Of a stretch of 64,000 nucleotides of DNA, positions 1 through 64,000 are shown one piece after another. Each line of letters begins with the position of its first letter. The stretch's first letter is position 1. The notes below the pieces were generated by a model. It was not told where the DNA came from. It did not search any database and saw only the letters and a list, made by a program, of their open reading frames with translations. Source of the DNA: Sinorhizobium psoraleae (GTDB lineage: Bacteria; Pseudomonadota; Alphaproteobacteria; Rhizobiales; Rhizobiaceae); assembly GCF_013283645.1 (NCBI RefSeq), contig NZ_JABEKV010000001.1, positions 1,580,146-1,644,145 of the forward strand, read 5' to 3'. The translations under genes were made by a program, and so were the position numbers.

Positions 1-627
1 ATGTCTGGTGCCCTTGTGTTCGGGGCCGGTTACGCCGACGCGGACGGACGGCAAGCCGCGGATGGCGGCCATCGGCCCGTCGACGAGCTTGGCCTCCGCG
101 TCGATGTCCAGCGTCATCTCGGGGGAGGGCAGGGGCGCGAAGAGCAGAAGCGGCAGGACGCTCAGCACCGCCCAGGGAGAAGAAAATGGCGCCGGCTGCC
201 AGGGAGCGCGGCGTCCGGACGAGGGTTGGCGGGTGCTCTTTTCCTGCCGGACCGAAACCGCGACCGTCTCGGCAGCGGCGCCGTGCATGCGGCGGTACTC
301 CGGGACATAGGTTCCCTTCGGAATGGTGATCTGCCACTTTTCGTCGGCGCCGTCGGTGTCGTAGAAGGTCTTGAGCAGCTTGCGCAACTTGCCGGCATGG
401 ACGCGGACAAGCGGGTCGCCGTCTGCATCGAAGGTCTGATCGCGGCCGAAGACGTCGACGCCGATCGAATATCCCTTTAGTTGCGCGCCTTCGCCGATCA
501 TTTCCTTCTCGACGACATAGGCAAGGAAAGCGCGCAGCCTTTCGCTTCGCCGAAAGCCGCGGCTGTCGAGGATCCGGCGCAGCGCCAGCCGAATCGTCTC
601 GTCGCAGGGCCTTTCGGCTGGCGTCAT
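1..627 (-). CDS. N-terminal part of membrane-anchored winged-helix / adenylate-cyclase-like protein (partial)
   Basis: Read by translating the minus strand from an ATG at 627-625. The frame stays open for 209 codons to the window edge, so the C-terminus is missing. Residues about 10-115 show the DNA-binding-like N-terminal domain found in rhizobial adenylate-cyclase-like and TolB/TPR proteins: motifs LRAFLAYVVE, LKGYSIGVDVFGR, DPLVRVHAGKLRKLL and IPKGTYVPEY are visible. A proline-rich linker and one hydrophobic segment (WAVLSVLPLLLFAPL, about residues 150-165) follow, suggesting one membrane anchor with a periplasmic C-terminal part outside the window. The effector domain cannot be seen, so cyclase activity is not claimed. 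Confidence 0.75.
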   Translation of the reverse strand, partial: MTPAERPCDETIRLALRRILDSRGFRRSERLRAFLAYVVEKEMIGEGAQLKGYSIGVDVFGRDQTFDADGDPLVRVHAGKLRKLLKTFYDTDGADEKWQITIPKGTYVPEYRRMHGAAAETVAVSVRQEKSTRQPSSGRRAPWQPAPFSSPWAVLSVLPLLLFAPLPSPEMTLDIDAEAKLVDGPMAAIRGLPSVRVGVTGPEHKGTRH

Positions 628-745
628 CGATGTTGCTCCAAGGGATGCGGCGGAATGCCGGGACAGAGATCGCCGGGAAAAAACAACTTAAATCTGATTC
701 GGAGCTTAAGCCCAAAAATGGCGGTTGTCAGGTTCGATGGCGATA

Positions 746-770
746 AGTCGCACTTTTCTTAAATGCGACT
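746..770. promoter_or_regulatory. Inverted repeat upstream of the left host gene
   Basis: AGTCGCA at 746-752 and TGCGACT at 764-770 form a perfect 7-bp inverted repeat with an 11-nt AT-rich centre. It lies about 120 bp upstream of the minus-strand gene starting at 627 and could be an operator or a small hairpin. No other gene is seen in 628-892. Confidence 0.3.
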
Positions 771-892
771 CACTTGCGTGCTGCGGGAGCGGCAGGTCGC
801 ACGCCCGCGCCCGTCCCGAGAGCGCGGCTCACGATCTTGAACGCAATGCCTGGGCGCGCGGAATGCGCGGCTCCGCATTCACCCGCCGTTGC

Positions 893-912
893 GGTAGTCG
901 AGCTCCGGATAC
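893..912 (+). repeat. attL core (20-bp direct repeat)
   Basis: The 20 bases from 893 to 912 are identical to 42159-42178. Read on the minus strand, bases 911-879 continue the DUF899 reading frame as Y-P-E-L-D-Y followed by R-N-G-G and a stop at 881-879. This side therefore probably keeps the original 3' end of the host gene. Confidence 0.9.
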
Positions 913-1042
913 AACTACTTGAAATAGTTGACTTTATTGCACACTGGAACTTGATTTTCCTAACGATACTCCCAATATGGCTGCATGTGTTGTCACTACT
1001 GACTTTGCTATGCAGCGACTAGAATTGGGAGAACCGTTAGGA

Positions 1043-2221
1043 ATGGCCAGGAACCTGCTTACCGCCTTGGAGATCAAGACGAGCACGAAGGCTAAGTTGC
1101 GCGACGGCGAAGGATTGTGGCTGCATACAGGCAAGGCCGGCACACGCTATTGGGTGTTCATATACATCCGCCACGGCAGGCGTCGCGAAATGGGTCTCGG
1201 CTCTTACGGGACAGGCACCGGCCATGTGTCGCTCGCCGCAGCACGCGTCAAGGCAGATGAGGTCCGAACGATCCTAGGTCGCGGAGGCGACCCATTCAAG
1301 GACATGGCCGAGCGTCAGGCGAGGATCAAGCCGAAGACCTTTGGCGAGGTCGCCGACGAGTATATAGAAGCGATGACGCCGAAGTGGACAGGCGCAAAAA
1401 CGGTAGTCGGCTGGAAGCAATTTGCCCGCGAATTCGCCAAGCCGATCCGCAAGGTGCCGGTAGCCGAGGTGTCAACAGACGACGTGCTGCGGGTGCTTAA
1501 ACCGCTCTGGCACGAAAAGCCTGCGGCGGCAGAAAAGACGCTGACGCGCGTCCGGCTCGTGCTCGACGCTGCCAAGGCGCGAAAGCTGCGTGACGGCGAC
1601 AATCCTGCCCAGTGGAAGGGCCTGCTCGACAAGCTCCTAGCACCACAGGACGCATTGAATCGCGGACATCATGCCGCAATGCCATATGCCGACGTTCCGG
1701 CCTTCATGACGAAGTTGCGCGCGGTTGACGCTATGGGCGCACTGGCGCTGGAATTCACCATCTTGACGGCCGTTCGAACCAGCGAAACGAGGCTGGCCAC
1801 GTGGTCGGAATTCGATCTGGACGCGAAGGTCTGGACGATCCCGGCGAAGCGCATGGGGAAGGGGAAGCGTCAGCATCGCGTGCCGCTCTGCGACCGTGCC
1901 GTCGAGATCGTGCGGGAGATGCAGGAAAAAAGCCTCAACGACTATGTATTTCCCGGCATCAAGGCGAAGAAGCCGATATCCCACCAGACAATGGATTACG
2001 CGCTCAAGGCAGTTGTCGAGGGCTACACCGTCCACGGTATGCGCTCGACTTTCCGCGATTGGGCGGCAGAGGAAACCGACCATCAGAGCGAGATCGCCGA
2101 GGCTGCATTGGCGCACGTGGTTGGCGATGAAACCGAACGCGCCTATCGGCGTGGCGACGTGCTGGCGAAGCGAAGGGCGCTCATGGCCGATTGGGCTGCG
2201 TATTGCTTGGGCGGTGTGTGA
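1043..2221 (+). CDS. int: Tyrosine-type site-specific integrase (P4-like)
   Basis: Catalyses phage integration and excision at the att repeats. The 392-residue protein has the N-terminal DUF4102-type arm-binding domain (DGEGLWLH, YIRHGRRREMGLG), a SAM-like core-binding domain, and a catalytic domain with R245, H331-x-x-R334, H358 and nucleophile Y368 all present. An ATG at 977 is possible, but the ATG at 1043 gives the family's usual start (MARNLLT) and has GGGAG 10 nt upstream. It lies about 130 bp inside attL, the standard place. Its stop overlaps the next start by one base (tgATG). Confidence 0.95.
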   Translation: MARNLLTALEIKTSTKAKLRDGEGLWLHTGKAGTRYWVFIYIRHGRRREMGLGSYGTGTGHVSLAAARVKADEVRTILGRGGDPFKDMAERQARIKPKTFGEVADEYIEAMTPKWTGAKTVVGWKQFAREFAKPIRKVPVAEVSTDDVLRVLKPLWHEKPAAAEKTLTRVRLVLDAAKARKLRDGDNPAQWKGLLDKLLAPQDALNRGHHAAMPYADVPAFMTKLRAVDAMGALALEFTILTAVRTSETRLATWSEFDLDAKVWTIPAKRMGKGKRQHRVPLCDRAVEIVREMQEKSLNDYVFPGIKAKKPISHQTMDYALKAVVEGYTVHGMRSTFRDWAAEETDHQSEIAEAALAHVVGDETERAYRRGDVLAKRRALMADWAAYCLGGV

Positions 2222-2637
2222 TGGCGAAGATCGGCCACATTTACTGCCCGAAGACCGCGGACCTTCGCGCCAAGATGCACGACGGCCGCGATCTTGAGGC
2301 ATTGCGCGAGACACGAGCGCTGCTGCGGGAGGGTTTCGCCTCGCGCCCGTTCCTGAGGTTCGTGGCCGACCTTCTTGCGCCAAAGCCTAAGGATCGAGGG
2401 CAGCCGAAACGGCCGCCTGCGCGGTGGCTGGATATCGGGGAACGCTATGATCAGGTTTACGGCGACAAGCGCGAGCGGGAGCACGACCCCACGAAGTTGT
2501 CTCACCAAGAGGCGCTGGCCGCACTGGCCAAGGAATTCGGCGTGCACGAAAATACGATAGCGCGGGCGGTAAAAATCTACAAAGCTGCCCGAGACGAGCA
2601 CGGCGAGTTGGTAGGGGAAGCCCTCACCACAAAGTAA
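2221..2637 (+). CDS. Hypothetical phage protein with C-terminal helix-turn-helix
   Basis: 138 residues, start ATG at 2221 overlapping the integrase stop by one base, so probably translationally coupled. The C-terminal third (LAALAKEFGVHENTIARAVKIYKAAR) looks like a helix-turn-helix. The rest is charged and rich in Arg/Lys. Position behind the integrase suggests a DNA-binding accessory or regulatory role, which is inference. No named family was recognised. Confidence 0.7.
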   Translation: MAKIGHIYCPKTADLRAKMHDGRDLEALRETRALLREGFASRPFLRFVADLLAPKPKDRGQPKRPPARWLDIGERYDQVYGDKREREHDPTKLSHQEALAALAKEFGVHENTIARAVKIYKAARDEHGELVGEALTTK

Positions 2638-2716
2638 TCCGATTATCTCGTTGTGACTTTCCAGGGGTAAACGCCTAGTTAGTTGTCACCTTCAACAAAG
2701 ACACAGAGGTGATAAC

Positions 2717-2929
2717 ATGCAACACAGCAACGACAACACGCCGCGCCTTATCTCGATGAATGAGGCGTGCCGGATGACTTCACTTTCACGAACAGCAATC
2801 AACGCAAAGCGCGCGGCCGGGACTTTCCCCAAGGCAGTTTCGCTCGGTGGTCCCAAGCGCTTTGCTTTCGTCGCGAGCGAGGTCGCCGAATGGATCGATG
2901 CGCGCATCACTGGGAGGGCTGCAGCATGA
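2717..2929 (+). CDS. AlpA-family DNA-binding protein (excisionase-like)
   Basis: 70 residues with the AlpA/MerR-like winged-helix pattern: LISMNEACRMTSLSRTAIN, an FPKAVSLGGPKRFAF wing and a VAEWIDARI end. AlpA-type proteins act as phage or island regulators and can drive excision by activating or aiding the integrase. The start has AGAGGTG 8 nt upstream. The stop overlaps the next start as ATGA. One of several excisionase candidates in this prophage. Confidence 0.8.
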   Translation: MQHSNDNTPRLISMNEACRMTSLSRTAINAKRAAGTFPKAVSLGGPKRFAFVASEVAEWIDARITGRAAA

Positions 2930-3123
2930 CCGAGAAAATCGTGGAGCTCTGGAATGAGCTTGGCGTGCTAATCAAGGGTGCTCGCCTATTGTCCGAAGAA
3001 GTGGCGGCTAGAAGTGCCGTGTGCTCACCGCAAGAAGACTTGGCAGACACAGTTGAAGACGCAGCAGTAGTTATGGATAGGCTGCGCCCGCTCCTGATGG
3101 GAGCCCTTGCATGCGCGAAATAA
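2926..3123 (+). CDS. Small hypothetical phage protein
   Basis: 65 residues. ATG at 2926 overlaps the AlpA-like gene's stop (ATGA), indicating coupled translation. A longer reading from 2767 would run entirely over the AlpA gene and is not needed. Mostly helical and acidic, no recognised domain. 3124-3238 downstream is non-coding and ends in a strong ribosome binding site for the next gene. Confidence 0.6.
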   Translation: MTEKIVELWNELGVLIKGARLLSEEVAARSAVCSPQEDLADTVEDAAVVMDRLRPLLMGALACAK

Positions 3124-3238
3124 CGAACGCCGGAACTCCGGCCATCCCTTGACGCTCCGCGACGTTCGCCGGTTATTTACTACCAATCACACATTTCCGC
3201 CAACCAACTGACCGGCCGCGCGCCGGAGAGGAGGATCC

Positions 3239-3649
3239 TTGCGCCCTGAAATCACCACTAGCGATGCTGTCACTTTCTGCGTAACGGCACCCACTCGCCA
3301 GGTCGAGCGAGTTGCCGAGGCTGCCCAGCAGCGTCTCAAGCAATCGGCCGAATGGAGAGCATGGAGAGTGTTCGCCGTCGACATCAAGGAAGAATCCGAC
3401 GAGCTCGTCCGGATCAACGTTTTCGCCGACCCGGCCGATGGACGCCCAAGCCAGACGATCCAAGTGTTCTCGTTCTTGGTGAGCGCGGACGGGAAGCGCC
3501 GTTCGCCGCGATTTGAAGCATTCCTCGTCGCCTGCGGCATCCGCGAACGCTGCGACGACACGCGCGAGATCGAAGGTCGGTACTTCGCCACGCGAAACGG
3601 TGGTCGCGGCGCCGACGACTTTGGGTCGCTCGCGCTGGCGATTGGGTGA
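3239..3649 (+). CDS. Conserved hypothetical phage early protein, TTG start
   Basis: 136 residues. The start is TTG at 3239, chosen because a strong Shine-Dalgarno sequence (GAGAGGAGG) lies about 5 nt before it and no ATG follows in a sensible place. Predicted mixed alpha/beta protein with no motif that allows a function. It precedes the SpoVG-like gene and the primase, so a role in early gene expression or replication is possible. Confidence 0.65.
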   Translation: MRPEITTSDAVTFCVTAPTRQVERVAEAAQQRLKQSAEWRAWRVFAVDIKEESDELVRINVFADPADGRPSQTIQVFSFLVSADGKRRSPRFEAFLVACGIRERCDDTREIEGRYFATRNGGRGADDFGSLALAIG

Positions 3650-3652
3650 ACC

Positions 3653-3928
3653 GTGAGGATCCTCGACATCAAACCTGCTGCCAATCCGGGTGGCGGGCAG
3701 GTGAGGCTCATCGCGAATTTCGATCTCGAACTGAACGATAGTGTTCGGATGTATGACCTCAAACTAATGGAGACCTTCGACGGCAGGCGTTTGGTCTACG
3801 CCCCGAACGGTAACGGCGGAAGGCGCCTTGCGACATTCTCACCTGCACTGGCCACAGTGATCACGCAAGCAGCAATAGCGAAACTCAGGGGGCACGTTAC
3901 GGCCGATGGCACCACTTCCCAAAATTAA
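3653..3928 (+). CDS. SpoVG-like small protein
   Basis: 91 residues from GTG at 3653. The pattern I-x-D-I-K-P, RLIANFDLELNDSVRMYDLKL, a DGRRLVYAPNG loop and ATFSPALATVITQAAI resembles the SpoVG fold (small nucleic-acid-binding proteins; phage versions often lie beside replication genes). Similarity is by eye only. The end overlaps the start of the primase gene by 23 bp, so the two are probably co-translated. Confidence 0.5.
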   Translation: MRILDIKPAANPGGGQVRLIANFDLELNDSVRMYDLKLMETFDGRRLVYAPNGNGGRRLATFSPALATVITQAAIAKLRGHVTADGTTSQN

Positions 3929-6263
3929 AACTCCACCCGTCGCCGCATTCGATGAAGCGGCCATCCGCGCGCACTGCGCGATGCTGCATTCACTTGCTGA
4001 CGGAATCAACGGCGTCCTAGTCTCCTCCGTGTTCTTCGCGAATACAACGGGTGGCGCTGACGTCGACGGAGCAGTGTCCCATCATGCGATCGGCGATGTA
4101 GATGGCACCGTCGAGGCGATAATGGCGCATGCGTCGACGGCCGGCGCCAATTGCTACATTGGCCTCCAAGTAATGCGACGCGGTCTCGGGCGAGGCAAGC
4201 GTGGCACCGAAGCCGATATCGTAGCTGTGCTTGGCCTCGTTGCCGACATGGATAGCGATAAGCGTATGTCGGGTTCTCTGCCCTTGGACGCCAATCTGGT
4301 CTTGGAAACATCGCCAGGCAATCAACAGCCCTTCATTCTATTCGACCGTCCAATTCCGCCAGCCGAAGCAAAGCCACTTGCCGCTGCATTGAAGCGCGCA
4401 ACCGGAAGCGACCACGGCACGGCGGACATCGCTCACGTCTGGCGAATACCCGGCTGCCTCAACTGGCCAAACAAAAAGAAACTTGAGCGCGGCCGTTCCA
4501 TCGAACCGGTAACGGTCATCGTGCAGGATCATTGGGACGGCACGCTGACGTCCGTCGAGGAACTTCGCGGGGCATTGGAGCCTTGGTCTGGGCCTGCGGC
4601 GGCGGCAGCGAGCGTCACGCTTGGTGAACTTCCGTCGGTCAATGGGATTGCTGTCACCGAAAATGCCAGCGTGCTTCTCGCCGCCTGTGATGTTGGTGAC
4701 CGCTCGGAGCACGCCGCCCGCGTCGTAGAGCAACTTGCCTTCGACGGTTATACCGCTGAGCAGGCGGCCTCTCTCTTCTTATCTTCGGAGGGCGACTGGT
4801 TTCACCGCTACACAACGGAACAGCGGGCACAGAAGGATTTCGCGCGGCTGTGGGGTAAATTCGGCGTGCCGTTGATTGAGGAGCGCGAGGCTCAAGCGGA
4901 GAGGGGCAAGCAGTTCGCGGCAGCGATGCTATCTAAAAGGTCGGTTCCCGCGCCCGCAAACGACAACATCAAGCCGAATCTTTCCGACACGCCCAATATG
5001 CACCCGAGCCCCTTCACGCCTGAAGCAGCTGGCGGGCTGCTGGCCGAGATTGCCACGTGGGTCAACAGTACGGCAATCGTGCCGGTGCCGGAGCTATCAC
5101 TGGCCGCTGCCATTGCACTCCTCGGCGGGTGCTTCGGTAAGAAGGCGATCGGCCCAACGAATGCCGGTGTGAATATCTATTTTTGTACCCTTCTGGCGAC
5201 GGCCGGCGGCAAGGGTCACCCACCGAAGGCAATCCGCGCGCTGGGCGATCTCTGCGGGGCGCAAGGGGCGGTCAGCAACGGCGACCCGACCAGTTATGCC
5301 GCCATTGAACGGATGCTGCGGAAGAGCATCTCGACCGTGGCTGTTCTCGATGAGTTCGGGATCCTGCTCCAGGACATCAACGGCCGGAATCAAAACTCCG
5401 CGTCGGCGTCCATCCGTAAGATGCTGCTGGCCATTTTTGATCAATCAAACTCCGTGTTCGACGGTCGCATATACGCCAGCAGCGAAACCAAAAAAGACGA
5501 CGGGCCGTTGATTGGGCCTGCACTTACAGTGCTGGCTATGACGACGCCGTCGACGTTGTACGCGGGCCTGAGCGCCGCATCGGTGTCCGACGGCTTCATC
5601 AATAGGTTCGTATTTGTCACCGGGTCACGCGATGAGGACGGGGTACGCGTTCCCAGCCTAGATGTTGACTTGAAGCCACCCGCAAGCCTCGTGGCCGCCC
5701 TGCATCGCGCCATTACACAGTTCCCGAAGCCGCCGGCCGGTGCGACTAAGGCCAAGATACCTTTCGAGGGCGGAGAGCATGGAGAGGCCTACAAGCGTTG
5801 GGGCGAGATATTTCTGTGGCAGCACCGGCGCGGGTGGGATGAAGTGTACAACGACATCAATGGCCGCGCCGCCGAGAACACCGTTCGCCTTGCCGCGATC
5901 AGGGCTATCGGTAGAGATGCCGGCAAACCATCGATCTCGCTCGATGACGTCGAATGGGCATGGGCGGTCGTCTACCGCTCAATCGAACTGATAGCCAGTG
6001 GCGTGTCCCGCCACATGTCATCCAGCCCCGCTGAGGCGCTTCGCAAATGCATAGTCGAGATCCTGCGCGAGGCTCCCGACCACACGATAGCTTACTCGGC
6101 TTTGCTGCGAAGGAAGGGCGTCCGTGGAAGTGATCTGCGCGAAGTCGACGGTGCGCTCCAGTACCTAATTGAGAGCGACGAAATCCGCATTCTGGGAAAG
6201 CCTAAGCCGGGTGCAGGAAGCAAATTCCAATTGCTGGATTTGGCAACAGAAACGGCAACGTAG
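3906..6263 (+). CDS. Phage primase-helicase (RepB-like primase plus DUF3987-type ATPase)
   Basis: 785 residues, the main replication protein. N-terminal half: archaeo-eukaryotic-primase-like region with VADMDSDK (about 112-119) as likely catalytic acidic motif and HVWRIPGCLNWPNKKK (about 177-192). C-terminal half: DUF3987-type helicase with a Walker-A-like loop ATAGGKGHPPK (about 430-440) and Walker B VAVLDEFG (478-485). The P-loop reads GGKGH rather than GKS/T, which is unusual. A winged-helix-like tail ends the protein. The last codons overlap an array of GGCAACG motifs that may be the replication origin. Confidence 0.85.
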   Translation: MAPLPKIKTPPVAAFDEAAIRAHCAMLHSLADGINGVLVSSVFFANTTGGADVDGAVSHHAIGDVDGTVEAIMAHASTAGANCYIGLQVMRRGLGRGKRGTEADIVAVLGLVADMDSDKRMSGSLPLDANLVLETSPGNQQPFILFDRPIPPAEAKPLAAALKRATGSDHGTADIAHVWRIPGCLNWPNKKKLERGRSIEPVTVIVQDHWDGTLTSVEELRGALEPWSGPAAAAASVTLGELPSVNGIAVTENASVLLAACDVGDRSEHAARVVEQLAFDGYTAEQAASLFLSSEGDWFHRYTTEQRAQKDFARLWGKFGVPLIEEREAQAERGKQFAAAMLSKRSVPAPANDNIKPNLSDTPNMHPSPFTPEAAGGLLAEIATWVNSTAIVPVPELSLAAAIALLGGCFGKKAIGPTNAGVNIYFCTLLATAGGKGHPPKAIRALGDLCGAQGAVSNGDPTSYAAIERMLRKSISTVAVLDEFGILLQDINGRNQNSASASIRKMLLAIFDQSNSVFDGRIYASSETKKDDGPLIGPALTVLAMTTPSTLYAGLSAASVSDGFINRFVFVTGSRDEDGVRVPSLDVDLKPPASLVAALHRAITQFPKPPAGATKAKIPFEGGEHGEAYKRWGEIFLWQHRRGWDEVYNDINGRAAENTVRLAAIRAIGRDAGKPSISLDDVEWAWAVVYRSIELIASGVSRHMSSSPAEALRKCIVEILREAPDHTIAYSALLRRKGVRGSDLREVDGALQYLIESDEIRILGKPKPGAGSKFQLLDLATETAT

Positions 6264-6470
6264 CAACGGCGTCCCACCCCAATATCACAATCGTGGCAAC
6301 GGTTGCAGTCCGTTGCCACGCTACAGCAACGAGAAAACATATATATATCAATGATATATATAAAAAATATCTCTCCATTGCCATATTGCCAAGATGGTTT
6401 TCACTCCGATTTTTGGTCCCTTTATCTGGGTGCCAAAAGCATGTTGGCAACGTGGCAACGTGGCAATGGC
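6241..6470. other. Iteron-rich intergenic region with AT palindrome, possible replication origin
   Basis: The motif GGCAAC(G), or its complement, recurs at 6242-6247, 6254-6260, 6297-6302, 6310-6318, 6446-6452 and 6454-6460, with near copies at 6262-6268, 6325-6331 and 6461-6467. GTGGCAACGG (6293-6302) and CCGTTGCCAC (6310-6319) form a perfect 10-bp inverted repeat. An 11-bp AT inverted repeat (6340-6350 and 6352-6362, one-base centre) could be a DNA-unwinding element. The region directly follows the primase gene. It has the layout of an iteron origin, but function is inferred. Confidence 0.55.
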
Positions 6471-6497
6471 CAACTCATCCAACCCAAGGAGGACAGC

Positions 6498-6803
6498 ATG
6501 ACCGCATCAGCATTCGCAGAAAAACACAACCTCTGCGCCGTCCCAGCGGACGTCGCTCGAATCAAACGTCAACTTCGGGATTTCTACAGTGCCGTCGAGA
6601 AGATTGACCGACCTGGCCATCATTACATCCAACTGCACAATGGTGACGCTGTTCGCGCTGCTCTTGCACGCCAGGGCGATCTGTGGGGAGGCTTCGGCGC
6701 TGGAATCGCCTTGGCGGAGATGCCCGCAAATTGGCCGACCAAATATCGGGCCAGTGTCAGCTATCATCTGGCGCCATTGCTGGAGGAGGTTGTCAACTCG
6801 TGA
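6498..6803 (+). CDS. Hypothetical phage early protein
   Basis: 101 residues. ATG at 6498 is preceded by a perfect AAGGAGG at 6486-6492. A longer frame from 6303 would read through the iteron/AT-palindrome region and is rejected. No domain recognised. First gene of a tightly packed early operon whose next gene overlaps it by 4 bases (GTGA). Confidence 0.7.
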   Translation: MTASAFAEKHNLCAVPADVARIKRQLRDFYSAVEKIDRPGHHYIQLHNGDAVRAALARQGDLWGGFGAGIALAEMPANWPTKYRASVSYHLAPLLEEVVNS

Positions 6804-7210
6804 CCGTCTTTGAGCGCCACCTGAAAAACATTCCCCACCTCGTCGAACAAGAGCGGGACGTCGATCGATATCTCCGAGCATTATCCTCGATGGTCGATGC
6901 GCTCGACGCCGAGGCCGACGGTGCATGCGACGTCGACACCGCACTAGAAGCCGCCAGGGAGGCCATCCGATTCATCGCGGACGATGCTTTTCGTCGCGGC
7001 TTCGAGGCCTGCCACGAAAATGTCGTTACTCCACTAAGGGAGAGCACAATCCCCCGCGTAGCAGCCATAAGCGAAATGCGCCGGCACGGTGAGCGGGTTC
7101 GCCAGACAATCGTCGCGAAGTTCGAAGAAGCGCCAGGCGTGCCCAACCAGCTCACCGTCGACATCGATGAGGTGGAGTTGCCGAAGCCCACTTTGAGGAT
7201 CCAGCAATGA
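6800..7210 (+). CDS. Hypothetical phage early protein
   Basis: 136 residues from GTG at 6800, overlapping the previous stop as GTGA, with GGAGGAGG 10 nt upstream. Acidic, largely helical N-terminal half (VDALDAEADGACDVDTALEAA). No family recognised. The next gene overlaps it as ATGA. Confidence 0.65.
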   Translation: MTVFERHLKNIPHLVEQERDVDRYLRALSSMVDALDAEADGACDVDTALEAAREAIRFIADDAFRRGFEACHENVVTPLRESTIPRVAAISEMRRHGERVRQTIVAKFEEAPGVPNQLTVDIDEVELPKPTLRIQQ

Positions 7211-7437
7211 ACTGGTCGCCCAAAGAACTCCGGCTCACGAAGGCGCAGGCCGACTTCCTCAGGACCGGCGAGAGTAGCGCGCACCGGCGAGTCAACGAGC
7301 GAACCCAGCTTATATTGGAAGCCAGAAAAATGTTCGGGCCGTGGAAGCAAAACGACGACCTGACATACAGCCTGCCGCTTTCGGCAAAAGGGCAAGCGGT
7401 CTTGTCACGCTACCAAAATCGGAAAACGAGGGGATAA
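7207..7437 (+). CDS. Small hypothetical phage protein
   Basis: 76 residues, basic. ATG at 7207 overlaps the previous stop (ATGA) and the stop lies 2 nt before the next start, so it is an internal cistron of the early operon. No domain recognised. Confidence 0.6.
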   Translation: MNWSPKELRLTKAQADFLRTGESSAHRRVNERTQLILEARKMFGPWKQNDDLTYSLPLSAKGQAVLSRYQNRKTRG

Positions 7438-7439
7438 TC

Positions 7440-8615
7440 ATGGAACGCACCACCGCCGAACATCGTGCAGCTGTTGACGCCTGGCGCGCCACAGCGCCCA
7501 AGGATGACAGCGACATTTTCGAAAAGCCGCGAAAGTCGACAAAGCCCAGGCACCGTGACCTGTCAGAATTGTCGGCGCTGCTGGCCATACGCAATAGACC
7601 AGTGGGCGCGATCGAGGATGGACCTAAGCAGCCCTTGCCCATCGTGCAGACGAACTGGCGATTGACGCCGGCCAACGACAACAAGAAGCCGGAAGACTTC
7701 GGAACCGAGCGCGCCGTTGAGTACATTCCGTCGCCCGAGGCGATCAAAGAATCGCTGACCGATGTGGTGATGAAATATCGCCAAGAGCCGATGATGCTGC
7801 CGGGGATGATCTGGGATGAAGATCATGCGGACGCGATGTCGAAGCGCGAGATCCACGCCATTCCGGTTGACGGTGATTTCGAATGCGGCACGCACATCGA
7901 CGAAGATGGTAAGCCGCATAAGGTAATTGTCCGGATTGGCAAACTCCGATTCAGCGACGGCACACAAACCGAGCCCGGCCACAAGCTTGTTGAGGGCAAA
8001 GTCGTGAACTCGCCGATCAAAATGCCAGTGGGCGCCATGTTGGGAACGCGCGAGAAGTCGACAAGGGACAAGGGATCAGCTCCCGATCCCTTGGAGGAGG
8101 CGCTGACGTTTGATTACTTTGCAGGACGCAATGACCCGCCTGGGCTGTTCAAGAATGTCCAGACGGCGCGCCCTGTGAAGAAAACCGATCGCCGACCCAA
8201 GGAGCCGCCGACTACCAAGGCCCAAGATCGGCAAACGCTGGCCGATGCTATGGCCAAAACAAATGTGCCAATCACGAAATGCCACGATGGCTTCCCGGCC
8301 GGCCCGCGCAACCTAGCACAGCTATTCCCAGGCCTCGTCAAGGTCGCGACGGGCGACAGCGGATTTCACACCTGGCAGGACGTTGTGTCTGAACGAATTG
8401 ACCGCGACCTGTGGTCTGAAACGCTCCAGGCGATGAAGGATGAAGACATCTCGATTTTGACCCAGGCCACGGAGGCGAAGAGCCTGAAGCAGATCGGCGA
8501 GGCGCGCGGCTACACGGGCAAATACGCGATTGCGGCGGGTCGGCGACTGCTTGTGGCGGCCAACGACAATTTCGAGCGCGCCATGGAGATCGCAAAAGAA
8601 GCGCGCCAAGTCTGA
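7440..8615 (+). CDS. Conserved hypothetical phage protein with helix-turn-helix-like C-terminus
   Basis: 391 residues. ATG at 7440 follows the previous stop by 2 nt. The N-terminal part is charged and proline-rich (likely disordered). The C-terminus (ITKCHDGFPAGPRNLAQLF, then LKQIGEARGYTGKYAIAAGRRLLVAA) has a sigma-like/HTH flavour. The repeated PANDN and AANDN tags are also seen in the portal and primase linkers of this phage. Last gene before the packaging region, so possibly a late regulator; this is inference. Confidence 0.6.
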   Translation: MERTTAEHRAAVDAWRATAPKDDSDIFEKPRKSTKPRHRDLSELSALLAIRNRPVGAIEDGPKQPLPIVQTNWRLTPANDNKKPEDFGTERAVEYIPSPEAIKESLTDVVMKYRQEPMMLPGMIWDEDHADAMSKREIHAIPVDGDFECGTHIDEDGKPHKVIVRIGKLRFSDGTQTEPGHKLVEGKVVNSPIKMPVGAMLGTREKSTRDKGSAPDPLEEALTFDYFAGRNDPPGLFKNVQTARPVKKTDRRPKEPPTTKAQDRQTLADAMAKTNVPITKCHDGFPAGPRNLAQLFPGLVKVATGDSGFHTWQDVVSERIDRDLWSETLQAMKDEDISILTQATEAKSLKQIGEARGYTGKYAIAAGRRLLVAANDNFERAMEIAKEARQV

Positions 8616-8774
8616 CCTTTCGGCAGGCTCATACCCCTATAACTATGAAGGGATGAAATCCCGCGCCCGCCATTGTGCAATCCACAGGCTACCAGGCGCA
8701 TTTGGACGACTGCGGCATTCGTCTATTGCCTGCACTTAGGTTGATTCGCGGAGGATCGCCGACGTTGGCCCATC

Positions 8775-8838
8775 GTCGTCGGCGTGCCGATGTGCCGACG
8801 ACAATCGTCGCGACGATAAATCAGCGCCGATATCGGCG
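8775..8838. other. Stacked palindromes upstream of HNH/terminase genes, candidate cos region
   Basis: Three dyads lie within 64 bp: GTCGTCGGC (8775-8783) with GCCGACGAC (8794-8802); a perfect 14-bp palindrome at 8804-8817 (ATCGTCG/CGACGAT); and a perfect 14-bp palindrome at 8825-8838 (CGCCGAT/ATCGGCG). In HK97-like phages with P27-type terminases the cos site usually lies just before the HNH and small terminase genes. The surrounding gap 8616-8838 holds no gene. Function is inferred from position and symmetry. Confidence 0.4.
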
Positions 8839-9198
8839 GTGGCGACGATCATCATCAACAGACCTGGCGGCATGACTCCTATCGAGAATAGTTTCGGTTC
8901 GAATCCGGCCCGGGGAGCCAGGGCAGCATGGCACCACCTCTACGACACAGCACGATGGAGGCGCCTGCGTGAAACGCAGCTGATGTCAGAGCCGCTTTGT
9001 CGCTTCTGTCTTGAGGTCGAAGACGTAACCGCGGCAGACACGGTCGACCACATAACCCCACATCGCGGCCAGTTGGATCTGTTCTTCGATCCTTCGAATC
9101 TCCAGTCACTTTGCAAAAGCTGCCACGACACCCATAAGCGGCGCATGGAGCTCGGCAAGGATGTCATACGGTTCTCTCCAGACGGCTGGCCCATCTAG
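8839..9198 (+). CDS. HNH endonuclease (packaging-associated)
   Basis: 119 residues. Zinc-binding pairs CRFC and CKSCH, the histidine of VDHITPHRG and the asparagine of DPSNLQSLC make a complete HNH nuclease fold. HNH proteins beside terminase genes stimulate terminase cleavage at cos in HK97-like phages. The start is uncertain: GTG at 8839 lies directly after a 14-bp palindrome, and ATG at 8872 would give 108 residues. The catalytic part is unaffected. Confidence 0.9.
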   Translation: MATIIINRPGGMTPIENSFGSNPARGARAAWHHLYDTARWRRLRETQLMSEPLCRFCLEVEDVTAADTVDHITPHRGQLDLFFDPSNLQSLCKSCHDTHKRRMELGKDVIRFSPDGWPI

Positions 9199-9307
9199 TG
9201 GGAGGGGTGGGTCAGATCGCTCCGGCAGTGCCGAAAGCCCGACCTGCGGGCCACCACAACGCACGCACCTGCAATTCAGAATATGACCCCATCGGAGGCT
9301 CGCTCAT

Positions 9308-9694
9308 ATGCCAAGACCGAGGAGCCCGCTCGGCAAGGCAAAGACCGAGGGGCGTGAGAAGATAAACGCTGGTCGTTTCAACGGTCGCAAGGAGCCGAAG
9401 GCCAACGGACCTCTCGGCGCTCCGCCCTCGTGGATTAAAGACAGCGAGGGCTGCAAGGCCAAGGCCGCCTGGCTGCTGTTTCAAAAAGAATTGCCTTGGC
9501 TCAACCAGTCGCACCGTACCCTCGTGGGTATGGCTGCAAGTATTCAGGGCCGCATCATGGCCAACCAGGATGTTGGCGTACAGGCAATGAATCTGCTTCG
9601 CCAGATGCTTGGGCAAATGGGCGCTACGCCGGCTGATGCGACGAAAATCGTGGTGACGGATGACGAAGAGGAGAAGGACGACCTCCTCGATTGA
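9308..9694 (+). CDS. Phage terminase small subunit, P27 family
   Basis: 128 residues. Basic N-terminus with GRPRSPLGK-like opening, then GAPPSWIKDSEGCKAKAAWLLFQKELPWLN typical of P27-type small terminases, and an acidic tail. Recognises the packaging site and loads the large subunit. It overlaps the large terminase gene by 35 bp in another frame. 9199-9307 is non-coding. Confidence 0.88.
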   Translation: MPRPRSPLGKAKTEGREKINAGRFNGRKEPKANGPLGAPPSWIKDSEGCKAKAAWLLFQKELPWLNQSHRTLVGMAASIQGRIMANQDVGVQAMNLLRQMLGQMGATPADATKIVVTDDEEEKDDLLD

Positions 9695-11558
9695 GGGTGG
9701 CCCGGCGCTTGAGCGCGTGAATGAATATGCGCAAGCGGTCATCGACGGTCGAGAGATTGCCGGCCCCCATGTTAGAAATGCCTGTCGCCGTCATTTCGAC
9801 GATCTCGCGAGCGGCCACAGTCGGGGGCTGTGGTGGGATGACGAGGCCGCTACGCGCGTTTTTCGTTTCTTTGAAGAGCGCCTAAAGCTCAGCGAAGGGC
9901 AGTTCGAAGGTACGCCGTTCCGATTGCATCAGTCGCAAGCATTTAAGCTCGGTTCGCTATTTGGCTGGAAGAACGCGCACGGCAATCGCCGCTTTCGGCG
10001 CGCCTATATCGAAGAAGGCAAGGGAAACGGAAAGTCGCCATTTGCCGGTGGTGTTGGTCTCTACGGGATGATGTCCGACCAAGAGGCTGGCGCACAGATC
10101 TACGCCGCCGCGGCGACGAAAGACCAAGCGAACATCTTGTTCCGCGACGCGATCAAGATGAGGAATCAATCTCCGAAGTTGTTGGAGCGCACAAAGACCA
10201 GTGGTGGGCCAGGCAAGGAATTCAATCTTGCCTACCACGCCAAGAGCTCCTTCTTCCGCCCTCTTTCGAAAGAAGCTGGGAAGACTGGTTCGGGCCTTCG
10301 TCCGCATTTTGCGTTGTGCGATGAGGTGCATGAGCATCCTGACCGATCGGTCATGGAGATGCTCGAGCGCGGCTTCAAGTTTCGTCGGCAGCCGCTGCTG
10401 CTGATGATCACCAACAGCGGCAGCGATCGCAATTCGGTTTGCTGGGAAGAGCACGAGCACGCAGTACGCGTTGCCGCTGGTACCCGCGAGCCTGACGACG
10501 ATTTCACCTATGTCGGTGAAGTCATCGACGACACGACGTTTGCTTACGTGTGCGCCCTCGACAAGGACGACGACCCGCTCGAGGATCCAACTTGCTGGAA
10601 GAAGGCTAACCCACTCCTCGGCACGATCCTCACGGACGATTACCTCGCAGGCGTGGTCGCCCAGGCCAAGCAGATTCCCGGCAAGCTGAACGGCATTCTT
10701 CGGTTGCACTTTTGCCGTTGGACGGATGCTGACAAGGCGTGGATGCCACGCTCCACTGTCGAAGGTGTGATGGTCGATTTCGAGCCCGAGGAAGAGCACG
10801 CCGGAAAGCCGCTCTTTATTGGGTGCGACCTATCTGCGTCCAAAGATATGACCGTTCTGGCCTGCGCCGTTCCGACCGGCTTCAAAGAGATGGAGCGCCC
10901 CGACGGCTCGTTGGTCAAGCTGCCAACGTTTGACGCATGGGTGGAGGCTTGGACTCCTGGTGATACGGTCAAGGCACGCGCGGCAGCCGACAAGGCACCA
11001 TACGAGCAATGGGTCGAAGCTGGTTGGCTCAATGCGCCGCAAGGTCCACGCATTCGATATGATTTTGTCGCGGCACGCGTTCAAAAGCTTTACGAGCACT
11101 TTGATCTTCGCGGTATCGCTTACGACCGATACGCCTACGACAAATTCCGCGAGGAGGTCGAGGCGTTGGGTGTTGTCGTCGAGCATGTGGCGCATCCACA
11201 AGGTGGGAAGGTGAGGGCACGTCCCGAGCCTTCCAAGATCGATGCGGCCAAGGCTGCTGGATTACCTGCACCACAGGGCTTGTGGATGCCTGGCTCGGTC
11301 ACTGAGATCGAGAACATGATTATCGACGGGCGAATTCGGCTCCGTCGGAATCCTGTGCTCATGACAGCCCTTATGGGCGCGACCTTCGATCGAGACCCAC
11401 AGGACAATAGATGGTTCGTGAAAGCCAAGGCATCGGTTCGTATCGACGCCGCAGTGGCGCTCGCAATCGTAATAGGTTTCGCCACAGACGGCATGCCTGA
11501 GCCTGTTTCGCAGGTATCTCCGTGGGAAAATCCTAACTTCAAGATAGCGGTGGTTTGA
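9660..11558 (+). CDS. Phage terminase large subunit
   Basis: 632 residues. ATPase-nuclease motor that packages DNA into the prohead. Walker A EEGKGNGKS (GKGNGKS at residues 120-126) and Walker B LCDE (D221-E222) are present. The C-terminal RNase-H-like nuclease half has FIGCDLSASKDMTVL (about 380-395) and a final DAAVALAIVIGFA containing an acidic residue. Length and motifs fit the HK97/YmfN group. The stop shares one base with the portal start. Confidence 0.95.
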   Translation: MTKRRRTTSSIEGGPALERVNEYAQAVIDGREIAGPHVRNACRRHFDDLASGHSRGLWWDDEAATRVFRFFEERLKLSEGQFEGTPFRLHQSQAFKLGSLFGWKNAHGNRRFRRAYIEEGKGNGKSPFAGGVGLYGMMSDQEAGAQIYAAAATKDQANILFRDAIKMRNQSPKLLERTKTSGGPGKEFNLAYHAKSSFFRPLSKEAGKTGSGLRPHFALCDEVHEHPDRSVMEMLERGFKFRRQPLLLMITNSGSDRNSVCWEEHEHAVRVAAGTREPDDDFTYVGEVIDDTTFAYVCALDKDDDPLEDPTCWKKANPLLGTILTDDYLAGVVAQAKQIPGKLNGILRLHFCRWTDADKAWMPRSTVEGVMVDFEPEEEHAGKPLFIGCDLSASKDMTVLACAVPTGFKEMERPDGSLVKLPTFDAWVEAWTPGDTVKARAAADKAPYEQWVEAGWLNAPQGPRIRYDFVAARVQKLYEHFDLRGIAYDRYAYDKFREEVEALGVVVEHVAHPQGGKVRARPEPSKIDAAKAAGLPAPQGLWMPGSVTEIENMIIDGRIRLRRNPVLMTALMGATFDRDPQDNRWFVKAKASVRIDAAVALAIVIGFATDGMPEPVSQVSPWENPNFKIAVV

Positions 11559-12823
11559 TGTGGCCATTTAGAAAAGCCGCCGCGGAAACGCGAGCGAGTC
11601 TGGAAAACCCGAGTGTTCCGCTTTCTGACGTGAACGCCTGGCGTACTCTGATGGGCGAATGGCACGGGGTGGCCGGAGTTGTCGTGACGCACGAAACGGC
11701 GCTTGAAGTGCCGGCAGTGTGGTGTGCGGTGAATTTCATTGCCAACACGATCGCCAGCCTTCCACTGCAGGTGTTCAAGAAGAGCGGAGAGGGACGTGAC
11801 ACCGTCGAGTCTGACCCGCTCTACAGCATCCTGCATGACGCGCCGAACGACGAGCTCACGTCGTTCATGTGGCGAAAGGGCATGATGATCAACGTCCTAC
11901 TGCGTGGCCGCGGTGTTTCGTTCATCGAACAAAACAAGGCCGGCAGGGTGATGAGCATCTGGCCCCTCGACACCGACAAGTTGACGATCGAGCGCAAGAG
12001 CGGTCGGAAGCTTTACCACTACGATGATGGTGGACGGAAAGTTACCTATGCCGCCAACGAAGTTCTCGACCTGACTTTCATGCTGAAGCCCGATGGCGTG
12101 TCTCACGTCGATCCGATTAGCAAGCTGAAAGGTGCGGTTGGCCTAGCGCTTGCGCTGGACGAGTACGCCCGCAAGTTCTTTGCAAACGGTGGCGTGCCTC
12201 CTTTGGCGCTTTACGGTCCGATGCCGTCTCCGGCAGCTGCATCGAGGGCGTCGCAAGACGTTGAGAAGGCGGTTCGAGACGCCAACGCCGAGCGTCGAAA
12301 CGTCATGATCATGCCGACCGGGCATGAGTTGAAGGCCGTAGGCGTCGATCCGGAAAAATCGCAGATGGTGGAGTCCCGCCGTCTCGGGATCGAGGAAATC
12401 GCGCGCATTTACGGCATCCCGCCCGTCTTCCTGCAGGATCTAACTCACGGCACGTTCAGCAACACCGAGCAGCAAGACCTCGCGTTGACCAAGCACCTGA
12501 TCTCTCAGTGGGTTAAGGCGTGGGAACAAGAGTTGAACCTTAAGTTATTCTCGGCGCGAAATCGCACAAAATTCTGCGAATTTAACCTCGATTCGCTGAT
12601 GAGAGGGGACTTCCGCACTCGCATGGAAGGCTACGCAAAGGGCATCCAAAACGCGATTTACACACCCGATGAGGTACGCGCGATGGAGAACTGGCCTAGC
12701 AAGGGCGGCGATGCCGAACTGTTGCACATTCAGGGCGCGACTGTGCCGCTGGGCATGCAAAGCACCGCGGCCCGCCAGCCAGCCAACGACAACAAACCGG
12801 ACGACGAGGCACAAGCCGCATGA
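11558..12823 (+). CDS. Phage portal protein, HK97 family
   Basis: 421 residues. Forms the dodecameric ring at the capsid vertex. Family hallmarks include AVWCAVNFIANTIASLPL, EVLDLTFM, SQMVESRRLGIEEIARIYGIPPVFL and TFSNTEQQDLALTKH. ATG at 11558 overlaps the terminase stop by one base and is preferred to TTG at 11555. The C-terminus ends in a flexible PANDNKPDDEAQAA tail. Stop and next start overlap as ATGA. Confidence 0.95.
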   Translation: MWPFRKAAAETRASLENPSVPLSDVNAWRTLMGEWHGVAGVVVTHETALEVPAVWCAVNFIANTIASLPLQVFKKSGEGRDTVESDPLYSILHDAPNDELTSFMWRKGMMINVLLRGRGVSFIEQNKAGRVMSIWPLDTDKLTIERKSGRKLYHYDDGGRKVTYAANEVLDLTFMLKPDGVSHVDPISKLKGAVGLALALDEYARKFFANGGVPPLALYGPMPSPAAASRASQDVEKAVRDANAERRNVMIMPTGHELKAVGVDPEKSQMVESRRLGIEEIARIYGIPPVFLQDLTHGTFSNTEQQDLALTKHLISQWVKAWEQELNLKLFSARNRTKFCEFNLDSLMRGDFRTRMEGYAKGIQNAIYTPDEVRAMENWPSKGGDAELLHIQGATVPLGMQSTAARQPANDNKPDDEAQAA

Positions 12824-13455
12824 CGAAGATCGAGAAACGTGGCGGCACGCTTGGCGTTGAAACCCGCGCCGAAGACGAAAAGCGGACCCTTGTAGGGTAT
12901 GCGGCCGTCTTTAATTCGAGTGCCGATATTGGCGGCTGGTGGACGGAGAGCATCGCGCCTGGTGCCTTTGCGGGCACCATTGGCGGAGACGTGCGAGCCC
13001 TCGTCGATCACGACATGGGGCGCGTTATCGGGCGCACCGCCAGCGGGACGTTGCGTCTGTCCGAAGACAGCAAAGGCCTACTCTGTGAAATCGACATCCC
13101 GAACACCACTGACGGTAATGACCTTTGGGAGCTTGTCGAGCGGGGCGATATTTCTGGGATGAGCTTTGGTTTCCATGTGACCAAGCAAGAGTGGGACGAG
13201 ACTGTCGACCCACCCGTCCGCACCATCCAGGCTGTCGACCTCATAGAGGTCAGCGCGGTCGCGTGGCCGGCATATGACGACACGACGATCGGCAAGCGAG
13301 CACTGCAAGAATGGCGGGATACTCACTCTGCCACCAACAAGCCCGTCGAGGGCAACGAAGATCCGGCGGCGACTGACTTGCCGGTGCGGAGCGCCGCCTC
13401 GGTGAGAGCGCGGCTTTCCATGAGCCTGGACCTGAAGGTCCGAAAACGCGGCTAG
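12820..13455 (+). CDS. HK97-family prohead protease
   Basis: 211 residues. Serine protease that matures the prohead by trimming the capsid protein. LVDHDMGRVIG supplies the catalytic His (residue 64) and GDISGMSFGF the Ser (112 or 115). VDLIEVSAVAWPAYDDT is the conserved end of the fold. Start overlaps the portal stop (ATGA). A hairpin with T-run follows the gene. Confidence 0.95.
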   Translation: MTKIEKRGGTLGVETRAEDEKRTLVGYAAVFNSSADIGGWWTESIAPGAFAGTIGGDVRALVDHDMGRVIGRTASGTLRLSEDSKGLLCEIDIPNTTDGNDLWELVERGDISGMSFGFHVTKQEWDETVDPPVRTIQAVDLIEVSAVAWPAYDDTTIGKRALQEWRDTHSATNKPVEGNEDPAATDLPVRSAASVRARLSMSLDLKVRKRG

Positions 13456-13482
13456 TCGCCGCACAAAATCATCGAAACAACA

Positions 13483-13502
13483 GGCGCTTCGGCGCCTTTT
13501 TT
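13483..13502 (+). terminator. Rho-independent-type terminator/attenuator before the capsid gene
   Basis: GGCGC-TTCG-GCGCC followed directly by seven T. It lies between the protease stop and the capsid start on the coding strand, so it either terminates or attenuates upstream transcription, or protects the 5' end of a separate capsid transcript. Confidence 0.75.
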
Positions 13503-13518
13503 AATGAGGTTAGTCAAT

Positions 13519-14757
13519 ATGACTATTGCAGAACTTCGCGCCAAGCAGGAACAGCTTGTTGCGGAAGCCCGCTCCGCCCTTGCTGAGATCAACAACGACA
13601 CCAAGGAAGAGCGCGTTGCCGAACTCGAGCAGCAGCATGACCGCGCCATGGCCGAATATGACCGCATCGAGGCGCGCGTCGCACGTGAGCAGAAGCTTGC
13701 CGAGCGCGAGCGCGACCTGAATGCCGCTGACGATCGCCGCCCGAACGGTGAGGACCGATCGGTGCACGGCGGTCAGCAGGAGAGCGTAGACGAAGCTCGC
13801 GCCGCAGCCTTCCGCAGTTACCTGCGTCACGGCCTGGAAGACATGCCGGCGGAGCAGCGCAAGATCGTTCGCGAGATGCGCGCCCAGGCGGTCGGGACGG
13901 ATTCCAAGGGCGGATATCTTGTGCCGGAAGGCTTCATGGCCGAATTGGTCAAGTCGCTCAAAGCGTGGGGTCCGATGTTGGATCCGGGCATTACACGTGT
14001 GCTGACCACGACCGCCGGCAATTCGATTCCGTGGCCGACGATGGACGACACCTCCAATGAGGGCGCGCTCATCGGCGAAAATACGCAGGTCACCGAGAGC
14101 GAAGTGGCGTTCGGCACAAAGACGCTCGAGGCCTACAAGTACACCTCCGGTGTTGTGCTGGTCTCCGCCGAGCTCCTGCAGGATTCGGCCATCGATGTCG
14201 AGGGGACCGTACGTTCCGCGATGGCCGAGCGCATCGGCCGTATCGGCAACCGCCACCTGACCGTCGGTACCGGCTCGAGCCAGCCGAACGGCATCGTTAC
14301 TGCCGCGACCGCTGTTACCGGCGTTGCCGCTGCGGCTGCGATCACCTTCGGCAACCTGATCGATCTCTTCCACGCCGTCGACCCCGCATACCGCGACGAC
14401 CCGTCCGCTCGCTGGATGTTTAACGACGGAACGCTGAAAGCGCTTCGGAAGATCAAGGATGCGGAAGATCGGTACGTTTGGCAGCCGGCCGACGTGAGAA
14501 CTGGCGCACCCGCCACCATTCTCGAGAAGCCGTACAGCATCAACCAGGCGGTGGCCGCCATCGGCGCCTCCAACAAGTCGGTCGTTTTCGGCGCCTTCAA
14601 CCGCTACGTCGTCCGCATGGTCCGCGAGTTTGCGATCCGTCGTCTTGTCGAGCGCTACGCGGATTACGATCAGACCGGCTTCATCGGCTTCACGCGCCTG
14701 GACGGTGAGTTGCTCGACGCAGCCGCGGTCAAGTCGCTCCAGCACGCAGCGTCCTAA
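13519..14757 (+). CDS. Major capsid protein, HK97 fold
   Basis: 412 residues. N-terminal about 100 residues form a charged coiled-coil delta/scaffold domain (LRAKQEQLVAEARSALAEI...) removed by the protease. The shell domain begins near SKGGYLVPEGF and has TTAGNSIPWPT, SGVVLVSAELLQDS, RIGNRHLTVGTGSSQPNG, WMFNDGTLKALRKIKD and a final GFTRLDGELLD. ATG at 13519 has GAGG 9 nt upstream and is preferred over ATG at 13504, which sits against the terminator. Confidence 0.95.
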   Translation: MTIAELRAKQEQLVAEARSALAEINNDTKEERVAELEQQHDRAMAEYDRIEARVAREQKLAERERDLNAADDRRPNGEDRSVHGGQQESVDEARAAAFRSYLRHGLEDMPAEQRKIVREMRAQAVGTDSKGGYLVPEGFMAELVKSLKAWGPMLDPGITRVLTTTAGNSIPWPTMDDTSNEGALIGENTQVTESEVAFGTKTLEAYKYTSGVVLVSAELLQDSAIDVEGTVRSAMAERIGRIGNRHLTVGTGSSQPNGIVTAATAVTGVAAAAAITFGNLIDLFHAVDPAYRDDPSARWMFNDGTLKALRKIKDAEDRYVWQPADVRTGAPATILEKPYSINQAVAAIGASNKSVVFGAFNRYVVRMVREFAIRRLVERYADYDQTGFIGFTRLDGELLDAAAVKSLQHAAS

Positions 14758-14765
14758 CGAGAGGA

Positions 14766-14783
14766 GGGGGGCTTCGGCCTCCC
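14766..14783 (+). other. TTCG-capped hairpin after the capsid gene
   Basis: GGGGGGC-TTCG-GCCTCCC forms a 7-bp stem with one G-T pair and a stable UUCG loop, 8 nt after the capsid stop. No T-run follows, so it more likely stabilises the capsid mRNA 3' end or reduces expression of the next genes than terminates. Confidence 0.5.
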
Positions 14784-14790
14784 TATTCCC

Positions 14791-14967
14791 ATGAAAATCA
14801 AAGTTTTGTCGAGCCTGGCTGGCGATACATTTTCATACCGCCGCGGCGAGGTCGTTGACCTCGATGTTTTCAAGGAGCAGGTGGGCGGTGGTTGGGAGGA
14901 TCTTGGCGAGATCCTCGATGACGCTGCTTCGCCGACAATTGCACCGCAGAAAGTTCGGAAGAAATGA
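14791..14967 (+). CDS. Small head-region protein (58 aa)
   Basis: Translated by hand from ATG at 14791: MKIKVLSSLAGDTFSYRRGE..., 58 residues, ending ...APQKVRKK. Small genes of this kind with a V-L-S-S-L-x-G-x-x-F-S-Y-R-x-G-E opening often follow the capsid gene in HK97-like phages. The stop overlaps the next start as ATGA, which supports it being a real cistron. Role in head completion is inferred. Confidence 0.7.
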   Translation: MKIKVLSSLAGDTFSYRRGEVVDLDVFKEQVGGGWEDLGEILDDAASPTIAPQKVRKK

Positions 14968-15536
14968 ACGAGTGGTCGCGGCTGGTTAGAACGGTTGCGC
15001 CGGAAGGACCGGCCGTGACCCTTGCAGAGGCCAAGCGCAATCTGCGTGTTTTTCACGACGATGACGATGCGGACATAACGTCCATGGTCGCTGCCGCAGA
15101 GGCTGCCATCGAGGGGCCGAATGGTATCGGAATTGCGCTGCTGCAGCAGACGTGGCGGCTGTCACTGGACTATTTCCCCTGCGAGATCATCGTGCCGCTC
15201 GGGCCGGTGATCGGCGTCACGTCCGTTACATATCGGGACGGTGCCGGCGTCGAGCAGACTGTCAGCGGTCTGCGATACGATTTAGATCAGCAGCCACTGC
15301 GGATATGGCCGGCTCGCGATACTGCGTGGCCGTCAGTCACCTGCGAGCCAGGTGCGGTGAAAGTCACCTTCCAGTGTGGCCATCAAACGCTGCCGCAGGA
15401 TCTGCGCTGGGCGATTCTGCTGCTCGTCGGTCACTTCTACGAAAATCGAGAGGCGGCGGCAGACGGTGGCTTGGCTGAGTTGCCGCTGGGTGTCTCTGCG
15501 ATCATCGAACGATATCGAGTTGGCCGGATGGCCTAG
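14964..15536 (+). CDS. Head-tail connector protein (gp6-like)
   Basis: 190 residues. VTLAEAKRNLRVFHDDDDADITSMVAAAEAAIE at the N-terminus and the late QDLRWAILLLVGHFYENREA are the typical helical pattern of HK97 gp6 / phiE125 gp8 connectors, which form a ring under the portal. Start overlaps the previous stop (ATGA). Confidence 0.88.
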   Translation: MNEWSRLVRTVAPEGPAVTLAEAKRNLRVFHDDDDADITSMVAAAEAAIEGPNGIGIALLQQTWRLSLDYFPCEIIVPLGPVIGVTSVTYRDGAGVEQTVSGLRYDLDQQPLRIWPARDTAWPSVTCEPGAVKVTFQCGHQTLPQDLRWAILLLVGHFYENREAAADGGLAELPLGVSAIIERYRVGRMA

Positions 15537-15551
15537 CAAAGGATTTTTCCA

Positions 15552-15962
15552 TTGGCAGATATTTCGATTACCGCCGCGAACGTTGCGGTGAGCAACAACG
15601 CCGTCGTGGAACACGGCACGGCCGGAACCACTGTGACGGCGGGTCAGGTGGTCTACAAGAACACAGCCACGGGCAAGTATGAACTGGCTGATGCCGACAG
15701 CGCCACCGCCGCAGTGAAGCGCCCCATCGGGGTGGCGCTCAACGGCGCCAGCAACGGCCAACCGCTTGCGATTCAGAAGTCAGGTGACATCACCATCGGC
15801 GGAACGCTGGTGGCGGGCACCGCCTATTACCTGTCGCCAAATCCTGGCGGCATCGCTCCGCTTTCTGATGTTCTTTCAGGCGACGATGTCGTTCTGCTTG
15901 GCCTCGCTAAGTCGACGACGATCCTTTCGCTCGACATCCAAATTCCCGGTGTGACGCTCTGA
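15552..15962 (+). CDS. Phage hypothetical protein, possible capsid decoration protein
   Basis: 136 residues from TTG at 15552, with AAGGA about 8 nt upstream. Beta-rich, Ala/Thr/Gly-rich, small domain (GTTVTAGQVVYKNTATGKYELADAD, GTLVAGTAYYLSPNPGGIAPLSD). This composition resembles head decoration proteins of siphoviruses, but no defining motif is seen. Stop shares two bases with the next start. Confidence 0.6.
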   Translation: MADISITAANVAVSNNAVVEHGTAGTTVTAGQVVYKNTATGKYELADADSATAAVKRPIGVALNGASNGQPLAIQKSGDITIGGTLVAGTAYYLSPNPGGIAPLSDVLSGDDVVLLGLAKSTTILSLDIQIPGVTL

Positions 15963-16303
15963 TGATCGGCGGAGGCAAACTAGACCGGCGCCTCCGCTTC
16001 GAGAAACGCGAAGGGCAAGAGGATCAGTACGGCAACACCGTATCGACGTGGGTGCTGCAATTCACCGAAGCCGCCCATCGCGTGTGGCTGCGTGGAGGTG
16101 AGACGGTCATGGCTGCCCGCCTTGAGAGTAGGCAGCCAGTGATAATCACAATCCGCAATAGCGCGCGGGCGCGGACTGTGACCGCGGATTGGCGTGCTGT
16201 CGATACAAGAGACGGTCGTGTCTACAACCTTCGGGAAAATCCGAAGGAAAGTGACAATCGCGGCTATCTCGAAATGCTTGCGGAAGGCGGAGTGGCGACC
16301 TAA
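15962..16303 (+). CDS. Head closure / head-tail adaptor protein
   Basis: 113 residues. GGGKLDRRLRFEKREGQEDQYGNTVSTW and RPVIITIRNS/W-x-x-x-DTRDGRVYNLREN-like features match the SPP1 gp16 / phage head-tail joining family that plugs the portal. Overlaps neighbours by one base at each end. Confidence 0.88.
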   Translation: MIGGGKLDRRLRFEKREGQEDQYGNTVSTWVLQFTEAAHRVWLRGGETVMAARLESRQPVIITIRNSARARTVTADWRAVDTRDGRVYNLRENPKESDNRGYLEMLAEGGVAT

Positions 16304-16761
16304 TGGCGATTATCGGCTTGTCACGGTTGACCAAGAAACTGAGGCGCATTCCGCAGGCGGCGAAAGACGCAGCCAAGGCTGCTGTCGTCCAAGGCGCGAA
16401 CGAGATTGCGGCTGTGCAGCGCGCTCTCGCACCTGTCGATGATGGCGAACTCAAGGATAGCATCCACGTGACGCCGCCTGGCGGGACGACTCCGCCGTAT
16501 TCCCAGCCGGGCGGATCGCGCACGGCGGGACCTGAAGAGGCAATCGTCACGGCCGGCAACACTCGCGTGCGTTACGCGCATCTGGTGGAATTCGGCACGG
16601 CGCCGCATACCAACGGCGGAATGTTCGCCGGGAGTGAGCATCCAGGCACTGCGGCACAGCCGTTCTTCTGGCCTGGCTACAGGGCCGTCCGCAAGAGAGT
16701 TCGCGGTCGCGTCACGCGCACCATCAACAAGGCGATCAAAGACGCCGCGACGGGTGGATAA
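16303..16761 (+). CDS. HK97 gp10-family tail-completion protein
   Basis: 152 residues. Hallmarks: LAPVDDGELKDSIHV, RYAHLVEFGTAPHT and AQPFFWPGYRAVRKRVRGRV. HK97 gp10 proteins join the head connector to the tail. Sits between the adaptor and the DUF3168 gene as usual. Confidence 0.92.
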   Translation: MAIIGLSRLTKKLRRIPQAAKDAAKAAVVQGANEIAAVQRALAPVDDGELKDSIHVTPPGGTTPPYSQPGGSRTAGPEEAIVTAGNTRVRYAHLVEFGTAPHTNGGMFAGSEHPGTAAQPFFWPGYRAVRKRVRGRVTRTINKAIKDAATGG

Positions 16762-17193
16762 ATGAGCAGTGCCGCGGAACTCCAAAAGCTTTATTACGAC
16801 ACGCTCAAGGCTGACAGCGCGATAATGGCGCTAGCTTATGGCGTCTATGACCGTGTGCCGGAGAAGCCATTTGGCCCTGTCGATGCCGCCGGCAATACAG
16901 AGAAAACGGCCTACATCGTTCTCGGCGAAACTGATGACGTTGAGGACGATGCCGAATGCATCACCGGCCTGGAGAAGAACACCACTATCCATGTGTGGTC
17001 GCGCGCTGTCGGTAAGGTCGAGTGCAAGCGTCTGGTAGACCTTGTCCGGAAGGCGCTGCATCGGCGGCCTCTCGCACTCACGGAGAATGCGCTGGTGGAC
17101 ATTTGGGTCGACACGACTCGCGTCTTTTCTGACCCGGATGGACTCAGCACGCATGGCGTCGTCCAAGTGCGCGCAGTGGTCGAGGAGCCGTGA
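16762..17193 (+). CDS. DUF3168 tail terminator protein
   Basis: 143 residues. AAELQKLYYDTLKADSAIMALAYGVYDRVPEK, YIVLGETDDVEDDAE and TTIHVWSR match DUF3168, the tail terminator ring that ends tube polymerisation. Start directly follows the gp10 stop. Confidence 0.92.
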   Translation: MSSAAELQKLYYDTLKADSAIMALAYGVYDRVPEKPFGPVDAAGNTEKTAYIVLGETDDVEDDAECITGLEKNTTIHVWSRAVGKVECKRLVDLVRKALHRRPLALTENALVDIWVDTTRVFSDPDGLSTHGVVQVRAVVEEP

Positions 17194-17390
17194 TGGCATG
17201 GGCCGTCTTCCATGAACCATTCGAATACGACCGCCGTCCGCTGCAAGCTGTGGCGTTCTCAATAAGCACAGGCGGCCCGCAGCAATGGCCGCGTGATGTC
17301 GTCGACGCCGCAGTCGTGGCTGGCAAGGCGACAGAAGTTAGGCCGCCTCCCAAGCGGCAACCAAAATCAACCAAAACACCAGCCGCCTAG
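17193..17390 (+). CDS. Small tail-region protein
   Basis: 65 residues from ATG at 17193, sharing one base with the DUF3168 stop. An in-frame GTG at 17190 is also possible. Opening MAWAVFHEPFEYDRR is typical of small genes between tail terminator and tube in rhizobial siphoviruses. The C-terminus is Lys/Pro-rich and its last codons form part of a terminator hairpin. Confidence 0.65.
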   Translation: MAWAVFHEPFEYDRRPLQAVAFSISTGGPQQWPRDVVDAAVVAGKATEVRPPPKRQPKSTKTPAA

Positions 17391-17405
17391 CGCGGCTTTT
17401 TCTTT
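17381..17405 (+). terminator. Rho-independent-type terminator/attenuator before the tail tube gene
   Basis: AGCCGC (17381-17386), 5-nt loop, GCGGCT (17392-17397), then a T-rich run. It ends 19 nt before the tail tube start and overlaps the end of the preceding small gene. Confidence 0.7.
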
Positions 17406-17423
17406 GCCGAAAGGAACGGCCGC

Positions 17424-17876
17424 ATGGCTAATGCTGTAACTGAGAAATTCGAAGAACTGATCCTCGACGTCGAGTTCGATCCTGTCGGCGCTGCCGGCGT
17501 TTACACCGCTGTTTGCGGCCTCATTGACGTGACCATTTCGAGGCAGGCAAACGTCGATACCGCAGAAATCCCGGACTGCGACGACGAATCCAAACCTCTC
17601 AGCATCGAGAAGCAGGTTCGCTCGATTGAAGTTTCCGTGTCGGGCACTGGCGTGTGGGCTCAGTCTTCGCAATCCAAACTGAAGGAATGGTTTTATTCCT
17701 CGGCAACGAAGAACATTCGGTTGCGCGACACCAAGGCAGCGACCGGCGATATCGAGGTCGAGGCTGGGCCGGCACTTCTGACGCAGCTTACCAATACCCG
17801 CACCAAGGGGCAGAAGGTATCGGCTGAGGTCGAGATCCAGTTCGACGGCACGCCGCAGCGCACGAACAAGGCGTAG
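17424..17876 (+). CDS. Major tail (tube) protein
   Basis: 150 residues. Compact beta-rich protein with FEELILDVEFDP, TISRQANVDTAEIPDCDDE and EVSVSGTGVWAQSS, the usual pattern of siphovirus tube subunits that stack to form the tail. Position after the tail terminator and before the chaperones agrees. Good ribosome binding site (AAAGGAA). Confidence 0.88.
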   Translation: MANAVTEKFEELILDVEFDPVGAAGVYTAVCGLIDVTISRQANVDTAEIPDCDDESKPLSIEKQVRSIEVSVSGTGVWAQSSQSKLKEWFYSSATKNIRLRDTKAATGDIEVEAGPALLTQLTNTRTKGQKVSAEVEIQFDGTPQRTNKA

Positions 17877-17882
17877 TGGTGC

Positions 17883-18230
17883 ATGGCCAGAGGGGTTGAC
17901 CTAACGTGGGCAGGCGGCGAGCACGCTTTCCTGCTCACGATCGATCTACTGCGCGCTCTTGAGGACAAGTGCGACGCAGGACCCGCTTGGGTGTTGGCTC
18001 GTCTCGGATCCAATCAATGGCGAGTTGACGACGTGATCCAGCCAATCAGATTGGGCCTGGAGGGGGGCGGACTGGAAAAAGAAGCCGCCCGCAAGCTGGT
18101 TAAGCGGCACGTCGAAGATCGTCCGCTCACCGAATCCGTCCTCACTGCGCAGGCCATTCTTATGGCTGCGCTTTACGGCGGCGAGGATGATACCGATCAG
18201 GGGGAGCCGAGCGCGGTAGCGGCCGAATAA
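17883..18230 (+). CDS. Tail assembly chaperone, gene-transfer-agent family
   Basis: 115 residues. GGEHAFLLTIDLLRALEDKCDAGPAWVLARL and VIQPIRLGLEGGGL are typical of the GTA/phage tail chaperone that precedes the tape measure gene (lambda G-like position). It ends ...AVAAE at TAA 18228-18230, and the next chaperone segment is in the -1 frame. Confidence 0.85.
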   Translation: MARGVDLTWAGGEHAFLLTIDLLRALEDKCDAGPAWVLARLGSNQWRVDDVIQPIRLGLEGGGLEKEAARKLVKRHVEDRPLTESVLTAQAILMAALYGGEDDTDQGEPSAVAAE

Positions 18231-18427
18231 AGTCGCTGCCGCGGGGGAAGATCGATTGGGCCGCGCTCTATAAATGGGCCGGTGTCCTGCACCTCGATAT
18301 CGGCGCCATGACGATGTTTGAATTCGCGTGCGCGACACAGGGATTTGCTGAAGCCAACGGCGCAAAGCCGAAGGGCGGATCCATCAGCGAAGACCGGCTC
18401 TCCGAGATGGGCATCGAGGGCTTTTAG
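18227..18427 (+). CDS. Second tail assembly chaperone (G-T-like), no standard start codon
   Basis: Translated by hand in the -1 frame relative to the first chaperone: ...KSLPRGKIDWAALYKWAGVL...LSEMGIEGF, stop at 18425-18427. It matches the small chaperone (DWAAL..., GTA g10.1-like) expected before the tape measure. The frame opens after TGA at 18188-18190 and has no ATG, GTG or TTG upstream of the conserved part. Translation must use either ATA at 18227 (overlapping the TAA as ATAA) or a -1 frameshift between 18191 and 18230, for example in the GGGGG run at 18200-18204. Start given here is the ATA option. Confidence 0.7.
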   Translation: MKSLPRGKIDWAALYKWAGVLHLDIGAMTMFEFACATQGFAEANGAKPKGGSISEDRLSEMGIEGF

Positions 18428-18512
18428 CGGCTACCGCCATAGTGGCTGCCGGCTGAGTTTGTCGGCAGGTGTCTCCCAAAGCATAACAGCACATTAGCGA
18501 AGGTCGGTGACG

Positions 18513-21152
18513 ATGGCCACTGATGACATGCAGCGTCTTATCGTCTCGCTCGAGGCGCGCACGAAGGCATTTGAGAACGCGCTCAATAGGGCGAACAACG
18601 TAGCCAACCAACGAGCCAGGGCGATCGACAAGCGCTTCAAGGATCTGAATAAAAGCGTCACTGCATCATTCGCAAATATGCTCAAGGGCGGCGTAGCCAT
18701 TGGCGGCGTTGGCCTCGGCACGCGCGAAATCACGCAATACGTTGATGCGTGGACGGAAGCCGGCAACAAGGTCAGGGCAGCAGCCCAATCGGCAGGTGTG
18801 CAAGCACGATCGCTTGATGCCCTGAAGGACGGAGCGAACGAAGCTCGCGTTGCACTTGGCGATTATGTCGACTTGTATGCCAGCCTCATCAGGTCTGCAT
18901 CTGGCGTCGCCAAGTCGGAAGAGGAAATCGCACGCGCCACGACCATTGTGTCCAAGGCGTTCAAGGCGGGCGGTGCATCTGCGAGTGAGCAGGCGGCCGG
19001 CATTCTGCAGTTGGGTCAGGCGCTCGGCTCCGGAGTTCTGCAGGGCGACGAACTGCGGTCGCTGCGCGAGAATGCGCCGCTAATCGCAAAGGCGATCGCC
19101 GACGAATTCGGTGTTACCATCTCCGGCCTTAAGGATTTGGGCGCGGAGGGTGCCCTCACTTCGGATCGCGTGTTCAAGGCTATCCTGAATGCGCAGAAGC
19201 CGATTGAGGCTCAGTTCGCGGCAACCAATGCCACCATTGGCGACAGCTTCACCCAACTGCGCAACAATCTGACGCAGTACATCGGTACTCAAGCCGAGGC
19301 TTACGGCGTCACGCAGACGATCGCCAACATTCTTGGTGCGCTCGCCAGCAACATCGATTCAGTCGCTAACGCGGCAGCCGCGGCGGGCCTCGTTTTGGCT
19401 GCGACGTTCGGCAGGGGAGCGGTCATTGCCGGCGTGGCGGCACTTGCAAATCCATTTGTTGCCATCGCCGCAGCAATCGGAGCTGCAGCTTTTGCACTAT
19501 CGGCATTTGGCGATGGCATCCAGCCGATACAGGGCGATCTTGCCAATCTGCAAGACTACGCGGCTGTAGTTTGGGACGGCATTAAAAACGGCGTTGTCGA
19601 GGTCTCGGCCGTCATTTCTGACACGTTCCTAGCAATCGCAAATATTATCTCCGATGCGCTCGGCGGGGCAGAGGTTTCCTGGTCTGATCTCGCTGATTTC
19701 GCCGTCACTGCTGCGGACCAGATAATCAACTCCTTTGTGCTGGTCTACGACACGCTCGTGACGACATTCACGAAGTTGCCAGGCGCGATTGCCGAGGCGG
19801 TCGTGAACGCAATGAACTCGATGATCGGCCTTGTCGAGTCCGCCATCAACAAAGTCGTCGCTGGCGTAAACCAAGCGATTGGCGCCATAAACGGAGCAGC
19901 CAGTGCTGCAGCGACGCTGATTGGTACGGGTGGCGCGGTCGGCTCTGGCATGGACCCGAACACGCGTCCTGCAGACGTCAAAGTCATCGGCGAAGTCGGC
20001 GCGGTAGAACTGGGCCGCATCGAAAATAGCTATGCAGGCGCTGGGAAGGCTGCCGGCGCAGCATATGCCGATGCAATGGCGAACACGGCAAGGACGAGAG
20101 TTCGCGATGCTCTCGGCTCAATTAGGGACCAGGCAAATGCACGAGCGGCCACTCGCGAAATAAATCAGCAGCCATTTAATCCGCTGCCTCCTGTTGGCGG
20201 AGATGATCGAAACACTGCTGGGTTTGGTGGCGGAATCGGCGGCGCGGGTGGCGGAAGTGGCGGTCGCAGGGGCAGTGGCGGTGGACGAGGCGGGGGCGAC
20301 GATTTCCAGCGCGAAATAGAGCAGATCAAGGAACGCACTGCTGCGCTGCAGGCCGAGACGGCTGCGCAGGCAGCCGTCAATCCGCTTATCGATGACTACG
20401 ATTACGCGATCACAAAAGCCAGCGCTACGCAGGAACTGCTCAATGCGGCGCAGCAGGCTGGACTTGAAATCACGCCGGAACTGCGGACCAAGATAGACGA
20501 GCTCGCCGAAGGCTACGCACAGGCAACTGTTGCATCTAACAGGCTGGCAGAAAGCCAGGAATTTGCCAGGCAGACATCCGACGACATGAAGTCGCTCGGC
20601 AAGGATGTCATGGGGGGCTTCATCAAGGACTTGCAGTCTGGAAAGTCCGCGAGCGACGCCCTTGCTAACGCACTCGGAAAAATCGCAGACAAGCTACTCG
20701 ACATTGCCCTCAACAGCATATTCGAGGGCGCTGGTGGTGGCATCTTTGGTGGTCTGTTCAGTGGCCTCGGCAGCATTTTTGGCTTTGCTAAAGGCGGCGT
20801 AGCTGCTCACGGCAGACCGCAACCGTTGAAGACCTTTGCGCGGGGCGGGGTGTCGAACACCGCTGCAATATTTGGTGAGGCAGGTCCGGAGGCAGCAGTT
20901 CCTCTCCCTGATGGGCGAAACATTCCCGTCAAGATCATGGAGCCGCGAATTCCGCAAGCAACTGCGAAGTCGAATGATGTGGTGACCGTCGTCCTGCAGG
21001 ATGACTCGGGTCGCATGGCTGATATCGCAGATCAGAGAATCCAGACTGCAAGCGGCACGATTGTGAATGTGGCTGTCGCGGAATCAAACAAACGCGTCGT
21101 GCCCACGATGGCGAAATATCAGTCCGAAAAGGCGGGTGGGGAGTGGCGCTGA
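18513..21152 (+). CDS. Tail tape measure protein
   Basis: 879 residues; sets tail length and enters the host envelope. N-terminal tape measure domain with GDYVDLYASLIRSASGVAKSEEEI and LGQALGSGVLQGDELRSLRENAPLIAKAIADEFG (lambda-H-like). Hydrophobic Ala/Gly stretches about residues 270-335 could span the membrane, a Gly-rich linker lies near 570-600, and a coiled-coil/C-terminal Gly-Gly-Phe region with FARGGVSNTAAIFGEAGPEAAVPL ends it. ATG at 18513 has AAGG 9 nt upstream; GTG at 18507 is too close to it. Confidence 0.93.
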   Translation: MATDDMQRLIVSLEARTKAFENALNRANNVANQRARAIDKRFKDLNKSVTASFANMLKGGVAIGGVGLGTREITQYVDAWTEAGNKVRAAAQSAGVQARSLDALKDGANEARVALGDYVDLYASLIRSASGVAKSEEEIARATTIVSKAFKAGGASASEQAAGILQLGQALGSGVLQGDELRSLRENAPLIAKAIADEFGVTISGLKDLGAEGALTSDRVFKAILNAQKPIEAQFAATNATIGDSFTQLRNNLTQYIGTQAEAYGVTQTIANILGALASNIDSVANAAAAAGLVLAATFGRGAVIAGVAALANPFVAIAAAIGAAAFALSAFGDGIQPIQGDLANLQDYAAVVWDGIKNGVVEVSAVISDTFLAIANIISDALGGAEVSWSDLADFAVTAADQIINSFVLVYDTLVTTFTKLPGAIAEAVVNAMNSMIGLVESAINKVVAGVNQAIGAINGAASAAATLIGTGGAVGSGMDPNTRPADVKVIGEVGAVELGRIENSYAGAGKAAGAAYADAMANTARTRVRDALGSIRDQANARAATREINQQPFNPLPPVGGDDRNTAGFGGGIGGAGGGSGGRRGSGGGRGGGDDFQREIEQIKERTAALQAETAAQAAVNPLIDDYDYAITKASATQELLNAAQQAGLEITPELRTKIDELAEGYAQATVASNRLAESQEFARQTSDDMKSLGKDVMGGFIKDLQSGKSASDALANALGKIADKLLDIALNSIFEGAGGGIFGGLFSGLGSIFGFAKGGVAAHGRPQPLKTFARGGVSNTAAIFGEAGPEAAVPLPDGRNIPVKIMEPRIPQATAKSNDVVTVVLQDDSGRMADIADQRIQTASGTIVNVAVAESNKRVVPTMAKYQSEKAGGEWR

Positions 21153-21859
21153 TGGCTCAGATTCTACAATGGCCGCTCTGCACCTTAAGGCCACAACAGG
21201 CTTCCGCCAACCTCGTGCCTTTCTCGAGGAGCGGCGGCAGAACGCTCGGCGGCATCGAACCAAGTACCCGCACGGATTTGGGATTCTGGAGCCTAGAATA
21301 CTCAAATATTGTCATGCGCAACAACCGGCGCGAAGCCTGGCAAACCTGGCAAGCCATCCGCCAAAAACTCGGCGGCAGATCCGGCTTAATCGCGGTTCGC
21401 GTTCGCTCCAGCCTGTCGGCGCCGTACGTCTCCGGCAGGTTTGAGCCTGTCATCGAGGCAGAGCACAGCGACGACTCGCCGTTTGACGACGATACGCCGT
21501 ACACGCAGGGCGCCATTTCGGTCGTGACCGACGGCGTTACTGCGGTTGGCGCAACGTCCATCCGACTGCGCATCATCAATGCCGACGCCAATCTTGTTGG
21601 TGTCAGATTCAGCTACAACCACGCCCTCTATGAGACCGGACCAGTCACCAGCATAGACGGCGATATCTGGACCGTGCCGATCTCGCCTTCGGTGCGCGAG
21701 CTAATTCCTGCCGGCGCCGATATCGAGTTCGACCAACCGACGTGCCTTTGCCACCTAGCCGAAGACCGCGGCATGGACATCGACCAGAACGCGATCGGGA
21801 AGTTTTCGCTGCCATCTGTCTCGTTTGTGGAGGCGGTGGATTACTGGTCGAGCTTATGA
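21152..21859 (+). CDS. Phage tail protein (distal-tail position)
   Basis: 235 residues. ATG at 21152 shares one base with the tape measure stop. GRTLGGIEPSTRTDLGFWSLEYSNI and a final FVEAVDYWSSL resemble tail proteins placed after the tape measure in alphaproteobacterial siphoviruses. A baseplate/distal tail role is inferred from position. Confidence 0.7.
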   Translation: MAQILQWPLCTLRPQQASANLVPFSRSGGRTLGGIEPSTRTDLGFWSLEYSNIVMRNNRREAWQTWQAIRQKLGGRSGLIAVRVRSSLSAPYVSGRFEPVIEAEHSDDSPFDDDTPYTQGAISVVTDGVTAVGATSIRLRIINADANLVGVRFSYNHALYETGPVTSIDGDIWTVPISPSVRELIPAGADIEFDQPTCLCHLAEDRGMDIDQNAIGKFSLPSVSFVEAVDYWSSL

Positions 21860-21920
21860 ACGGCTGCCGTAAACAAGAGTGGCGGGCAGGTCGCATATTA
21901 ACGGCTGGCATAGGTAACAC

Positions 21921-22493
21921 ATGGCCATAAAGTCATTGCGCATCCTCTGCGACGTCGAGTTGCCGGAGGAGACAATCCGCGTCTGGGACGGCTCAGGCGG
22001 CACGTTCGTCGACGGCGATGGTAACTTCTATCGGCCGGCGCAGTTCACGGAGGACGCGCTGCAGTCGATCGAGGCGGCGATCAACGGCGAGGCGTTCACG
22101 CTCGCGCTGTCGCTCATCTCTGTGAGCCAGTCGGCTGCCGATAGCATCTGGGATTATGACGAGGCGACGAGCGTGCAAGGCTCCCCGTTCGTTGTGAAGT
22201 TGCAGATCCTTGACGCGGACGAACAGCCCGACGGCGACCCGATCGTGGTGTTTACCGGCGAGATCGACAACCTCGATGTTGCCGACGAATCCACTGCAGA
22301 CGGCATCAAGTCAGTCGTAAACCTTGAGGTCACGAACCGATTCACGCTGCGCACAGTCACTAACGGTGCGGTGCTTTCGGACGTCGACCAGCGAGCACGG
22401 TCTGCGTTGCTGAATCCATCGGCAGCCGACGACGAGTTCTGCAAGCGCGTGCCGCTGATGCGGGATCAGACGATTAAATGGCCGAACTGGTAG
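21921..22493 (+). CDS. Phage tail protein, DUF2163-like
   Basis: 190 residues. Ends in EFCKRVPLMRDQTIKWPNW, a very characteristic finish of tail proteins in this position, after a beta-rich body (VVFTGEIDNLDVADESTADGIKSVVNLEVTNRF). Resembles the hub-type protein between distal tail protein and peptidase. Overlaps the next gene by 16 bp. Confidence 0.75.
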   Translation: MAIKSLRILCDVELPEETIRVWDGSGGTFVDGDGNFYRPAQFTEDALQSIEAAINGEAFTLALSLISVSQSAADSIWDYDEATSVQGSPFVVKLQILDADEQPDGDPIVVFTGEIDNLDVADESTADGIKSVVNLEVTNRFTLRTVTNGAVLSDVDQRARSALLNPSAADDEFCKRVPLMRDQTIKWPNW

Positions 22494-22903
22494 CAGCCGA
22501 CGATCCGCAAATTGCGGACACGCTGGCTGCCTTCCTCGCCAACAATAACACCCGCCAATGGCAACCAGGCCACGTCGACTGCTGCATGGTGCTCGCTGAC
22601 TGGGCTATTTGGCTTGGTCATCCGGACCCAGCGACGCACCTGCGCGGCGCCTACGACAGCGACGAAGGCTTTCGCGCGATCATAGCTGCGGCGGGCAGTG
22701 TTCCCTCTCTGGTCGCTACGTGCATCCCACGAGGCGGCAAGCGCATACAACACCCGCAGCGCGGCGCAATCGGCGTCATCGGCAGCCCAACCAATATCCA
22801 TCGCCAATTCGGCGCCATCCATGACGGCAGCGGCTGGCTCGTGCGCATGCACGGCGGATTCGGCCGGATGACGGCGCGCACTTTGGCTGCGTGGCATATC
22901 TAG
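22478..22903 (+). CDS. DUF6950-type NlpC/P60-like tail protein
   Basis: 141 residues. WQPGHVDCCMVLADWAIWLGHPDPATHLRGAYDSDEGF carries the candidate catalytic Cys; HRQFGAIHDG and the following WLVRMHGGFGRM could supply the His. This gene lies at the place of the cell-wall peptidase of tail tips (lambda K-like), so a peptidoglycan-related role at DNA entry is likely but inferred. Confidence 0.75.
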   Translation: MAELVAADDPQIADTLAAFLANNNTRQWQPGHVDCCMVLADWAIWLGHPDPATHLRGAYDSDEGFRAIIAAAGSVPSLVATCIPRGGKRIQHPQRGAIGVIGSPTNIHRQFGAIHDGSGWLVRMHGGFGRMTARTLAAWHI

Positions 22904-22916
22904 CAAGGGGGCGAGA

Positions 22917-25028
22917 TTGCCTGGAATTATCGACAGCATCGCGTTGATCGTGTCGTCGCTTGCGACCACGACTTTTGCGGCGAACGCTCTTTATCTCGGC
23001 ACGTATGCAGCAATTACGGCCGGCCTGACGCTCGGTGCCAGCTTCATTCAAGGCGCGTTTGCCTCCAAGCCGGAAGTGCCGAAGCCCGACGATGGCAGCT
23101 ACAATCTGAAGCAAAGCGTGCCGTCTCTTCCGTACGTGCTTGGGCGCACAAAGAAGGGCAGCGACTACGTCTTTCTAGAAGAGGTCGGCGGCGTTGCCTA
23201 CCACATCATGGTTTGGGCTGGTCACCGCATACAAGGTTACGTGCAGCACTATCTGCACGATGACAAAGTCACGCTGAATGTAGACGGCGGCGTCACCGAC
23301 CCCGGCCACTACGACAAGGACGGGGTAAGTTTCGTCCACATCAAGACGAAGCTCGGCCTGAACGCCGAGACGGCTCATTCCGAAGTAGTCACAGCCTTCC
23401 CGACGATCTGGAACAACAACTGCCGCGGCGACGGACTCGCGTCCGTTATGATGAAGGTCGCGACCGTCGACAAGAAAGAATTTCTCGACGTCTTCCCGAA
23501 CCAGATGCCGGAGCACTCCGCAGTCGGCGACGGCGCTCGGCTATACGACCCGCGAAAAGATTCGACACAAGCGGGCGGATCGGGATCGCATCGCTACACC
23601 AACCAGAATACGTGGGAGTTCTCGAAGAACCTTTCGCTAATGCGGCTCTGGCACCTATGCCATCCGGTTGGCGGCAAGATGTCTTACGAGAACATGCACC
23701 TGCCAGACTGGGCCAACGCAGCAAACGTTTGCGACCAGAACGTAACCAATCGCACTGGCGGCACGGAGAAGCGCTATCACGGCGGTTTCTGGTTCCGCGC
23801 CAGCAACGACCCAATTGAAGTTGGCCGCATCATGGACGAGGCGGCCGAAATGGTCGTCTACGAGCGCGCCGACGGTAAGATTGGTGTGCATGCCGGCGAG
23901 TTCGTCACGCCAGACGTGCGGCTAACGGCGAATAGCATTTTCAGCATCCGCGTCGACAAGAACAAGCGCCGCGCCAACACGGTTCTCGGTGTACGCGGGC
24001 GGTATGTGAACACCGCCAAGGACTACATCACCGAGGACGCGGCTATTTATGGCGATCCCTATGCCGTTGTTGACGACAACACGGAGCGCACGCGGACATT
24101 CGAGAATGCGGCAATCCAGAGCCACAACCACTGTCAGCGGAAGCAAAAGCTGACGTTCGTTCGTGCCAATGCTCGCAAGGTGTCGGTGGTTGCCGATTAT
24201 ACCGCCGATGGCGTGCGCGACATTCCTTACCGGCGCTTTGTGACGGTGCATTACCCGTCGCGAGGACTTGCTGAGGCGACGGTTGAAATAACATCGAGCG
24301 TGACGATCGATCTGCGCAACATGCGGATTTCGTTCTCGGGGATTCTCGTGTCTCCGTCGTTGTACGATTTCAACGCCGCGACGGAGGAGGGCGAGCCTGG
24401 CGAATCAGTCGAGCCGTTGCCAGACTCTGGCGTGCCGGTTCCGGTTGACTTCGCGGCGTCCATCCAGACGGAAGTTGTCTCGGGCGGCGCCACGGCGGCA
24501 TACATCAATGCGACGTGGGACTTTGTTGCGAGCACCCTGACGTACGAACTCGAATACGACCGCACGAGCGGCTCGACGGGCGTGCAATCGGTGTTTTCGG
24601 TCGCTGGTGCGACGCAAGTGCGCTCCGGCTATCTCGTCGATGGCGAGGAATACCGAGTCAGGTTGCGGGCGTGGGGCGGCGGGTCTAAGTCCGAATGGAC
24701 CGACTATGTGCTGCTGACCGCTACGGCGGATCCTGTGGCACCTGGTCCGGTTACGGGCGTGTCTGTAACGCCGTCGGCGGGGCAGGCTGAGTTCCAGTGG
24801 ACCGCACCAAACAGCGCCAACTACTTCGCTTGCCGCATCTACATCAACACCGTGAACGACTTGGGCACGGCGACGCTTGCTGCGACAGAATACGGGCCGC
24901 CAAGCGCTACCGACCTGCGCGTCGTTACCAGTTTGACGGCCGGCACTTATTACGCCTGGCTGCGGTCGATCAATCCGTCTGGCGTTGAAGGCACGGCGGT
25001 CGCGACGGGCTCGTTTGTCGTGACCTGA
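22917..25028 (+). CDS. Tail tip / host specificity protein (J-like) with two FN3 domains
   Basis: 703 residues from TTG at 22917 with an AAGGGGG ribosome binding site. Hydrophobic N-terminus (about 1-50) as in phage tip proteins, then the central tip domain, and two fibronectin-III-like domains at about 505-604 and 605-703 (YELEYDRTSG...EYRVRLRAWG; PGPVTGVSVTPS...YYAWLRSINPSG). Forms the tail tip that holds the receptor-binding protein encoded next. Confidence 0.88.
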   Translation: MPGIIDSIALIVSSLATTTFAANALYLGTYAAITAGLTLGASFIQGAFASKPEVPKPDDGSYNLKQSVPSLPYVLGRTKKGSDYVFLEEVGGVAYHIMVWAGHRIQGYVQHYLHDDKVTLNVDGGVTDPGHYDKDGVSFVHIKTKLGLNAETAHSEVVTAFPTIWNNNCRGDGLASVMMKVATVDKKEFLDVFPNQMPEHSAVGDGARLYDPRKDSTQAGGSGSHRYTNQNTWEFSKNLSLMRLWHLCHPVGGKMSYENMHLPDWANAANVCDQNVTNRTGGTEKRYHGGFWFRASNDPIEVGRIMDEAAEMVVYERADGKIGVHAGEFVTPDVRLTANSIFSIRVDKNKRRANTVLGVRGRYVNTAKDYITEDAAIYGDPYAVVDDNTERTRTFENAAIQSHNHCQRKQKLTFVRANARKVSVVADYTADGVRDIPYRRFVTVHYPSRGLAEATVEITSSVTIDLRNMRISFSGILVSPSLYDFNAATEEGEPGESVEPLPDSGVPVPVDFAASIQTEVVSGGATAAYINATWDFVASTLTYELEYDRTSGSTGVQSVFSVAGATQVRSGYLVDGEEYRVRLRAWGGGSKSEWTDYVLLTATADPVAPGPVTGVSVTPSAGQAEFQWTAPNSANYFACRIYINTVNDLGTATLAATEYGPPSATDLRVVTSLTAGTYYAWLRSINPSGVEGTAVATGSFVVT

Positions 25029-25072
25029 CGCGCCGCTGTAGCGCCAAGCCAACCACCAAAAACCGATCTTCC

Positions 25073-25096
25073 GGCCCGCCTTCGCGCGGGCCTTTT
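25073..25096 (+). terminator. Rho-independent terminator after the tail tip gene
   Basis: GGCCCGC (25073-25079), 6-nt loop, GCGGGCC (25086-25092) and a T-run TTTTCTTT. Placed between tail tip and tailspike genes. Confidence 0.8.
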
Positions 25097-25113
25097 CTTT
25101 ACATGGAGAACGC

Positions 25114-27981
25114 ATGGCTATCACCGCAGCCGAAGTCTGGCGCGACTATGAAACTGATGGCGTGCCGTCGTCTGGGTCGCACAAAGTCAAGAAGAACAAT
25201 GCCCGTTCGTGGGGTGCATGGGTCGAGGGCGTAGTCAACGCCTTCACGGCAAGCGACGGTCGACTTTTCACGTCTCTTGCTAGCATCAACGTGTCGCTGG
25301 GCTATACGGCTTCAACGATGGCGTGGGTGATCGGTGATCCGGTTGCTGCCAACAATGGCGTCTATCAGAAACTTGGGGATTCTGGAACGGGTTCGTGGGT
25401 ACGGCGCGCCGACTTGCCGTTCTCGTTCATTATCGCGAGCGACGCAGGCGCCGGTACGGCTAACGCCATTCAGGCGACGACGAGCATTCCGGTCAGCGGC
25501 TCTGCGTTGGTCTGGATGAATATCTTTGAGGCCAACACTGGCGCAGTAACGGTTTCCTTCAACGGCGAAACGCCGCTGACCATCAAGACGAACAGTGGCA
25601 ACGATGTTGCTGCGGGCGGCCTGACTGCCGGCATGATTGTGCTTGGCATTGTATCCGGGTCGACATTCCGTCTTGTGAGCGATCAGGCGAGCTCGGCTGT
25701 TTTGGCTGCTTGCGAAGCGGCGAAGACAGCTGCGGAAGCGGCGGCAGCCGGGGTCAACTTCAAGAATGTTGCAAGCAGGAGTGCGCTAAAGGCCTTAAAC
25801 ACGGCCGTGACAACCCTCGCATTTCTCGGCGAGCCAGCCCGCGAGGGCGTGTTCAAGTGGACGACTGGTGATTTCTCGTCGCAGATCACCGCTGACACCT
25901 CCGAGGGTGTCTACATCAAGGCCGACGCCATTGCGTCCACCGTTGGCGCTTGGGTTCGGCAGTTTGACGGGCGTGTCTTCCCCGAGTGGTTCGGGGCTTT
26001 AGGCGACGGCACCACCTCGGATCAAACGGCTGCTGCAGCGACGGTTGCCTCCGCATTCGCTTCTGGCGATGAGGTGTATTGGACCAATACCTATCTCACC
26101 ACGGCGAGCGTTTCCAACTTCCACAGTGTGCGGCACTTCGGCCCGGGTATCATTAAGCGAAGCGGGCTTGGCGAAGAGTTGATTATAGGCGGCGGCTTTG
26201 CAAGTAGCACTAATTGGGTGGTGGGGGCTGGTTGGTCAATCGGAAGCGGCGTTGCGTCTGTCTCTGGCGCAGGCACCTTCAAAACCTTATATCAGAATTT
26301 GCCCGGCCCGTTTGTGGTTGGGGAAACCTATGAGATCACGTATACGGTCACTGCTTACACCAGCGGTGATATACGCGTACGCTTGGCTGTCGGAGCGACC
26401 GCCTACCACAGCACGACACTTCGGACTGCGATCGGAACTTACACGGAACAGATAACCGTTACCCAACCAATTGACAGGGTTTATTTTGCTACCGTCATCG
26501 ACGGCAGTACCCTGTCTGTGGACAACCTCTCCATCCGAAAGGTCGGAACGCAATTCGCCGTTGCTCCGAAGGAGGGACAGGCAAACATTCTCTATGTCGC
26601 CGCCTCCGGTGGCTCGGCGTCAAACGACGGCCTATCGTCTTCTCAGCCGTTCTCCACGCTGCAAGGCGCGTTCGACGCGTTCAAGCACTATTGGCCTCTG
26701 GATGGCAAGTGGGTGATCAAGCTCGCAGCAGGCACGTATTCTGCCGCTTCGCAGAGGTCAGCTCGGCTTGGGCCTGCAAACGAGACCGAGACTGATCCTG
26801 ACGCCGACAATTACACGGCCAACGGCATGTCCATGCGCAACATGCTGACCATCCAAGGCCCCGATGTCGGCTATGATCCGGCAACCAACCCCGAGCCTGA
26901 TCCCACGGCGATATTTGATGCAGCCGGGGCGGCAGCAGTGGGAATTCAGCTGGAACGCCAACTCAAGGTTCTGGCCAAGGATATCAAATTCCAGAACTAC
27001 AACGGCAGCTCATCGAGCGGCGGCATTGCCGCTGACGGGCATTGCTGGCTGCGCACGGAGAACGTTCACACGAATGCCTGCAACATTGGCCTTGCCGTCT
27101 ACAACCACTCTCAGATTGAGGTGAAGGGCGGGGCTGTAGAGGCTTGCGCGGTCGGTATACGCACTCTGTTCAATTGCAAGCAGGAAATCGGCAACCAGAT
27201 CGCCGGCGCTGTAGGCCAAGGGCCGTTCATTCGCAACTGCACGACGGCTGGCCTGCAGGTTCAAGAGGGCAGTACAGGGCACAGCGATTTCGTCACTTAT
27301 GAGGACAACGCAGTTGGCGTCGACGTACTCATTAATTCGCGCGTCAACCTGAACGGCTCTAACTTCAAGAGGAACACGGTTGCAGTCCGCGCCGCCAGCG
27401 CAAACGTGTTCCCGTCTGGCGTAGTCTGGAATACCGGTACGGCGGATGCGAACACGGAAAACCTCCGCATCGTGGATAGTGGTTCCATCGCGGGGCAGAA
27501 CGCCAACAATTGGCGCACGATCGAACGCAGCACGACGACCTTCACGACAGCGGCGAGCACGGCCGTTCAAACCGCGTTCACAGCAACGCTTGATGCGGGC
27601 CTCTACACAAGCGTGCCGAGTTCGATCTACCGCGGAAAGGCGATCAGGTTCAGGTGCGCCGGAACGATCACCGGAACTGCCGGCACCAAGTCTTTCCAAA
27701 TGCGGATAGGCGGCACCCTTCTGACCGGTGCAGCGCTAGAAGCGGATGCCAACGGGGGCTTTGATGTTGAAGGTACTGTCTATCTGACCGGCAACGCGAC
27801 GCAGAAAAGCACAATTCGGGCGCTTGCCGGCATCGGTACAAACAGGACCAAAGTCGGATATACGGCTACCGCGGTGAACACAGCCAGCGCTTCGGACCTG
27901 TCATTTACGGGGACTGTTGTGCTGGGCAACTCGGCCGACCAGATCGTTGTCGAAGTGGCTGAGCTCGAGGTGCAGGGGTGA
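25114..27981 (+). CDS. Tailspike / tail fibre, receptor-binding protein with beta-helix
   Basis: 955 residues. N-terminal virion-attachment part; VFPEWFGALGDGTTSDQTAA (about 287-306) is the classical opening of pectate-lyase-like tailspikes. Residues about 359-480 look like an inserted jelly-roll/carbohydrate-binding module (TNWVVGAGWSIGSGVASVSG ... VYFATVIDGSTLSVDNLSI). A second beta-helix segment begins near ILYVAASGGSASNDGLSSSQPFSTLQGAFDAF (about 491). The C-terminal domain is beta-rich. It probably binds, and may cleave, a surface polysaccharide; catalytic residues cannot be assigned by eye. Confidence 0.85.
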   Translation: MAITAAEVWRDYETDGVPSSGSHKVKKNNARSWGAWVEGVVNAFTASDGRLFTSLASINVSLGYTASTMAWVIGDPVAANNGVYQKLGDSGTGSWVRRADLPFSFIIASDAGAGTANAIQATTSIPVSGSALVWMNIFEANTGAVTVSFNGETPLTIKTNSGNDVAAGGLTAGMIVLGIVSGSTFRLVSDQASSAVLAACEAAKTAAEAAAAGVNFKNVASRSALKALNTAVTTLAFLGEPAREGVFKWTTGDFSSQITADTSEGVYIKADAIASTVGAWVRQFDGRVFPEWFGALGDGTTSDQTAAAATVASAFASGDEVYWTNTYLTTASVSNFHSVRHFGPGIIKRSGLGEELIIGGGFASSTNWVVGAGWSIGSGVASVSGAGTFKTLYQNLPGPFVVGETYEITYTVTAYTSGDIRVRLAVGATAYHSTTLRTAIGTYTEQITVTQPIDRVYFATVIDGSTLSVDNLSIRKVGTQFAVAPKEGQANILYVAASGGSASNDGLSSSQPFSTLQGAFDAFKHYWPLDGKWVIKLAAGTYSAASQRSARLGPANETETDPDADNYTANGMSMRNMLTIQGPDVGYDPATNPEPDPTAIFDAAGAAAVGIQLERQLKVLAKDIKFQNYNGSSSSGGIAADGHCWLRTENVHTNACNIGLAVYNHSQIEVKGGAVEACAVGIRTLFNCKQEIGNQIAGAVGQGPFIRNCTTAGLQVQEGSTGHSDFVTYEDNAVGVDVLINSRVNLNGSNFKRNTVAVRAASANVFPSGVVWNTGTADANTENLRIVDSGSIAGQNANNWRTIERSTTTFTTAASTAVQTAFTATLDAGLYTSVPSSIYRGKAIRFRCAGTITGTAGTKSFQMRIGGTLLTGAALEADANGGFDVEGTVYLTGNATQKSTIRALAGIGTNRTKVGYTATAVNTASASDLSFTGTVVLGNSADQIVVEVAELEVQG

Positions 27982-28031
27982 TGTCTCACGTCTCAGGGCA
28001 TAACAATTAGTTTTTTAACGGAGAGCGCCAC

Positions 28032-28250
28032 ATGATTGAAAAGCAGAGTGTCGAATTTGATGCTGGCAGCTGGGGCAGGCGCGCGGCCCAGGAAATTGTT
28101 GACGAATACTCCAACGCTGCGGCTATCGACACGGCCTGTTACCGAGTATGTAGCTTCGTGGATGCGGCCGCAAAGCTTGCGTTGGCAGACAGTTCGGTAG
28201 CACTGCGAATTGGAGAGATGATGGATCCGCCCAGGTCCTTCGATCGCTAG
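28032..28250 (+). CDS. Small hypothetical phage protein
   Basis: 72 residues with ACGGAGAG 8 nt upstream of the ATG. No recognised domain (EKQSVEFDAGSWGRRAAQEIVDEYSNAAAI). Follows the tailspike gene and converges with the minus-strand gene ending at 28254. Confidence 0.55.
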   Translation: MIEKQSVEFDAGSWGRRAAQEIVDEYSNAAAIDTACYRVCSFVDAAAKLALADSSVALRIGEMMDPPRSFDR

Positions 28251-28253
28251 AGA

Positions 28254-28901
28254 TTACCGTGGCCTTGGCGGTTTAATGCGATCAGCGGCGGCCTTGATGG
28301 CTTGAACCTCGACAATGACGTGCTCGACGCAAAGACGGTTCCCAAGCCAATGCTTACCATCTTTGATAATCGTCGACGTAGCGTCTGCGGCTATGCCGGC
28401 ATCTTCCCGAATGAATCTTTCCGGATGATGCCCGCCACCCGTGAGGTAGCCACCCTTTCCATACGCGTGTTCTACCATGTCACGAAGTTCTTTGCCCTCC
28501 TTCAGAAGATGACTGGCGCGACTGAAGGGGGGCTGGACTTCTGGAAATAGGTTCTGAGCGAGTTTCAAAACTCGGATGAGAACGCCCATAGATGTGACAA
28601 AGTGGTGCGCCGCCAACGTTGACTCGCGCATCAGGAACTCATGCTTCCGGACGCTCGCCTGCCAATCGACAGCCTCACTTGAGAACTCTTGGTCGAGCGC
28701 TGCGCTCGACAACAGATAGGCGTCCGCATTCCGCATGAACGCCCATAGCCAAAAGTTAAGTTCGTGCCAGTGCCGTCTTCTTGAATCTCCGAGATCCATT
28801 CGATTCCCCATGTGTGCGCCCCATATTCCCCCAATGCAAAGAAAGGACATCGGCGCACGGTCCATGGCGTTAGTACGTAGGCCCATCCTCTCCAGGCACA
28901 T
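28254..28901 (-). CDS. Hypothetical protein, minus-strand accessory gene
   Basis: 215 residues, His/Trp-rich N-terminal half (RRRHWHELNFWLWAFMRNADAYLLSSAALD), mostly helical, no signal peptide. No family recognised. It is opposite in strand to the late genes and lies 3 nt after the stop of the gene upstream on the same strand, so it belongs to a small separate transcription unit typical of a moron. Confidence 0.6.
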   Translation of the reverse strand: MCLERMGLRTNAMDRAPMSFLCIGGIWGAHMGNRMDLGDSRRRHWHELNFWLWAFMRNADAYLLSSAALDQEFSSEAVDWQASVRKHEFLMRESTLAAHHFVTSMGVLIRVLKLAQNLFPEVQPPFSRASHLLKEGKELRDMVEHAYGKGGYLTGGGHHPERFIREDAGIAADATSTIIKDGKHWLGNRLCVEHVIVEVQAIKAAADRIKPPRPR

Positions 28902-28904
28902 GTC

Positions 28905-29135
28905 CTAATTTGTTTCTGTGCCCTTCACACATTGTTCGCCCAGCTGAAGCACAGCATGATGGAGATCCAGCATCTCTGCTGGCTCGGCGCCTTCTGTCAG
29001 GAATTCTGTTGTCAACAGATCAGCCAATGTCTCGCCCATTGCCAAGTTGGTCACGGGCCCGTCGATCGTCAGGAAGTAGCGCCTGATGGCAGAATACTCG
29101 TCCATGGTCGTGTCGCGATGAACGGTCATTTCCAT
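28905..29135 (-). CDS. Small acidic hypothetical protein
   Basis: 76 residues with AGGACGG upstream of the ATG at 29135. Acidic (GETLADLLTTEFLTEGAEPAEMLDLHHAVLQLG). No family recognised. Lies 22 nt downstream of a 43-codon ORF and just before the 215-residue gene, all on the minus strand. Confidence 0.55.
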   Translation of the reverse strand: MEMTVHRDTTMDEYSAIRRYFLTIDGPVTNLAMGETLADLLTTEFLTEGAEPAEMLDLHHAVLQLGEQCVKGTETN

Positions 29136-29157
29136 TCCGTCCTATAGGCAGGGCGGC

Positions 29158-29289
29158 TTAGTATTCGAATTCTTTGTCAGCTGGATGATAGTCGCGCCGG
29201 AAGTGGTCCTCCCAGGGGTCGAAACTCTTCTGCTCATCCGAGGAGTTCGGCTGGCGTTCATCATCGCCCTGCTTGTGCTCAAAATCCAT
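29158..29289 (-). CDS. Very small acidic protein (43 aa), probable
   Basis: Read by hand: MDFEHKQGDDERQPNSSDEQ...FEY, stop at 29160-29158. GAGG lies 9 nt before the ATG at 29289. The strong bias to charged residues and its position as first cistron of the three-gene minus-strand unit support it. 29290-29506 upstream holds no gene I can support. Confidence 0.45.
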   Translation of the reverse strand: MDFEHKQGDDERQPNSSDEQKSFDPWEDHFRRDYHPADKEFEY

Positions 29290-29506
29290 CTTAAGAAGCC
29301 TCTAATAACCCGTGGCCTGCTCCTAGCTGGTTCGGAGTGCAGAGGCCACCCCGAAATTGGTGGCGGCTGCACGACATCCCTAATAAGTTGTGGAATTGCT
29401 ACAGTGGGGCATGCCACTCAGGCGGCAAACGGACACACCCACGGAAGCCTCGTTGCCTGCAACCTAAAACTGTTCTATTCCTGCTGCACAGGGCAAGGGG
29501 GCATAC

Positions 29507-30817
29507 ATGGCAAAAATTACAGTGGCGTCGAACTACTCGCTCAATATGAGCGACTTCGATTTCAGCGCGATCTATTACGGGTCTTCGTATGTGCAGTCAG
29601 GAACGCTGTTCCGCGTCAACTACGGCGACGGAACGGTTGAGGAGTTTCGTGGCACTGGGTTCGCTTATAATGCCTATGGGGAGCCAATTGCGGGCACGGT
29701 GACGAGCTACGCTGCCTTTTATGGGGGCCAGCGGCTGTTTTACGTGGAAGGCGGAAGCGTCGCGGCGACTAAGATTGTTGCGGCGGCTAACACTTACAGC
29801 ACGAGCGATGACCTTGGAGTAATCACCGAGGTCCTGAAGGGCAATGACTCAATCAGCGGCGGCAATCTCGCTGATGTGCTCTTGGCCTTTGACGGCAATG
29901 ACATCATCAACGGGAACGGCGGAAACGACATCCTCTGGGGCTACGCCGGCAACGACACGATCATCGGTGGGACCGGAGGTGACGAGGTCAACGGCGGCAC
30001 TGGAGTCGACACCGCCTCCTACGCGACCTCTACGAGAAACGTCGTCGCAAGCCTGGCGAACTCGGCAATCAACTCGAACGATGCCTTGGGCGACAAATAC
30101 ATCTCGATCGAGAACCTGACGGGTACCAATTACAACGATACACTGTATGGCAATGCCGGCGCCAACACACTGAGCGGCGGGGTAGGGAATGATGTCCTTG
30201 TCGGTGGTGCAGGCGCCGACGCACTCTACGGTAGCAGCGGCACGGACACCGTCTCCTACGCGACAGCGACGATCGGCGTGGTCGCCAATCTCACCAGCGT
30301 TGCGGCGAACACCAACGACGCCAAGGGCGATGTCTACTCTCTGGTCGAGAACCTCATCGGCACGAACTATACTGACAAGCTCTACGGTAACGCGAGTTCC
30401 AACGCGCTGACCGGCGGCTCGGGCAATGATGTGCTTGGCGGGTATAGCGGCAACGACCTCCTTTATGGCGGCGCGGGTCGTGATCTTCTCACCGGCGGCG
30501 TCGGCGCCGATCGGTTCGTCTTCAAGGCACTCTCCGAATCGGCCGGAGCATCGTTCGACTCGATCTACGACTTCATGCCTTCTGAACTGGACAAGATCGA
30601 CCTATCGGCGATCGATGCCAGTACGAAATTAACGGGTAACCAAGCGTTCAGCTTTGTCGGCACGGCGGCGTTCAAGGGCGTTGCCGGGGAACTGCGTTAC
30701 GACAAGCTCGCTTCTGATACCTACATCTACGCTGATGTGAATGGCGATAAGGTTGCCGATCTCAAGATCCACTTGGATGACGCTGTTACCCTGACGAAGG
30801 ACTATTTCGTCCTCTGA
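29507..30817 (+). CDS. RTX / hemolysin-type calcium-binding protein
   Basis: 436 residues without Sec signal, expected to be exported by a type I system through its C-terminus. Clusters of GGxGxDxLxG nonapeptides lie at about 124-165, 215-240 and 295-340 (for example GNGGNDILWGYAGNDTIIGG, GGSGNDVLGGYSGNDLLYGG). The last about 95 residues resemble the serralysin-type C-terminal domain (DKIDLSAIDA, ending TKDYFVL). No protease zinc motif is present, so it is not a serralysin; adhesion or surface binding is a guess. No T1SS genes are nearby. It is a host-type cargo gene inside the prophage. Confidence 0.88.
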   Translation: MAKITVASNYSLNMSDFDFSAIYYGSSYVQSGTLFRVNYGDGTVEEFRGTGFAYNAYGEPIAGTVTSYAAFYGGQRLFYVEGGSVAATKIVAAANTYSTSDDLGVITEVLKGNDSISGGNLADVLLAFDGNDIINGNGGNDILWGYAGNDTIIGGTGGDEVNGGTGVDTASYATSTRNVVASLANSAINSNDALGDKYISIENLTGTNYNDTLYGNAGANTLSGGVGNDVLVGGAGADALYGSSGTDTVSYATATIGVVANLTSVAANTNDAKGDVYSLVENLIGTNYTDKLYGNASSNALTGGSGNDVLGGYSGNDLLYGGAGRDLLTGGVGADRFVFKALSESAGASFDSIYDFMPSELDKIDLSAIDASTKLTGNQAFSFVGTAAFKGVAGELRYDKLASDTYIYADVNGDKVADLKIHLDDAVTLTKDYFVL

Positions 30818-30832
30818 GGCGACGAAAATGAA

Positions 30833-30854
30833 AAGCCCCGCTTCGGCGGGGTTT
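30833..30854. terminator. Bidirectional-type terminator between RTX gene and minus-strand operon
   Basis: CCCCGC (30836-30841) and GCGGGG (30846-30851) with a short loop. On the minus strand it is followed by CTTTTC, and it sits 8 nt beyond the shifted-frame stop of the converging small gene; on the plus strand GTTT follows, 18 nt after the RTX stop. Confidence 0.65.
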
Positions 30855-30862
30855 GCAGGAGC

Positions 30863-31070
30863 TCATTCTGGCCGCTGATATTGCGGCACCCATCCACGCG
30901 TTATACCGCGGCTCATGGCGGCCTCGGCGAGCGACATGCTCGCGCAAATGCCTGCAATCCAAAAGCAGCGTAGCGATGGTCGCGCGCGGATCTTCGTCAT
31001 GCCAGGCGAGGGCGGCTTCCACTTCCCAGTCTAGATCCGTCGCCTGTTCTTTCTTCGCAGTCATAGTCAT
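30863..31070 (-). pseudogene. SOS-operon second gene, apparent +1 frameshift
   Basis: From ATG at 31070 (overlapping the upstream stop as ATGA) the frame reads MTMTAKKEQATDLDWEVEAA...TLLLDCRHLRE. It then continues as an unlikely Arg-rich tail through the terminator and into the RTX gene (stop 30786). In the +1 frame the sequence after the LRE region reads SLAEAAMSRGITRGWVPQY and stops at 30865-30863, 8 nt before the terminator. That ending resembles small rhizobial proteins of the DWxVEAAL...DPRAxIxTLL...LA-x-SRGxTRGW type as I recall them. Either a true frameshift mutation, a programmed shift near 30965-30945, or a sequencing error. Confidence 0.55.
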
Positions 31071-31237
31071 TGCAGGTTCAAACTCAGTTGCACGCCTCGG
31101 CTCGGCACTGGCAGCGGCTTGCTGGTGTCGATGCGGCCGAAGATCTCTTTTCTTCGCCGGGCCTCGCGTTCCCTTTTTGCACGCAATGATGCCAGGACAG
31201 ACTGGGCGCGCTTAATAACCTCTTCGCTGCGATTCAT
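31067..31237 (-). CDS. Small basic protein, first gene of LexA-box operon
   Basis: 56 residues read by hand: MNRSEEVIKRAQSVLASLRA, then a run of Arg/Lys/Glu (coiled-coil-like) and a C-terminal SRGVQLSLNLQ. A perfect GGAGG lies 5-6 nt before the ATG at 31237. A near-consensus promoter with a LexA box overlapping its -10 element lies immediately upstream, so it should be induced by DNA damage. Its stop overlaps the next gene as ATGA. No known family recognised. Confidence 0.75.
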   Translation of the reverse strand: MNRSEEVIKRAQSVLASLRAKREREARRRKEIFGRIDTSKPLPVPSRGVQLSLNLQ

Positions 31238-31255
31238 GAGAACCTCCGTTGCGAT

Positions 31256-31290
31256 GTTCTTATTTTGTTCTCATTTCGGAGCGCAGTCAA
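31256..31290 (-). promoter_or_regulatory. SOS promoter: LexA box overlapping sigma-70-type promoter
   Basis: GTTC (31256-31259), 7 nt, GTTC (31267-31270) is the exact alphaproteobacterial LexA site GTTC-N7-GTTC (GAAC-N7-GAAC on the minus strand). On the minus strand TTGACT (31290-31285), a 17-bp spacer and CAAAAT (31267-31262) form a good promoter whose -10 lies inside the box. LexA bound here would block RNA polymerase. It controls the 31237/31070 gene pair. Confidence 0.8.
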
Positions 31291-31441
31291 GAGTGGCGAG
31301 GCCCAGCGCGCGCGTGATCGGCGGGACTGCTAGGCCTCTAACCGCCGCGCCCCTGCGCGAGGCGGCTAAGTAAACTAACCACGGCCGACGTGAGGGGCCA
31401 TTCGGCTCTTCGATCTAGCTCGAACACGGGAACCCCAAAAC

Positions 31442-32368
31442 ATGACCATCACGACCACGTCGCAGCGTGGGCGCGCTTTTTTGAGCGGCCACGAAGGAAA
31501 CCCGCTGACTTGTTATCTCGATGCGGTTAGCGAGCCTACAATTGGGCGCGGCTTCACGATGCGCAGCGCCGCGGTGCGCGCGGCTTTGAAGAAAATTGGC
31601 ATCACGAAGCTCGTGCCTGGAAAGACGAAGATTACGGCCGAGCAATCTGACCAAATCTTCGCCGCAGTGCTTGCCGACGAATTCGAGCCTGCCGTTGTCG
31701 CCGCGTCGCCAAAGAACCGCAGCCAAAACCAGATGGATGCCGCGGTCAGTGCAATCTACAACCTCGGCACTGGCGCGATGGATTGGACGTGGGCCGACCT
31801 TTGGCGCGCAGGCGACGTCAAAGGCGCCGCGGCCTATCTCGGCAGCCACTACAACAGGGCAGGCGGCAAGAAGTTGGCGGGTCTCGTGCGGCGCCGCAAG
31901 GAAGAGGCCGGACTGTTCCTGAATGGGCGGTACGCGTCAGTAGGCGGAGCAGTCAAGGAATCGACGGCCAAGCCGCCGAAGAAAGCTGACCCAGTCGTCA
32001 AGGAAGCGCAGGAAATTCTGTCCGCCAAGGGGTTCAATCCCGGCGCTATCGACGGCTGGATGGGCGAGAAAACGCGCGACGCTATCATCGCCTACCAGAA
32101 AGCCCATCCGCATCTCGAGGCCGACGGCATTCTCGGGCCAGCTACTTTGAGCCAGCTACGGCGCGACGCTGCAGCGCTGAAAGACGCGGCCACGAAGGGT
32201 GCCGGCTCCGCAGTAGGCAGCGGCATGCTGGCGTTCGCTGCCGGCTTGCCGTGGGGCTGGATTGCGGCGGGTTCGCTGGTTCTGGCGCTTGGCTACGTGG
32301 CTTGGAGAAACCGCGACATCATTCAACGCTGGTGGAACACCAGGCGCGGCAAGGAGGCGAAGGTCTAG
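31442..32368 (+). CDS. Endolysin: GH24 lysozyme, peptidoglycan-binding domain, C-terminal membrane segment
   Basis: 308 residues. N-terminal T4-type lysozyme with the E-D-T triad: E18 in SGHEGNP, D27 and T33 in CYLDAVSEPTIGRGF. A PG_binding_1 domain follows (VVKEAQEILSAKGFNPGAIDGWMGEKTRDAIIAYQ, about 182-230). A C-terminal hydrophobic segment (WGWIAAGSLVLALGYVAW, about 273-292) with basic tail suggests a membrane-tethered lysin. Cleaves peptidoglycan at lysis; paired with the holin encoded just downstream. Confidence 0.92.
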   Translation: MTITTTSQRGRAFLSGHEGNPLTCYLDAVSEPTIGRGFTMRSAAVRAALKKIGITKLVPGKTKITAEQSDQIFAAVLADEFEPAVVAASPKNRSQNQMDAAVSAIYNLGTGAMDWTWADLWRAGDVKGAAAYLGSHYNRAGGKKLAGLVRRRKEEAGLFLNGRYASVGGAVKESTAKPPKKADPVVKEAQEILSAKGFNPGAIDGWMGEKTRDAIIAYQKAHPHLEADGILGPATLSQLRRDAAALKDAATKGAGSAVGSGMLAFAAGLPWGWIAAGSLVLALGYVAWRNRDIIQRWWNTRRGKEAKV

Positions 32369-32383
32369 TGCGGCGGACAGAGC

Positions 32384-32623
32384 TCACCGCCGCCTCCGAG
32401 AGCCTCGAGCGTCCTTCCGAAACTTGGCGAGCGATCGTCTGAGTTTCGTGATGCTCTGGGTCACATGCTCAACAATGAGCAAATGTTTCTCGTTCTCCAA
32501 CTCAATGACACTCCCGCATCTTTTGCACGCGAGTTCATCGTTTGTCTTTACCCATTCGACCGTTTTGCTGATCTCGTGTCCACACTCGGGGCAGGGGATG
32601 TCGATCTCTTCATTTTCGAACAT
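32384..32623 (-). CDS. Small zinc-ribbon protein
   Basis: 79 residues from ATG at 32623; GTG at 32656 is an alternative. Two CxxC pairs, CPECGHE and CKRCGS, form a zinc ribbon, followed by a helical basic C-terminus. It lies opposite in strand between endolysin and holin genes, a common place for small accessory genes. Function unknown; nucleic-acid or protein binding is likely. Confidence 0.7.
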   Translation of the reverse strand: MFENEEIDIPCPECGHEISKTVEWVKTNDELACKRCGSVIELENEKHLLIVEHVTQSITKLRRSLAKFRKDARGSRRRR

Positions 32624-32674
32624 AGCAGCACTCAGGTTGAGTGCAGATAGCAACACAACCTAAATCGAGGCGCA

Positions 32675-33061
32675 ATGCTTAGTCTCTTACTCAAATGGGT
32701 TACACACGGCCCGCTCGACCGTATCCTCACGTCCCTCGATAGGTCGATTGACAACGAAACTGAACGACAAAAGGTCGCTGGAGAGGCAATCGCCAAGTAC
32801 ATAGCGACTGAGGCCGAGACGCGCGCCACCGCGATGCAGTCGCGCGTGTTCTGGTACGTGTGGGCGCTATTCGCGGCACCTGTCGGCTTCTGGCTTGGCG
32901 CTATCTGCCTTGATAGCGTCTTCCTGTTCTACGGCCAGATCGCCGACCTGCCGCCGAGCGTGAAGCCTTACGCCACACAGATCATTGCGGCGGTGTTCGG
33001 CTCCGGCGCGGGCGTCGCAGGCGTTCAGTCGATCGCCGCGGCCATTCGGGGGCGTCGATGA
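32675..33061 (+). CDS. Holin (3TM superfamily)
   Basis: 128 residues. Amphipathic N-terminus, a charged linker (DNETERQKVAGEAIAKYIATEAETRATAMQSR) and hydrophobic segments at about 60-86 and 98-122 match the 3TM/GTA-type holin family. Makes the membrane lesion that releases or triggers the endolysin. Its stop overlaps the next start (ATGA). Confidence 0.8.
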   Translation: MLSLLLKWVTHGPLDRILTSLDRSIDNETERQKVAGEAIAKYIATEAETRATAMQSRVFWYVWALFAAPVGFWLGAICLDSVFLFYGQIADLPPSVKPYATQIIAAVFGSGAGVAGVQSIAAAIRGRR

Positions 33062-33357
33062 CCATCACCGCCGAGCTCGTAGGATTCATTATCATGGTGT
33101 TTGGCGCGGTTTCTGGCGTCTGGTGGCGGGTAGAAAGCAAGGTGAAAGTTGCGGAAGACAAGGCCGACAAGGCCGCTGCTGACCTAGCGCAACATCGCGT
33201 GCACTCCGCCGAAACGTTCGCCACCAAAGCAGGACTTCAAGAGAGCACGGCGCAATTGCTCCGCGCGATTGAAGGCGTTGGCAACAGAATCGACGGCGTT
33301 CACGAGCGGCTTGATCGTGTGTTTGAGAGCCGCGCTGGCCGCAGAACATCAACATAG
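33058..33357 (+). CDS. Small membrane protein with coiled coil, lysis accessory
   Basis: 99 residues. One N-terminal transmembrane segment (ELVGFIIMVFGAVSGVWWRV) followed by a long charged coiled coil. Overlap with the holin gene (ATGA) places it in the lysis cassette; it could be a spanin-like or holin-modulating protein, but there is no lipobox or defining motif. Confidence 0.65.
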   Translation: MTITAELVGFIIMVFGAVSGVWWRVESKVKVAEDKADKAAADLAQHRVHSAETFATKAGLQESTAQLLRAIEGVGNRIDGVHERLDRVFESRAGRRTST

Positions 33358-33387
33358 AATGCCGCACAAGCGACGCCGGGTAACTTG

Positions 33388-33567
33388 TCAAAGTTGATCG
33401 CTTATCGCGTCGTACTCTTGCTGCGCCTTCCTGAGATCCCGATTAGCGGCGTCAACCAGCCCGCTATCTCCCTTTTGGACCTCGCGTTTGACGCGCTCAT
33501 GTGCGTCTTGCAGTTTCCGAAACGCGCGATCCCACTCCTCGAACCGCGGATGATCCTCTATCGCCAT
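33388..33567 (-). CDS. Small charged protein (59 aa)
   Basis: Read by hand from ATG at 33567: MAIEDHPRFEEWDRAFRKLQ..., 59 residues, stop at 33390-33388. Coiled-coil-like, highly charged, with AAAGAGAA upstream. It fills the gap between the lysis genes and the HEPN gene and is on the minus strand. No family recognised. Confidence 0.6.
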   Translation of the reverse strand: MAIEDHPRFEEWDRAFRKLQDAHERVKREVQKGDSGLVDAANRDLRKAQQEYDAISDQL

Positions 33568-33715
33568 ATTTTTCTCTTTGCAGAATCGGTACGTTGCTCA
33601 GTCTCACGGCTAACGCTTTGCACGCACAGCTGGCGCCTGGCAAGGCGGCTGAAAGTTGGATCGTGCTATTTAATGGACCAACGTGATTCGGGATTTCGTT
33701 GCCTAGAGGGGAACA

Positions 33716-35026
33716 ATGACGGAGCTAACGCAAAAACAATCGAGAGTTCTTCTTTCATATGCGGCTGCGATCTTCAAACCGAAATCCCTTATCGTCCCGC
33801 GTTCAATCGGGGATATTCCGAAAGATAAAACGTTATTGCGGGAACTGAGAACTGGAGCGGGGGAGACTATCTACCTGACTGACCACGGTCTTTCCAATTT
33901 CGAGAGAACAGTCGAGTTGATAGACAAATGCGATTATTTCGAGGGAAAGGCTGAATACTCTGACATCTGGGGTGCATGGAGGAAAGTAGTTGAGGGCTGG
34001 CTGGGCCGTCGGGAGATGCCTGAGAGCGCCAATGAAGTTCTGGATGCCGTCTCATCCTGTCTGAACCTCGAAATGCGATCCCATAATTTCCTGGTTCCGG
34101 TGTCTGGAGCCGTGTTGAACAAGGAGAGTTCATACCAAGTTGGGTCTATGACGATATTGCGTGACCCGGTTAGCTGGCTGGAGTCGGCCGGAGTTTCTTG
34201 CAACTCTTCAGAGATCACTTCGCTGCTCAAGGCAAGTGGCGGCAGGCTTTGGCTCCTGGGCTCCGCATATGGCACCGCCAAAGTGGCGCGACGTATGTTC
34301 TCCGAGTATGCTGCATTAACCATTGGTCTGCTGGCGATTGCGGCCGCCTCAAAATACGAACACGGCGCTGCGGGGTTCCGGATAAGTACTGGTATGACAG
34401 CCGAAGACGCTCTCGGGAGATCCGCATGGATGTCTTGGGACGAAACCGAAAAAGTTCTCACTACAAACTATACATTCCCTAGAGGTCAGCCCTTTGCGGT
34501 AGATGCTGAATTATCGCAAGACTCGGACGGGATGCAGATGATTCAACTTGCATTCTCAATCTTGGACAAAGCCGAAAAAACTGAAGTCGAAGTGGCGATA
34601 GGAAGGGCGGTATACTGGTTCTACGATGCGCATCGCGATTCCGCACTGGTCATGAGAATGGTAAAATACTGGAGCTGCGTAGAAGCGTTCTTCTCTCTCG
34701 AAAGAGAACGTATAACACACAGCGTTTCGTCTGGACTTGCAAGCATTCTGACATTTGGTGGGTTTAGATTTGTTGATGTAGATAAGTATAGCGAGACGAA
34801 GAAAAATATTAGCCAATTGTATGACTTGAGGTCGCAAGCTGTTCATCGAGGTGACCATCGGCATGTTACGGAAGAGAATGTCGCTCAGTTTAGCCAGTGG
34901 GTTGCTTGGATGATTATTGAAATAACTTCTTTGTCAGCCTGCGGATACACGACACTTCAGCAACTCAAGAGAGAGGTGGATCGCCTAGATAGCATCGCCC
35001 TGCCCACCCAAGATGGCAGAGCTTAG
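33716..35026 (+). CDS. ApeA-like HEPN-domain protein
   Basis: 436 residues with AGAGGGG upstream of the ATG. The C-terminal domain has YWSCVEAFFS and LYDLRSQAVHRG; R372-x4-H377 is the catalytic RX4-6H motif of HEPN ribonucleases. Overall layout (N-terminal beta-rich region, C-terminal HEPN) resembles ApeA/Abi-type HEPN proteins. Codon use is visibly more AT-rich than the phage structural genes, suggesting separate acquisition. Prophage location suggests anti-phage defence, possibly by cutting RNA; this is inference. It converges on a second HEPN gene. Confidence 0.75.
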   Translation: MTELTQKQSRVLLSYAAAIFKPKSLIVPRSIGDIPKDKTLLRELRTGAGETIYLTDHGLSNFERTVELIDKCDYFEGKAEYSDIWGAWRKVVEGWLGRREMPESANEVLDAVSSCLNLEMRSHNFLVPVSGAVLNKESSYQVGSMTILRDPVSWLESAGVSCNSSEITSLLKASGGRLWLLGSAYGTAKVARRMFSEYAALTIGLLAIAAASKYEHGAAGFRISTGMTAEDALGRSAWMSWDETEKVLTTNYTFPRGQPFAVDAELSQDSDGMQMIQLAFSILDKAEKTEVEVAIGRAVYWFYDAHRDSALVMRMVKYWSCVEAFFSLERERITHSVSSGLASILTFGGFRFVDVDKYSETKKNISQLYDLRSQAVHRGDHRHVTEENVAQFSQWVAWMIIEITSLSACGYTTLQQLKREVDRLDSIALPTQDGRA

Positions 35027-35046
35027 GCACCGAACGGCGGGCTGCC

Positions 35047-35286
35047 TGTGCGTTTATGGCGCATGGCCAGAGCATGTTCGAAAAGGCCACCTCCAGAGCC
35101 GCCAGATCCGATGCCAGCGCGCGTCGACCCCTTCGGAAGAATGCCGTCTTCACCGAGCCACTGCTCATCGCCGATGTCGAGTATCGTGCCTGGACCGATG
35201 ATTGGAAGCTGCGGCACGCGTCATTCAAAAGGGGGAGGGAGGATGATGCCGCGGTATTTGAATTGTTACTATCAGGACGGAGGTAA
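35047..35286 (+). pseudogene. Remnant of LigD ATP-dependent DNA ligase C-terminus
   Basis: In the frame of ATG 35056 the translation has FTEPLLIADVEYRAWTDDWK and LRHASFKRGRED-DAAVFEL, matching the C-terminal OB-fold end of LigD-type ligases as I know them (usually EPxLVAEVEYRAWTDDGKLRHASFKGLRE). Only about 70 codons remain; adenylation and polymerase parts are absent. G-to-W and G-to-RG changes in otherwise fixed places fit decay. It overlaps the end of the converging HEPN gene by 15 bp. Confidence 0.65.
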
Positions 35287-36135
35287 AACGCGGAATAACA
35301 AAGTCAATCTATCGTCTATACCTGCAGAGCGGTGCCAGTCTCTATCGGAAACTACCTCGAAAGTGAGCTCCAGTTGCTCACCGACGTGTACATTCTCGAT
35401 CGGCACGACCGCTTTGGTGCCACTGTGCTTGTCGTACCCGTAAAGCGTCCAAGAAACCTCATACCCACTGCGATCGAATGTCTGATCGACCTCGACCTCG
35501 GCGACGAGGGTTTCTCCCGGATACAAATCTCCCCGACCGTGGCGTCGCCAATCGATGTTGCGCGTTGATATGTCTGTAGGGACGCCCTCAAGTCTGCTTT
35601 CGTTACCCAGGCTGTCGATGTATCTGACGAACATCGGAACGTCATATTGGCGAGCCATACTCTGCTCCCGAAAGAAGGCTTTGACGGCGTCTGAAAGATC
35701 GTTTGTGTAGCATATGGCCTGCTCGAGTTGTCGAACACTACACGGCCTGCCATGCTGAAGATCATTTCTAATCGCAATCAGACGATCCAGGAATAATTCG
35801 CACTGCTCTCTGCCCAATGGATATGCACTGTGCAGTGCCGGCCTAAAATGCTGCCCCCAACGATCGACGTGGCAGATAATTTTCTTCGTCTGTTCGAAAG
35901 ATGTGGCGTCGACTTCACGAGCATACCTTGCTGGATCGGACGCTATTTTCACCTTAAGCTTTTCGGTTTCAGGCTTTTTGAGAATGCCGCCGGTTGTCAA
36001 ATAACTGGCGCCGCGTGCAGCGTGCAATTGATGGTGAATCAGCTTCCTGAGCCAGCTCTCGGCCGCGTCAACGTATCTACGCGCGACGGTTGTTCGTCCA
36101 GCATCATCAAGGCTATTGGCTGCGACTATATCCAT
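35272..36135 (-). CDS. Second HEPN-domain protein (Swt1-like HEPN) with beta-rich C-terminus
   Basis: 287 residues from ATG at 36135, chosen because GGAG lies about 8 nt upstream; ATG 36159 is possible. Residues 20-170 are helical with RLIAIRNDLQHGRP; R123-x4-H128 is the HEPN catalytic motif. The C-terminal about 110 residues are beta-rich (GETLVAEVEVDQTF, YEVSWTLYGYDKHSG) and may be a sensor or binding domain. Converges tail-to-tail with the ApeA-like HEPN gene across the LigD remnant. Confidence 0.7.
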   Translation of the reverse strand: MDIVAANSLDDAGRTTVARRYVDAAESWLRKLIHHQLHAARGASYLTTGGILKKPETEKLKVKIASDPARYAREVDATSFEQTKKIICHVDRWGQHFRPALHSAYPLGREQCELFLDRLIAIRNDLQHGRPCSVRQLEQAICYTNDLSDAVKAFFREQSMARQYDVPMFVRYIDSLGNESRLEGVPTDISTRNIDWRRHGRGDLYPGETLVAEVEVDQTFDRSGYEVSWTLYGYDKHSGTKAVVPIENVHVGEQLELTFEVVSDRDWHRSAGIDDRLTLLFRVLPPS

Positions 36136-36210
36136 TAGGGCAGCTCCGTGATGCCGCATCGGACCGCCTGTGGTTGAGCGGCCCTGCCCCCCAACAAGAC
36201 CTTGCTGCGA

Positions 36211-36393
36211 TTATCCTCTCCAGCCCAAGGCGCGGCAGCGAGCTTCTGCAGCCTTCTGTGCATCGCCGAGGCCGGCATATTTCCCGGGAAGGTCATACTT
36301 CTGCCCACGGAACACGAATGAGGCGTTTCCGGTAATCCGATCAAGAGTGACAGCGGGCGTTTCATTGCGGGGGTCAATTTCGCGATTCATCAT
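36211..36393 (-). CDS. Small hypothetical protein (60 aa)
   Basis: ATG at 36393 with GGAAAG 6 nt upstream gives MMNREIDPRNETPAVTLDRI... ending RCRALGWRG. A longer frame from 36552 would overlap the lipoprotein gene in another frame and is rejected. Looks like a short beta-hairpin plus helix (FVFRGQKYDLPGKYAGLGDAQKAAEA). Function unknown. Confidence 0.6.
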   Translation of the reverse strand: MMNREIDPRNETPAVTLDRITGNASFVFRGQKYDLPGKYAGLGDAQKAAEARCRALGWRG

Positions 36394-36524
36394 GGTCAGC
36401 TTTCCAAAACGGTCTCGCAAGATTAAGCATGCCGAGATCCGCCGCTCAAGCGGCTTAGGCGAGCCAAAACGAAACTGTACTCGCCGGTTGGCCGCGACTG
36501 CGCCGACAGTATCGTTAGAAGCCG

Positions 36525-36914
36525 CTACACCTTCGGCTCCAACGCAGGGCACTCAAACCAGAACTCGAAAAGCGGCTTCTGAAGGAGATAACCGCGCGTG
36601 ATCTTACAGCCGCCGCGGCCGGTATTCGCCAGGTGCTGCTGCGCGGCTGCTTCGAGCCGTTTTTCCGGCGTCATTGTGTCGGCCAATCCAAGCGTTGCGC
36701 CTTGGGCGGCGCCGATAGCCATTGTTGTGCCGAGGCTCGGTGCGACCATCAGGGAATTGTCAGTTTTGTGCTCGTAAACGCGGTAGGTGTCGTCGGCCAT
36801 CTTCACGTGATGGACGGGAAATTTATACGTGTTCATGCGCGACAGGCTTTCGGTCGTGGCGCACGAAGACACGCTCACGGCTACGGCTACCGCTCCTAGA
36901 ATTTTGAAATACAT
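36525..36914 (-). CDS. Lipoprotein
   Basis: 129 residues. N-terminal signal with lipobox VSSC, lipidated Cys18. The mature part has two further Cys and the pattern DTMTPEKRLEAAAQQHLANTGRGGCKITRGYLLQKPLFEFWFEC. Prophage lipoproteins often alter the lysogen's envelope or exclude superinfecting phages; no direct evidence here. Confidence 0.75.
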   Translation of the reverse strand: MYFKILGAVAVAVSVSSCATTESLSRMNTYKFPVHHVKMADDTYRVYEHKTDNSLMVAPSLGTTMAIGAAQGATLGLADTMTPEKRLEAAAQQHLANTGRGGCKITRGYLLQKPLFEFWFECPALEPKV

Positions 36915-36973
36915 GAATCGCCCCTAGATTGTTGCCGAAGTGAATGTTGATCGACTTTGGGTGGTGGTCAAGA

Positions 36974-37477
36974 TCAGGTGACATGTGGCGCCAACCACTG
37001 CTCGAGCCTGGCGGATTCTTCCTGGCCAAGCCTTGTCACGGCGTATCGTTGTTGGGCCGCGCCGTCGGTTCCGACGCACTCGACAACGCCGACCCTCACC
37101 AGCTTGTCGATCGTCCGCTGTCCTGCGCCGCGGATCTGATCGATTGTGTCAGATTCCGGGTGTGCAGCCATAAACATTAGAACGCGGCGAGGTGCTTCAC
37201 GCAGGCTTACTTGAGGGGCGAACGCCTCGCGAGCTTCGCGCTTCTTGTCACGCTCCCGACGCCATCTTTGCAAGCCAGTTTCAGCCTGCTTCTCGCGAAC
37301 ATCGAGCCCGCTGATCTCGTCGAGCTTCGCATCGATCGCGCGCTTGTCCCATTTTCGCGTGCCGGGAATAGGTGGCGGCATCTTGTGGCTGGCCACCCAC
37401 ATGGAGAAGCAGGTGGGGGAGATGCCGCAGTATTCGGCCGCTTCCTTGCGGCCGATGAGGCGAGGGGAGTCATTCAT
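36974..37477 (-). CDS. HTH regulator, AlpA/MerR-like N-terminus
   Basis: 167 residues from ATG at 37477, which has a perfect AGGAGG 7 nt upstream; a longer frame to 37654 is rejected. SPRLIGRKEAAEYCGISPTCFSMWVASHKMPPPIPGTRKWDKRAID is an excisionase-like winged helix. The C-terminal half (REAPRRVLMFMAAHPESDTIDQIRGAGQRTIDKLVRVGVVEC) looks like a second winged helix. Third gene of a leftward operon 38053-36974. Regulatory role inferred. Confidence 0.7.
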   Translation of the reverse strand: MNDSPRLIGRKEAAEYCGISPTCFSMWVASHKMPPPIPGTRKWDKRAIDAKLDEISGLDVREKQAETGLQRWRRERDKKREAREAFAPQVSLREAPRRVLMFMAAHPESDTIDQIRGAGQRTIDKLVRVGVVECVGTDGAAQQRYAVTRLGQEESARLEQWLAPHVT

Positions 37478-37769
37478 CGGCAGGCCTCCTGGTGCGACGC
37501 CGAGACTTCCAGAGGCCCATGTTCTCCTTCCCGTCGGGCGCGGCGGCTGCAAAGCCAGCAGTGATGCCAAAGTATCCGTCGTAGAATTTTCGCACGAGCG
37601 GCACTGGTCGGCCGTCGTGCAGTGGATCGATTCGCGGAAATCCCTTCTTCTCAAGCTGCGGAATAACCGCCTTCACCCACATGGAAGCGCGATCTTTGCC
37701 AACGATAGCCACAGCCAATTGCTGGTCGGTGGCGAACAGCGGAAGTTGGGAGAGGAGATCGGAGCTCAT
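37470..37769 (-). CDS. Small hypothetical protein in regulator operon
   Basis: 99 residues. LFATDQQLAVAIVGKDRASMWVKAVIPQLEKKGFPRIDPLHDGRPVPLVRKFYDGYFGI resembles a small DNA-binding/winged-helix protein. Start overlaps the previous stop (ATGA) and its end overlaps the next gene by 8 nt, so it is the middle cistron of the leftward operon. Confidence 0.65.
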   Translation of the reverse strand: MSSDLLSQLPLFATDQQLAVAIVGKDRASMWVKAVIPQLEKKGFPRIDPLHDGRPVPLVRKFYDGYFGITAGFAAAAPDGKENMGLWKSRRRTRRPADE

Positions 37770-38053
37770 TGCCGGCGCCGCTTCTTTGTGGTGAGCCGCA
37801 GTAGGCTTTCGTAGCTTCTATCGGACAGAAACCCCTTCACGTTCACCGCGCGCCCTTGGGAACTAGTCGGCATTGCTCGCTGAGCCTGCCAGATGTCGAG
37901 CAGATCGCGCTCGCTGAAGAAATAGTCGCGACCGATCACCGAGCACGATCCCAGATCGCGCCCAAGCTTGATCATCGTGCGCCGGGTCACGCGCAGACGT
38001 TCTGCGGCTTCATCAGTCGTGTAGATTTTGTCGAGTGGAATCGTTGGCGCCAT
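37766..38053 (-). CDS. Excisionase-like HTH protein
   Basis: 95 residues from ATG at 38053 with GAGAGGGG about 6 nt upstream. KIYTTDEAAERLRVTRRTMIKLGRDLGSCSVIGRDYFFSERDLLDIWQ is the Xis/helix_turn_helix_17 pattern. First gene of the leftward regulator operon; could be the excision factor or a lysogeny regulator. Confidence 0.75.
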   Translation of the reverse strand: MAPTIPLDKIYTTDEAAERLRVTRRTMIKLGRDLGSCSVIGRDYFFSERDLLDIWQAQRAMPTSSQGRAVNVKGFLSDRSYESLLRLTTKKRRRQ

Positions 38054-38199
38054 AGCCACCCCTCTCACAAGCTTCAACTTTGCCGCCAACAAAATGCCGT
38101 TGGCAGGTTCGCCCTTTTTGTGGTGAGAGGCCGGGTCGCCTATGCGGATTGGTGGGCCGCAAACTGGAAGCTATGGGGGTGAGATTGCGCGGTCAAGCG

Positions 38200-38463
38200 T
38201 CAATGCAACTTTTGCACCGGCTCGTCTAGGAAGCTTCGGATGCCGTCACGCTGAACGGTGGCCAGGAATTCTTCGAAGGCGTCTCGGTCAGTATCGAACG
38301 AGTCATTCCAAACCGTCGTATTTCCTTCCGCGTCCAACACTTCGAGCGTCCAGTCGAGGTTTGTGCCGGCAGGCCGGTAAATTCGCAGAAAGACGGTTAC
38401 GTCATCATCAACGAACTCGCCGGAAAGTTCTGAGAATTCAAATTGCTGATCGCTGTCCGTCAT
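38200..38463 (-). CDS. Small acidic hypothetical protein
   Basis: 87 residues, strongly acidic beta-rich protein (FSELSGEFVDDDVTVFLRIYRPAGT, WTLEVLDAEGNTTVWNDSFDTDRDAFEEFL). Acidic small phage proteins can mimic DNA, but no evidence supports this beyond composition. Function unknown. Confidence 0.6.
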   Translation of the reverse strand: MTDSDQQFEFSELSGEFVDDDVTVFLRIYRPAGTNLDWTLEVLDAEGNTTVWNDSFDTDRDAFEEFLATVQRDGIRSFLDEPVQKLH

Positions 38464-38534
38464 TGTGCCTTATACCACGCCCCGCAGTGAGGGAGGAGCA
38501 GCACTGGGACAATATTTTCCACTGCTACTGACAC

Positions 38535-39140
38535 TCAGAGATGCTTGACCCAATGCTCTTCGGAAACGATCGAGATCGACAGCCCCTTGGACCTAAACTC
38601 GCACGCATTCATGATCTTGTGACCGAACGACGAGTGCTTCCACGAATCTGTCGCGTAGACACCAATCACCAATACGTCAGTCTTCCGATTGAGACCGCCA
38701 ACACTGGCCCCTCGATCGACCACGGCCTTCTCGCAGTGCTTTCGTTGGCCGTAATTGAACGTGCCAGTGAAGCAGTATTGCTTGCCTTCGAATGTGAGCG
38801 TCGGCGCTGGGCTGCACAGCGGCAGCGTGGTCGCCTTGAGTGTTTCGCCGAGCTCGAAGTCGCGGTTTGAGAAGCGATTCAGCGTATCCAGCAGTTCCGC
38901 TTTCTCATCTTCATCGGCGACACCGTCGGCAAGAATCTCGTTCACTCGTCGATAGAGAGTGCGAAGAATAGGCTGGTCGCTGATGTCACTGTTCGCGACA
39001 AGCCATTTCTGAAGAAACTCTACTTCGGCCTGATTTATGTTGCCGTCTGCCGCCAAGCCGCGCGCGATGCCAATCAGTTCGTCGACCTGCCGGCTCGTAA
39101 TCCTATCGCCACCAAGAATGTTGTGGTGTTGATTCGTCAT
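38535..39140 (-). CDS. BRCT-domain protein
   Basis: 201 residues. N-terminal about 95 residues form a helical TerB-like region with acidic loops (ADGNINQAEVEFLQKWL, ADGVADEDEKAELLDTLNRFS). C-terminal BRCT domain is like that of NAD-dependent ligase: LTFEGKQYCFTGTF, VVDRGASVGG-LNRKTDVLVIG, KIMNACEFRSKGLSISIVSEEHW. It likely binds DNA ends or phosphoproteins; the same two-domain layout is found in mobile elements. Role in phage or defence unknown. Confidence 0.8.
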   Translation of the reverse strand: MTNQHHNILGGDRITSRQVDELIGIARGLAADGNINQAEVEFLQKWLVANSDISDQPILRTLYRRVNEILADGVADEDEKAELLDTLNRFSNRDFELGETLKATTLPLCSPAPTLTFEGKQYCFTGTFNYGQRKHCEKAVVDRGASVGGLNRKTDVLVIGVYATDSWKHSSFGHKIMNACEFRSKGLSISIVSEEHWVKHL

Positions 39141-39196
39141 CTCTGCCCCTCCTGCTGCGCCCCGTGCAGGAAATCAGAAACTCAACTCAAAGTCGA

Positions 39197-39460
39197 CTAG
39201 CTCTTCTTTTGTAGCCTGACGCCAGGGCCGCCGTCGCCGGAATAGGGGCCGTCAAGGAATAAGACGCCGTGCTCATAAAGCACGCGTACGACCGCAGCGA
39301 TATTGTTGGCCATGCCAGTGAGCGGCCCTTCACTCGCCTCCATGCGACGAAGAGTCGGTGCGGAAATGTTGGCCAAGGCGGCCAAATCGGCTTGTCCCAA
39401 TCCGGTCAGAGCACGCGCAGCAGCTAGTTGTCGGCCAGTGATTTGATTAATTTCGCTCAT
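39197..39460 (-). CDS. XRE-family transcriptional regulator
   Basis: 87 residues. LAAARALTGLGQADLAALANISAPTLRRMEASEG is a clear helix-turn-helix. Divergent to the gene at 39543, with a repeated 12-bp motif in the shared 82-bp region, one copy overlapping this gene's own start codon, which suggests autoregulation. A lysogeny-type repressor or an antitoxin-like regulator; no lysogeny peptidase domain. Confidence 0.85.
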   Translation of the reverse strand: MSEINQITGRQLAAARALTGLGQADLAALANISAPTLRRMEASEGPLTGMANNIAAVVRVLYEHGVLFLDGPYSGDGGPGVRLQKKS

Positions 39461-39520
39461 TGTGATTATTTCCGCTTGACAAAGGGCTCATTGTGATCGA
39501 TTTTTACATCATTGAGCGAT
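39455..39520. promoter_or_regulatory. Divergent promoter with repeated operator GCTCATTGTGAT
   Basis: GCTCATTGTGAT occurs at 39455-39466 (over the XRE start codon) and at 39486-39497. An imperfect inverted copy is at 39508-39517. TTGACA at 39476-39481 is a consensus -35 box for the rightward gene; the -10 is weak. The XRE protein probably binds here to repress both directions. Confidence 0.6.
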
Positions 39521-39542
39521 TTTAATCAACGAGGAGCCCACC

Positions 39543-40016
39543 ATGAACGTTCATCTGCGTACCGAAGAGTTCAAACCCAACAGAACGGCCTTGCCGCGCC
39601 GGTTGGTCGGCAGAAGACCGGTTATCGACATGCAGGTCGTAGCGAATGATTACGACGGCGAGGAATTCGTCGATTTTGATTACGTGGACATCGACGGCAT
39701 TAAGGGGTTCAACACACCTGCGGCGATCGCCGAGCACATGAAGAACGTAGCGACGCCGCATCGCTTTGAAGTCGGCGATCTGATTGACCTGCATTTCACA
39801 CGGCGCGGCCATTTCGAAGCCATTGTTTTGGAGCGCCACCTTTTGTCGCCTGGCCCGAACGGAGGGCGCGCGGTGACTTTGCTGTTCGTTGATGACGGGC
39901 CACTCACCATCACGGTCTCGGAAGGAAACAAGAAACTGCTTCAGCGCGGGTATTGGACCGCGGAAGAGGTGGCGTTGTATCTCGCGGCTCGCGCCCGCCG
40001 CCGCGCCAACCTGTGA
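39543..40016 (+). CDS. Hypothetical protein under XRE control
   Basis: 157 residues with GAGGAG 8 nt upstream. Mixed alpha/beta with FEVGDLIDLHFTRRGHFEAIVLERHLLSPGPNGG and a basic end RARRRANL. No family recognised. Divergent from the XRE gene, so probably repressed in the lysogen. Confidence 0.6.
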   Translation: MNVHLRTEEFKPNRTALPRRLVGRRPVIDMQVVANDYDGEEFVDFDYVDIDGIKGFNTPAAIAEHMKNVATPHRFEVGDLIDLHFTRRGHFEAIVLERHLLSPGPNGGRAVTLLFVDDGPLTITVSEGNKKLLQRGYWTAEEVALYLAARARRRANL

Positions 40017-40041
40017 AGGCGGCGACCAATCGGAGGCGGTG

Positions 40042-40311
40042 ATGGACACGCGCGCAGGAAGGTACTTCAAGTGGCTTCTATTCTGGCAGCAGCAAGGGCG
40101 CTGCTGCTACTGCGGCGAGCACGTCGTACTGACGTACCGGCCATATGAGGGCGCGCGGCCATATGCGGCCACACTGGAACACCTGCGCCGCCGTGCAGAT
40201 GGGGGTACTGACCATCCATCGAATTTAGCTATGTCGTGCAAGCGCTGCAATAATACGCGCGGCCAGCGTGACTGGCTTAGCTACGCGTCCTGGCGACGTG
40301 ATGAGTTTTAG
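40042..40311 (+). CDS. HNH endonuclease (second)
   Basis: 89 residues from ATG at 40042 with GGAGG upstream. CCYCGEHV, LEHLRRRADGGTDHPSNLAMSCKRCNNTRG form a complete HNH motif with zinc cysteines. Probably a restriction-like or homing nuclease; distinct from the packaging HNH. Gap 40312-40468 downstream shows nothing. Confidence 0.85.
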   Translation: MDTRAGRYFKWLLFWQQQGRCCYCGEHVVLTYRPYEGARPYAATLEHLRRRADGGTDHPSNLAMSCKRCNNTRGQRDWLSYASWRRDEF

Positions 40312-40468
40312 AATTCTAGAGTCACCTATGGCCGGCGCGGTCACCACCTGCGCCCACACCAGCAGCGCGCCGGCCGGTTGTTCCAAACACCAAGCCCACC
40401 ACAGTGCACCGCCGGTCCCAGCAGCCGGCGGGGCCCGTCCATCATCGTGGCGGACCTTTTGGACAACC

Positions 40469-41185
40469 TCAAATTCGGCGAATGATGCGCGCTATCTGGT
40501 CTTCTTCCTCGTAACCTGTGACGAGGTTCCAACCAGCCATTATGCTCCAAAACAAACGAAGCAGCATTTTGTCGTCGTCGTAGTCTTCCGACCTTGGGTC
40601 ATGGGAGGCGATCGCTTTGGTCAAACGGTGGAGAAAGTCGAATGATTTCTGATCGGCTACATCGGTGTTGTTAAGAACGTAGAGCATGTCGTCCCGTAAC
40701 ATCGACATTATTGCAAATAGTTCACGGCGATGATGCGGCTCTAATCCATTCGCGACGTCGTGCCATAAGTCGCCGTGAACTTTCGAGCTCGGCTGTCTAA
40801 AATGCTCACGAAAAGCCTTTTGTGGAAGTAGCTCCTCCACCATGTCGGGATCAACCGAACGCTGGCCTGATGCAAACAGGAATTGGTATGTCGCATCTCG
40901 GCGGAACGCTTCGTAGCTTGCGAGGAGATAATTGCGCAGCCTTTTACGCTTCGCGATCTCAGGCACCTTCACCAACAACCAGTAGAAGCCGACGCTGACG
41001 GCCGCTCCAAGGCCGATCTCGTACATGAGGTTATTCCAGAACGCGGCGTTTGGTGAGTAAGAGCACGCTGATAAACGGGTGCACAGCGCCTCTCTCGCAA
41101 GAGGGTCCGGATTAGCAAGCACAATGGCCGCCACCCCAGTTGCGAAAACAAGCGGAAGCGTCCAGTCGATAAGCCTTGGCACCAC
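40469..41185 (-). CDS. Inner-membrane protein, possible exclusion function
   Basis: 238 residues. Two transmembrane segments (about 8-26 LPLVFATGVAAIVLA and 56-72 GLGAAVSVGFYWLLV) enclose a small loop with two Cys, followed by a cytoplasmic helical domain with many acidic and His residues. Two-TM proteins with cytosolic effectors in this place of prophages sometimes mediate superinfection exclusion, but no family was recognised. Confidence 0.6.
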   Translation of the reverse strand: MVPRLIDWTLPLVFATGVAAIVLANPDPLAREALCTRLSACSYSPNAAFWNNLMYEIGLGAAVSVGFYWLLVKVPEIAKRKRLRNYLLASYEAFRRDATYQFLFASGQRSVDPDMVEELLPQKAFREHFRQPSSKVHGDLWHDVANGLEPHHRRELFAIMSMLRDDMLYVLNNTDVADQKSFDFLHRLTKAIASHDPRSEDYDDDKMLLRLFWSIMAGWNLVTGYEEEDQIARIIRRI

Positions 41186-41298
41186 AAACCCTCACGAATC
41201 GGCAGACTAAATACTAACGCACTAGCCCAAATGTGCAGCTTTAGCGAATAGAACGTCTGGATTACGATCACAGCGCGAAACCTGCGTGGAGAGCGGGA

Positions 41299-41613
41299 AT
41301 GCGCTATCGTTCGAGCTATCAGCGTCCAAAGCGGCTGTCGATCCTATCGTTCCCAGGCCTGTTGATCGGCGCGGTAGCCGTTGGTGCGGCCGGTGGCATG
41401 ACAGCATCGGACTTGATCGCCTCATTGGGCGGCGGCACAGGCGGAACCTGCAACATCAAGGGCAACGTAAGCATCAACACCGGAGAGCGGATATTCCACG
41501 TTCCTGGCCAGCGGTATTACTCGCAGACGAAAATCAGCCCGCAATACGGGGAGCGCTGGTTCTGTTCGGAGTTCGAAGCCTGGGCGGCTGGTTGGCGCAA
41601 GTCGAAAGTGTGA
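41299..41613 (+). CDS. ExoI-like small protein, membrane-anchored
   Basis: 104 residues. One N-terminal transmembrane segment (FPGLLIGAVAVGAAGGM), then CNIKGNVSINTGERIFHVPGQRYYSQTKISPQYGERWFCSEFEAWAAGW, the characteristic tail seen in rhizobial ExoI/thermonuclease-family proteins without the nuclease part. Likely periplasmic. The ATG start gives the full TM segment. Confidence 0.7.
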   Translation: MRYRSSYQRPKRLSILSFPGLLIGAVAVGAAGGMTASDLIASLGGGTGGTCNIKGNVSINTGERIFHVPGQRYYSQTKISPQYGERWFCSEFEAWAAGWRKSKV

Positions 41614-41618
41614 AAAGC

Positions 41619-41936
41619 ATGGTAGCGGCCGAAACGCCTGACCCAAATGCGCCAATGCGTCTCAAGGACATCATACCGATTGCATTCCCGCACGGCGGCA
41701 TTTCCCCCGCAGGACTTCGCCGAGAGGCTAGGCGTGGCCGACTCAAGCTTATGCGCATCGCTGGCAAGGACTTCACAACCCTGGCAGCGATCGAAGAAAT
41801 GCAACGGCTGTGTGTTGTGGAACCGGAAAGCAATGCAGCCCCGGTGCATCCCGATGATCAATCGAAAGCGGCATTGGCGGCGGCGCTTGCGATGGCAAAG
41901 GAACTGAGGGAAACCGGAAAGATATCCAAACGCTGA
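41619..41936 (+). CDS. Small DNA-binding protein, excisionase-like
   Basis: 105 residues from ATG at 41619. MRLKDIIPIAFPHGGISPAGLRREARRGRLKLMRIAGKDFTTLAAIEEMQRLC is the pattern of small excisionase-like proteins encoded next to att sites of rhizobial prophages and islands. It is the last gene before attR. Followed by a long palindrome and a terminator. Confidence 0.75.
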   Translation: MVAAETPDPNAPMRLKDIIPIAFPHGGISPAGLRREARRGRLKLMRIAGKDFTTLAAIEEMQRLCVVEPESNAAPVHPDDQSKAALAAALAMAKELRETGKISKR

Positions 41937-42011
41937 GTCTGGCCGAATTTTTAGCGGCGAGGCCCAAGCAGGAGCTCTGCGGCAGGCAATCTGGAGGGAG
42001 ATTGACGGGAC

Positions 42012-42040
42012 CGTTGGTGGAACAAATTGTTCCACCAACG
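42012..42040. promoter_or_regulatory. Perfect 14-bp inverted repeat near attR
   Basis: 42012-42025 and 42027-42040 are perfect inverted complements around a single A (CGTTGGTGGAACAA / TTGTTCCACCAACG). It lies 75 bp after the excisionase-like gene and 119 bp before the attR core. Candidate binding site for the excision factor/integrase arm or for a dimeric regulator; no T-run follows, so not a terminator. Confidence 0.55.
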
Positions 42041-42050
42041 ACCTAAGGTC

Positions 42051-42081
42051 AGACGGTCGCTCGCAAGGGCGGCGTCTTTTT
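42051..42081 (+). terminator. Terminator at the right end of the prophage
   Basis: AGACG and CGTCT enclose an inner stem CGCTC-GCAA-GGGCG with a GNRA loop, followed by TTTTT. It ends rightward phage transcription before the host DUF899 gene. Confidence 0.6.
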
Positions 42082-42144
42082 GTTTAGGAGCGCTATTAGG
42101 GATTAACCCAACGCTTTCAATAATTACTATGTAATTTCAATATG

Positions 42145-42849
42145 TTACGGCCTCGAATGGTAGTCGAGCTCCGGATACCAGTCCTTGCCGCGGCCTTCCG
42201 GCGTGGTATCGAGAAGGGTCCAAAGCGGGTCGAGGTCCGGCGCCCCGCGCGGGTCCTGGCCGGGATCGGCCATCTTTCCATTCATTTCGCCGCTCCAGAA
42301 ATGCCGGATGGTGCCGTCGCGGCGGGTGAAGACCGTGTAGCCCGGGACATCAGCGTCGTCGGCGCTGACATAGTCGCGGGTGAAGGCCCCGTCTCCGTCG
42401 GAATAGACCTTCAGTTGAGTCCAGCCGCGCGCCTTCTTGGCCTCCGCCAGCCGCTCGATCGGCGAGCGGGCGACCAGGGCGAGCGCCACGCGCTGCTCGA
42501 TATCAGGCACCTTGCCTTCCCATGCTCCCATCAAAGAGGTGCACATGGGGCAGGGTTTTTCGCGCTTCGGACCGAACATGTAGCTGTAGATGACGAGCGT
42601 GTCCTTGTCGCCGAAAAGGTCGGCGAGGGTGACGGGCCCGTTCTCGCCCACGAAACGATATTCCCTGGTGACTTCGCCGCCGGACGGCAACTGCCGGCGC
42701 AAGTCGGCCACGCGCTCGATATGGCGCCTGAGTTCGATTTCCTCCGCAAGAAGCGCGTTGCGCGCCCGCCGATACTCCGCGCTTTCGTTGGGAAAACTGG
42801 CGTGATTCCGTGCCGCCAGTTCCTGCGCCGGGATGAGTGTGGTCGTCAT
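42145..42849 (-). CDS. DUF899 thioredoxin-like family protein, C-terminus supplied by prophage
   Basis: 234 residues. Thioredoxin-like fold with YMFGPKREKPCPMCTSLMGAWEG (CPMC), VYSDGDGAFTRDYV and a typical DUF899 body; redox role likely, substrate unknown. The attR core lies in codons for Y-P-E-L-D-Y; the last four residues H-S-R-P and the stop are phage DNA, replacing R-N-G-G that is stranded at attL. The protein therefore stays full length after integration. Confidence 0.9.
   Translation of the reverse strand: MTTTLIPAQELAARNHASFPNESAEYRRARNALLAEEIELRRHIERVADLRRQLPSGGEVTREYRFVGENGPVTLADLFGDKDTLVIYSYMFGPKREKPCPMCTSLMGAWEGKVPDIEQRVALALVARSPIERLAEAKKARGWTQLKVYSDGDGAFTRDYVSADDADVPGYTVFTRRDGTIRHFWSGEMNGKMADPGQDPRGAPDLDPLWTLLDTTPEGRGKDWYPELDYHSRP
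42159..42178 (+). repeat. attR core (20-bp direct repeat)
   Basis: Identical to 893-912 over 20 bp. Lies within the 3' end of the DUF899 gene, in frame with it. Confidence 0.9.
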
Positions 42850-42909
42850 GATCGCTCTCCTCTCGCTCTCTGCGATTTATCTTCATCCTGCCTCGAGTAG
42901 ACTAAAAAC

Positions 42910-42921
42910 GTTGATATCAAC
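42910..42921. promoter_or_regulatory. Perfect palindrome in DUF899/pdxJ intergenic region
   Basis: GTTGATATCAAC, a perfect 12-bp palindrome 61 bp upstream of the DUF899 start in the divergent region with pdxJ. Looks like an operator of a dimeric regulator (ArsR/LysR-sized); regulator not known. Confidence 0.45.
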
Positions 42922-43059
42922 ATAAACCACCCATGTCAAAACGCCTTGCGCTTGTCGAAACGCGCGGACGAAACCTGCAAAACGGCGATTCCGGTTTTTT
43001 AAAATCTGCGGTAGAACAGGGCACCGATGATGTTGCCCCGCCTCTCTGAAAGTTTCGAC

Positions 43060-43812
43060 ATGCCCGCAAAACTGTCCGTGAATCTCAATGCCGTCGCGAT
43101 GTTGCGCAACCGGCGCGATCTTCCGTGGCCGTCCGTCACCGGCCTCGGCCGCATCGCACTTCAGGCGGGGGCGAGCGGGTTGACCGTGCACCCGCGCCCG
43201 GACCAGCGCCACATCCGGTTCTCCGACCTGCAGCCGATCCGCAACCTGATCGACGACGAGTTTCCGCAGGCGGAATTCAACATGGAAGGCTTTCCGAACG
43301 AGGACTTTCTTCAGTTGGTCGAGCGGCACGAGCCGGAGCAGGTCACGTTGGTGCCGGACGATCCGGCGCAGGCGACCTCCGATCACGGCTGGGATTTTCG
43401 CAAGAACCACAACCTGCTCGGACATGTGGTCGGGCGGCTGAAGAAAAAGGGCTTCCGCGTCTCGCTGTTCGCTGATGGCGATCCGGATCCGGAGGCGCTG
43501 AAGATCGCCAAGGAGACCGGGGCGGACCGGATCGAGCTTTACACCGGTCCGTATGGCGGCTGCTACGATGATCCCGAGAAGGCCGAACGGATCGCCGGCG
43601 AACTCGGCCGCACGGCGGAGATCGCGTTCGGCCTCGGCCTCGCCGTCAATGCCGGCCACGACCTGACCGTCGCCAACCTGCCGCTCTTGGCAAAGCACAT
43701 CCCCGCGCTCGCGGAGGTCTCGATCGGCCATGCGCTGACGGCGGATGCGCTGGAATACGGCATGGCCGAAACCGTGCGCCGCTTCCGCCGCGCCTGCGGC
43801 GAGGCGGTCTAG
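43060..43812 (+). CDS. pdxJ: Pyridoxine 5'-phosphate synthase
   Basis: 250 residues. Condenses 1-deoxyxylulose 5-phosphate with 3-amino-2-oxopropyl phosphate to pyridoxine 5'-phosphate in DXP-dependent vitamin B6 synthesis. [61 protein letters not shown] and SIGHAL are the conserved TIM-barrel motifs. ATG 43060 matches the family start; ATG 43027 would add 11 atypical residues. Cytoplasmic, octameric in the family. Confidence 0.95.
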
Positions 43813-43899
43813 GCCCTAAGAACGAAACTCGTTCGGCCGTGCTTGCACGCATGCTTGATCCATGCAATATCCATACATTATCGAAGTGGGATGTTGTCG

Positions 43900-45297
43900 A
43901 TGGGCAAGGATCGTGCCGGTCTTTCGTGGGTGCCGACGCTTAGCAAGGCGGACGGACCGCTCTATCTTGCGATCGCGGAAGCATTGGCCGCGGATATCGC
44001 GACCGGCGCTCTCAGGGACGGAACACGCCTGCCTCCGCAGCGGGCGCTTGCGAGCGCGCTCGGCATCGACTTCACCACAGTCAGCCGTGCCTATAACGAG
44101 GCGCGGGCGCGTGGGCTGATCGAGGGCCGCGTCGGGCAGGGCACTTATGTCAAAGTGCGGCGGAGGAACGCCGATCGCCCATCCGGCGGTGGGCTCGTCG
44201 ACATGAGCATGAACCTGCCGCCGCTCTTCGACGATCCGGAACTTGTCGCCCGGATGTGGGGCGGTATCGATGCACTTGAGCGCGAGCAGGGCCTGGATCT
44301 CCTGATGCGCTACCAGGCGATCGGCGGCGCCTTGCCGAACAGGGCGGCAGGCGCGGCCTGGCTGCGGCCGCGGCTTGGCGAAGTGGCAGCGGAGCGGGTG
44401 CTCGTCTGCCCGGGGGCGCAAGGGGCACTGCTTGCAACCGTCAGCATGCTTGCCGGGCGCGGCGATGTGATCTGCGCCGAGGCGCTCACCTATCCGGGGC
44501 TGCGATCGCTTGCTGCCCATCTTGGCATTGGCCTTACCGGTGTGGCGATGGACGAGCACGGGCTTCTGCCCGAGGCGTTCGAGGCCGCCTGCGTCAAGCA
44601 CCGGCCGAAGGCGCTTTATTGCAATCCGACGCTTCACAATCCGACGACGGCGACGTTGCCGCTCGACCGCCGGGAGGCGGTCGTCGCGATTGCCCGCAGG
44701 CATGGCGTCGCAATTGTCGAGGACGACGCCTACGGTGCGCTGCCAACCAAACCGGTGCCGCCGCTCGCGGCGATTGCGCCCGAGCTTGTCTATCACGTGG
44801 CGGGGCTTGCCAAGTGCCTGTCGCCGGCGCTCCGCGTCGCCTATCTCATCGTACCGGATGCCGTGAACTCCGTCCGTGTCGAGGGCGCGATCCGCGCGAC
44901 CGCCGGCATGGCCTCGCCGCTTTCGGCGGCAATCGCCACGCGCTGGATCGAGGATGGAACGGCGGACGCTGTGCTTGCCGACATTCGCGCCGAGACCGGA
45001 CGGCGCCAGCGGATCGCAACCGGCATCCTGCCGGCCGATCGCGTCGTGACCGATCCCGAAGCGTTCCACCTCTGGCTCAGGCTGCCCTCCGCCTGGACAC
45101 GCGGCGCGTTCGGTGACCGGCTGCGCACGGCGGGTATCAGCATCGTCGCAAGCGATGCCTTTGCGCTTGCTGCCCCGCCGGAAGCCGTGAGGCTGGGGCT
45201 CGGCGCGGCGGAAACCTCCGTCGAGCTCGAGCGCAGCCTCGCCGTCATCGCCGATCTTCTCGCGCAATCGCCTGCCGTCCTGAACTTCGTCGTCTGA
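43900..45297 (+). CDS. MocR-type regulator (GntR HTH plus aminotransferase-like domain)
   Basis: 465 residues from ATG at 43900 (GTGGG upstream); 43891 is possible. GntR winged helix at about 20-95 (LPPQRALASALGIDFTTVSRAYNEARARGLIEGRVGQGTYV) and a fold-type-I aminotransferase-like domain with EDDAYG and the PLP lysine in VAGLAKCLSPALRVAY. MocR proteins sense PLP or amino-acid-type effectors. It lies just after pdxJ but CATACA repeats before this gene and before the DUF983 gene suggest autoregulation and control of the downstream gene. Confidence 0.88.
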   Translation: MGKDRAGLSWVPTLSKADGPLYLAIAEALAADIATGALRDGTRLPPQRALASALGIDFTTVSRAYNEARARGLIEGRVGQGTYVKVRRRNADRPSGGGLVDMSMNLPPLFDDPELVARMWGGIDALEREQGLDLLMRYQAIGGALPNRAAGAAWLRPRLGEVAAERVLVCPGAQGALLATVSMLAGRGDVICAEALTYPGLRSLAAHLGIGLTGVAMDEHGLLPEAFEAACVKHRPKALYCNPTLHNPTTATLPLDRREAVVAIARRHGVAIVEDDAYGALPTKPVPPLAAIAPELVYHVAGLAKCLSPALRVAYLIVPDAVNSVRVEGAIRATAGMASPLSAAIATRWIEDGTADAVLADIRAETGRRQRIATGILPADRVVTDPEAFHLWLRLPSAWTRGAFGDRLRTAGISIVASDAFALAAPPEAVRLGLGAAETSVELERSLAVIADLLAQSPAVLNFVV

Positions 45298-45341
45298 GGG
45301 CGCACAGCCGCAACCCGGCGCAATTGTCGCAGGTACAGATG

Positions 45342-45374
45342 CATACAATTGATTGACGATGTATGTTTTGTATG
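45342..45374. promoter_or_regulatory. CATACA-type repeats upstream of DUF983 gene
   Basis: CATACA at 45342-45347 and two inverted copies (TGTATG) at 45360-45365 and 45369-45374. A further CATACA (about 43872-43877) precedes the MocR gene. Repeats of this kind are usual MocR operators; assignment is inferred. Confidence 0.35.
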
Positions 45375-45498
45375 GCTTCCTTTTCCATGTGCCGGCGAGG
45401 ACGTGGAGCACCGGGCATCTCGGAACCGTAACATCGCTTGCGCGTTCGAATTATGTGCCCCGCGCCTGCTGCCGACTAGATTTTGGAAAGGAAAGACA

Positions 45499-45915
45499 GT
45501 GTCTTCACACAAGGATTGGCCGGCACTTTCGCCGTTGCAGACGGGTCTGCGTGGCCGCTGCCCGCGCTGCGGCCAAGGGCATCTGTTCGAGGGTTTCCTG
45601 AAGCTCCGTCCGGAATGCGAGGTCTGCGGGCTTGATTATTCTTTCGCCGACCCGGCCGACGGCCCGGCGTTTTTCGTCATCTGTTTCGCCTGCGTGCCGA
45701 GCGTGCTGCTTGGCGTCTGGCTAGAGGTGCAGTACGGCGCGCCGCTCTGGGTGCATCTGCTGACGACCGGTCCCTTCATGCTGCTCACCTGCATTCCGCC
45801 ACTGAGGCCGCTGAAGGGCTGGCTGGTCGCAAGCCAGTTCTTCTACAAGGCCGAAGAGGGCAAGGTCGTGCGCCGGGCCGTGGCGCAAGCGCCTGATGCG
45901 AGCGTCAGACGGTGA
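45499..45915 (+). CDS. DUF983 membrane protein
   Basis: 138 residues from GTG at 45499 with GGAAAGGAAAG upstream. Zinc-ribbon-like CPRCGQGHLFEGFLKLRPECEVCGLDYSFADPADGPAFFVI followed by two transmembrane segments (about 55-75 and 84-105) is diagnostic of DUF983. The longer frame from 45349 would cover the promoter region. Function unknown. Confidence 0.9.
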   Translation: MSSHKDWPALSPLQTGLRGRCPRCGQGHLFEGFLKLRPECEVCGLDYSFADPADGPAFFVICFACVPSVLLGVWLEVQYGAPLWVHLLTTGPFMLLTCIPPLRPLKGWLVASQFFYKAEEGKVVRRAVAQAPDASVRR

Positions 45916-45981
45916 TTTGATGTAAGATCATCGGGTAGGCCGGGGCGTCGGAGTCGCGAGCGCCATGGAGGCACGGGCCGC

Positions 45982-46185
45982 ATGACGAATCTGATCTCGA
46001 TCGTGACCTGTCCCGCCTGCCGGCATCAGTCGGTCGAAACCATGCCGACGGATGCCTGCCTGCATCTTTATGAGTGCAAGAGTTGCGGCATGCTCCTCAA
46101 ACCGAAGGAGGGGGATTGCTGCGTGTTTTGTTCCTACGGCTCCCAGCCGTGTCCGCCCATTCAGGAGGCGCGAGCCCGCCGATAA
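45982..46185 (+). CDS. GDCCVxC-domain small protein
   Basis: 67 residues. CPACRHQ, CKSCGMLLKPKEGDCCVFCSYGSQPCPPIQ: the GDCCVxC family, small Cys-rich proteins sometimes made as selenoproteins and often found near metal or arsenic genes. Here all positions are Cys codons. Likely metal or redox role; located before the sigma/anti-sigma pair. Confidence 0.85.
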   Translation: MTNLISIVTCPACRHQSVETMPTDACLHLYECKSCGMLLKPKEGDCCVFCSYGSQPCPPIQEARARR

Positions 46186-46212
46186 CTGCGTGAAGCAATT
46201 GCTCGGCGCGCT

Positions 46213-46851
46213 CTACCAACGGGCGACGCGGTGGCCGGCGAGGGTCCCGAGAAGCGCCAGGATCGCGATCGCGATCGTGTACCAGGTAACGACGAACAGG
46301 GGCGAATCGTCGGTGCAATGGGAGGCATAAAGCGTCGCGGCGATGCCGCCGGCCACAAGGCCCGCCATTGCGCCGGCCAGTGCCGGATGGGACGGGGCGC
46401 CGTGGCGTAGCGCGAGCAAAAGAAGCGCGAGCGGGCCGATCCCGATCAGCGGAATGAAGGTCAGGCAAACCAGGCTGTTCGTCCCGACAAGCCTGCTCGA
46501 CCAGGTTTCGGCGGGCACGACGGCGAGTTCGATCGCGACGCCTGCGAGGATGAGCGCAGGAGCGATGGCAAGAAAGCGCAGCGGGCCGCGCGGATCCGTC
46601 TCCGGACGCGACAGCATCCGCAGAAGAGCAAACGCGCTTGCGGCAAGGGTGATCGTCACCACGAACTTGAAGAGAAAACGGAGCGTCTGCGCGGCGCTGG
46701 CAATATCCGCCCGGGGGCCGAGCAGGACGACGAAGACGGTTGCGGCGATGACGACGGCAGCGAAGACCGCGCCCCACCAAGCCGCGTTCATCGGCACGCC
46801 GGTTCGCCGGTTGTCCGCGGCAAGAGCCTTGATGAGTTCATGCGTCTCCAT
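46213..46851 (-). CDS. nrsF: NrsF-type anti-sigma factor (DUF1109), six TM segments
   Basis: 212 residues from ATG at 46851. Short cytoplasmic N-terminus (METHELIKALAADNRRTGV) and six hydrophobic segments match NrsF/DUF1109, which in Caulobacter holds sigma-F at the membrane until metal or oxidant stress. A periplasmic Cys (ASHCTDD) and loops could sense the signal. Starts one base after the sigma factor stop (TGAcATG), so co-translated with it. Confidence 0.85.
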   Translation of the reverse strand: METHELIKALAADNRRTGVPMNAAWWGAVFAAVVIAATVFVVLLGPRADIASAAQTLRFLFKFVVTITLAASAFALLRMLSRPETDPRGPLRFLAIAPALILAGVAIELAVVPAETWSSRLVGTNSLVCLTFIPLIGIGPLALLLLALRHGAPSHPALAGAMAGLVAGGIAATLYASHCTDDSPLFVVTWYTIAIAILALLGTLAGHRVARW

Positions 46852-46852
46852 G

Positions 46853-47386
46853 TCAGTCTCGTCCAAATCGCCGCGCGATGGCAGCAAGGCCGCGATGAAG
46901 CGCGACGCGAACTGCGGTTTCATTCATGTCCAGGCTCCGGGCCGTCTCCGCGATCGTGCGCCCCTCGACCGATATTGCCGTCACCACCGAACGCTGCCCG
47001 GGGGTGAGCGTTTCGAGCGCTCGGCCGATTTCCCAGTCCCTGACCGTTTCCGGTTCCTCGGCAGCGAGCCGGTCTTCCAGCTCGCCGATCTCGATCCGGG
47101 AATGGCGGCCCTGCCGTCGCAAAGCATCGACCAGCTTGTGCTTCGCGATCGCGTAGACCCATGGCGTCACCGGCCCGTCGCACCGCCAGGTGTGGCGCTT
47201 CACATGGATGGCCAGCAGCGTTTCCTGGACGATGTCTTCCGGATCCGGACCGCCGAACGCCCTGCGCCGCGCCCAAGCGCGAACGAGGCGCGCGGTCTCG
47301 TGCAGGAAGTCGCCATAGGCCCGCTCGTCACCGTCGAGCGCCGCACGGAAAAGTCTGGCGAGGCTCCCTTCATCCACGCCGTCCAC
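46853..47386 (-). CDS. sigF: ECF sigma factor, SigF-like
   Basis: 177 residues from GTG at 47386, which has GGAGG 8 nt upstream; an upstream start at 47440 is excluded because the gene's own promoter lies inside that extension. Region 2 (GPDPEDIVQETLLAIHVKRHTW) and region 4 (LTPGQRSVVTAISVEGRTIAETARSLDMNETAVRVALHRGL) are complete. Pairing with NrsF and with a bufferin-type operon under the same promoter motif identifies it as SigF-like. It should direct transcription of itself and of 47641-50249. Confidence 0.85.
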   Translation of the reverse strand: MDGVDEGSLARLFRAALDGDERAYGDFLHETARLVRAWARRRAFGGPDPEDIVQETLLAIHVKRHTWRCDGPVTPWVYAIAKHKLVDALRRQGRHSRIEIGELEDRLAAEEPETVRDWEIGRALETLTPGQRSVVTAISVEGRTIAETARSLDMNETAVRVALHRGLAAIARRFGRD

Positions 47387-47402
47387 CTGTGCTTCCTCCC
47401 AA

Positions 47403-47427
47403 TTCGCTCGTCCTTGTCGCTTGTTAC
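47403..47427 (-). promoter_or_regulatory. SigF-type promoter of the sigma/anti-sigma operon
   Basis: Minus strand GTAACA (47427-47422), 15 bp, CGAA (47406-47403). Same elements and same spacing as the promoter at 47560-47584, and close to the Caulobacter sigma-F motif GTAAC-N16-CGAA as I recall it. Implies autoregulation. Confidence 0.75.
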
Positions 47428-47559
47428 ATCTCCGCCGCAATCGTTTCGCTAAAATGGGACGACGAAGAGTGTAAAGCGGTATTCCGCCCGTATCCTCGGC
47501 CTCTCTTCATCGTGATCCGGCAGGGGACGCGGGCTCACGAAAGCGTGTAGACGCCGAAT

Positions 47560-47584
47560 GTAACATATCTCCCGTTGGTGCGAA
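47560..47584 (+). promoter_or_regulatory. SigF-type promoter of the bufferin operon
   Basis: GTAACA (47560-47565), 15 bp, CGAA (47581-47584), 56 bp before the DUF2282 start. Matches the minus-strand promoter of the sigma gene in sequence and spacing. Confidence 0.75.
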
Positions 47585-47640
47585 CGAGGCTCTGTGTGCC
47601 TGAAGAGAGCACACCAGGAAACCAACACGGAGACGAAATC

Positions 47641-47964
47641 ATGTCTACGAAATCCACGATAAGTGCGGCCATGCTGGCGAGTGCGGTGGCAGCCGCGGTG
47701 TCGTCGTTCGCGATCGCCGCGCCGCTTTCGGAAGCCGAGGTCAAGGCCGCGATGGACGCCGGCAAGGAGAAGTGCTTCGGCGTCGCGCTCAAGGGCCAGA
47801 ATGATTGCGCGGCCGGCCCGGGCACCACCTGCCAGGCGACCTCGACGGTCGACTATCAGGGCAATGCCTGGAAGTTCGTCGATGGCGGCACCTGCACGAC
47901 GATGCAACTGCCGGACGGCCGCAAGGGCTCGCCGGAACCGCTGACGCGCGATCTTCCCTCATAA
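47641..47964 (+). CDS. bufA1: Bufferin-type RiPP precursor (DUF2282, BufA1-like)
   Basis: 107 residues with GGAG upstream. Signal peptide (about 1-27, AIAAPLS) and four Cys at 45, 56, 64 and 85 in the DUF2282 pattern [14 protein letters not shown]...TTC...GTC. In Caulobacter such proteins are modified on Cys by the DUF692/DUF2063 enzymes and bind copper in the periplasm. Gene order and SigF promoter agree; modification here is inferred. First gene of the operon. Confidence 0.88.
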
Positions 47965-48015
47965 GCAATCTGTCCTGAGCCACCTGTAGACAAGCGCCGG
48001 AAAGCGGAGGCAACG

Positions 48016-48945
48016 ATGGCCAAATTGGCAATTCACGCGGATCGTGGCGCGTCGGAAGGCTCCCGGTTTCCGGCGCATCGGATCGACGGACTGGCAGGCA
48101 CCAGTTTCAAGCACCAGCATCTCACATCCATTCTCGAGGATGAGACAAGCAATCGCGGTTTCTTCGAGGTTCATGCGGAAAACTACATGGGCGAGGGCGG
48201 GCCGCCGCACGCGGCACTCACCCGGATACGCCAGGATTACCCGGTTTCGCTTCATGGCGTCTGCATGTCGATCGGCGGACCGCAGCCGCTGGACAAGGCG
48301 CATCTTGGCCGTTTCGCGCGGCTGATCGAGCGATACGAGCCGGCGCTCGTCTCGGAGCATCTGGCCTGGTCGACGCATGACACGACCTATTACAACGACC
48401 TTCTGCCGCTGCCCTATACCGAAGCCACCCTGCAGCGCGTCGCCGACCACCTCGATGAGGTCCAGGAGACGATCCGGCGATCGATACTGCTCGAGAACCC
48501 CTCGACTTATGTGCTGTTTAGGGAATCGACGATGAGCGAGACCGCATTCATCCGGGAATTGGTCCGGCGCACCGGCTGCGGTCTGCTGCTCGACGTCAAC
48601 AATGTCTTCGTTTCGGCAACCAATCACGGCTTTTCCGCTCTCGAATATCTGGCGGATTATCCGCTCGAACATGTCGGCGAGATCCATCTGGCGGGCCATG
48701 CGGAGCAAGAGGACGACGAAGGCGATCTCCTCCTGATCGATAGCCACGACGCGCCGGTCGCCGATCCGGTCTGGACGCTCTTCGACATCGTGATCAGCCG
48801 GTGCGGACCGATCCCGACGCTCGTCGAATGGGACAGCGCCATTCCGGATTGGCCGGTGCTGAAGGCCGAAGCGACAGCGGCGCAAGCGATCCTCGACCGG
48901 CACGCAGGCGCATTCCTGCGGGAGAAGAGCCATGCGCATTGCTGA
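48016..48945 (+). CDS. bufB: DUF692 multinuclear-iron oxygenase (BufB-like)
   Basis: 309 residues. TIM-barrel enzyme related to MbnB. Metal-ligand motifs [48 protein letters not shown] and VEWD are all visible. It should modify Cys residues of the DUF2282 precursor together with the DUF2063 partner, whose gene overlaps it by 14 bp. Confidence 0.92.
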
Positions 48946-49732
48946 AAGCCTTTCCGACGACCTTGCCAGCAAGCTGGATTATCCGGCCGGCTTCGTGCCG
49001 GCGCTGCTCGATCCCGGCTGCGCAACGCCTGCCCTCGTCGCCGGACCAAGGGGCAAAGCCGCCGACAAGCGCTTCAACGTCTACCGCAACAACGTGACCG
49101 TCAGCCTGATCGAAGCACTTGCGGCGGCATTTCCCGCGACGCTGCGCATCACCGGCGAGACCTTCTTCCGCGCCATGGCCCGGTTTCATGTGCGTGAAAC
49201 GCCGCCTGTATCGCCGCTTCTCTTCGAATACGGCCGGGACTTTCCCGCCTTTATCGAGCGCTACGAATATGCGCGATCGATGCCGTGGCTCGCCGACGTC
49301 GCCCGCATCGAGCGGGCCTGGCTCGACGCCTATCACGCGGCGGATGCGCCCGTCCTGCCGCCACATGCGCTGACGTCACTCCCACCGGAGGCCCTTGGCG
49401 ACGTCGTCTTAGAGGCGCACCCGTCAACGCGCATGGTCCGCTCGGCCTATCCGGCGGTGACGATCTTTGCCGCGAACCGGGCGAGCGGACCGGTCGGTCG
49501 CATCAATGTCACCGAGCCGGAAAACGCGCTGGTCACACGGCCGGCGCTGGAGGTGGAGGTTCGCCATCTTCCGCCAGGCGCCGATGTCTTCCTCGGCAGC
49601 CTCCTGTCAGGCGAGTCACTCGGAAGCGCTGCCGGGACGGCAAGTGCGCGCTGTCCGGAATTCGATCTCGCAACTGCCATTGTCGTCATGCTTGAGGCCG
49701 GTGCCTTTGCCGCGGTTCGCCAGGGAGGATGA
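48932..49732 (+). CDS. bufC: DUF2063 partner protein (BufC-like)
   Basis: 266 residues. N-terminal DUF2063 domain: [46 protein letters not shown]...[30 protein letters not shown]. Acts as substrate-binding partner (MbnC/RRE-like) of the DUF692 enzyme. Start overlaps bufB, which indicates translational coupling. Confidence 0.9.
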
Positions 49733-49736
49733 GAAG

Positions 49737-50249
49737 GTGACCCTTGTACCGAAGTTCTTCGAAAGACATGAAAATTGGGGCAGCGGAGGCTGGCTCGGCC
49801 GGATCGACGGCCTGATTGCCGCCATCGCACCGACCTCTCTCGCCCAGTTCGCCTTGCGCGTGGGACTTGCCGTCCCCTTCTGGCGTTCGGGCATAAGCAA
49901 GTGGGACGGATTTCTGCAGCTCAACGATGTCGCCGTCCTGCTCTTCACATCGGAATTCCAGTTGCATCTGCCCGGCGGGCCATATCCCTTCCCGGCGCCG
50001 GCGGTGACGGCCTTCGTGGTCGCGTGCGCGGAGGTGCTGCTGTCGACGCTCCTTGTCCTGGGACTGGCGACACGCCTTGTGGCGCTCGGACTTCTCGCAA
50101 TGACAATCGTCATACAGCTCACCGTTCCGGACGGATGGCCGATTCATCTGACCTGGGCGGCGATGGCGCTCGGCATCATTACGTGGGGTGCGGGCAGGTT
50201 GTCGGTGGATTGGTGGATCGCGTCGGGCGCGCGCGGAGGAAAAGTGTAA
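49737..50249 (+). CDS. DoxX-family membrane protein (BufD position)
   Basis: 170 residues from GTG at 49737 (GGGAGG upstream). Four hydrophobic segments and FALRVGLAVPFWRSGISKWDGFLQ plus LLVLGLATRLVALGLLAMT typical of DoxX. It is the usual last gene of DUF2282/DUF692/DUF2063 operons. Role in export or redox is unknown. Confidence 0.88.
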   Translation: MTLVPKFFERHENWGSGGWLGRIDGLIAAIAPTSLAQFALRVGLAVPFWRSGISKWDGFLQLNDVAVLLFTSEFQLHLPGGPYPFPAPAVTAFVVACAEVLLSTLLVLGLATRLVALGLLAMTIVIQLTVPDGWPIHLTWAAMALGIITWGAGRLSVDWWIASGARGGKV

Positions 50250-50254
50250 GCAGA

Positions 50255-50427
50255 TTGCCCCTCATCCGCCTTCCGGCACCTTCTCCCCGCGAGCGGGGAG
50301 AAGGGACTTGAGGCGGCCGCTCACTCCCTTCGCTCCGCCTGCACGAAAGTGGGAGCGAGAGGGCGCGGCATACTCCCTTCTCCCCGTCAAAACGGGGAGA
50401 AGGTGCCGGCAGGCGGATGAGGGGCAA
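50255..50427. repeat. RIME-type Rhizobium intergenic mosaic element
   Basis: Ends are a 17-bp inverted repeat: TTGCCCCTCATCCGCCT (50255-50271) and its complement at 50411-50427. Inside are CTTCTCCCCG/CGGGGAGAAG hairpins (about 50281-50307 and 50371-50402). This is the architecture of the Rhizobium-specific intergenic mosaic element. It separates the bufferin operon from the convergent minus-strand gene and may act as a transcription-end structure. Confidence 0.85.
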
Positions 50428-50466
50428 GCAACTCAACATGCACCCCATGCATCGCAGCAGCATTTC

Positions 50467-51078
50467 TCACCCCGGATTCCCCTGGTCCAGATTGTGCTGC
50501 CATTCGATCGCGTCCTCCAGGCGATCGTGGCCCCAGAACAGTTCGCCGTCGGCGACGAAGGAGGGCGAGCCGAAGATGCCGATCTCCTTCGCCTCTCTGG
50601 TCGCGGCGTCAAGCGCATCGGCCACGGCGCCGGAGTTTGCCTGCTTCAGCACGCGGGCGGGGTCCTGTCCCACTTCCCTGATGCTCGACGAGAGGTTGGG
50701 CTCGCTGCCGGCGGGGTCGCGGTCGACGAACCAGCGGCGGTAGGTGGCGATCGCATAGGCCGGGCACCAGCCTTCATCGGCGGCGAGTACGGCAATGCGG
50801 TTGGCCTGTTCCAACTCCGGCAGCGGGTAGGGGATAGGCAGCCTCAGGGGCAGGCCGAACTTCGCGGCGCGCCGCTCGATATCGCGCCACATATAGGCGG
50901 CCTTGAGCGGCTTGTCGGCGAAGGGAACGTCGTTTGCGTCAAGCTGGACCGCGCGAGCGTCGAAGGGTCTCCACCGAACGTCGACGCCCGCCTTCTCGGC
51001 GACCTCCGGCAGCCGCATGACAGCGAGAAAGGTGTAAGGGCTTCCTATCGAAAACCAGAAGTCGATCGGTACCGTCAT
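50467..51078 (-). CDS. 2-hydroxychromene-2-carboxylate isomerase / DsbA-family protein
   Basis: 203 residues from ATG at 51078 with GAGGAAGAG upstream; the longer frame from 51645 lies over the SDR gene and is rejected. IDFWFSIGSPYTFLAVMRLPEVAEKAGVDVRWRPF and EIGIFGSPSFVADGELFWGHDRLEDAIEW are the kappa-class GST-like/HCCA isomerase hallmarks, with Ser at the active-site position. Probably glutathione-dependent isomerase in aromatic catabolism. Confidence 0.9.
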   Translation of the reverse strand: MTVPIDFWFSIGSPYTFLAVMRLPEVAEKAGVDVRWRPFDARAVQLDANDVPFADKPLKAAYMWRDIERRAAKFGLPLRLPIPYPLPELEQANRIAVLAADEGWCPAYAIATYRRWFVDRDPAGSEPNLSSSIREVGQDPARVLKQANSGAVADALDAATREAKEIGIFGSPSFVADGELFWGHDRLEDAIEWQHNLDQGNPG

Positions 51079-51205
51079 TGCTCTTCCTCTTCCTCCCCCA
51101 TGCTGCAGATGTTCGCGATTGCCTTCGGAGGGCAACCCCCAACCATCCACGCAGGAGAGGTAGATAGGGCTAGGACGCTGCGCGCCAATGCGGGCCTTCG
51201 ACAAA

Positions 51206-51234
51206 AAGCCCCGGCCGGTTGCGACCGGGGCTTT
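51206..51234 (-). terminator. Terminator of the SDR gene
   Basis: AAAGCCCCGG (51205-51214) and CCGGGGCTTT (51225-51234) form a strong stem; on the minus strand a TTTTT run follows. It lies 15 nt after the SDR stop. Confidence 0.8.
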
Positions 51235-51248
51235 GATGTGCGGATGAT

Positions 51249-52136
51249 CTATTGAACGAGCGCGGCCTTGCTCGCTTTGAGGAATGCGGGAAGGCTGACG
51301 GGGGTCTTGCCGGTCAGCGCGGCAAAATCGCCGGTAACCATGCCGATATGGCCTTCGCGGGTGTTGCTGTCGAAGGAGACGACGATCGGGATCAGGAAGT
51401 CGGGCAGGCCCGCGCCCTTGAGGCCGCCGGCGCGCGCTTCGTCGGAAATGTGGACGACCTCGAGCTTCTTGCCTGTGGTGCTGGCGACGAGCGCGGCGAT
51501 CTCGTCGGTCGAGTGCAGTCCGGCGCCGGTCAGCGTGTAGGTGCGGCTTTCCGTGGAGCCGGAGAGGAGTGCCGCTGCCGCGGCTTCCGCCGCGTCGCTG
51601 CGGGCGATATGGGCGAGACGGCCGGCACCGGCGGAGGAGAACCACTGCCCGGTTTCAAGCGCGTGCGGCAGAGCCATGAAGAGGTTTTCCATGTACCAGC
51701 CGTTCCTGAGGATGGTGTAGGGAATGCCGGTCGCCTTGATGGCGTTCTCGGTGCCGAGGTGATCGGAGGCGAAGGGAATGACCGAGGTTTCGGGGTTCGG
51801 CATCGAGGTGTAGAGGATATGCTTGGCGCCGGCCTTCCTGGCGGCGGCGACGGCGTTCAGATGCTGCTGCAGCCGCTTGCCCGGCTGGTTCAGCGTGTCG
51901 GTCGAGATGATGAGGATGCGGTCGGCGCCGGCGAAAGCCTCTTCGAGCGATGCCGGGTCGTCGAAGTCGGCGGCGCGGGTCTGGACGCCCTTGGCGGCGT
52001 AATCGGCGAGCTTCGAGGTATCACGGCTGGTCGCGATGATATCGGCGGGCTTCGCCTTGCCGGAGGCGAGCAGCGCATCGAGCACGAGCTTGCCGAGTTG
52101 GCCTGCCGCGCCGGTCACGAGCAATGTTGCGGACAT
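51249..52136 (-). CDS. NmrA-type SDR, NAD(P)H:quinone oxidoreductase (QOR2-like)
   Basis: 295 residues. Rossmann start LLVTGAAGQLGKLVLDAL, ATSRDTSKLADYAAKGVQTRAADFDDPASLEEAFAGAD and ILRNGWYMENL match atypical SDRs of the QOR2/YtfG group that reduce quinones. Divergent from an HxlR regulator, as in the ytfG/ytfH pair, so probably repressed by it and induced by electrophiles. AGGAAAG before the ATG. Confidence 0.88.
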   Translation of the reverse strand: MSATLLVTGAAGQLGKLVLDALLASGKAKPADIIATSRDTSKLADYAAKGVQTRAADFDDPASLEEAFAGADRILIISTDTLNQPGKRLQQHLNAVAAARKAGAKHILYTSMPNPETSVIPFASDHLGTENAIKATGIPYTILRNGWYMENLFMALPHALETGQWFSSAGAGRLAHIARSDAAEAAAAALLSGSTESRTYTLTGAGLHSTDEIAALVASTTGKKLEVVHISDEARAGGLKGAGLPDFLIPIVVSFDSNTREGHIGMVTGDFAALTGKTPVSLPAFLKASKAALVQ

Positions 52137-52211
52137 GTTCTTCCTTTCCTTTCGCTTCCAGCTCGCCTGAGACGTTTCGGCTCACGGGATGCTGGTCTCT
52201 TTTTGAGAGTT

Positions 52212-52238
52212 GCTCTTATGTCGTAATCTGCTAAGAGC
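52212..52238. promoter_or_regulatory. Inverted repeat in SDR/HxlR divergent promoter
   Basis: GCTCTTA (52212-52218), 13 bp, TAAGAGC (52232-52238): a perfect 7-bp inverted repeat with 20-bp centre spacing. Good candidate operator for the dimeric HxlR protein. Confidence 0.5.
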
Positions 52239-52286
52239 TGTAAAGGAGGCAGTTTTTTCTGCTGTGGTTACGGAAAGGGTACCGCC

Positions 52287-52691
52287 ATGAACAGAGCGAC
52301 GGGCGCGGTGAAGGGCAAGCGGGTGGTGATGGTGTGCGGCGTGCCGATGGATATGGCCAACTGTCCCGTGCGCGACGTGATGGACAATATCGGCGGCAAG
52401 TGGAATTCGCTGATGATCCTGTCGCTCGCCGATGGCCCCTTGCGCTTCTCGGAACTCCGGCGGCTGATCCCGGACATTTCGCAGCGCATGCTGACGCAGA
52501 CGCTGCGCGACCTGCAGCGCGACGGCTATCTGAGCCGCACGGTCTATCCGACGCAGCCGCCGAGCGTGGAATATGCTCTGACGGAGCTCGGCCGGTCGTT
52601 TCTCGTACCGCTCAAACTGTTCGTCGACTGGTCGCTCCAGAATCACGACGCGATCCGCAAGGCGCGGGCGGAGTATGACGCGGTGGCGTAG
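52287..52691 (+). CDS. HxlR-family transcriptional regulator
   Basis: 134 residues. [79 protein letters not shown] is the HxlR winged helix, with two Cys near the N-terminus ([13 protein letters not shown]) that could sense quinones or oxidants as in QorR-type regulators. Divergent from its likely target SDR. Confidence 0.92.
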
Positions 52692-52761
52692 GCGGTGAGG
52701 ACGATCTTGTTTTGCTCAGCGTTGCCTCGGCCGCGCCGCGTTCGCTGAAAGCCGCGTTAAT

Positions 52762-52964
52762 CACGGCGCGGACGCGCCGTGGCTGGATTCCTGTGACGAG
52801 CACAGGAATGAGGGGTGCATGGTTAGCCGCTGGTGGGCTGACAGCAACCCAGAGCTCGCTGCCATCGTTGGGCGTCGCCGGACAACACGCGCGCATCAAG
52901 TCAATTGACTTTGCCGTGCACAGCTCAAACGACAGCCTCATTCCTGTGCTTGTCACAGGAATCC
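52762..52964. repeat. Composite palindromic repeat element, copy 1
   Basis: Left unit 52762-52813 (CACGGCGC...GCGCCGTG hairpin plus ATTCCTGTGACGAGCACAGGAAT hairpin) and inverted right unit 52936-52964 enclose 122 bp containing CCGGACAACAC (52878-52888) and GCATCAA. The same parts occur at 62621-62803. The gene-free stretch 52692-53078 consists mainly of this element. Confidence 0.65.
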
Positions 52965-53078
52965 AATGCGCCCAAGTCCTTGGACGCGGGAGACTGCCGC
53001 TCTGTTCAGGCGTAGCAATTCTACTCTGCCTTTAGCCGACTGAGGACCGCATGCAGCCAGCAGCCGAGTGCTGCAACC

Positions 53079-53798
53079 TTACGCCGCGCAGCTCACCGCC
53101 TCACCGCCGAGGGCGAATTCGACCGCCGCGTCGGCATGGATGGCGGTGGAATCGAAGCCGGGAAGCGGCAGGTTGGCGGGGTCGAGGATGAGGCAGATCT
53201 CGGTGCAGCCGAGAATGACCGCGTCGGCGCCTTCGGCCTTGGCCTTCTCGATGAGCGCGACCAGCGCCGTGCGCGACGGCTCCAGCACCTTGCCGGCGCA
53301 AAGCTCGTCGAAGATGACGTTGTGGGTCAAGGTGCGTCCGTCCGCGTCCGGCACCATCAAGTCGATGCCGTGCCTTTTCATGCGCTCGGCATAGAAGCCG
53401 TGCTCCATCGTGTAGCGGGTGGCAAGCAGCAGCGGCCTGCGGCTGCCGGCGGCCTTCAGCCGCGCCGCGGTCTCGTCGATTATGTTGATCAGCGGCACGT
53501 CGACCGAGGCCTGCACCTGATCGGCAATCAAATGCATGGTGTTGGTGCAGATCAGCACGCATTGCGCACCGCCGGCCTTGAGCCCGCGTGCGACCTCGGA
53601 CAGGCGCTCTGCTGCGTCCTCCCAACGGCCTGCCTTCTGCAAGTCGACGATCTTCTGGAAATCCACGGAGTGAAGCAGCACTTCGGCCGAATGCATGGCG
53701 CCCAAGCGCTCGCGCACGGCCTCGTTGACCATGCGGTAGTAAACCGCCGAGCTCTCGAAGCTCATGCCGCCGATAAGGCCGATCTTGCGCATTTCCAT
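53079..53798 (-). CDS. Aspartate/glutamate racemase family protein
   Basis: 239 residues from ATG at 53798; a start at 53831 is possible. KIGLIGGMSFESSAVYYRMVNEAV, the two catalytic Cys in LICTNTMH and ILGCTEICLIL, and STAIHADAAVEFAL fit the PLP-independent amino acid racemase family. Cytoplasmic. Divergent from an Lrp/AsnC regulator, which probably controls it. Confidence 0.92.
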   Translation of the reverse strand: MEMRKIGLIGGMSFESSAVYYRMVNEAVRERLGAMHSAEVLLHSVDFQKIVDLQKAGRWEDAAERLSEVARGLKAGGAQCVLICTNTMHLIADQVQASVDVPLINIIDETAARLKAAGSRRPLLLATRYTMEHGFYAERMKRHGIDLMVPDADGRTLTHNVIFDELCAGKVLEPSRTALVALIEKAKAEGADAVILGCTEICLILDPANLPLPGFDSTAIHADAAVEFALGGEAVSCAA

Positions 53799-54023
53799 GG
53801 AGAGGTTCCCTTGTTCTTGAACAGACATCAATTCCGGAACGCCGAAGATGCCGCGTTGCCACCTTCTGATCCCGTTCCATTGTTAAAAGTATGGCGCGGC
53901 TTTGACCGGATGTGTTTGCTTTGATGAAGAGATTTGGGGAAACAGGCGCAAAAAATTTGTGCCAACGTCGCATTTTCTGCAAATTATTGGCGTCAACTGG
54001 ATCAGCAGCGAGGAGTCACTGGC

Positions 54024-54488
54024 GTGTTGGATGAGAGAGACCGGAAGCTGCTGGCGCTTCTGCAAGAGGATGGCAGTGCGGCGATGAGCGACCTCGCGGA
54101 GCGCGTGAACCTGTCGCTTTCCGCCTGCTCGCGCCGCATCCAGCGACTGGAGGAGGCGGGTTACATCGCACGACGCATCGTCGTGCTCGACCGGGAAAGG
54201 ATGGGCGTGCCGACCACGGTCTTCGCGCTCATCAAGACCGCGCATCATTCCGATGAATGGATCGAAATATTCCGGCGCGCAATCAGCGATATTCCCGAGA
54301 TCGTCGAGGCGCACCGGCTGACCGGCAATTACGACTACATCGTCAAGATCGTGCTGCCGCGCGTCGAGCATTACGACGTCGTCTACAAGCAGATCGTGCG
54401 CAAGGTGGAACTCTTCGACGTTTCCGCGTCCATTTCCATGGAAGTCTTGAAAAGCGGCACGGCAGTGCCGGTCGGTTATGCGGAGTAG
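54024..54488 (+). CDS. Lrp/AsnC-family regulator
   Basis: 154 residues from GTG at 54024 (AGGAG 9 nt upstream; TTG at 54027 also possible). LDERDRKLLALLQEDGSAAMSDLAERVNLSLSACSRRIQRLEEAGYI is the Lrp HTH and the C-terminus is the RAM ligand domain (LTGNYDYIVKIVLPRVEHYDVVYKQIV). Likely amino-acid-responsive control of the divergent racemase gene. Confidence 0.92.
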   Translation: MLDERDRKLLALLQEDGSAAMSDLAERVNLSLSACSRRIQRLEEAGYIARRIVVLDRERMGVPTTVFALIKTAHHSDEWIEIFRRAISDIPEIVEAHRLTGNYDYIVKIVLPRVEHYDVVYKQIVRKVELFDVSASISMEVLKSGTAVPVGYAE

Positions 54489-54570
54489 GCGGTCCCTATT
54501 GCCGGACGCGGCGTTCGCGCGTGGAGCGGTTGACGCAGCCTCGTGCCGGGCTGCATGCAGCGCCGCGCGT

Positions 54571-54650
54571 CCTTTGAGCAGCGCAAAGGTCGCTGTAGCA
54601 CTTTGAAGTGCTGCATGTTTTATCCTTAAATCGCGTGACGATTTAAGGAA
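54571..54650. repeat. Rhizobial multi-hairpin repeat
   Basis: Three hairpins in a row: CTTTGAGCAGCGCAAAG (54571-54587), AGCACTT-TG-AAGTGCT, and CCTTAAATCG (54624-54633) with CGATTTAAGG (54639-54648). The same combination of sequence occurs between many rhizobial genes, as I recall. It lies just upstream of the SRAP gene. Confidence 0.55.
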
Positions 54651-54681
54651 ACGAGCAGTTTGTCGACGCGGAGGAAGGTCG

Positions 54682-55347
54682 ATGTGCGGACGCTTCACCA
54701 ATATGATGACATGGCCCGAACTGATCGCGCTCTACCGTCTCACGCTTGAGGAATATTACGGCCGCAACACTGAGCCGCGCTACAACATCGCCCCGACCGA
54801 TACCGTGCCCTTCGTCCACAATGACAGGGAAGGCAAGCAGGTCTTGGAGGACGGCCGCTGGTGGCTGGTGCCGTTCTGGGCGAAGGAAATACCGAAGGCG
54901 GCGATGTTCAACGCTCGCACGGAGGAGGCGGATACGAAACCCGCCTTCCGCGACGCCTTCAAAGTGAAGCGCTGCCTGATCCCGGCGGACGGCTTTTACG
55001 AATGGACCGCGGGCGACGACGGCGGAAGGGATCCTTGGTTTATTCATCTGCCGGATCGTGCGCCATTTTCCTTCGCCGGCGTATGGGCGCGGAACAAGAC
55101 GCTCGACATCACCAGCTTTACGATCCTGACAATGCCCGCAACTGATCCGGTCAAGACGCTGCATGACCGGCAACCGGTCATTCTCGATCCGGCGGTCTAT
55201 GATGAATGGCTCTCGGCCGACACCGCCGTCGCCGACGCCAAGGCGCTTATCAGCCGCAATCTTGGCGACGCCCTGCAATTTCACCGCGTCTCGCGCGAGA
55301 TCAATTCGTCAAAGTTTGAGGGCGACCCAGGAATCGATGTGCGCTGA
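54682..55347 (+). CDS. SOS response-associated peptidase (YedK/HMCES family)
   Basis: 221 residues. Catalytic Cys2 directly after Met (MCGRFTN), then RYNIAPTD, WWLVPFWAKE, FNARTEEADTKPAFRDAFK, RCLIPADGFYEW and TMPA...LHDRQPVIL: complete SRAP fold. Crosslinks to abasic sites in single-stranded DNA to protect them. No LexA box is visible upstream. Confidence 0.95.
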   Translation: MCGRFTNMMTWPELIALYRLTLEEYYGRNTEPRYNIAPTDTVPFVHNDREGKQVLEDGRWWLVPFWAKEIPKAAMFNARTEEADTKPAFRDAFKVKRCLIPADGFYEWTAGDDGGRDPWFIHLPDRAPFSFAGVWARNKTLDITSFTILTMPATDPVKTLHDRQPVILDPAVYDEWLSADTAVADAKALISRNLGDALQFHRVSREINSSKFEGDPGIDVR

Positions 55348-55443
55348 CCGCTGCGCCAAGTTTGCAACGGAGCCATGCCGAACGTGTGGTTGCGTCGGGC
55401 CGGACAAAGGTGGAGGGTTTGTCGAGTGTCTTGAGAGAGCGGT

Positions 55444-56721
55444 GTGAAAGTCATGCACGACAACCATCATCTCGTCGTCGTCGGCGGAGGTTTCGGCGGG
55501 CTGCAGCTCGTCAACGACCTTCGCGGCGCGCCGGTCCGGATAACGCTGATCGACAAGCGCAACCACCATCTCTTCCAGCCGTTGCTCTACCAGGTGGCAA
55601 CGACGTTGCTGGCGACGTCGGAGATCGCGTGGCCCATCCGCAACCTTTATCGCGACCGGCCGGAAGTGACGACGCTGCTCGGGGAGGTCGTGGGCGTCGA
55701 TCCGGCTAACAAGGAGGTGACGCTGACGAGCGGCAGGTCGGTCCCTTACGACACGCTGGTGCTCGCGACCGGCGCGACGCATGCCTATTTCGGCCATGAC
55801 GAATGGGCTTCGGTGGCGCCGGGACTGAAGACGCTGGAGGACGCGACGACCATCCGCCGCCGCGTGCTTCTCGCTTTCGAACGAGCGGAGGTCGAGGAGG
55901 ATCCTGAGAAACGCAATGCGCTGCTGACCTTCACGGTGATCGGCGCAGGACCAACCGGGGTGGAACTCGCCGGCATCATCGCCGAAATGGCGCACCGGAC
56001 GCTGCCCGGCGAATTCCGCCGCATAGACACGCGCAAGGCACGCGTCGTGCTCGCCGAGGCGGGGCCGCGCATTCTTCCCGCCTTCACCGAAGAACTGTCC
56101 GCCTATGCGGGCGGTGAACTCGCAAAGCTCGGCGTCGAGGTGCGCACGGGCGTTCCCGTTACCGACTGCACGCATGAGGGTGTGATGATCGGCGAGAGCT
56201 TCGTGCCGAGTCGCACGCTCGTCTGGGCCGCCGGCGTCCAGGCCTCACCTGCTGCCCGGTGGCTCGGCATCGAGGCGGACCGCGCCGGCCGCGCCGTCGT
56301 GGAAAGGGATCTCACCGCACCGGGACTGCCCGATGTTTTCGTCATCGGCGACACGGCCTCCGTCGTGTGGGAGGCGGGCAAGCCGGTGCCGGGCATCGCG
56401 CCCGCCGCCAAGCAGCAGGGCGCCTTCGTTGCCCGGATGATCCGCGCCCGGCTCGAAGGCAAGCCGGCACCGGGTCCGTTCCGCTACCGCCATCAGGGGA
56501 GTCTCGCCACGATCGGCAAGCGCGCCGCCATCATCGACTTCGGCAGGATCAAGCTCAAGGGAGCGCTCGCTTGGTGGATTTGGGGCATTGCCCACATTTA
56601 CTTCCTGATCGGCACGCGAAGCCGCTTTGTCGTCGCCTGGAGCTGGCTGTGGATCTATCTCAGCGGCCAGCATAGCGCCCGGCTCATCACCCAGAAGGAG
56701 ACGCTGCGCGAGGAGGGATAG
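55444..56721 (+). CDS. ndh: Type II NADH dehydrogenase (NDH-2)
   Basis: 425 residues from GTG at 55444 (ATG 55453 alternative). FAD motif VVVGGGFGGLQLV, VYDTLVLATGATHAYFG-like motif, second dinucleotide motif FTVIGAGPTGVELAG, and DVFVIGDTASV. C-terminal hydrophobic helices (LAWWIWGIAHIYFLIG, SWLWIYLSG) anchor it to the inner membrane. Transfers electrons from NADH to quinone without proton pumping. Confidence 0.93.
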   Translation: MKVMHDNHHLVVVGGGFGGLQLVNDLRGAPVRITLIDKRNHHLFQPLLYQVATTLLATSEIAWPIRNLYRDRPEVTTLLGEVVGVDPANKEVTLTSGRSVPYDTLVLATGATHAYFGHDEWASVAPGLKTLEDATTIRRRVLLAFERAEVEEDPEKRNALLTFTVIGAGPTGVELAGIIAEMAHRTLPGEFRRIDTRKARVVLAEAGPRILPAFTEELSAYAGGELAKLGVEVRTGVPVTDCTHEGVMIGESFVPSRTLVWAAGVQASPAARWLGIEADRAGRAVVERDLTAPGLPDVFVIGDTASVVWEAGKPVPGIAPAAKQQGAFVARMIRARLEGKPAPGPFRYRHQGSLATIGKRAAIIDFGRIKLKGALAWWIWGIAHIYFLIGTRSRFVVAWSWLWIYLSGQHSARLITQKETLREEG

Positions 56722-56844
56722 CGGCCGGTGAGGCCATAACGGATCGGCACGCGGCAGCGGTGTGCTGACGGAAAGCCGTTTTGCACTTTTCCCTCCCATG
56801 CTCTAGAAGGTTGCTGTCTTTCGATTTCGAATGCAACTTTTTGT

Positions 56845-57729
56845 ATGCTAAACATCGACGCATCTCTCGTCGGCCGACTGATCGCCGCGCAATTTCCCGA
56901 GTGGGCGGATCTTCCGATCAGGCCAGTCGAGTTCGACGGATGGGACAATCGGACCTTTCATCTGGGCAGGCACATGACGGTGCGGCTGCCGAGTGCCGCG
57001 CCCTATGCACTTCAAGTCGAAAAAGAGCAGCGCTGGCTGCCGATCCTGGCGCCGCGCCTGCCGCTGCCCATTCCCGTGCCCTTGGCAGTGGGACGGGCGG
57101 GCGAGGGTTATCCCTGGCCCTGGTCGGTTTACGAGTGGCGCGAAGGCGAGATCGCGACCCATGCACCTGTCGCGGATCTCAGCGCTTTCGCGGCGACGCT
57201 GGCACGTTTCCTCGTGGCGCTCGAGGAGATCGACGCAACCGACGGGCCGGCGCCGGGACAGCACAATTTTTTCCGGGGCGGTCCGCTGACCGTCTATGAC
57301 GCGGAAACGCGCCGGGCGCTCGTTGCCCTCGAGGGAAGAATCGATACGGACGCGGCACGCGCGGTGTGGGAAGCAGCGCTTGCCGCGACGTGGCACGGCG
57401 CGCCGGTCTGGTTTCACGGCGACGTCAGTTCCGGCAATCTTCTGGTCGAGAATGGGCGGTTGAGCGCGGTGATCGACTTCGGCACCTCCGGCGTCGGCGA
57501 TCCTTCATGCGACCTCTCGGTCGCCTGGACCTTTTTCCACGGAGAAAGCCGGGAGGCGTTCCGCGCCGCGCTGCCGCTCGACAAGGCGACTTGGGCACGC
57601 GGCCGCGGCTGGACGCTCTGGAAGGCGCTTATCGTCCTTGCCGAACTTCCGGGCACTGATCGCCTTGAAGTGGAAAAGTCGCGGCGCGTGATCGAGGCGG
57701 TGCTCGCGGATCACGAACGCCACGGCTAA
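56845..57729 (+). CDS. Aminoglycoside phosphotransferase family (APH) kinase
   Basis: 294 residues. Kinase-like fold with WDNRTFHLG, catalytic loop WFHGDVSSGNLLVENG and metal-binding VIDFGTSGVGDPSCDL. Family members phosphorylate aminoglycosides, homoserine or other small molecules; the substrate cannot be told. Confidence 0.9.
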   Translation: MLNIDASLVGRLIAAQFPEWADLPIRPVEFDGWDNRTFHLGRHMTVRLPSAAPYALQVEKEQRWLPILAPRLPLPIPVPLAVGRAGEGYPWPWSVYEWREGEIATHAPVADLSAFAATLARFLVALEEIDATDGPAPGQHNFFRGGPLTVYDAETRRALVALEGRIDTDAARAVWEAALAATWHGAPVWFHGDVSSGNLLVENGRLSAVIDFGTSGVGDPSCDLSVAWTFFHGESREAFRAALPLDKATWARGRGWTLWKALIVLAELPGTDRLEVEKSRRVIEAVLADHERHG

Positions 57730-57736
57730 TAGGTTC

Positions 57737-58492
57737 TCAGCCGGAGACGCGAGCGACGGAGCGGCCGCACCAGGAGGAAGCTTGTCCGGCCCGTTTGCGC
57801 ACGAGCCCCTCGGAGACCAGGACATCGCCAAGCGAGGTTCCGTTGCGCATCACCAGATGCGGGCTTCCACCTTCGCTGCCGCCGCCCTTCGACGCGACGA
57901 GCGTGAATTTGCCGGCATTCAGCAACTCGCGCAGCCGCTGCTTGGCATAGAAGCCGCGCGCGCGTTCCGCCTCGCATTTGGCCTCCTTCGTCTCCGGAGC
58001 ATCGATATCGGCGATCACGATCTTCTCGCCCTTGAAGAGGAAAGTATCGCCGTCGACAACGCAGTTGTCGTTGCGAATACCGCAAAAATAGAACGTGTTG
58101 GAATCCGCAAACCGGGGCGTCGGCTGTTCCATCGGCCGCCCGATCGTAGCCGGTGGAGCAAGCGCCGGTGTTCTGCCGACCGGGGCCGGGGGGACGAGTT
58201 CCTGCTTCCTGGCGATCGGGGCGGGGCGCGCAAGCGCCGGGTTCCTGCCGATCGAGCCGGTATGCTCTTTCGGCCGCGCCTGTGCACTTACCGGCTTCGT
58301 CTTCGTCTCCCGCGGCGAAAGCATGGCGACCACTTCGGAGGCGCCGGGCAGGTCCGGGAGTTTCGCCCGGTGGTCATAGGCTGCGATGCCGCCGATCATC
58401 AGGACGGCCGCGATGTACCAGGGCGCCATGCCGCCGCGATTACCCTTCCGGCTTGCGCCGCGCTTGCGCCTCTTTGAACTCGTTTTGGCCAT
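57737..58492 (-). CDS. Membrane-anchored thermonuclease (SNase-like) family protein
   Basis: 251 residues. Basic N-terminus, one TM segment (WYIAAVLMIGGIAAY, about 25-40), a Pro-rich linker with loose repeats of IGRxPALARPAP type, and a C-terminal SNase-like domain: CVVDGDTFLFKGEKIVIADIDAPET...LRELLNAG. Probably periplasmic. The second catalytic Arg/Glu pair is partly recognisable (RNGTSLGDVLVSEGL). Confidence 0.85.
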   Translation of the reverse strand: MAKTSSKRRKRGASRKGNRGGMAPWYIAAVLMIGGIAAYDHRAKLPDLPGASEVVAMLSPRETKTKPVSAQARPKEHTGSIGRNPALARPAPIARKQELVPPAPVGRTPALAPPATIGRPMEQPTPRFADSNTFYFCGIRNDNCVVDGDTFLFKGEKIVIADIDAPETKEAKCEAERARGFYAKQRLRELLNAGKFTLVASKGGGSEGGSPHLVMRNGTSLGDVLVSEGLVRKRAGQASSWCGRSVARVSG

Positions 58493-58792
58493 CCGATTCG
58501 GTCCTCGATTACCGGGGCATTATCGGCGCGAGGGGTTGCTGAAAGGTTGCCATCAGGGCCACTGGAAACGGGTCAAAGACGGGGGGGCGGGCCGCTGCGC
58601 GGCCTTCCGCCGGTATCGAAGCTATCATCCGAGATGGAGGCCGGAAAAGGAAGACGGGCCCTTGCAGCCGTGCGTCTTTGCAGTCGCATGATGGCCACGA
58701 GAACCCGCCAATGGCGGCAGAAATCCCTGCCGCGCGCGCTTTTTTAATGTGCAGGCTGTATGGCGCGTTCCTTCAAACGCGCCACGCACGCG

Positions 58793-59692
58793 TCAACGGT
58801 TGCGGTCGGTATGCCTGGATCTGCCGGGAATTCCGTCACCGCCACCGTCGCCTTTGCCATTATTGGCTTTTCGGAGGTCGCCAGCCTTCTTGCCGCCAGC
58901 TTTCTTGCCACCGGCCTTCTTGCCGCCAGCTTTCTTGCCATCGGCCTTCTTGCCGTCAGCCTTTTTGCCGTCAGCCTTCTTGCCGCCAGCCTTCTTGCCG
59001 TCGACCTTGTCACCGGCCTTACCGCTACCCTTTTCGCCGGCATTCTTGCCGCCAGACTTCTTGCCACCAGGTTTGTCGCCGCCTTTTCCGGGGGCCTTGT
59101 CGCCGCCGCCTTTTCCGCCGCCGTTGTCGCCGCCTTTGCCGCCGCCGTTGTCGCCACCGCCGCCGCCGTTATCGCCGCCGCCGCCTTTGCCGCCGCCGTT
59201 GTCGCCGCCGCCATTGTCGCCGCCGCCGCCGTTGTCGCCGCCGCCGCCGTTGTCACCGCCGCCGCCGTTGTCGCCACCGCCGCCACCGTTGTCGCCACCG
59301 CCGCCGTTGTTACCGCCGCCACCACCGCCAGGAGGGGGAGCGCTACCGCCGCCGCTGCCACCGCCGCCACCGCCGCCGCCTCCACCGGTTCCGCCACCAC
59401 CATTACCGTTGGGCGAACGGGCATCGCTGCGATCGTTCCCCGTGGCGGCACTCTTTATGGTTGCCGTCGAGAGGGGAGGGCACATCTTGATCTGTGCGGG
59501 CGTCAGGATTTTTGAGCGGTTGAGGGCTACGCAGCAGGCCGCAAAGTTACCTTCCGTCAGTGGACTGCATTGTTTTGCAGTCATGCGCTGTCGCTGTACT
59601 GCGTTCGCGTCTGGCGTGATAACTACTGATGCTATTGAAGCCGTCGAAAGGATAAAGAAGAGTTTTAATACGGATCTGTTAAACTTATCCAT
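58793..59692 (-). CDS. Secreted glycine-rich repeat protein
   Basis: 299 residues. Signal peptide (about 1-31, ending PDANA), a short Cys-containing domain (CSPLTEGNFAACCVALNRSKILTPAQIKMC), then a GGGGDN-type repeat tract (about 95-200) and a basic GKKAGGKKADGKK repeat tract (about 205-275). The DNA carries 15-bp tandem repeats. Likely extracellular or envelope structural protein; repeats are prone to length change. 58493-58792 before it holds no supported gene. Confidence 0.75.
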   Translation of the reverse strand: MDKFNRSVLKLFFILSTASIASVVITPDANAVQRQRMTAKQCSPLTEGNFAACCVALNRSKILTPAQIKMCPPLSTATIKSAATGNDRSDARSPNGNGGGGTGGGGGGGGGGSGGGSAPPPGGGGGGNNGGGGDNGGGGGDNGGGGDNGGGGDNGGGGDNGGGDNGGGKGGGGDNGGGGGDNGGGKGGDNGGGKGGGDKAPGKGGDKPGGKKSGGKNAGEKGSGKAGDKVDGKKAGGKKADGKKADGKKADGKKAGGKKAGGKKAGGKKAGDLRKANNGKGDGGGDGIPGRSRHTDRNR

Positions 59693-59891
59693 TACTCAAC
59701 TCCTACAAAATAAATATTTAAAAAAGTAATGAATAATTCGCGTAAAGCGTTAGGCGGTCAAGTTACGAATTATTAGTAGTACGGGCCACAACATCGCCCA
59801 ATTTCGGGTTAATCAACCTTGAGTTAATCCCCTTTGGTTATCTGTAAATCGGACGCGGGAGCGTTGCGCCCGCCGTTGGAGGTCGATCTTT

Positions 59892-60449
59892 ATGAAATTT
59901 TTCGTCGCACAGGCCGTGTCTCTGTCTCTGTTGCTGTTCGTGATCCCGCAGGTGGCCGAGGCGGGTACGACGATGAGGACCGGTGGCAAGGCCTTCGCGC
60001 CACCGGCTTTCGCCTCGTTCTGCGCACGCGAGCCCCGCTTGTGCCGCACCGGTGGCGGGAGCAAGCTCGTCGTTCTCCAGCCGGAAAAGGCGAGTGAGCT
60101 GCAGCAGGTGAACCGCGCGGTCAACGCGCGTATCCGGGAACGGAGCGAAGGGGCAGACGACTGGCGCGTGCCTACGGCCTATGGCGACTGCGAGGATTTC
60201 GCCATCCTGAAGAAGCAGGAATTGCTCAAGCGCGGCTGGCCCGCCTCGGCATTGCTGCTGACAGTCGCCCGCTATCGCGGTGAGGGGCACACGGTGCTGA
60301 CCGTGCGCACCAGCGAGGGCGATCTCGTGCTCGACAACATGACCAATTCCGTCCGCGACTGGTCGAGGACCCCTTACAATTACTTCGCGCGCCAGTCTCA
60401 ATCGAACGGCAGGCGCTGGGAGCGGATCGACGGCGCGCGCCAGATCTGA
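59892..60449 (+). CDS. Bacterial transglutaminase-like cysteine proteinase (BTLCP)
   Basis: 185 residues with signal peptide (about 1-24). Catalytic Cys in YGDCEDFAILK, His in GEGHTVLTV and Asp in LVLDNMTN form the triad of the BTLCP/DUF920 family, periplasmic cysteine proteases of proteobacteria. Confidence 0.9.
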   Translation: MKFFVAQAVSLSLLLFVIPQVAEAGTTMRTGGKAFAPPAFASFCAREPRLCRTGGGSKLVVLQPEKASELQQVNRAVNARIRERSEGADDWRVPTAYGDCEDFAILKKQELLKRGWPASALLLTVARYRGEGHTVLTVRTSEGDLVLDNMTNSVRDWSRTPYNYFARQSQSNGRRWERIDGARQI

Positions 60450-60627
60450 GGCGATAGCCGCCGTCGCGGTCAAGCCACAATCGTCATTTCCGGTCAGACG
60501 CGCGAACTGTCCCTCACGGCGCGTCCGCCGCGATCGACTTCCTGGCCGAGACACATCGGCCAGCGCCGCGCGCCTGATCGGGCGCGCAGCGGTCGTGCGA
60601 CACTTGAAAGCCGAGCTTTCGCGGCGG

Positions 60628-61071
60628 TTAACGTCTTACCGCCACAACCTGCCTCCGGCTGAACTGCGACAGCTGAACGCGCCCCGATTGGTTGCCGCCG
60701 ATCAGTTGTGCAGTCGACTTGGACAGGGCCGACAGGATGCCGACGTGATAGCCACGGCCGGTGCGCACGACGATGACGTCGCCTGGACGCGCAAAGGAGA
60801 GGCGCACGGGCGCACCGAACTGCCGCCAGGAACTTGCGAAACTGTAGGATTTGGGCGGCTGTCGGCCGGCTTTCCGTGCAATCATCCCCATGAAATGCCC
60901 GCACCAGGGCGTGCGAGCGGGATTGATGCCGAGAGCGGCGCGCAGCCGCCTATTGTGTTTGACTTCGTGCATTCCGGTAAATTGCTGGGCGTAGGCCAGC
61001 ATGCCGGCGGTGGCCGTGTCCGGGGCGATGAGGGCGACGGATATTGCGGCGAGAAACGCTAAAACCTTCAT
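60628..61071 (-). CDS. Secreted NlpC/CHAP-like cysteine hydrolase (TIGR02594-like)
   Basis: 147 residues with signal peptide (about 1-22). TPWCGHFMGMIARKAG carries the Cys, GRGYHVGILS the His, LIGGNQSGRV the third residue. Family members cut peptidoglycan peptides. The region 61072-61586 upstream (515 bp) shows no supported gene; only weak overlapping frames and small palindromes. Confidence 0.8.
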   Translation of the reverse strand: MKVLAFLAAISVALIAPDTATAGMLAYAQQFTGMHEVKHNRRLRAALGINPARTPWCGHFMGMIARKAGRQPPKSYSFASSWRQFGAPVRLSFARPGDVIVVRTGRGYHVGILSALSKSTAQLIGGNQSGRVQLSQFSRRQVVAVRR

Positions 61072-61586
61072 GGCTGGGTCTCCTTGCCAGTTTTCGGTGT
61101 GCGTTCACTGCTAGGAGCCATCCGCCTCTATGCGGAGACGCTGAAAGCGAGTAAAATGCTTTGGAATCAAAGCACTAGAACGCCATTGCGCGCTCGCTCG
61201 AACGCGCAGCGAACCACCCTCGGGCTCGGCCATGCCGAGTCCGCTCTTGATTTGTTTCTCTATCCAGCGCGCAGACCCGTGGCGTTCCCGTATTGCGTCG
61301 AACGCTGCAACACGGCACCGACGGGGCGGGCGAACCGCGAGGGTTCTGGCCCAACTCAAACGAAACAAAAATTCGGTATTCCCCTGCCATCCGCTGGATA
61401 GCGGGCGGAGTTTGCCGCCTGCGTGAAGCAAAATTGTGGCAACAACTTTATCCGCGCCATTTCTCCGCGTTCCGAATGTGGCGGCGCGCCGGATTCGACG
61501 CTCGGTCCGGCCATAGAGATCTAGCAGGAGTTGCACTGCCTGTTCCGTTGCCCCAGGATGTGCCAGGGGGATCGGGGAGGCCGGCA

Positions 61587-62564
61587 ATGGAACGCGCGAA
61601 GGAGAAAACGGCCCGAAAGACCGGTGGCGAGGCTGGCGGCAAGGCGGCCGCTACGGACGTGGGCCGAGGCAGGCGGAAGGGCGGGAACGAGGGGGCCGGT
61701 CCCGCCTCCGTGTTCCTCGAGAAGGACCCCGCTATCTGCCTCGTCTACCACGTCAAGGATGCGCAAGGCCGCTACCTGACCGACGAACAGGCGGTGCGTG
61801 CGCTGCAGTCGTCGGCTGTGCCCGCGGACACGATGATCGCGCGCAAGGCGGCCGGCCTCCGCGTCTGCGCGGATGGCGATTCCTGGATCAACATCCTCTG
61901 GCCGCTCTCGGCACTGGCGGGTTACGCGCCGACATTCTTCGATATCCTGGAGGGGCGCTACTACGCCCAGAATGTCGCCTATCCGGGTGATACCTTCGAG
62001 CAAATGCGCCACAAGAAGGATTACCGCCAGCTGGTGAAATCCGCCTCGTTCGACTTCTTCATCTTTTCGGGCGGCGGCAACGACATTCTCGGCGGCGGCG
62101 CCCTGACGGAGCTGCTGCGGCCCAGGACCTCCGGCACGTCGTCCAATCCGAGCAGCTTTCTTCGCCTCGACATCCTCGACCGCAAGGTGCGCTCGCTCGA
62201 GGACGGGTATAGCGAGATTGCGCGCGATGTCGCGATCCAGTCGGCCCCGAAGCGGACGCGGATGCTGGTCCATGGCTACGACGTTCCGAAGCCGGTGGTG
62301 AACGGCCCGTGGCTCGGCCAGCCCTTCACCCGCCGGGGCTTCAACCTGTCTCAGGATGGCGCGCTGATCGAAGGCATTCTCACCCATCTGGTCGACCGCC
62401 TCTACGACATGCTCGACCGCATCGAGCGCGCCCACGACAATATCACCGTCGTTCGCCTGAAGAACGTCGTGCAGGGGCGGTGGAACGACGAGCTTCACCC
62501 GAAGAAGGCGGCCTCGCAGGACCTGGCGCAGAAATTCGTGACGGTGATGGAGCCATCGGTGTGA
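61587..62564 (+). CDS. SGNH/GDSL-type hydrolase
   Basis: 325 residues from ATG at 61587 with GGGGAGG 6 nt upstream; a frame open from 61293 is rejected. Basic low-complexity N-terminus, then GDSW (block I Ser), FIFSGGGNDILGGG (block III) and DELHP (block V). Probable esterase or lipase; no clear signal peptide. Confidence 0.85.
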   Translation: MERAKEKTARKTGGEAGGKAAATDVGRGRRKGGNEGAGPASVFLEKDPAICLVYHVKDAQGRYLTDEQAVRALQSSAVPADTMIARKAAGLRVCADGDSWINILWPLSALAGYAPTFFDILEGRYYAQNVAYPGDTFEQMRHKKDYRQLVKSASFDFFIFSGGGNDILGGGALTELLRPRTSGTSSNPSSFLRLDILDRKVRSLEDGYSEIARDVAIQSAPKRTRMLVHGYDVPKPVVNGPWLGQPFTRRGFNLSQDGALIEGILTHLVDRLYDMLDRIERAHDNITVVRLKNVVQGRWNDELHPKKAASQDLAQKFVTVMEPSV

Positions 62565-62620
62565 ATTGACAGATATCCTCGTGGCTCCGGTCTCCTGCGC
62601 CGCAGACGCGGCGCTGCTGG

Positions 62621-62803
62621 TTTCCTGTGACGAGCACAGGAATGACGGGAGCAAGTGGCAATCACCCCGGACAACACTGACGCCCCGGTCAGCGTTGCTC
62701 TTTTTGCATCTTACCGCATCAAATGTTTCGCGACGTCGTCCGCTCCAACTGCCTCATTCCTGTGCTCGTCACAGGAATCAAGCCACGGCGCGTCTGCGCC
62801 GTG
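62621..62803. repeat. Composite palindromic repeat element, copy 2
   Basis: Left unit 62621-62648 (TTTCCTGTGACGAGCACAGG type hairpin) and right unit 62752-62803 (ATTCCTGTGCTCGTCACAGGAAT plus CACGGCGC...-type hairpin, inverted relative to 52762-52813) enclose 103 bp with CCGGACAACAC (62667-62677) and GCATCAA. Same architecture as 52762-52964, lying in the convergent gap 62565-62879. Confidence 0.65.
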
Positions 62804-62879
62804 TTGCCGTGCTGACTCGTCGCCCGGACGCAGATACAAAGCGCGATGCGGGCGGACGCGCCAGCTTTCCTCATGCGGA

Positions 62880-64000
62880 TTAATCCGCGCTGAGCGCCAC
62901 CGCAGGCTGGAGGCTGGAGGCGTTACGGGCTGGCAGGAAGCCGAAGAGCAGCCCTGTCAGGAACGAGCAGGCGAAGGCGAGCGCCACCGGGCCGATGGTG
63001 AAGCTGACCGGCATGCCGAAAGTTTTTGCGAGGGCGCCGGTGCCGAGGCCCGCGAGGACGCCGATCGCGCCGCCGATAGCGGAAACGACCAGCGCCTCGA
63101 CGATGAACTGCACGAGGATGTCGCGCTCGCGCGCCCCGGTCGCCATGCGCACGCCGATTTCGCGCGTCCGCTCGCTGACGCTGACGAGCATGATGTTCAT
63201 GACGCCGATGCCGCCGACGAGCAGCGAAATCGCCGCGACCGAACCCAGGAAGAGCTTCATCGTATTCGACGTCTCGGTGAAGGCTTCGCGCACCGACGAC
63301 ATGTTGGTGATCTGCGTATCCTCCTTCTTGTGCCGCTCGTTGAGCAGCGCCTGGATGCGCTCCTGCGTCAGGTCGATCGCGGAGGCGTCCTTCACCTCAA
63401 CGGTGATGGTGCGGATGTTGCGCTGGCCGAAGATGCGCATGCTGCCCGTCGTCAGCGGCACGAGGACGACGTCGTCCTGGTCGTTGCCGCCGGCGCTGGC
63501 ACCCTTTTCGCTCATCACGCCGATCACCTGGAAGGGGATCTTGTTGACGAGCACATATTGGCCGATCGGGTCGGAGCCGTCTGCAAACAGCATCTTCACC
63601 ACGGTCTCGCCAAGGACGGCGACGGGTGCGTAGCTTTCCATGTCATCGCGGTTGATGAACTCGCCGTGGCCGACGCTCCAGGATTTCGCCGCCGTGAACT
63701 GCGGCACCGTGCCGTTCGCCGTCGTCTGGTAGTCGACGTTGCCGCGCCTCAGCGTCACCGTGCTCGTCATTTCCGGCACGGCGAAGGCGACGTTCGGCAA
63801 CTCCTGGATCGCGTCGGCATCGGCCGGCACGAGCGTGACGTTGCTTCCGCCGGCGCTGCCGCGGAAATTGGCCATGCTCGGGCGGACGAGGAGAAGATCG
63901 GACCCCATCGAGGAGATGCGGCTCAAGACGGAGTCCTGGGCACCCGTGCCGATCGCGAGCATGGCGACCACCGAGCCGACGCCGATGACGATGCCGAGCA
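62880..64000 (-). CDS. MacB-type ABC transporter permease, C-terminal part (runs off window)
   Basis: The frame is open past the start seen at 63971: codons to 64000 read [10 protein letters not shown], so the 5' part, including any ATPase domain, lies outside. Periplasmic MacB-core-like domain, then three TM segments with [32 protein letters not shown] (FtsX motif) and [17 protein letters not shown]. Exports macrolide-like compounds, peptides or lipoproteins in the family; substrate unknown. Confidence 0.88.

Follow-up and report, generated by a model that had tools for sequence, protein, structure and literature searches.

A small LexA-box-associated gene of Rhizobiaceae encoding a candidate sliding-clamp ligand, with one copy in a Sinorhizobium psoraleae prophage

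A 56-aa protein (gene 1; Table 1) encoded in a prophage region of the 64,000-nucleotide stretch of Sinorhizobium psoraleae DNA surveyed in this study (the window) ends in a peptide that matches the published pattern of beta-clamp-binding motifs, and a LexA-type box overlaps its promoter. The C-terminal pattern, which was absent from the preliminary description of this DNA, is the main functional clue. Judged from its distribution, gene 1 appears to be mainly a host SOS-type gene of Rhizobiaceae, the prophage holding one copy of a mobile branch. With moderate confidence, its product is considered a DNA-damage-induced sliding-clamp ligand competing with polymerases at DnaN. A role as clamp ligand is suggested because the tail matches the published motif, because Hda and Pol IV carry similar motifs, and because AlphaFold predicts a helix followed by a disordered tail.

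Table 1. Position of gene 1, its start signals and gene 2 within the window.
Feature	Position	Strand	Basis
Gene 1, 56-aa basic microprotein	31067..31237	-	ORF, homologues, predicted structure
Predicted beta-clamp-binding peptide QLSLNL, residues 50-55, one residue from the C-terminus	31073..31090	-	
-35 element TTGACT	31285..31290	-	sequence
-10 element CAAAAT, 17 bp from the -35 element	31262..31267	-	sequence
LexA-type box GAACAAAATAAGAAC, overlapping the -10 element, 33 bp 5' of the gene 1 ATG	31256..31270	-	
Ribosome binding site GGAGG, 5 nt from the gene 1 ATG	31243..31247	-	sequence
Gene 2 reading frame, 94 aa in its present form, ATGA overlap with gene 1	30786..31070	-	
Gene 2, conserved N-terminal part, profile positions 1-48	30927-31070	-	
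Gene 2, conserved C-terminal part in the other frame, profile positions 46-69	30866..30937	-	

Natural clamp-binding motifs have been described as Q-phi-x-[L/M][F/L] and Q-phi-x-[L/M]-x-[F/L], and in some clamp partners, including Pol IV, the motif sits in the C-terminal tail (PMC11139829). The clamp motif of Hda is QLSLPL (PMC3836487), a peptide which, when placed in DnaQ, is a strong clamp binder (PMC4478557). The window protein has the C-terminus QLSLNLQ, and the pattern Q[LM]x[LM]x[LF], which lies within the published definition, was found in all 76 distinct gene 1 loci; it ends one or two residues from the C-terminus in 47 of these and is followed by 5-32 residues in 29. Amongst the 109 window ORFs of 50-75 aa, only gene 1 contains it. 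A six-residue motif can be misread, and since the profile searches include the tail, matches possessing it are favoured; the LexA-type box was no part of the searches by which the gene 1 loci were found.

Of five host Y-family (PF00817) proteins, one ends in VAPQLRLAL, in place and pattern as in gene 1, two show internal look-alikes only (QLDLLL and QLCLEL) and two have no motif fitting the definition; neither of two host DnaA-domain proteins has one either. No LexA-type box was found upstream of the DinB gene with the QLRLAL tail. In the same genome, a GTTC-N7-GTTC box lies close to the start of a DinB-type gene (G000:C67:90610-91056; L174) whose product contains QLDLLL internally. A divergent branch of four proteins (L131, L132, L133 and L135) shares the gene 1 helix and has the tail QLHF[IV]F, outside the strict motif. 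These are the weakest matches to the family, over residues 1-37 only, and three of the four have a box 60-89 bp upstream; these proteins may bind the clamp despite their departure from the definition.

The preliminary description of gene 1 as a basic 56-aa ORF with a well-placed ribosome binding site ahead of the ATG at 31237 holds good, with 14 K/R against 6 D/E. In the AlphaFold model a single helix (residues 3-33) is followed by a low-confidence tail with no secondary structure (block pLDDT 62, 57 and 49), and the clamp-motif candidate sits within this predicted accessible, disordered stretch. Gene 1 is under purifying selection, with a median dN/dS of 0.14 over 130 pairs with dS of 0.05-2, taken from 19 core sequences and their first 45 codons. 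In an alignment of 22 members, the motif residues Q50 and L53 never vary and L51 and L55 hardly do; in the helix, R22 and R29 are invariant and E23 nearly so. That the helix arginines are as invariant as the tail lends something to the alternative that the tail is coincidental and gene 1 is some other SOS product, for example an inhibitor of division or of a topoisomerase; SidA is a precedent for small proteins under LexA control that have other targets. Against this, the motif positions have been kept although the members are only 32-64% identical to the window protein, and the clamp definition fits every distinct locus, which makes a coincidental tail decidedly improbable.

The conserved basic helix is also what speaks for a clamp adaptor, in which the helix would bind either DNA or a partner (possibly the product of gene 2) while the tail would bring the protein to the clamp, aiding repair or translesion synthesis. 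No DNA-binding domain was recognised in gene 1 by Pfam or NCBIfam, which tells against it. Such an adaptor is considered unlikely, but competitor and recruiter cannot be separated by sequence, and recruitment is the main rival of competition for the clamp.

In agreement with the preliminary view that neither product is a known SOS protein, gene 1, gene 2 and their relatives have no Pfam or NCBIfam match at the curated cut-offs, and neither window protein has a PHROGs match at E up to 0.1. Candidate assignments to known families (BRD4_CDT, ATP synthase gamma and CbiG) were rejected as sub-threshold noise, and 15 matches from a PDB profile search, among them armadillo designs, TRPM4, an ATP synthase gamma chain and a prostaglandin receptor entry, were judged to be helix noise. 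An open-access literature search gave no account of the gene 1 family among the matches listed; subscription papers were outside its scope, so this is no proof of absence.

The box stands in the promoter as first claimed, GTTC-N7-GTTC overlapping the -10 element of TTGACT-N17-CAAAAT. It reads GTTCTTATTTTGTTC on the plus strand, and its position over the -10 element is fit to block the gene 1 promoter. GTTC-N7-GTTC is the alpha-proteobacterial LexA site (PMC3323433), and repeats of the same type precede the genome's own lexA (GAACACATATGGAAC) and recA (GAACAAGAATCGAAC). A single box before gene 1 is weak evidence alone: the window contains seven exact matches against 2.16 expected (sd 1.43), a number reached in one of 100 shuffles, and the whole genome has 252 in 7.43 Mb compared with 199 for a reversed control pattern. 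The evidence from the box is strong because it is conserved at homologues, rather than from the single-site count. Within 110 bp of the ATG an exact GAAC-N7-GAAC, in either orientation, was found in 73 of the 76 distinct loci, where chance would give about 0.3% per 110 bp (from the genome-wide count). Of these 73 loci, 68 have the box between -28 and -34, and 69 have TTGAC 14-26 bp ahead of it. Conservation of the box at homologues, which the preliminary description had proposed as a check on its own claim, is thus borne out. The three loci without a box within 110 bp (L020, L043 and L050) are all of mobile type, L050 being the damaged C11 copy of the window's own genome. From the site and its conservation we infer that LexA would repress the gene 1 promoter.

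These counts are based on 84 loci (L010-L056, L088-L092, L097, L098 and L100-L129), reduced to 76 by the removal of duplicates and encoding 74 distinct proteins of 54-87 aa. L114, one of the 84, gave no match in the count, although a box and QLSLNF are present at this locus. The counts exclude the viral copy of identical sequence (L001), the record from S. meliloti (L099), fragments (L057, L058 and L130), matches taken as spurious (L093-L096 and L134), the four matches over residues 1-37 only and the named contigs (L059-L087, many of which duplicate genome loci).

Single-sequence searches with gene 1 returned one protein, the gene itself, and one viral contig of identical sequence; its relatives came to light when whole genomes were searched and profiles were used. 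With the 56-aa protein as query, homologues were found in each of the 33 searched genomes of the genus, among them that of the window; the genus is taken as Sinorhizobium/Ensifer because the named contigs matching the same loci are mostly of these names. The window's own genome has the prophage copy, a copy on C23 with its own box and the damaged C11 copy, and in S. meliloti 1021 a homologue with promoter, box and tail is located on pSymB (NC_003078.1:278662-278844). The notion of one fixed locus for the core gene proved true only within clades. At the family level gene 1 was found in 38 of 297 genomes and 13 of 109 genera, five of the 38 genomes matching weakly; at the order level nine of 297 genomes matched, four of them by weak matches judged spurious; at the class level none of 336 other genomes had gene 1, the own genome being the sole match of 337. 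Absence outside the genus is nevertheless soft, because only about 20 candidates were scored per genome. A profile of 29 members reached 89 protein-database clusters, including ones from Rhizobium and Agrobacterium; those listed with a name are called 'hypothetical protein' or 'Uncharacterized protein', and one also carries the UniRef label 'Transposase'.

The preliminary description had placed the unit between RTX and lysis genes, and this setting is confirmed by RTX repeats (PF00353, E 4.1e-30) and an endolysin (phrog_7, E 1e-52), with tail fibre proteins that also match PHROGs. It was this position that favoured a prophage-specific operon linking host DNA damage to lysis or RTX secretion. 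As an account of the gene, however, a prophage operon is too narrow given the homologues in every searched genome of the genus, and the supposed tie to RTX or lysis is not supported: gene 1 lies on the opposite strand with its own promoter, a tblastn search of 50,697 phage records (E up to 1) gave no homologue, and the loci L040-L135 share none of this phage's tail or lysis genes. A prophage-specific role is therefore considered extremely unlikely.

The IMG/VR contig (L001) contains the identical stretch, shares tail and lysis genes with the window phage and is probably the same element. The idea that mobile gene 1 copies travel in this phage was rejected, as no other copy among L040-L135 shares those genes; of the 3-kb loci L011-L022, the comparison covered those for which a longer copy was also available. 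Three loci (L042, L062 and L064) share one gene of the window (41299-41613, about 68% identity) and a weaker one, and one mobile gene 1 copy has an IS1595 transposase nearby. Prophage gene 1 is best seen as a cargo gene, likely to be under host SOS control. Beyond the lysis genes, at 33716-36159 of the window, are two genes of 436 and 295 aa with no Pfam match, which are possible further phage cargo.

The claim of a coupled second gene survives in part. The ATGA overlap and the start at 31070 are present, but gene 2 is not intact in the window, where a frameshift missed by the preliminary description splits its conserved domain over two frames; its apparent length of 94 aa results from this frameshift. 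The IMG/VR contig has gene 2 in the same two reading frames, and it also looks shifted in the mobile copies L017 and L018. A conserved, overlapping gene 2 of about 64-93 aa follows gene 1 in most mobile copies, and is also found at four loci from another genus of the family (L089, L091, L092 and L104). The mobile copies L011-L014 and L040 showed no such gene, and the core Sinorhizobium copies have no intact gene 2 within 80 bp downstream of gene 1, so a next-door partner is not required. For the clamp adaptor this evidence cuts both ways: the overlap at many loci and the linkage of LexA boxes to gene 2 alone favour it, whereas the core copies argue against it.

The overlap of the two genes in many mobile copies could also be read as a toxin-antitoxin pair similar to SocAB, with gene 1 as a clamp-blocking toxin and gene 2 as its antitoxin, SocB and RipA having been described as toxins that act on the clamp. 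Gene 2, however, is not an obligate partner, as gene 1 persists where it is absent or looks shifted, in the window, at L017 and L018 and in the core copies; gene 2 is also found alone behind its own box, and SOS repression rather than an antitoxin would need to keep gene 1 off. Such a pair is accordingly held to be very unlikely.

An exact box was found within 420 bp upstream in 16 of 30 loci of the gene 2 family, including the window and three other gene 1 loci, which indicates that gene 2 belongs to a LexA-box-linked family of its own. One relative was modelled as a two-helix hairpin, for which Foldseek gave no significant PDB match; in view of this model and the Foldseek result, a UBA-like domain, suggested by a match of a distant relative to PF19026 that was below the cut-off (E 0.0099), was rejected. 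In the window's own genome a gene 2 paralogue (G000:C1:1765279-1765458; L166:2875-3198) lies behind GAACATAATAAGAAC, the box being 126 bp upstream, with no clamp-tail gene ahead, and makes up a second unit of SOS type. Boxes were also seen upstream of gene 2 relatives in other families of the order, in Sinorhizobium phage phi2LM21 (L179), where the related genes are near LigD and YedK genes, and in Agrobacterium phage Rivra (L180), where a different 79-aa protein comes first. Small proteins with EVEAVLAEFDGD..AIRALLDD from another family of the order (L141, L143, L144 and L163) have exact boxes at -44 to -66, and similar proteins at L145-L147 and L150 have no box within 420 bp. The EVEAVLAEFDGD..AIRALLDD proteins appear to form a broader family linked to SOS, with a distant relationship to gene 2.

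Competition for the clamp is preferred because no catalytic or binding domain is recognised in gene 1 and because the gene is kept without gene 2. On this reading the LexA-type box would keep gene 1 off until the SOS response; after damage the protein, predicted to be a basic helix that a flexible linker connects with the clamp motif, would accumulate, and its QLSLNL tail would fill the DnaN cleft in competition with Pol III, Pol IV, ImuB/DnaE2 or Hda. Forks would be slowed, or polymerase exchange biased, until repair is complete. In the prophage, gene 1 would be a mobile duplicate that is switched on together with the host SOS response, and during induction it could affect replication of either the host or the phage. 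It is an open question how bacteria pass the clamp from the replicase to repair and translesion polymerases in the SOS response; if the proposal is true, a damage-induced clamp-peptide microprotein would be a direct regulator of that hand-over, and a mobile element would be equipped with a copy of a host replication regulator.

Several known systems resemble gene 1 in part. Hda, the RIDA factor, and its counterpart HdaA also have a clamp hexapeptide close to one terminus (QLSLPL in the E. coli protein and QFKLPL in that of Caulobacter), but there the motif is N-terminal in a larger protein, whereas in gene 1 it is C-terminal in 56 aa. Hda carries an AAA+ domain. Pol IV (DinB) shares the C-terminal clamp motif, as in the DinB-type protein of this genome that ends in QLRLAL; unlike Pol IV, gene 1 has no polymerase domain and is almost only helix and tail, and no box was found ahead of that DinB gene. 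In the alpha-proteobacterial LexA regulon GTTC-N7-GTTC likewise overlaps promoters, and the part of the comparative LexA study drawn on here gives parE, tag, comM, dnaE and splB as extra members and names no such small alpha-proteobacterial gene (PMC3323433). The nearest functional precedents found are SocB of Caulobacter and RipA of pneumococcus, which have been described as acting on the hydrophobic pocket of the clamp and disturbing replication; these are toxins with antitoxins, whereas the partner of gene 1 is dispensable and the gene 1 promoter has a LexA-type box. Among eukaryotes, the PCNA ligands p21 and PAF15 also occupy a clamp by a short motif, the PIP box, but protein, clamp and regulation are unrelated and the comparison is an analogy only. 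PAF15, like p21, is a ligand of PCNA. It is a tentative proposal, rated at somewhat below an even chance, that Rhizobiaceae have a counterpart to the p21/PAF15 idea, in which a LexA-controlled helix with a clamp tail would serve as a replication brake or polymerase-exchange switch, and prophages or plasmids with captured copies could seize the host clamp at induction.
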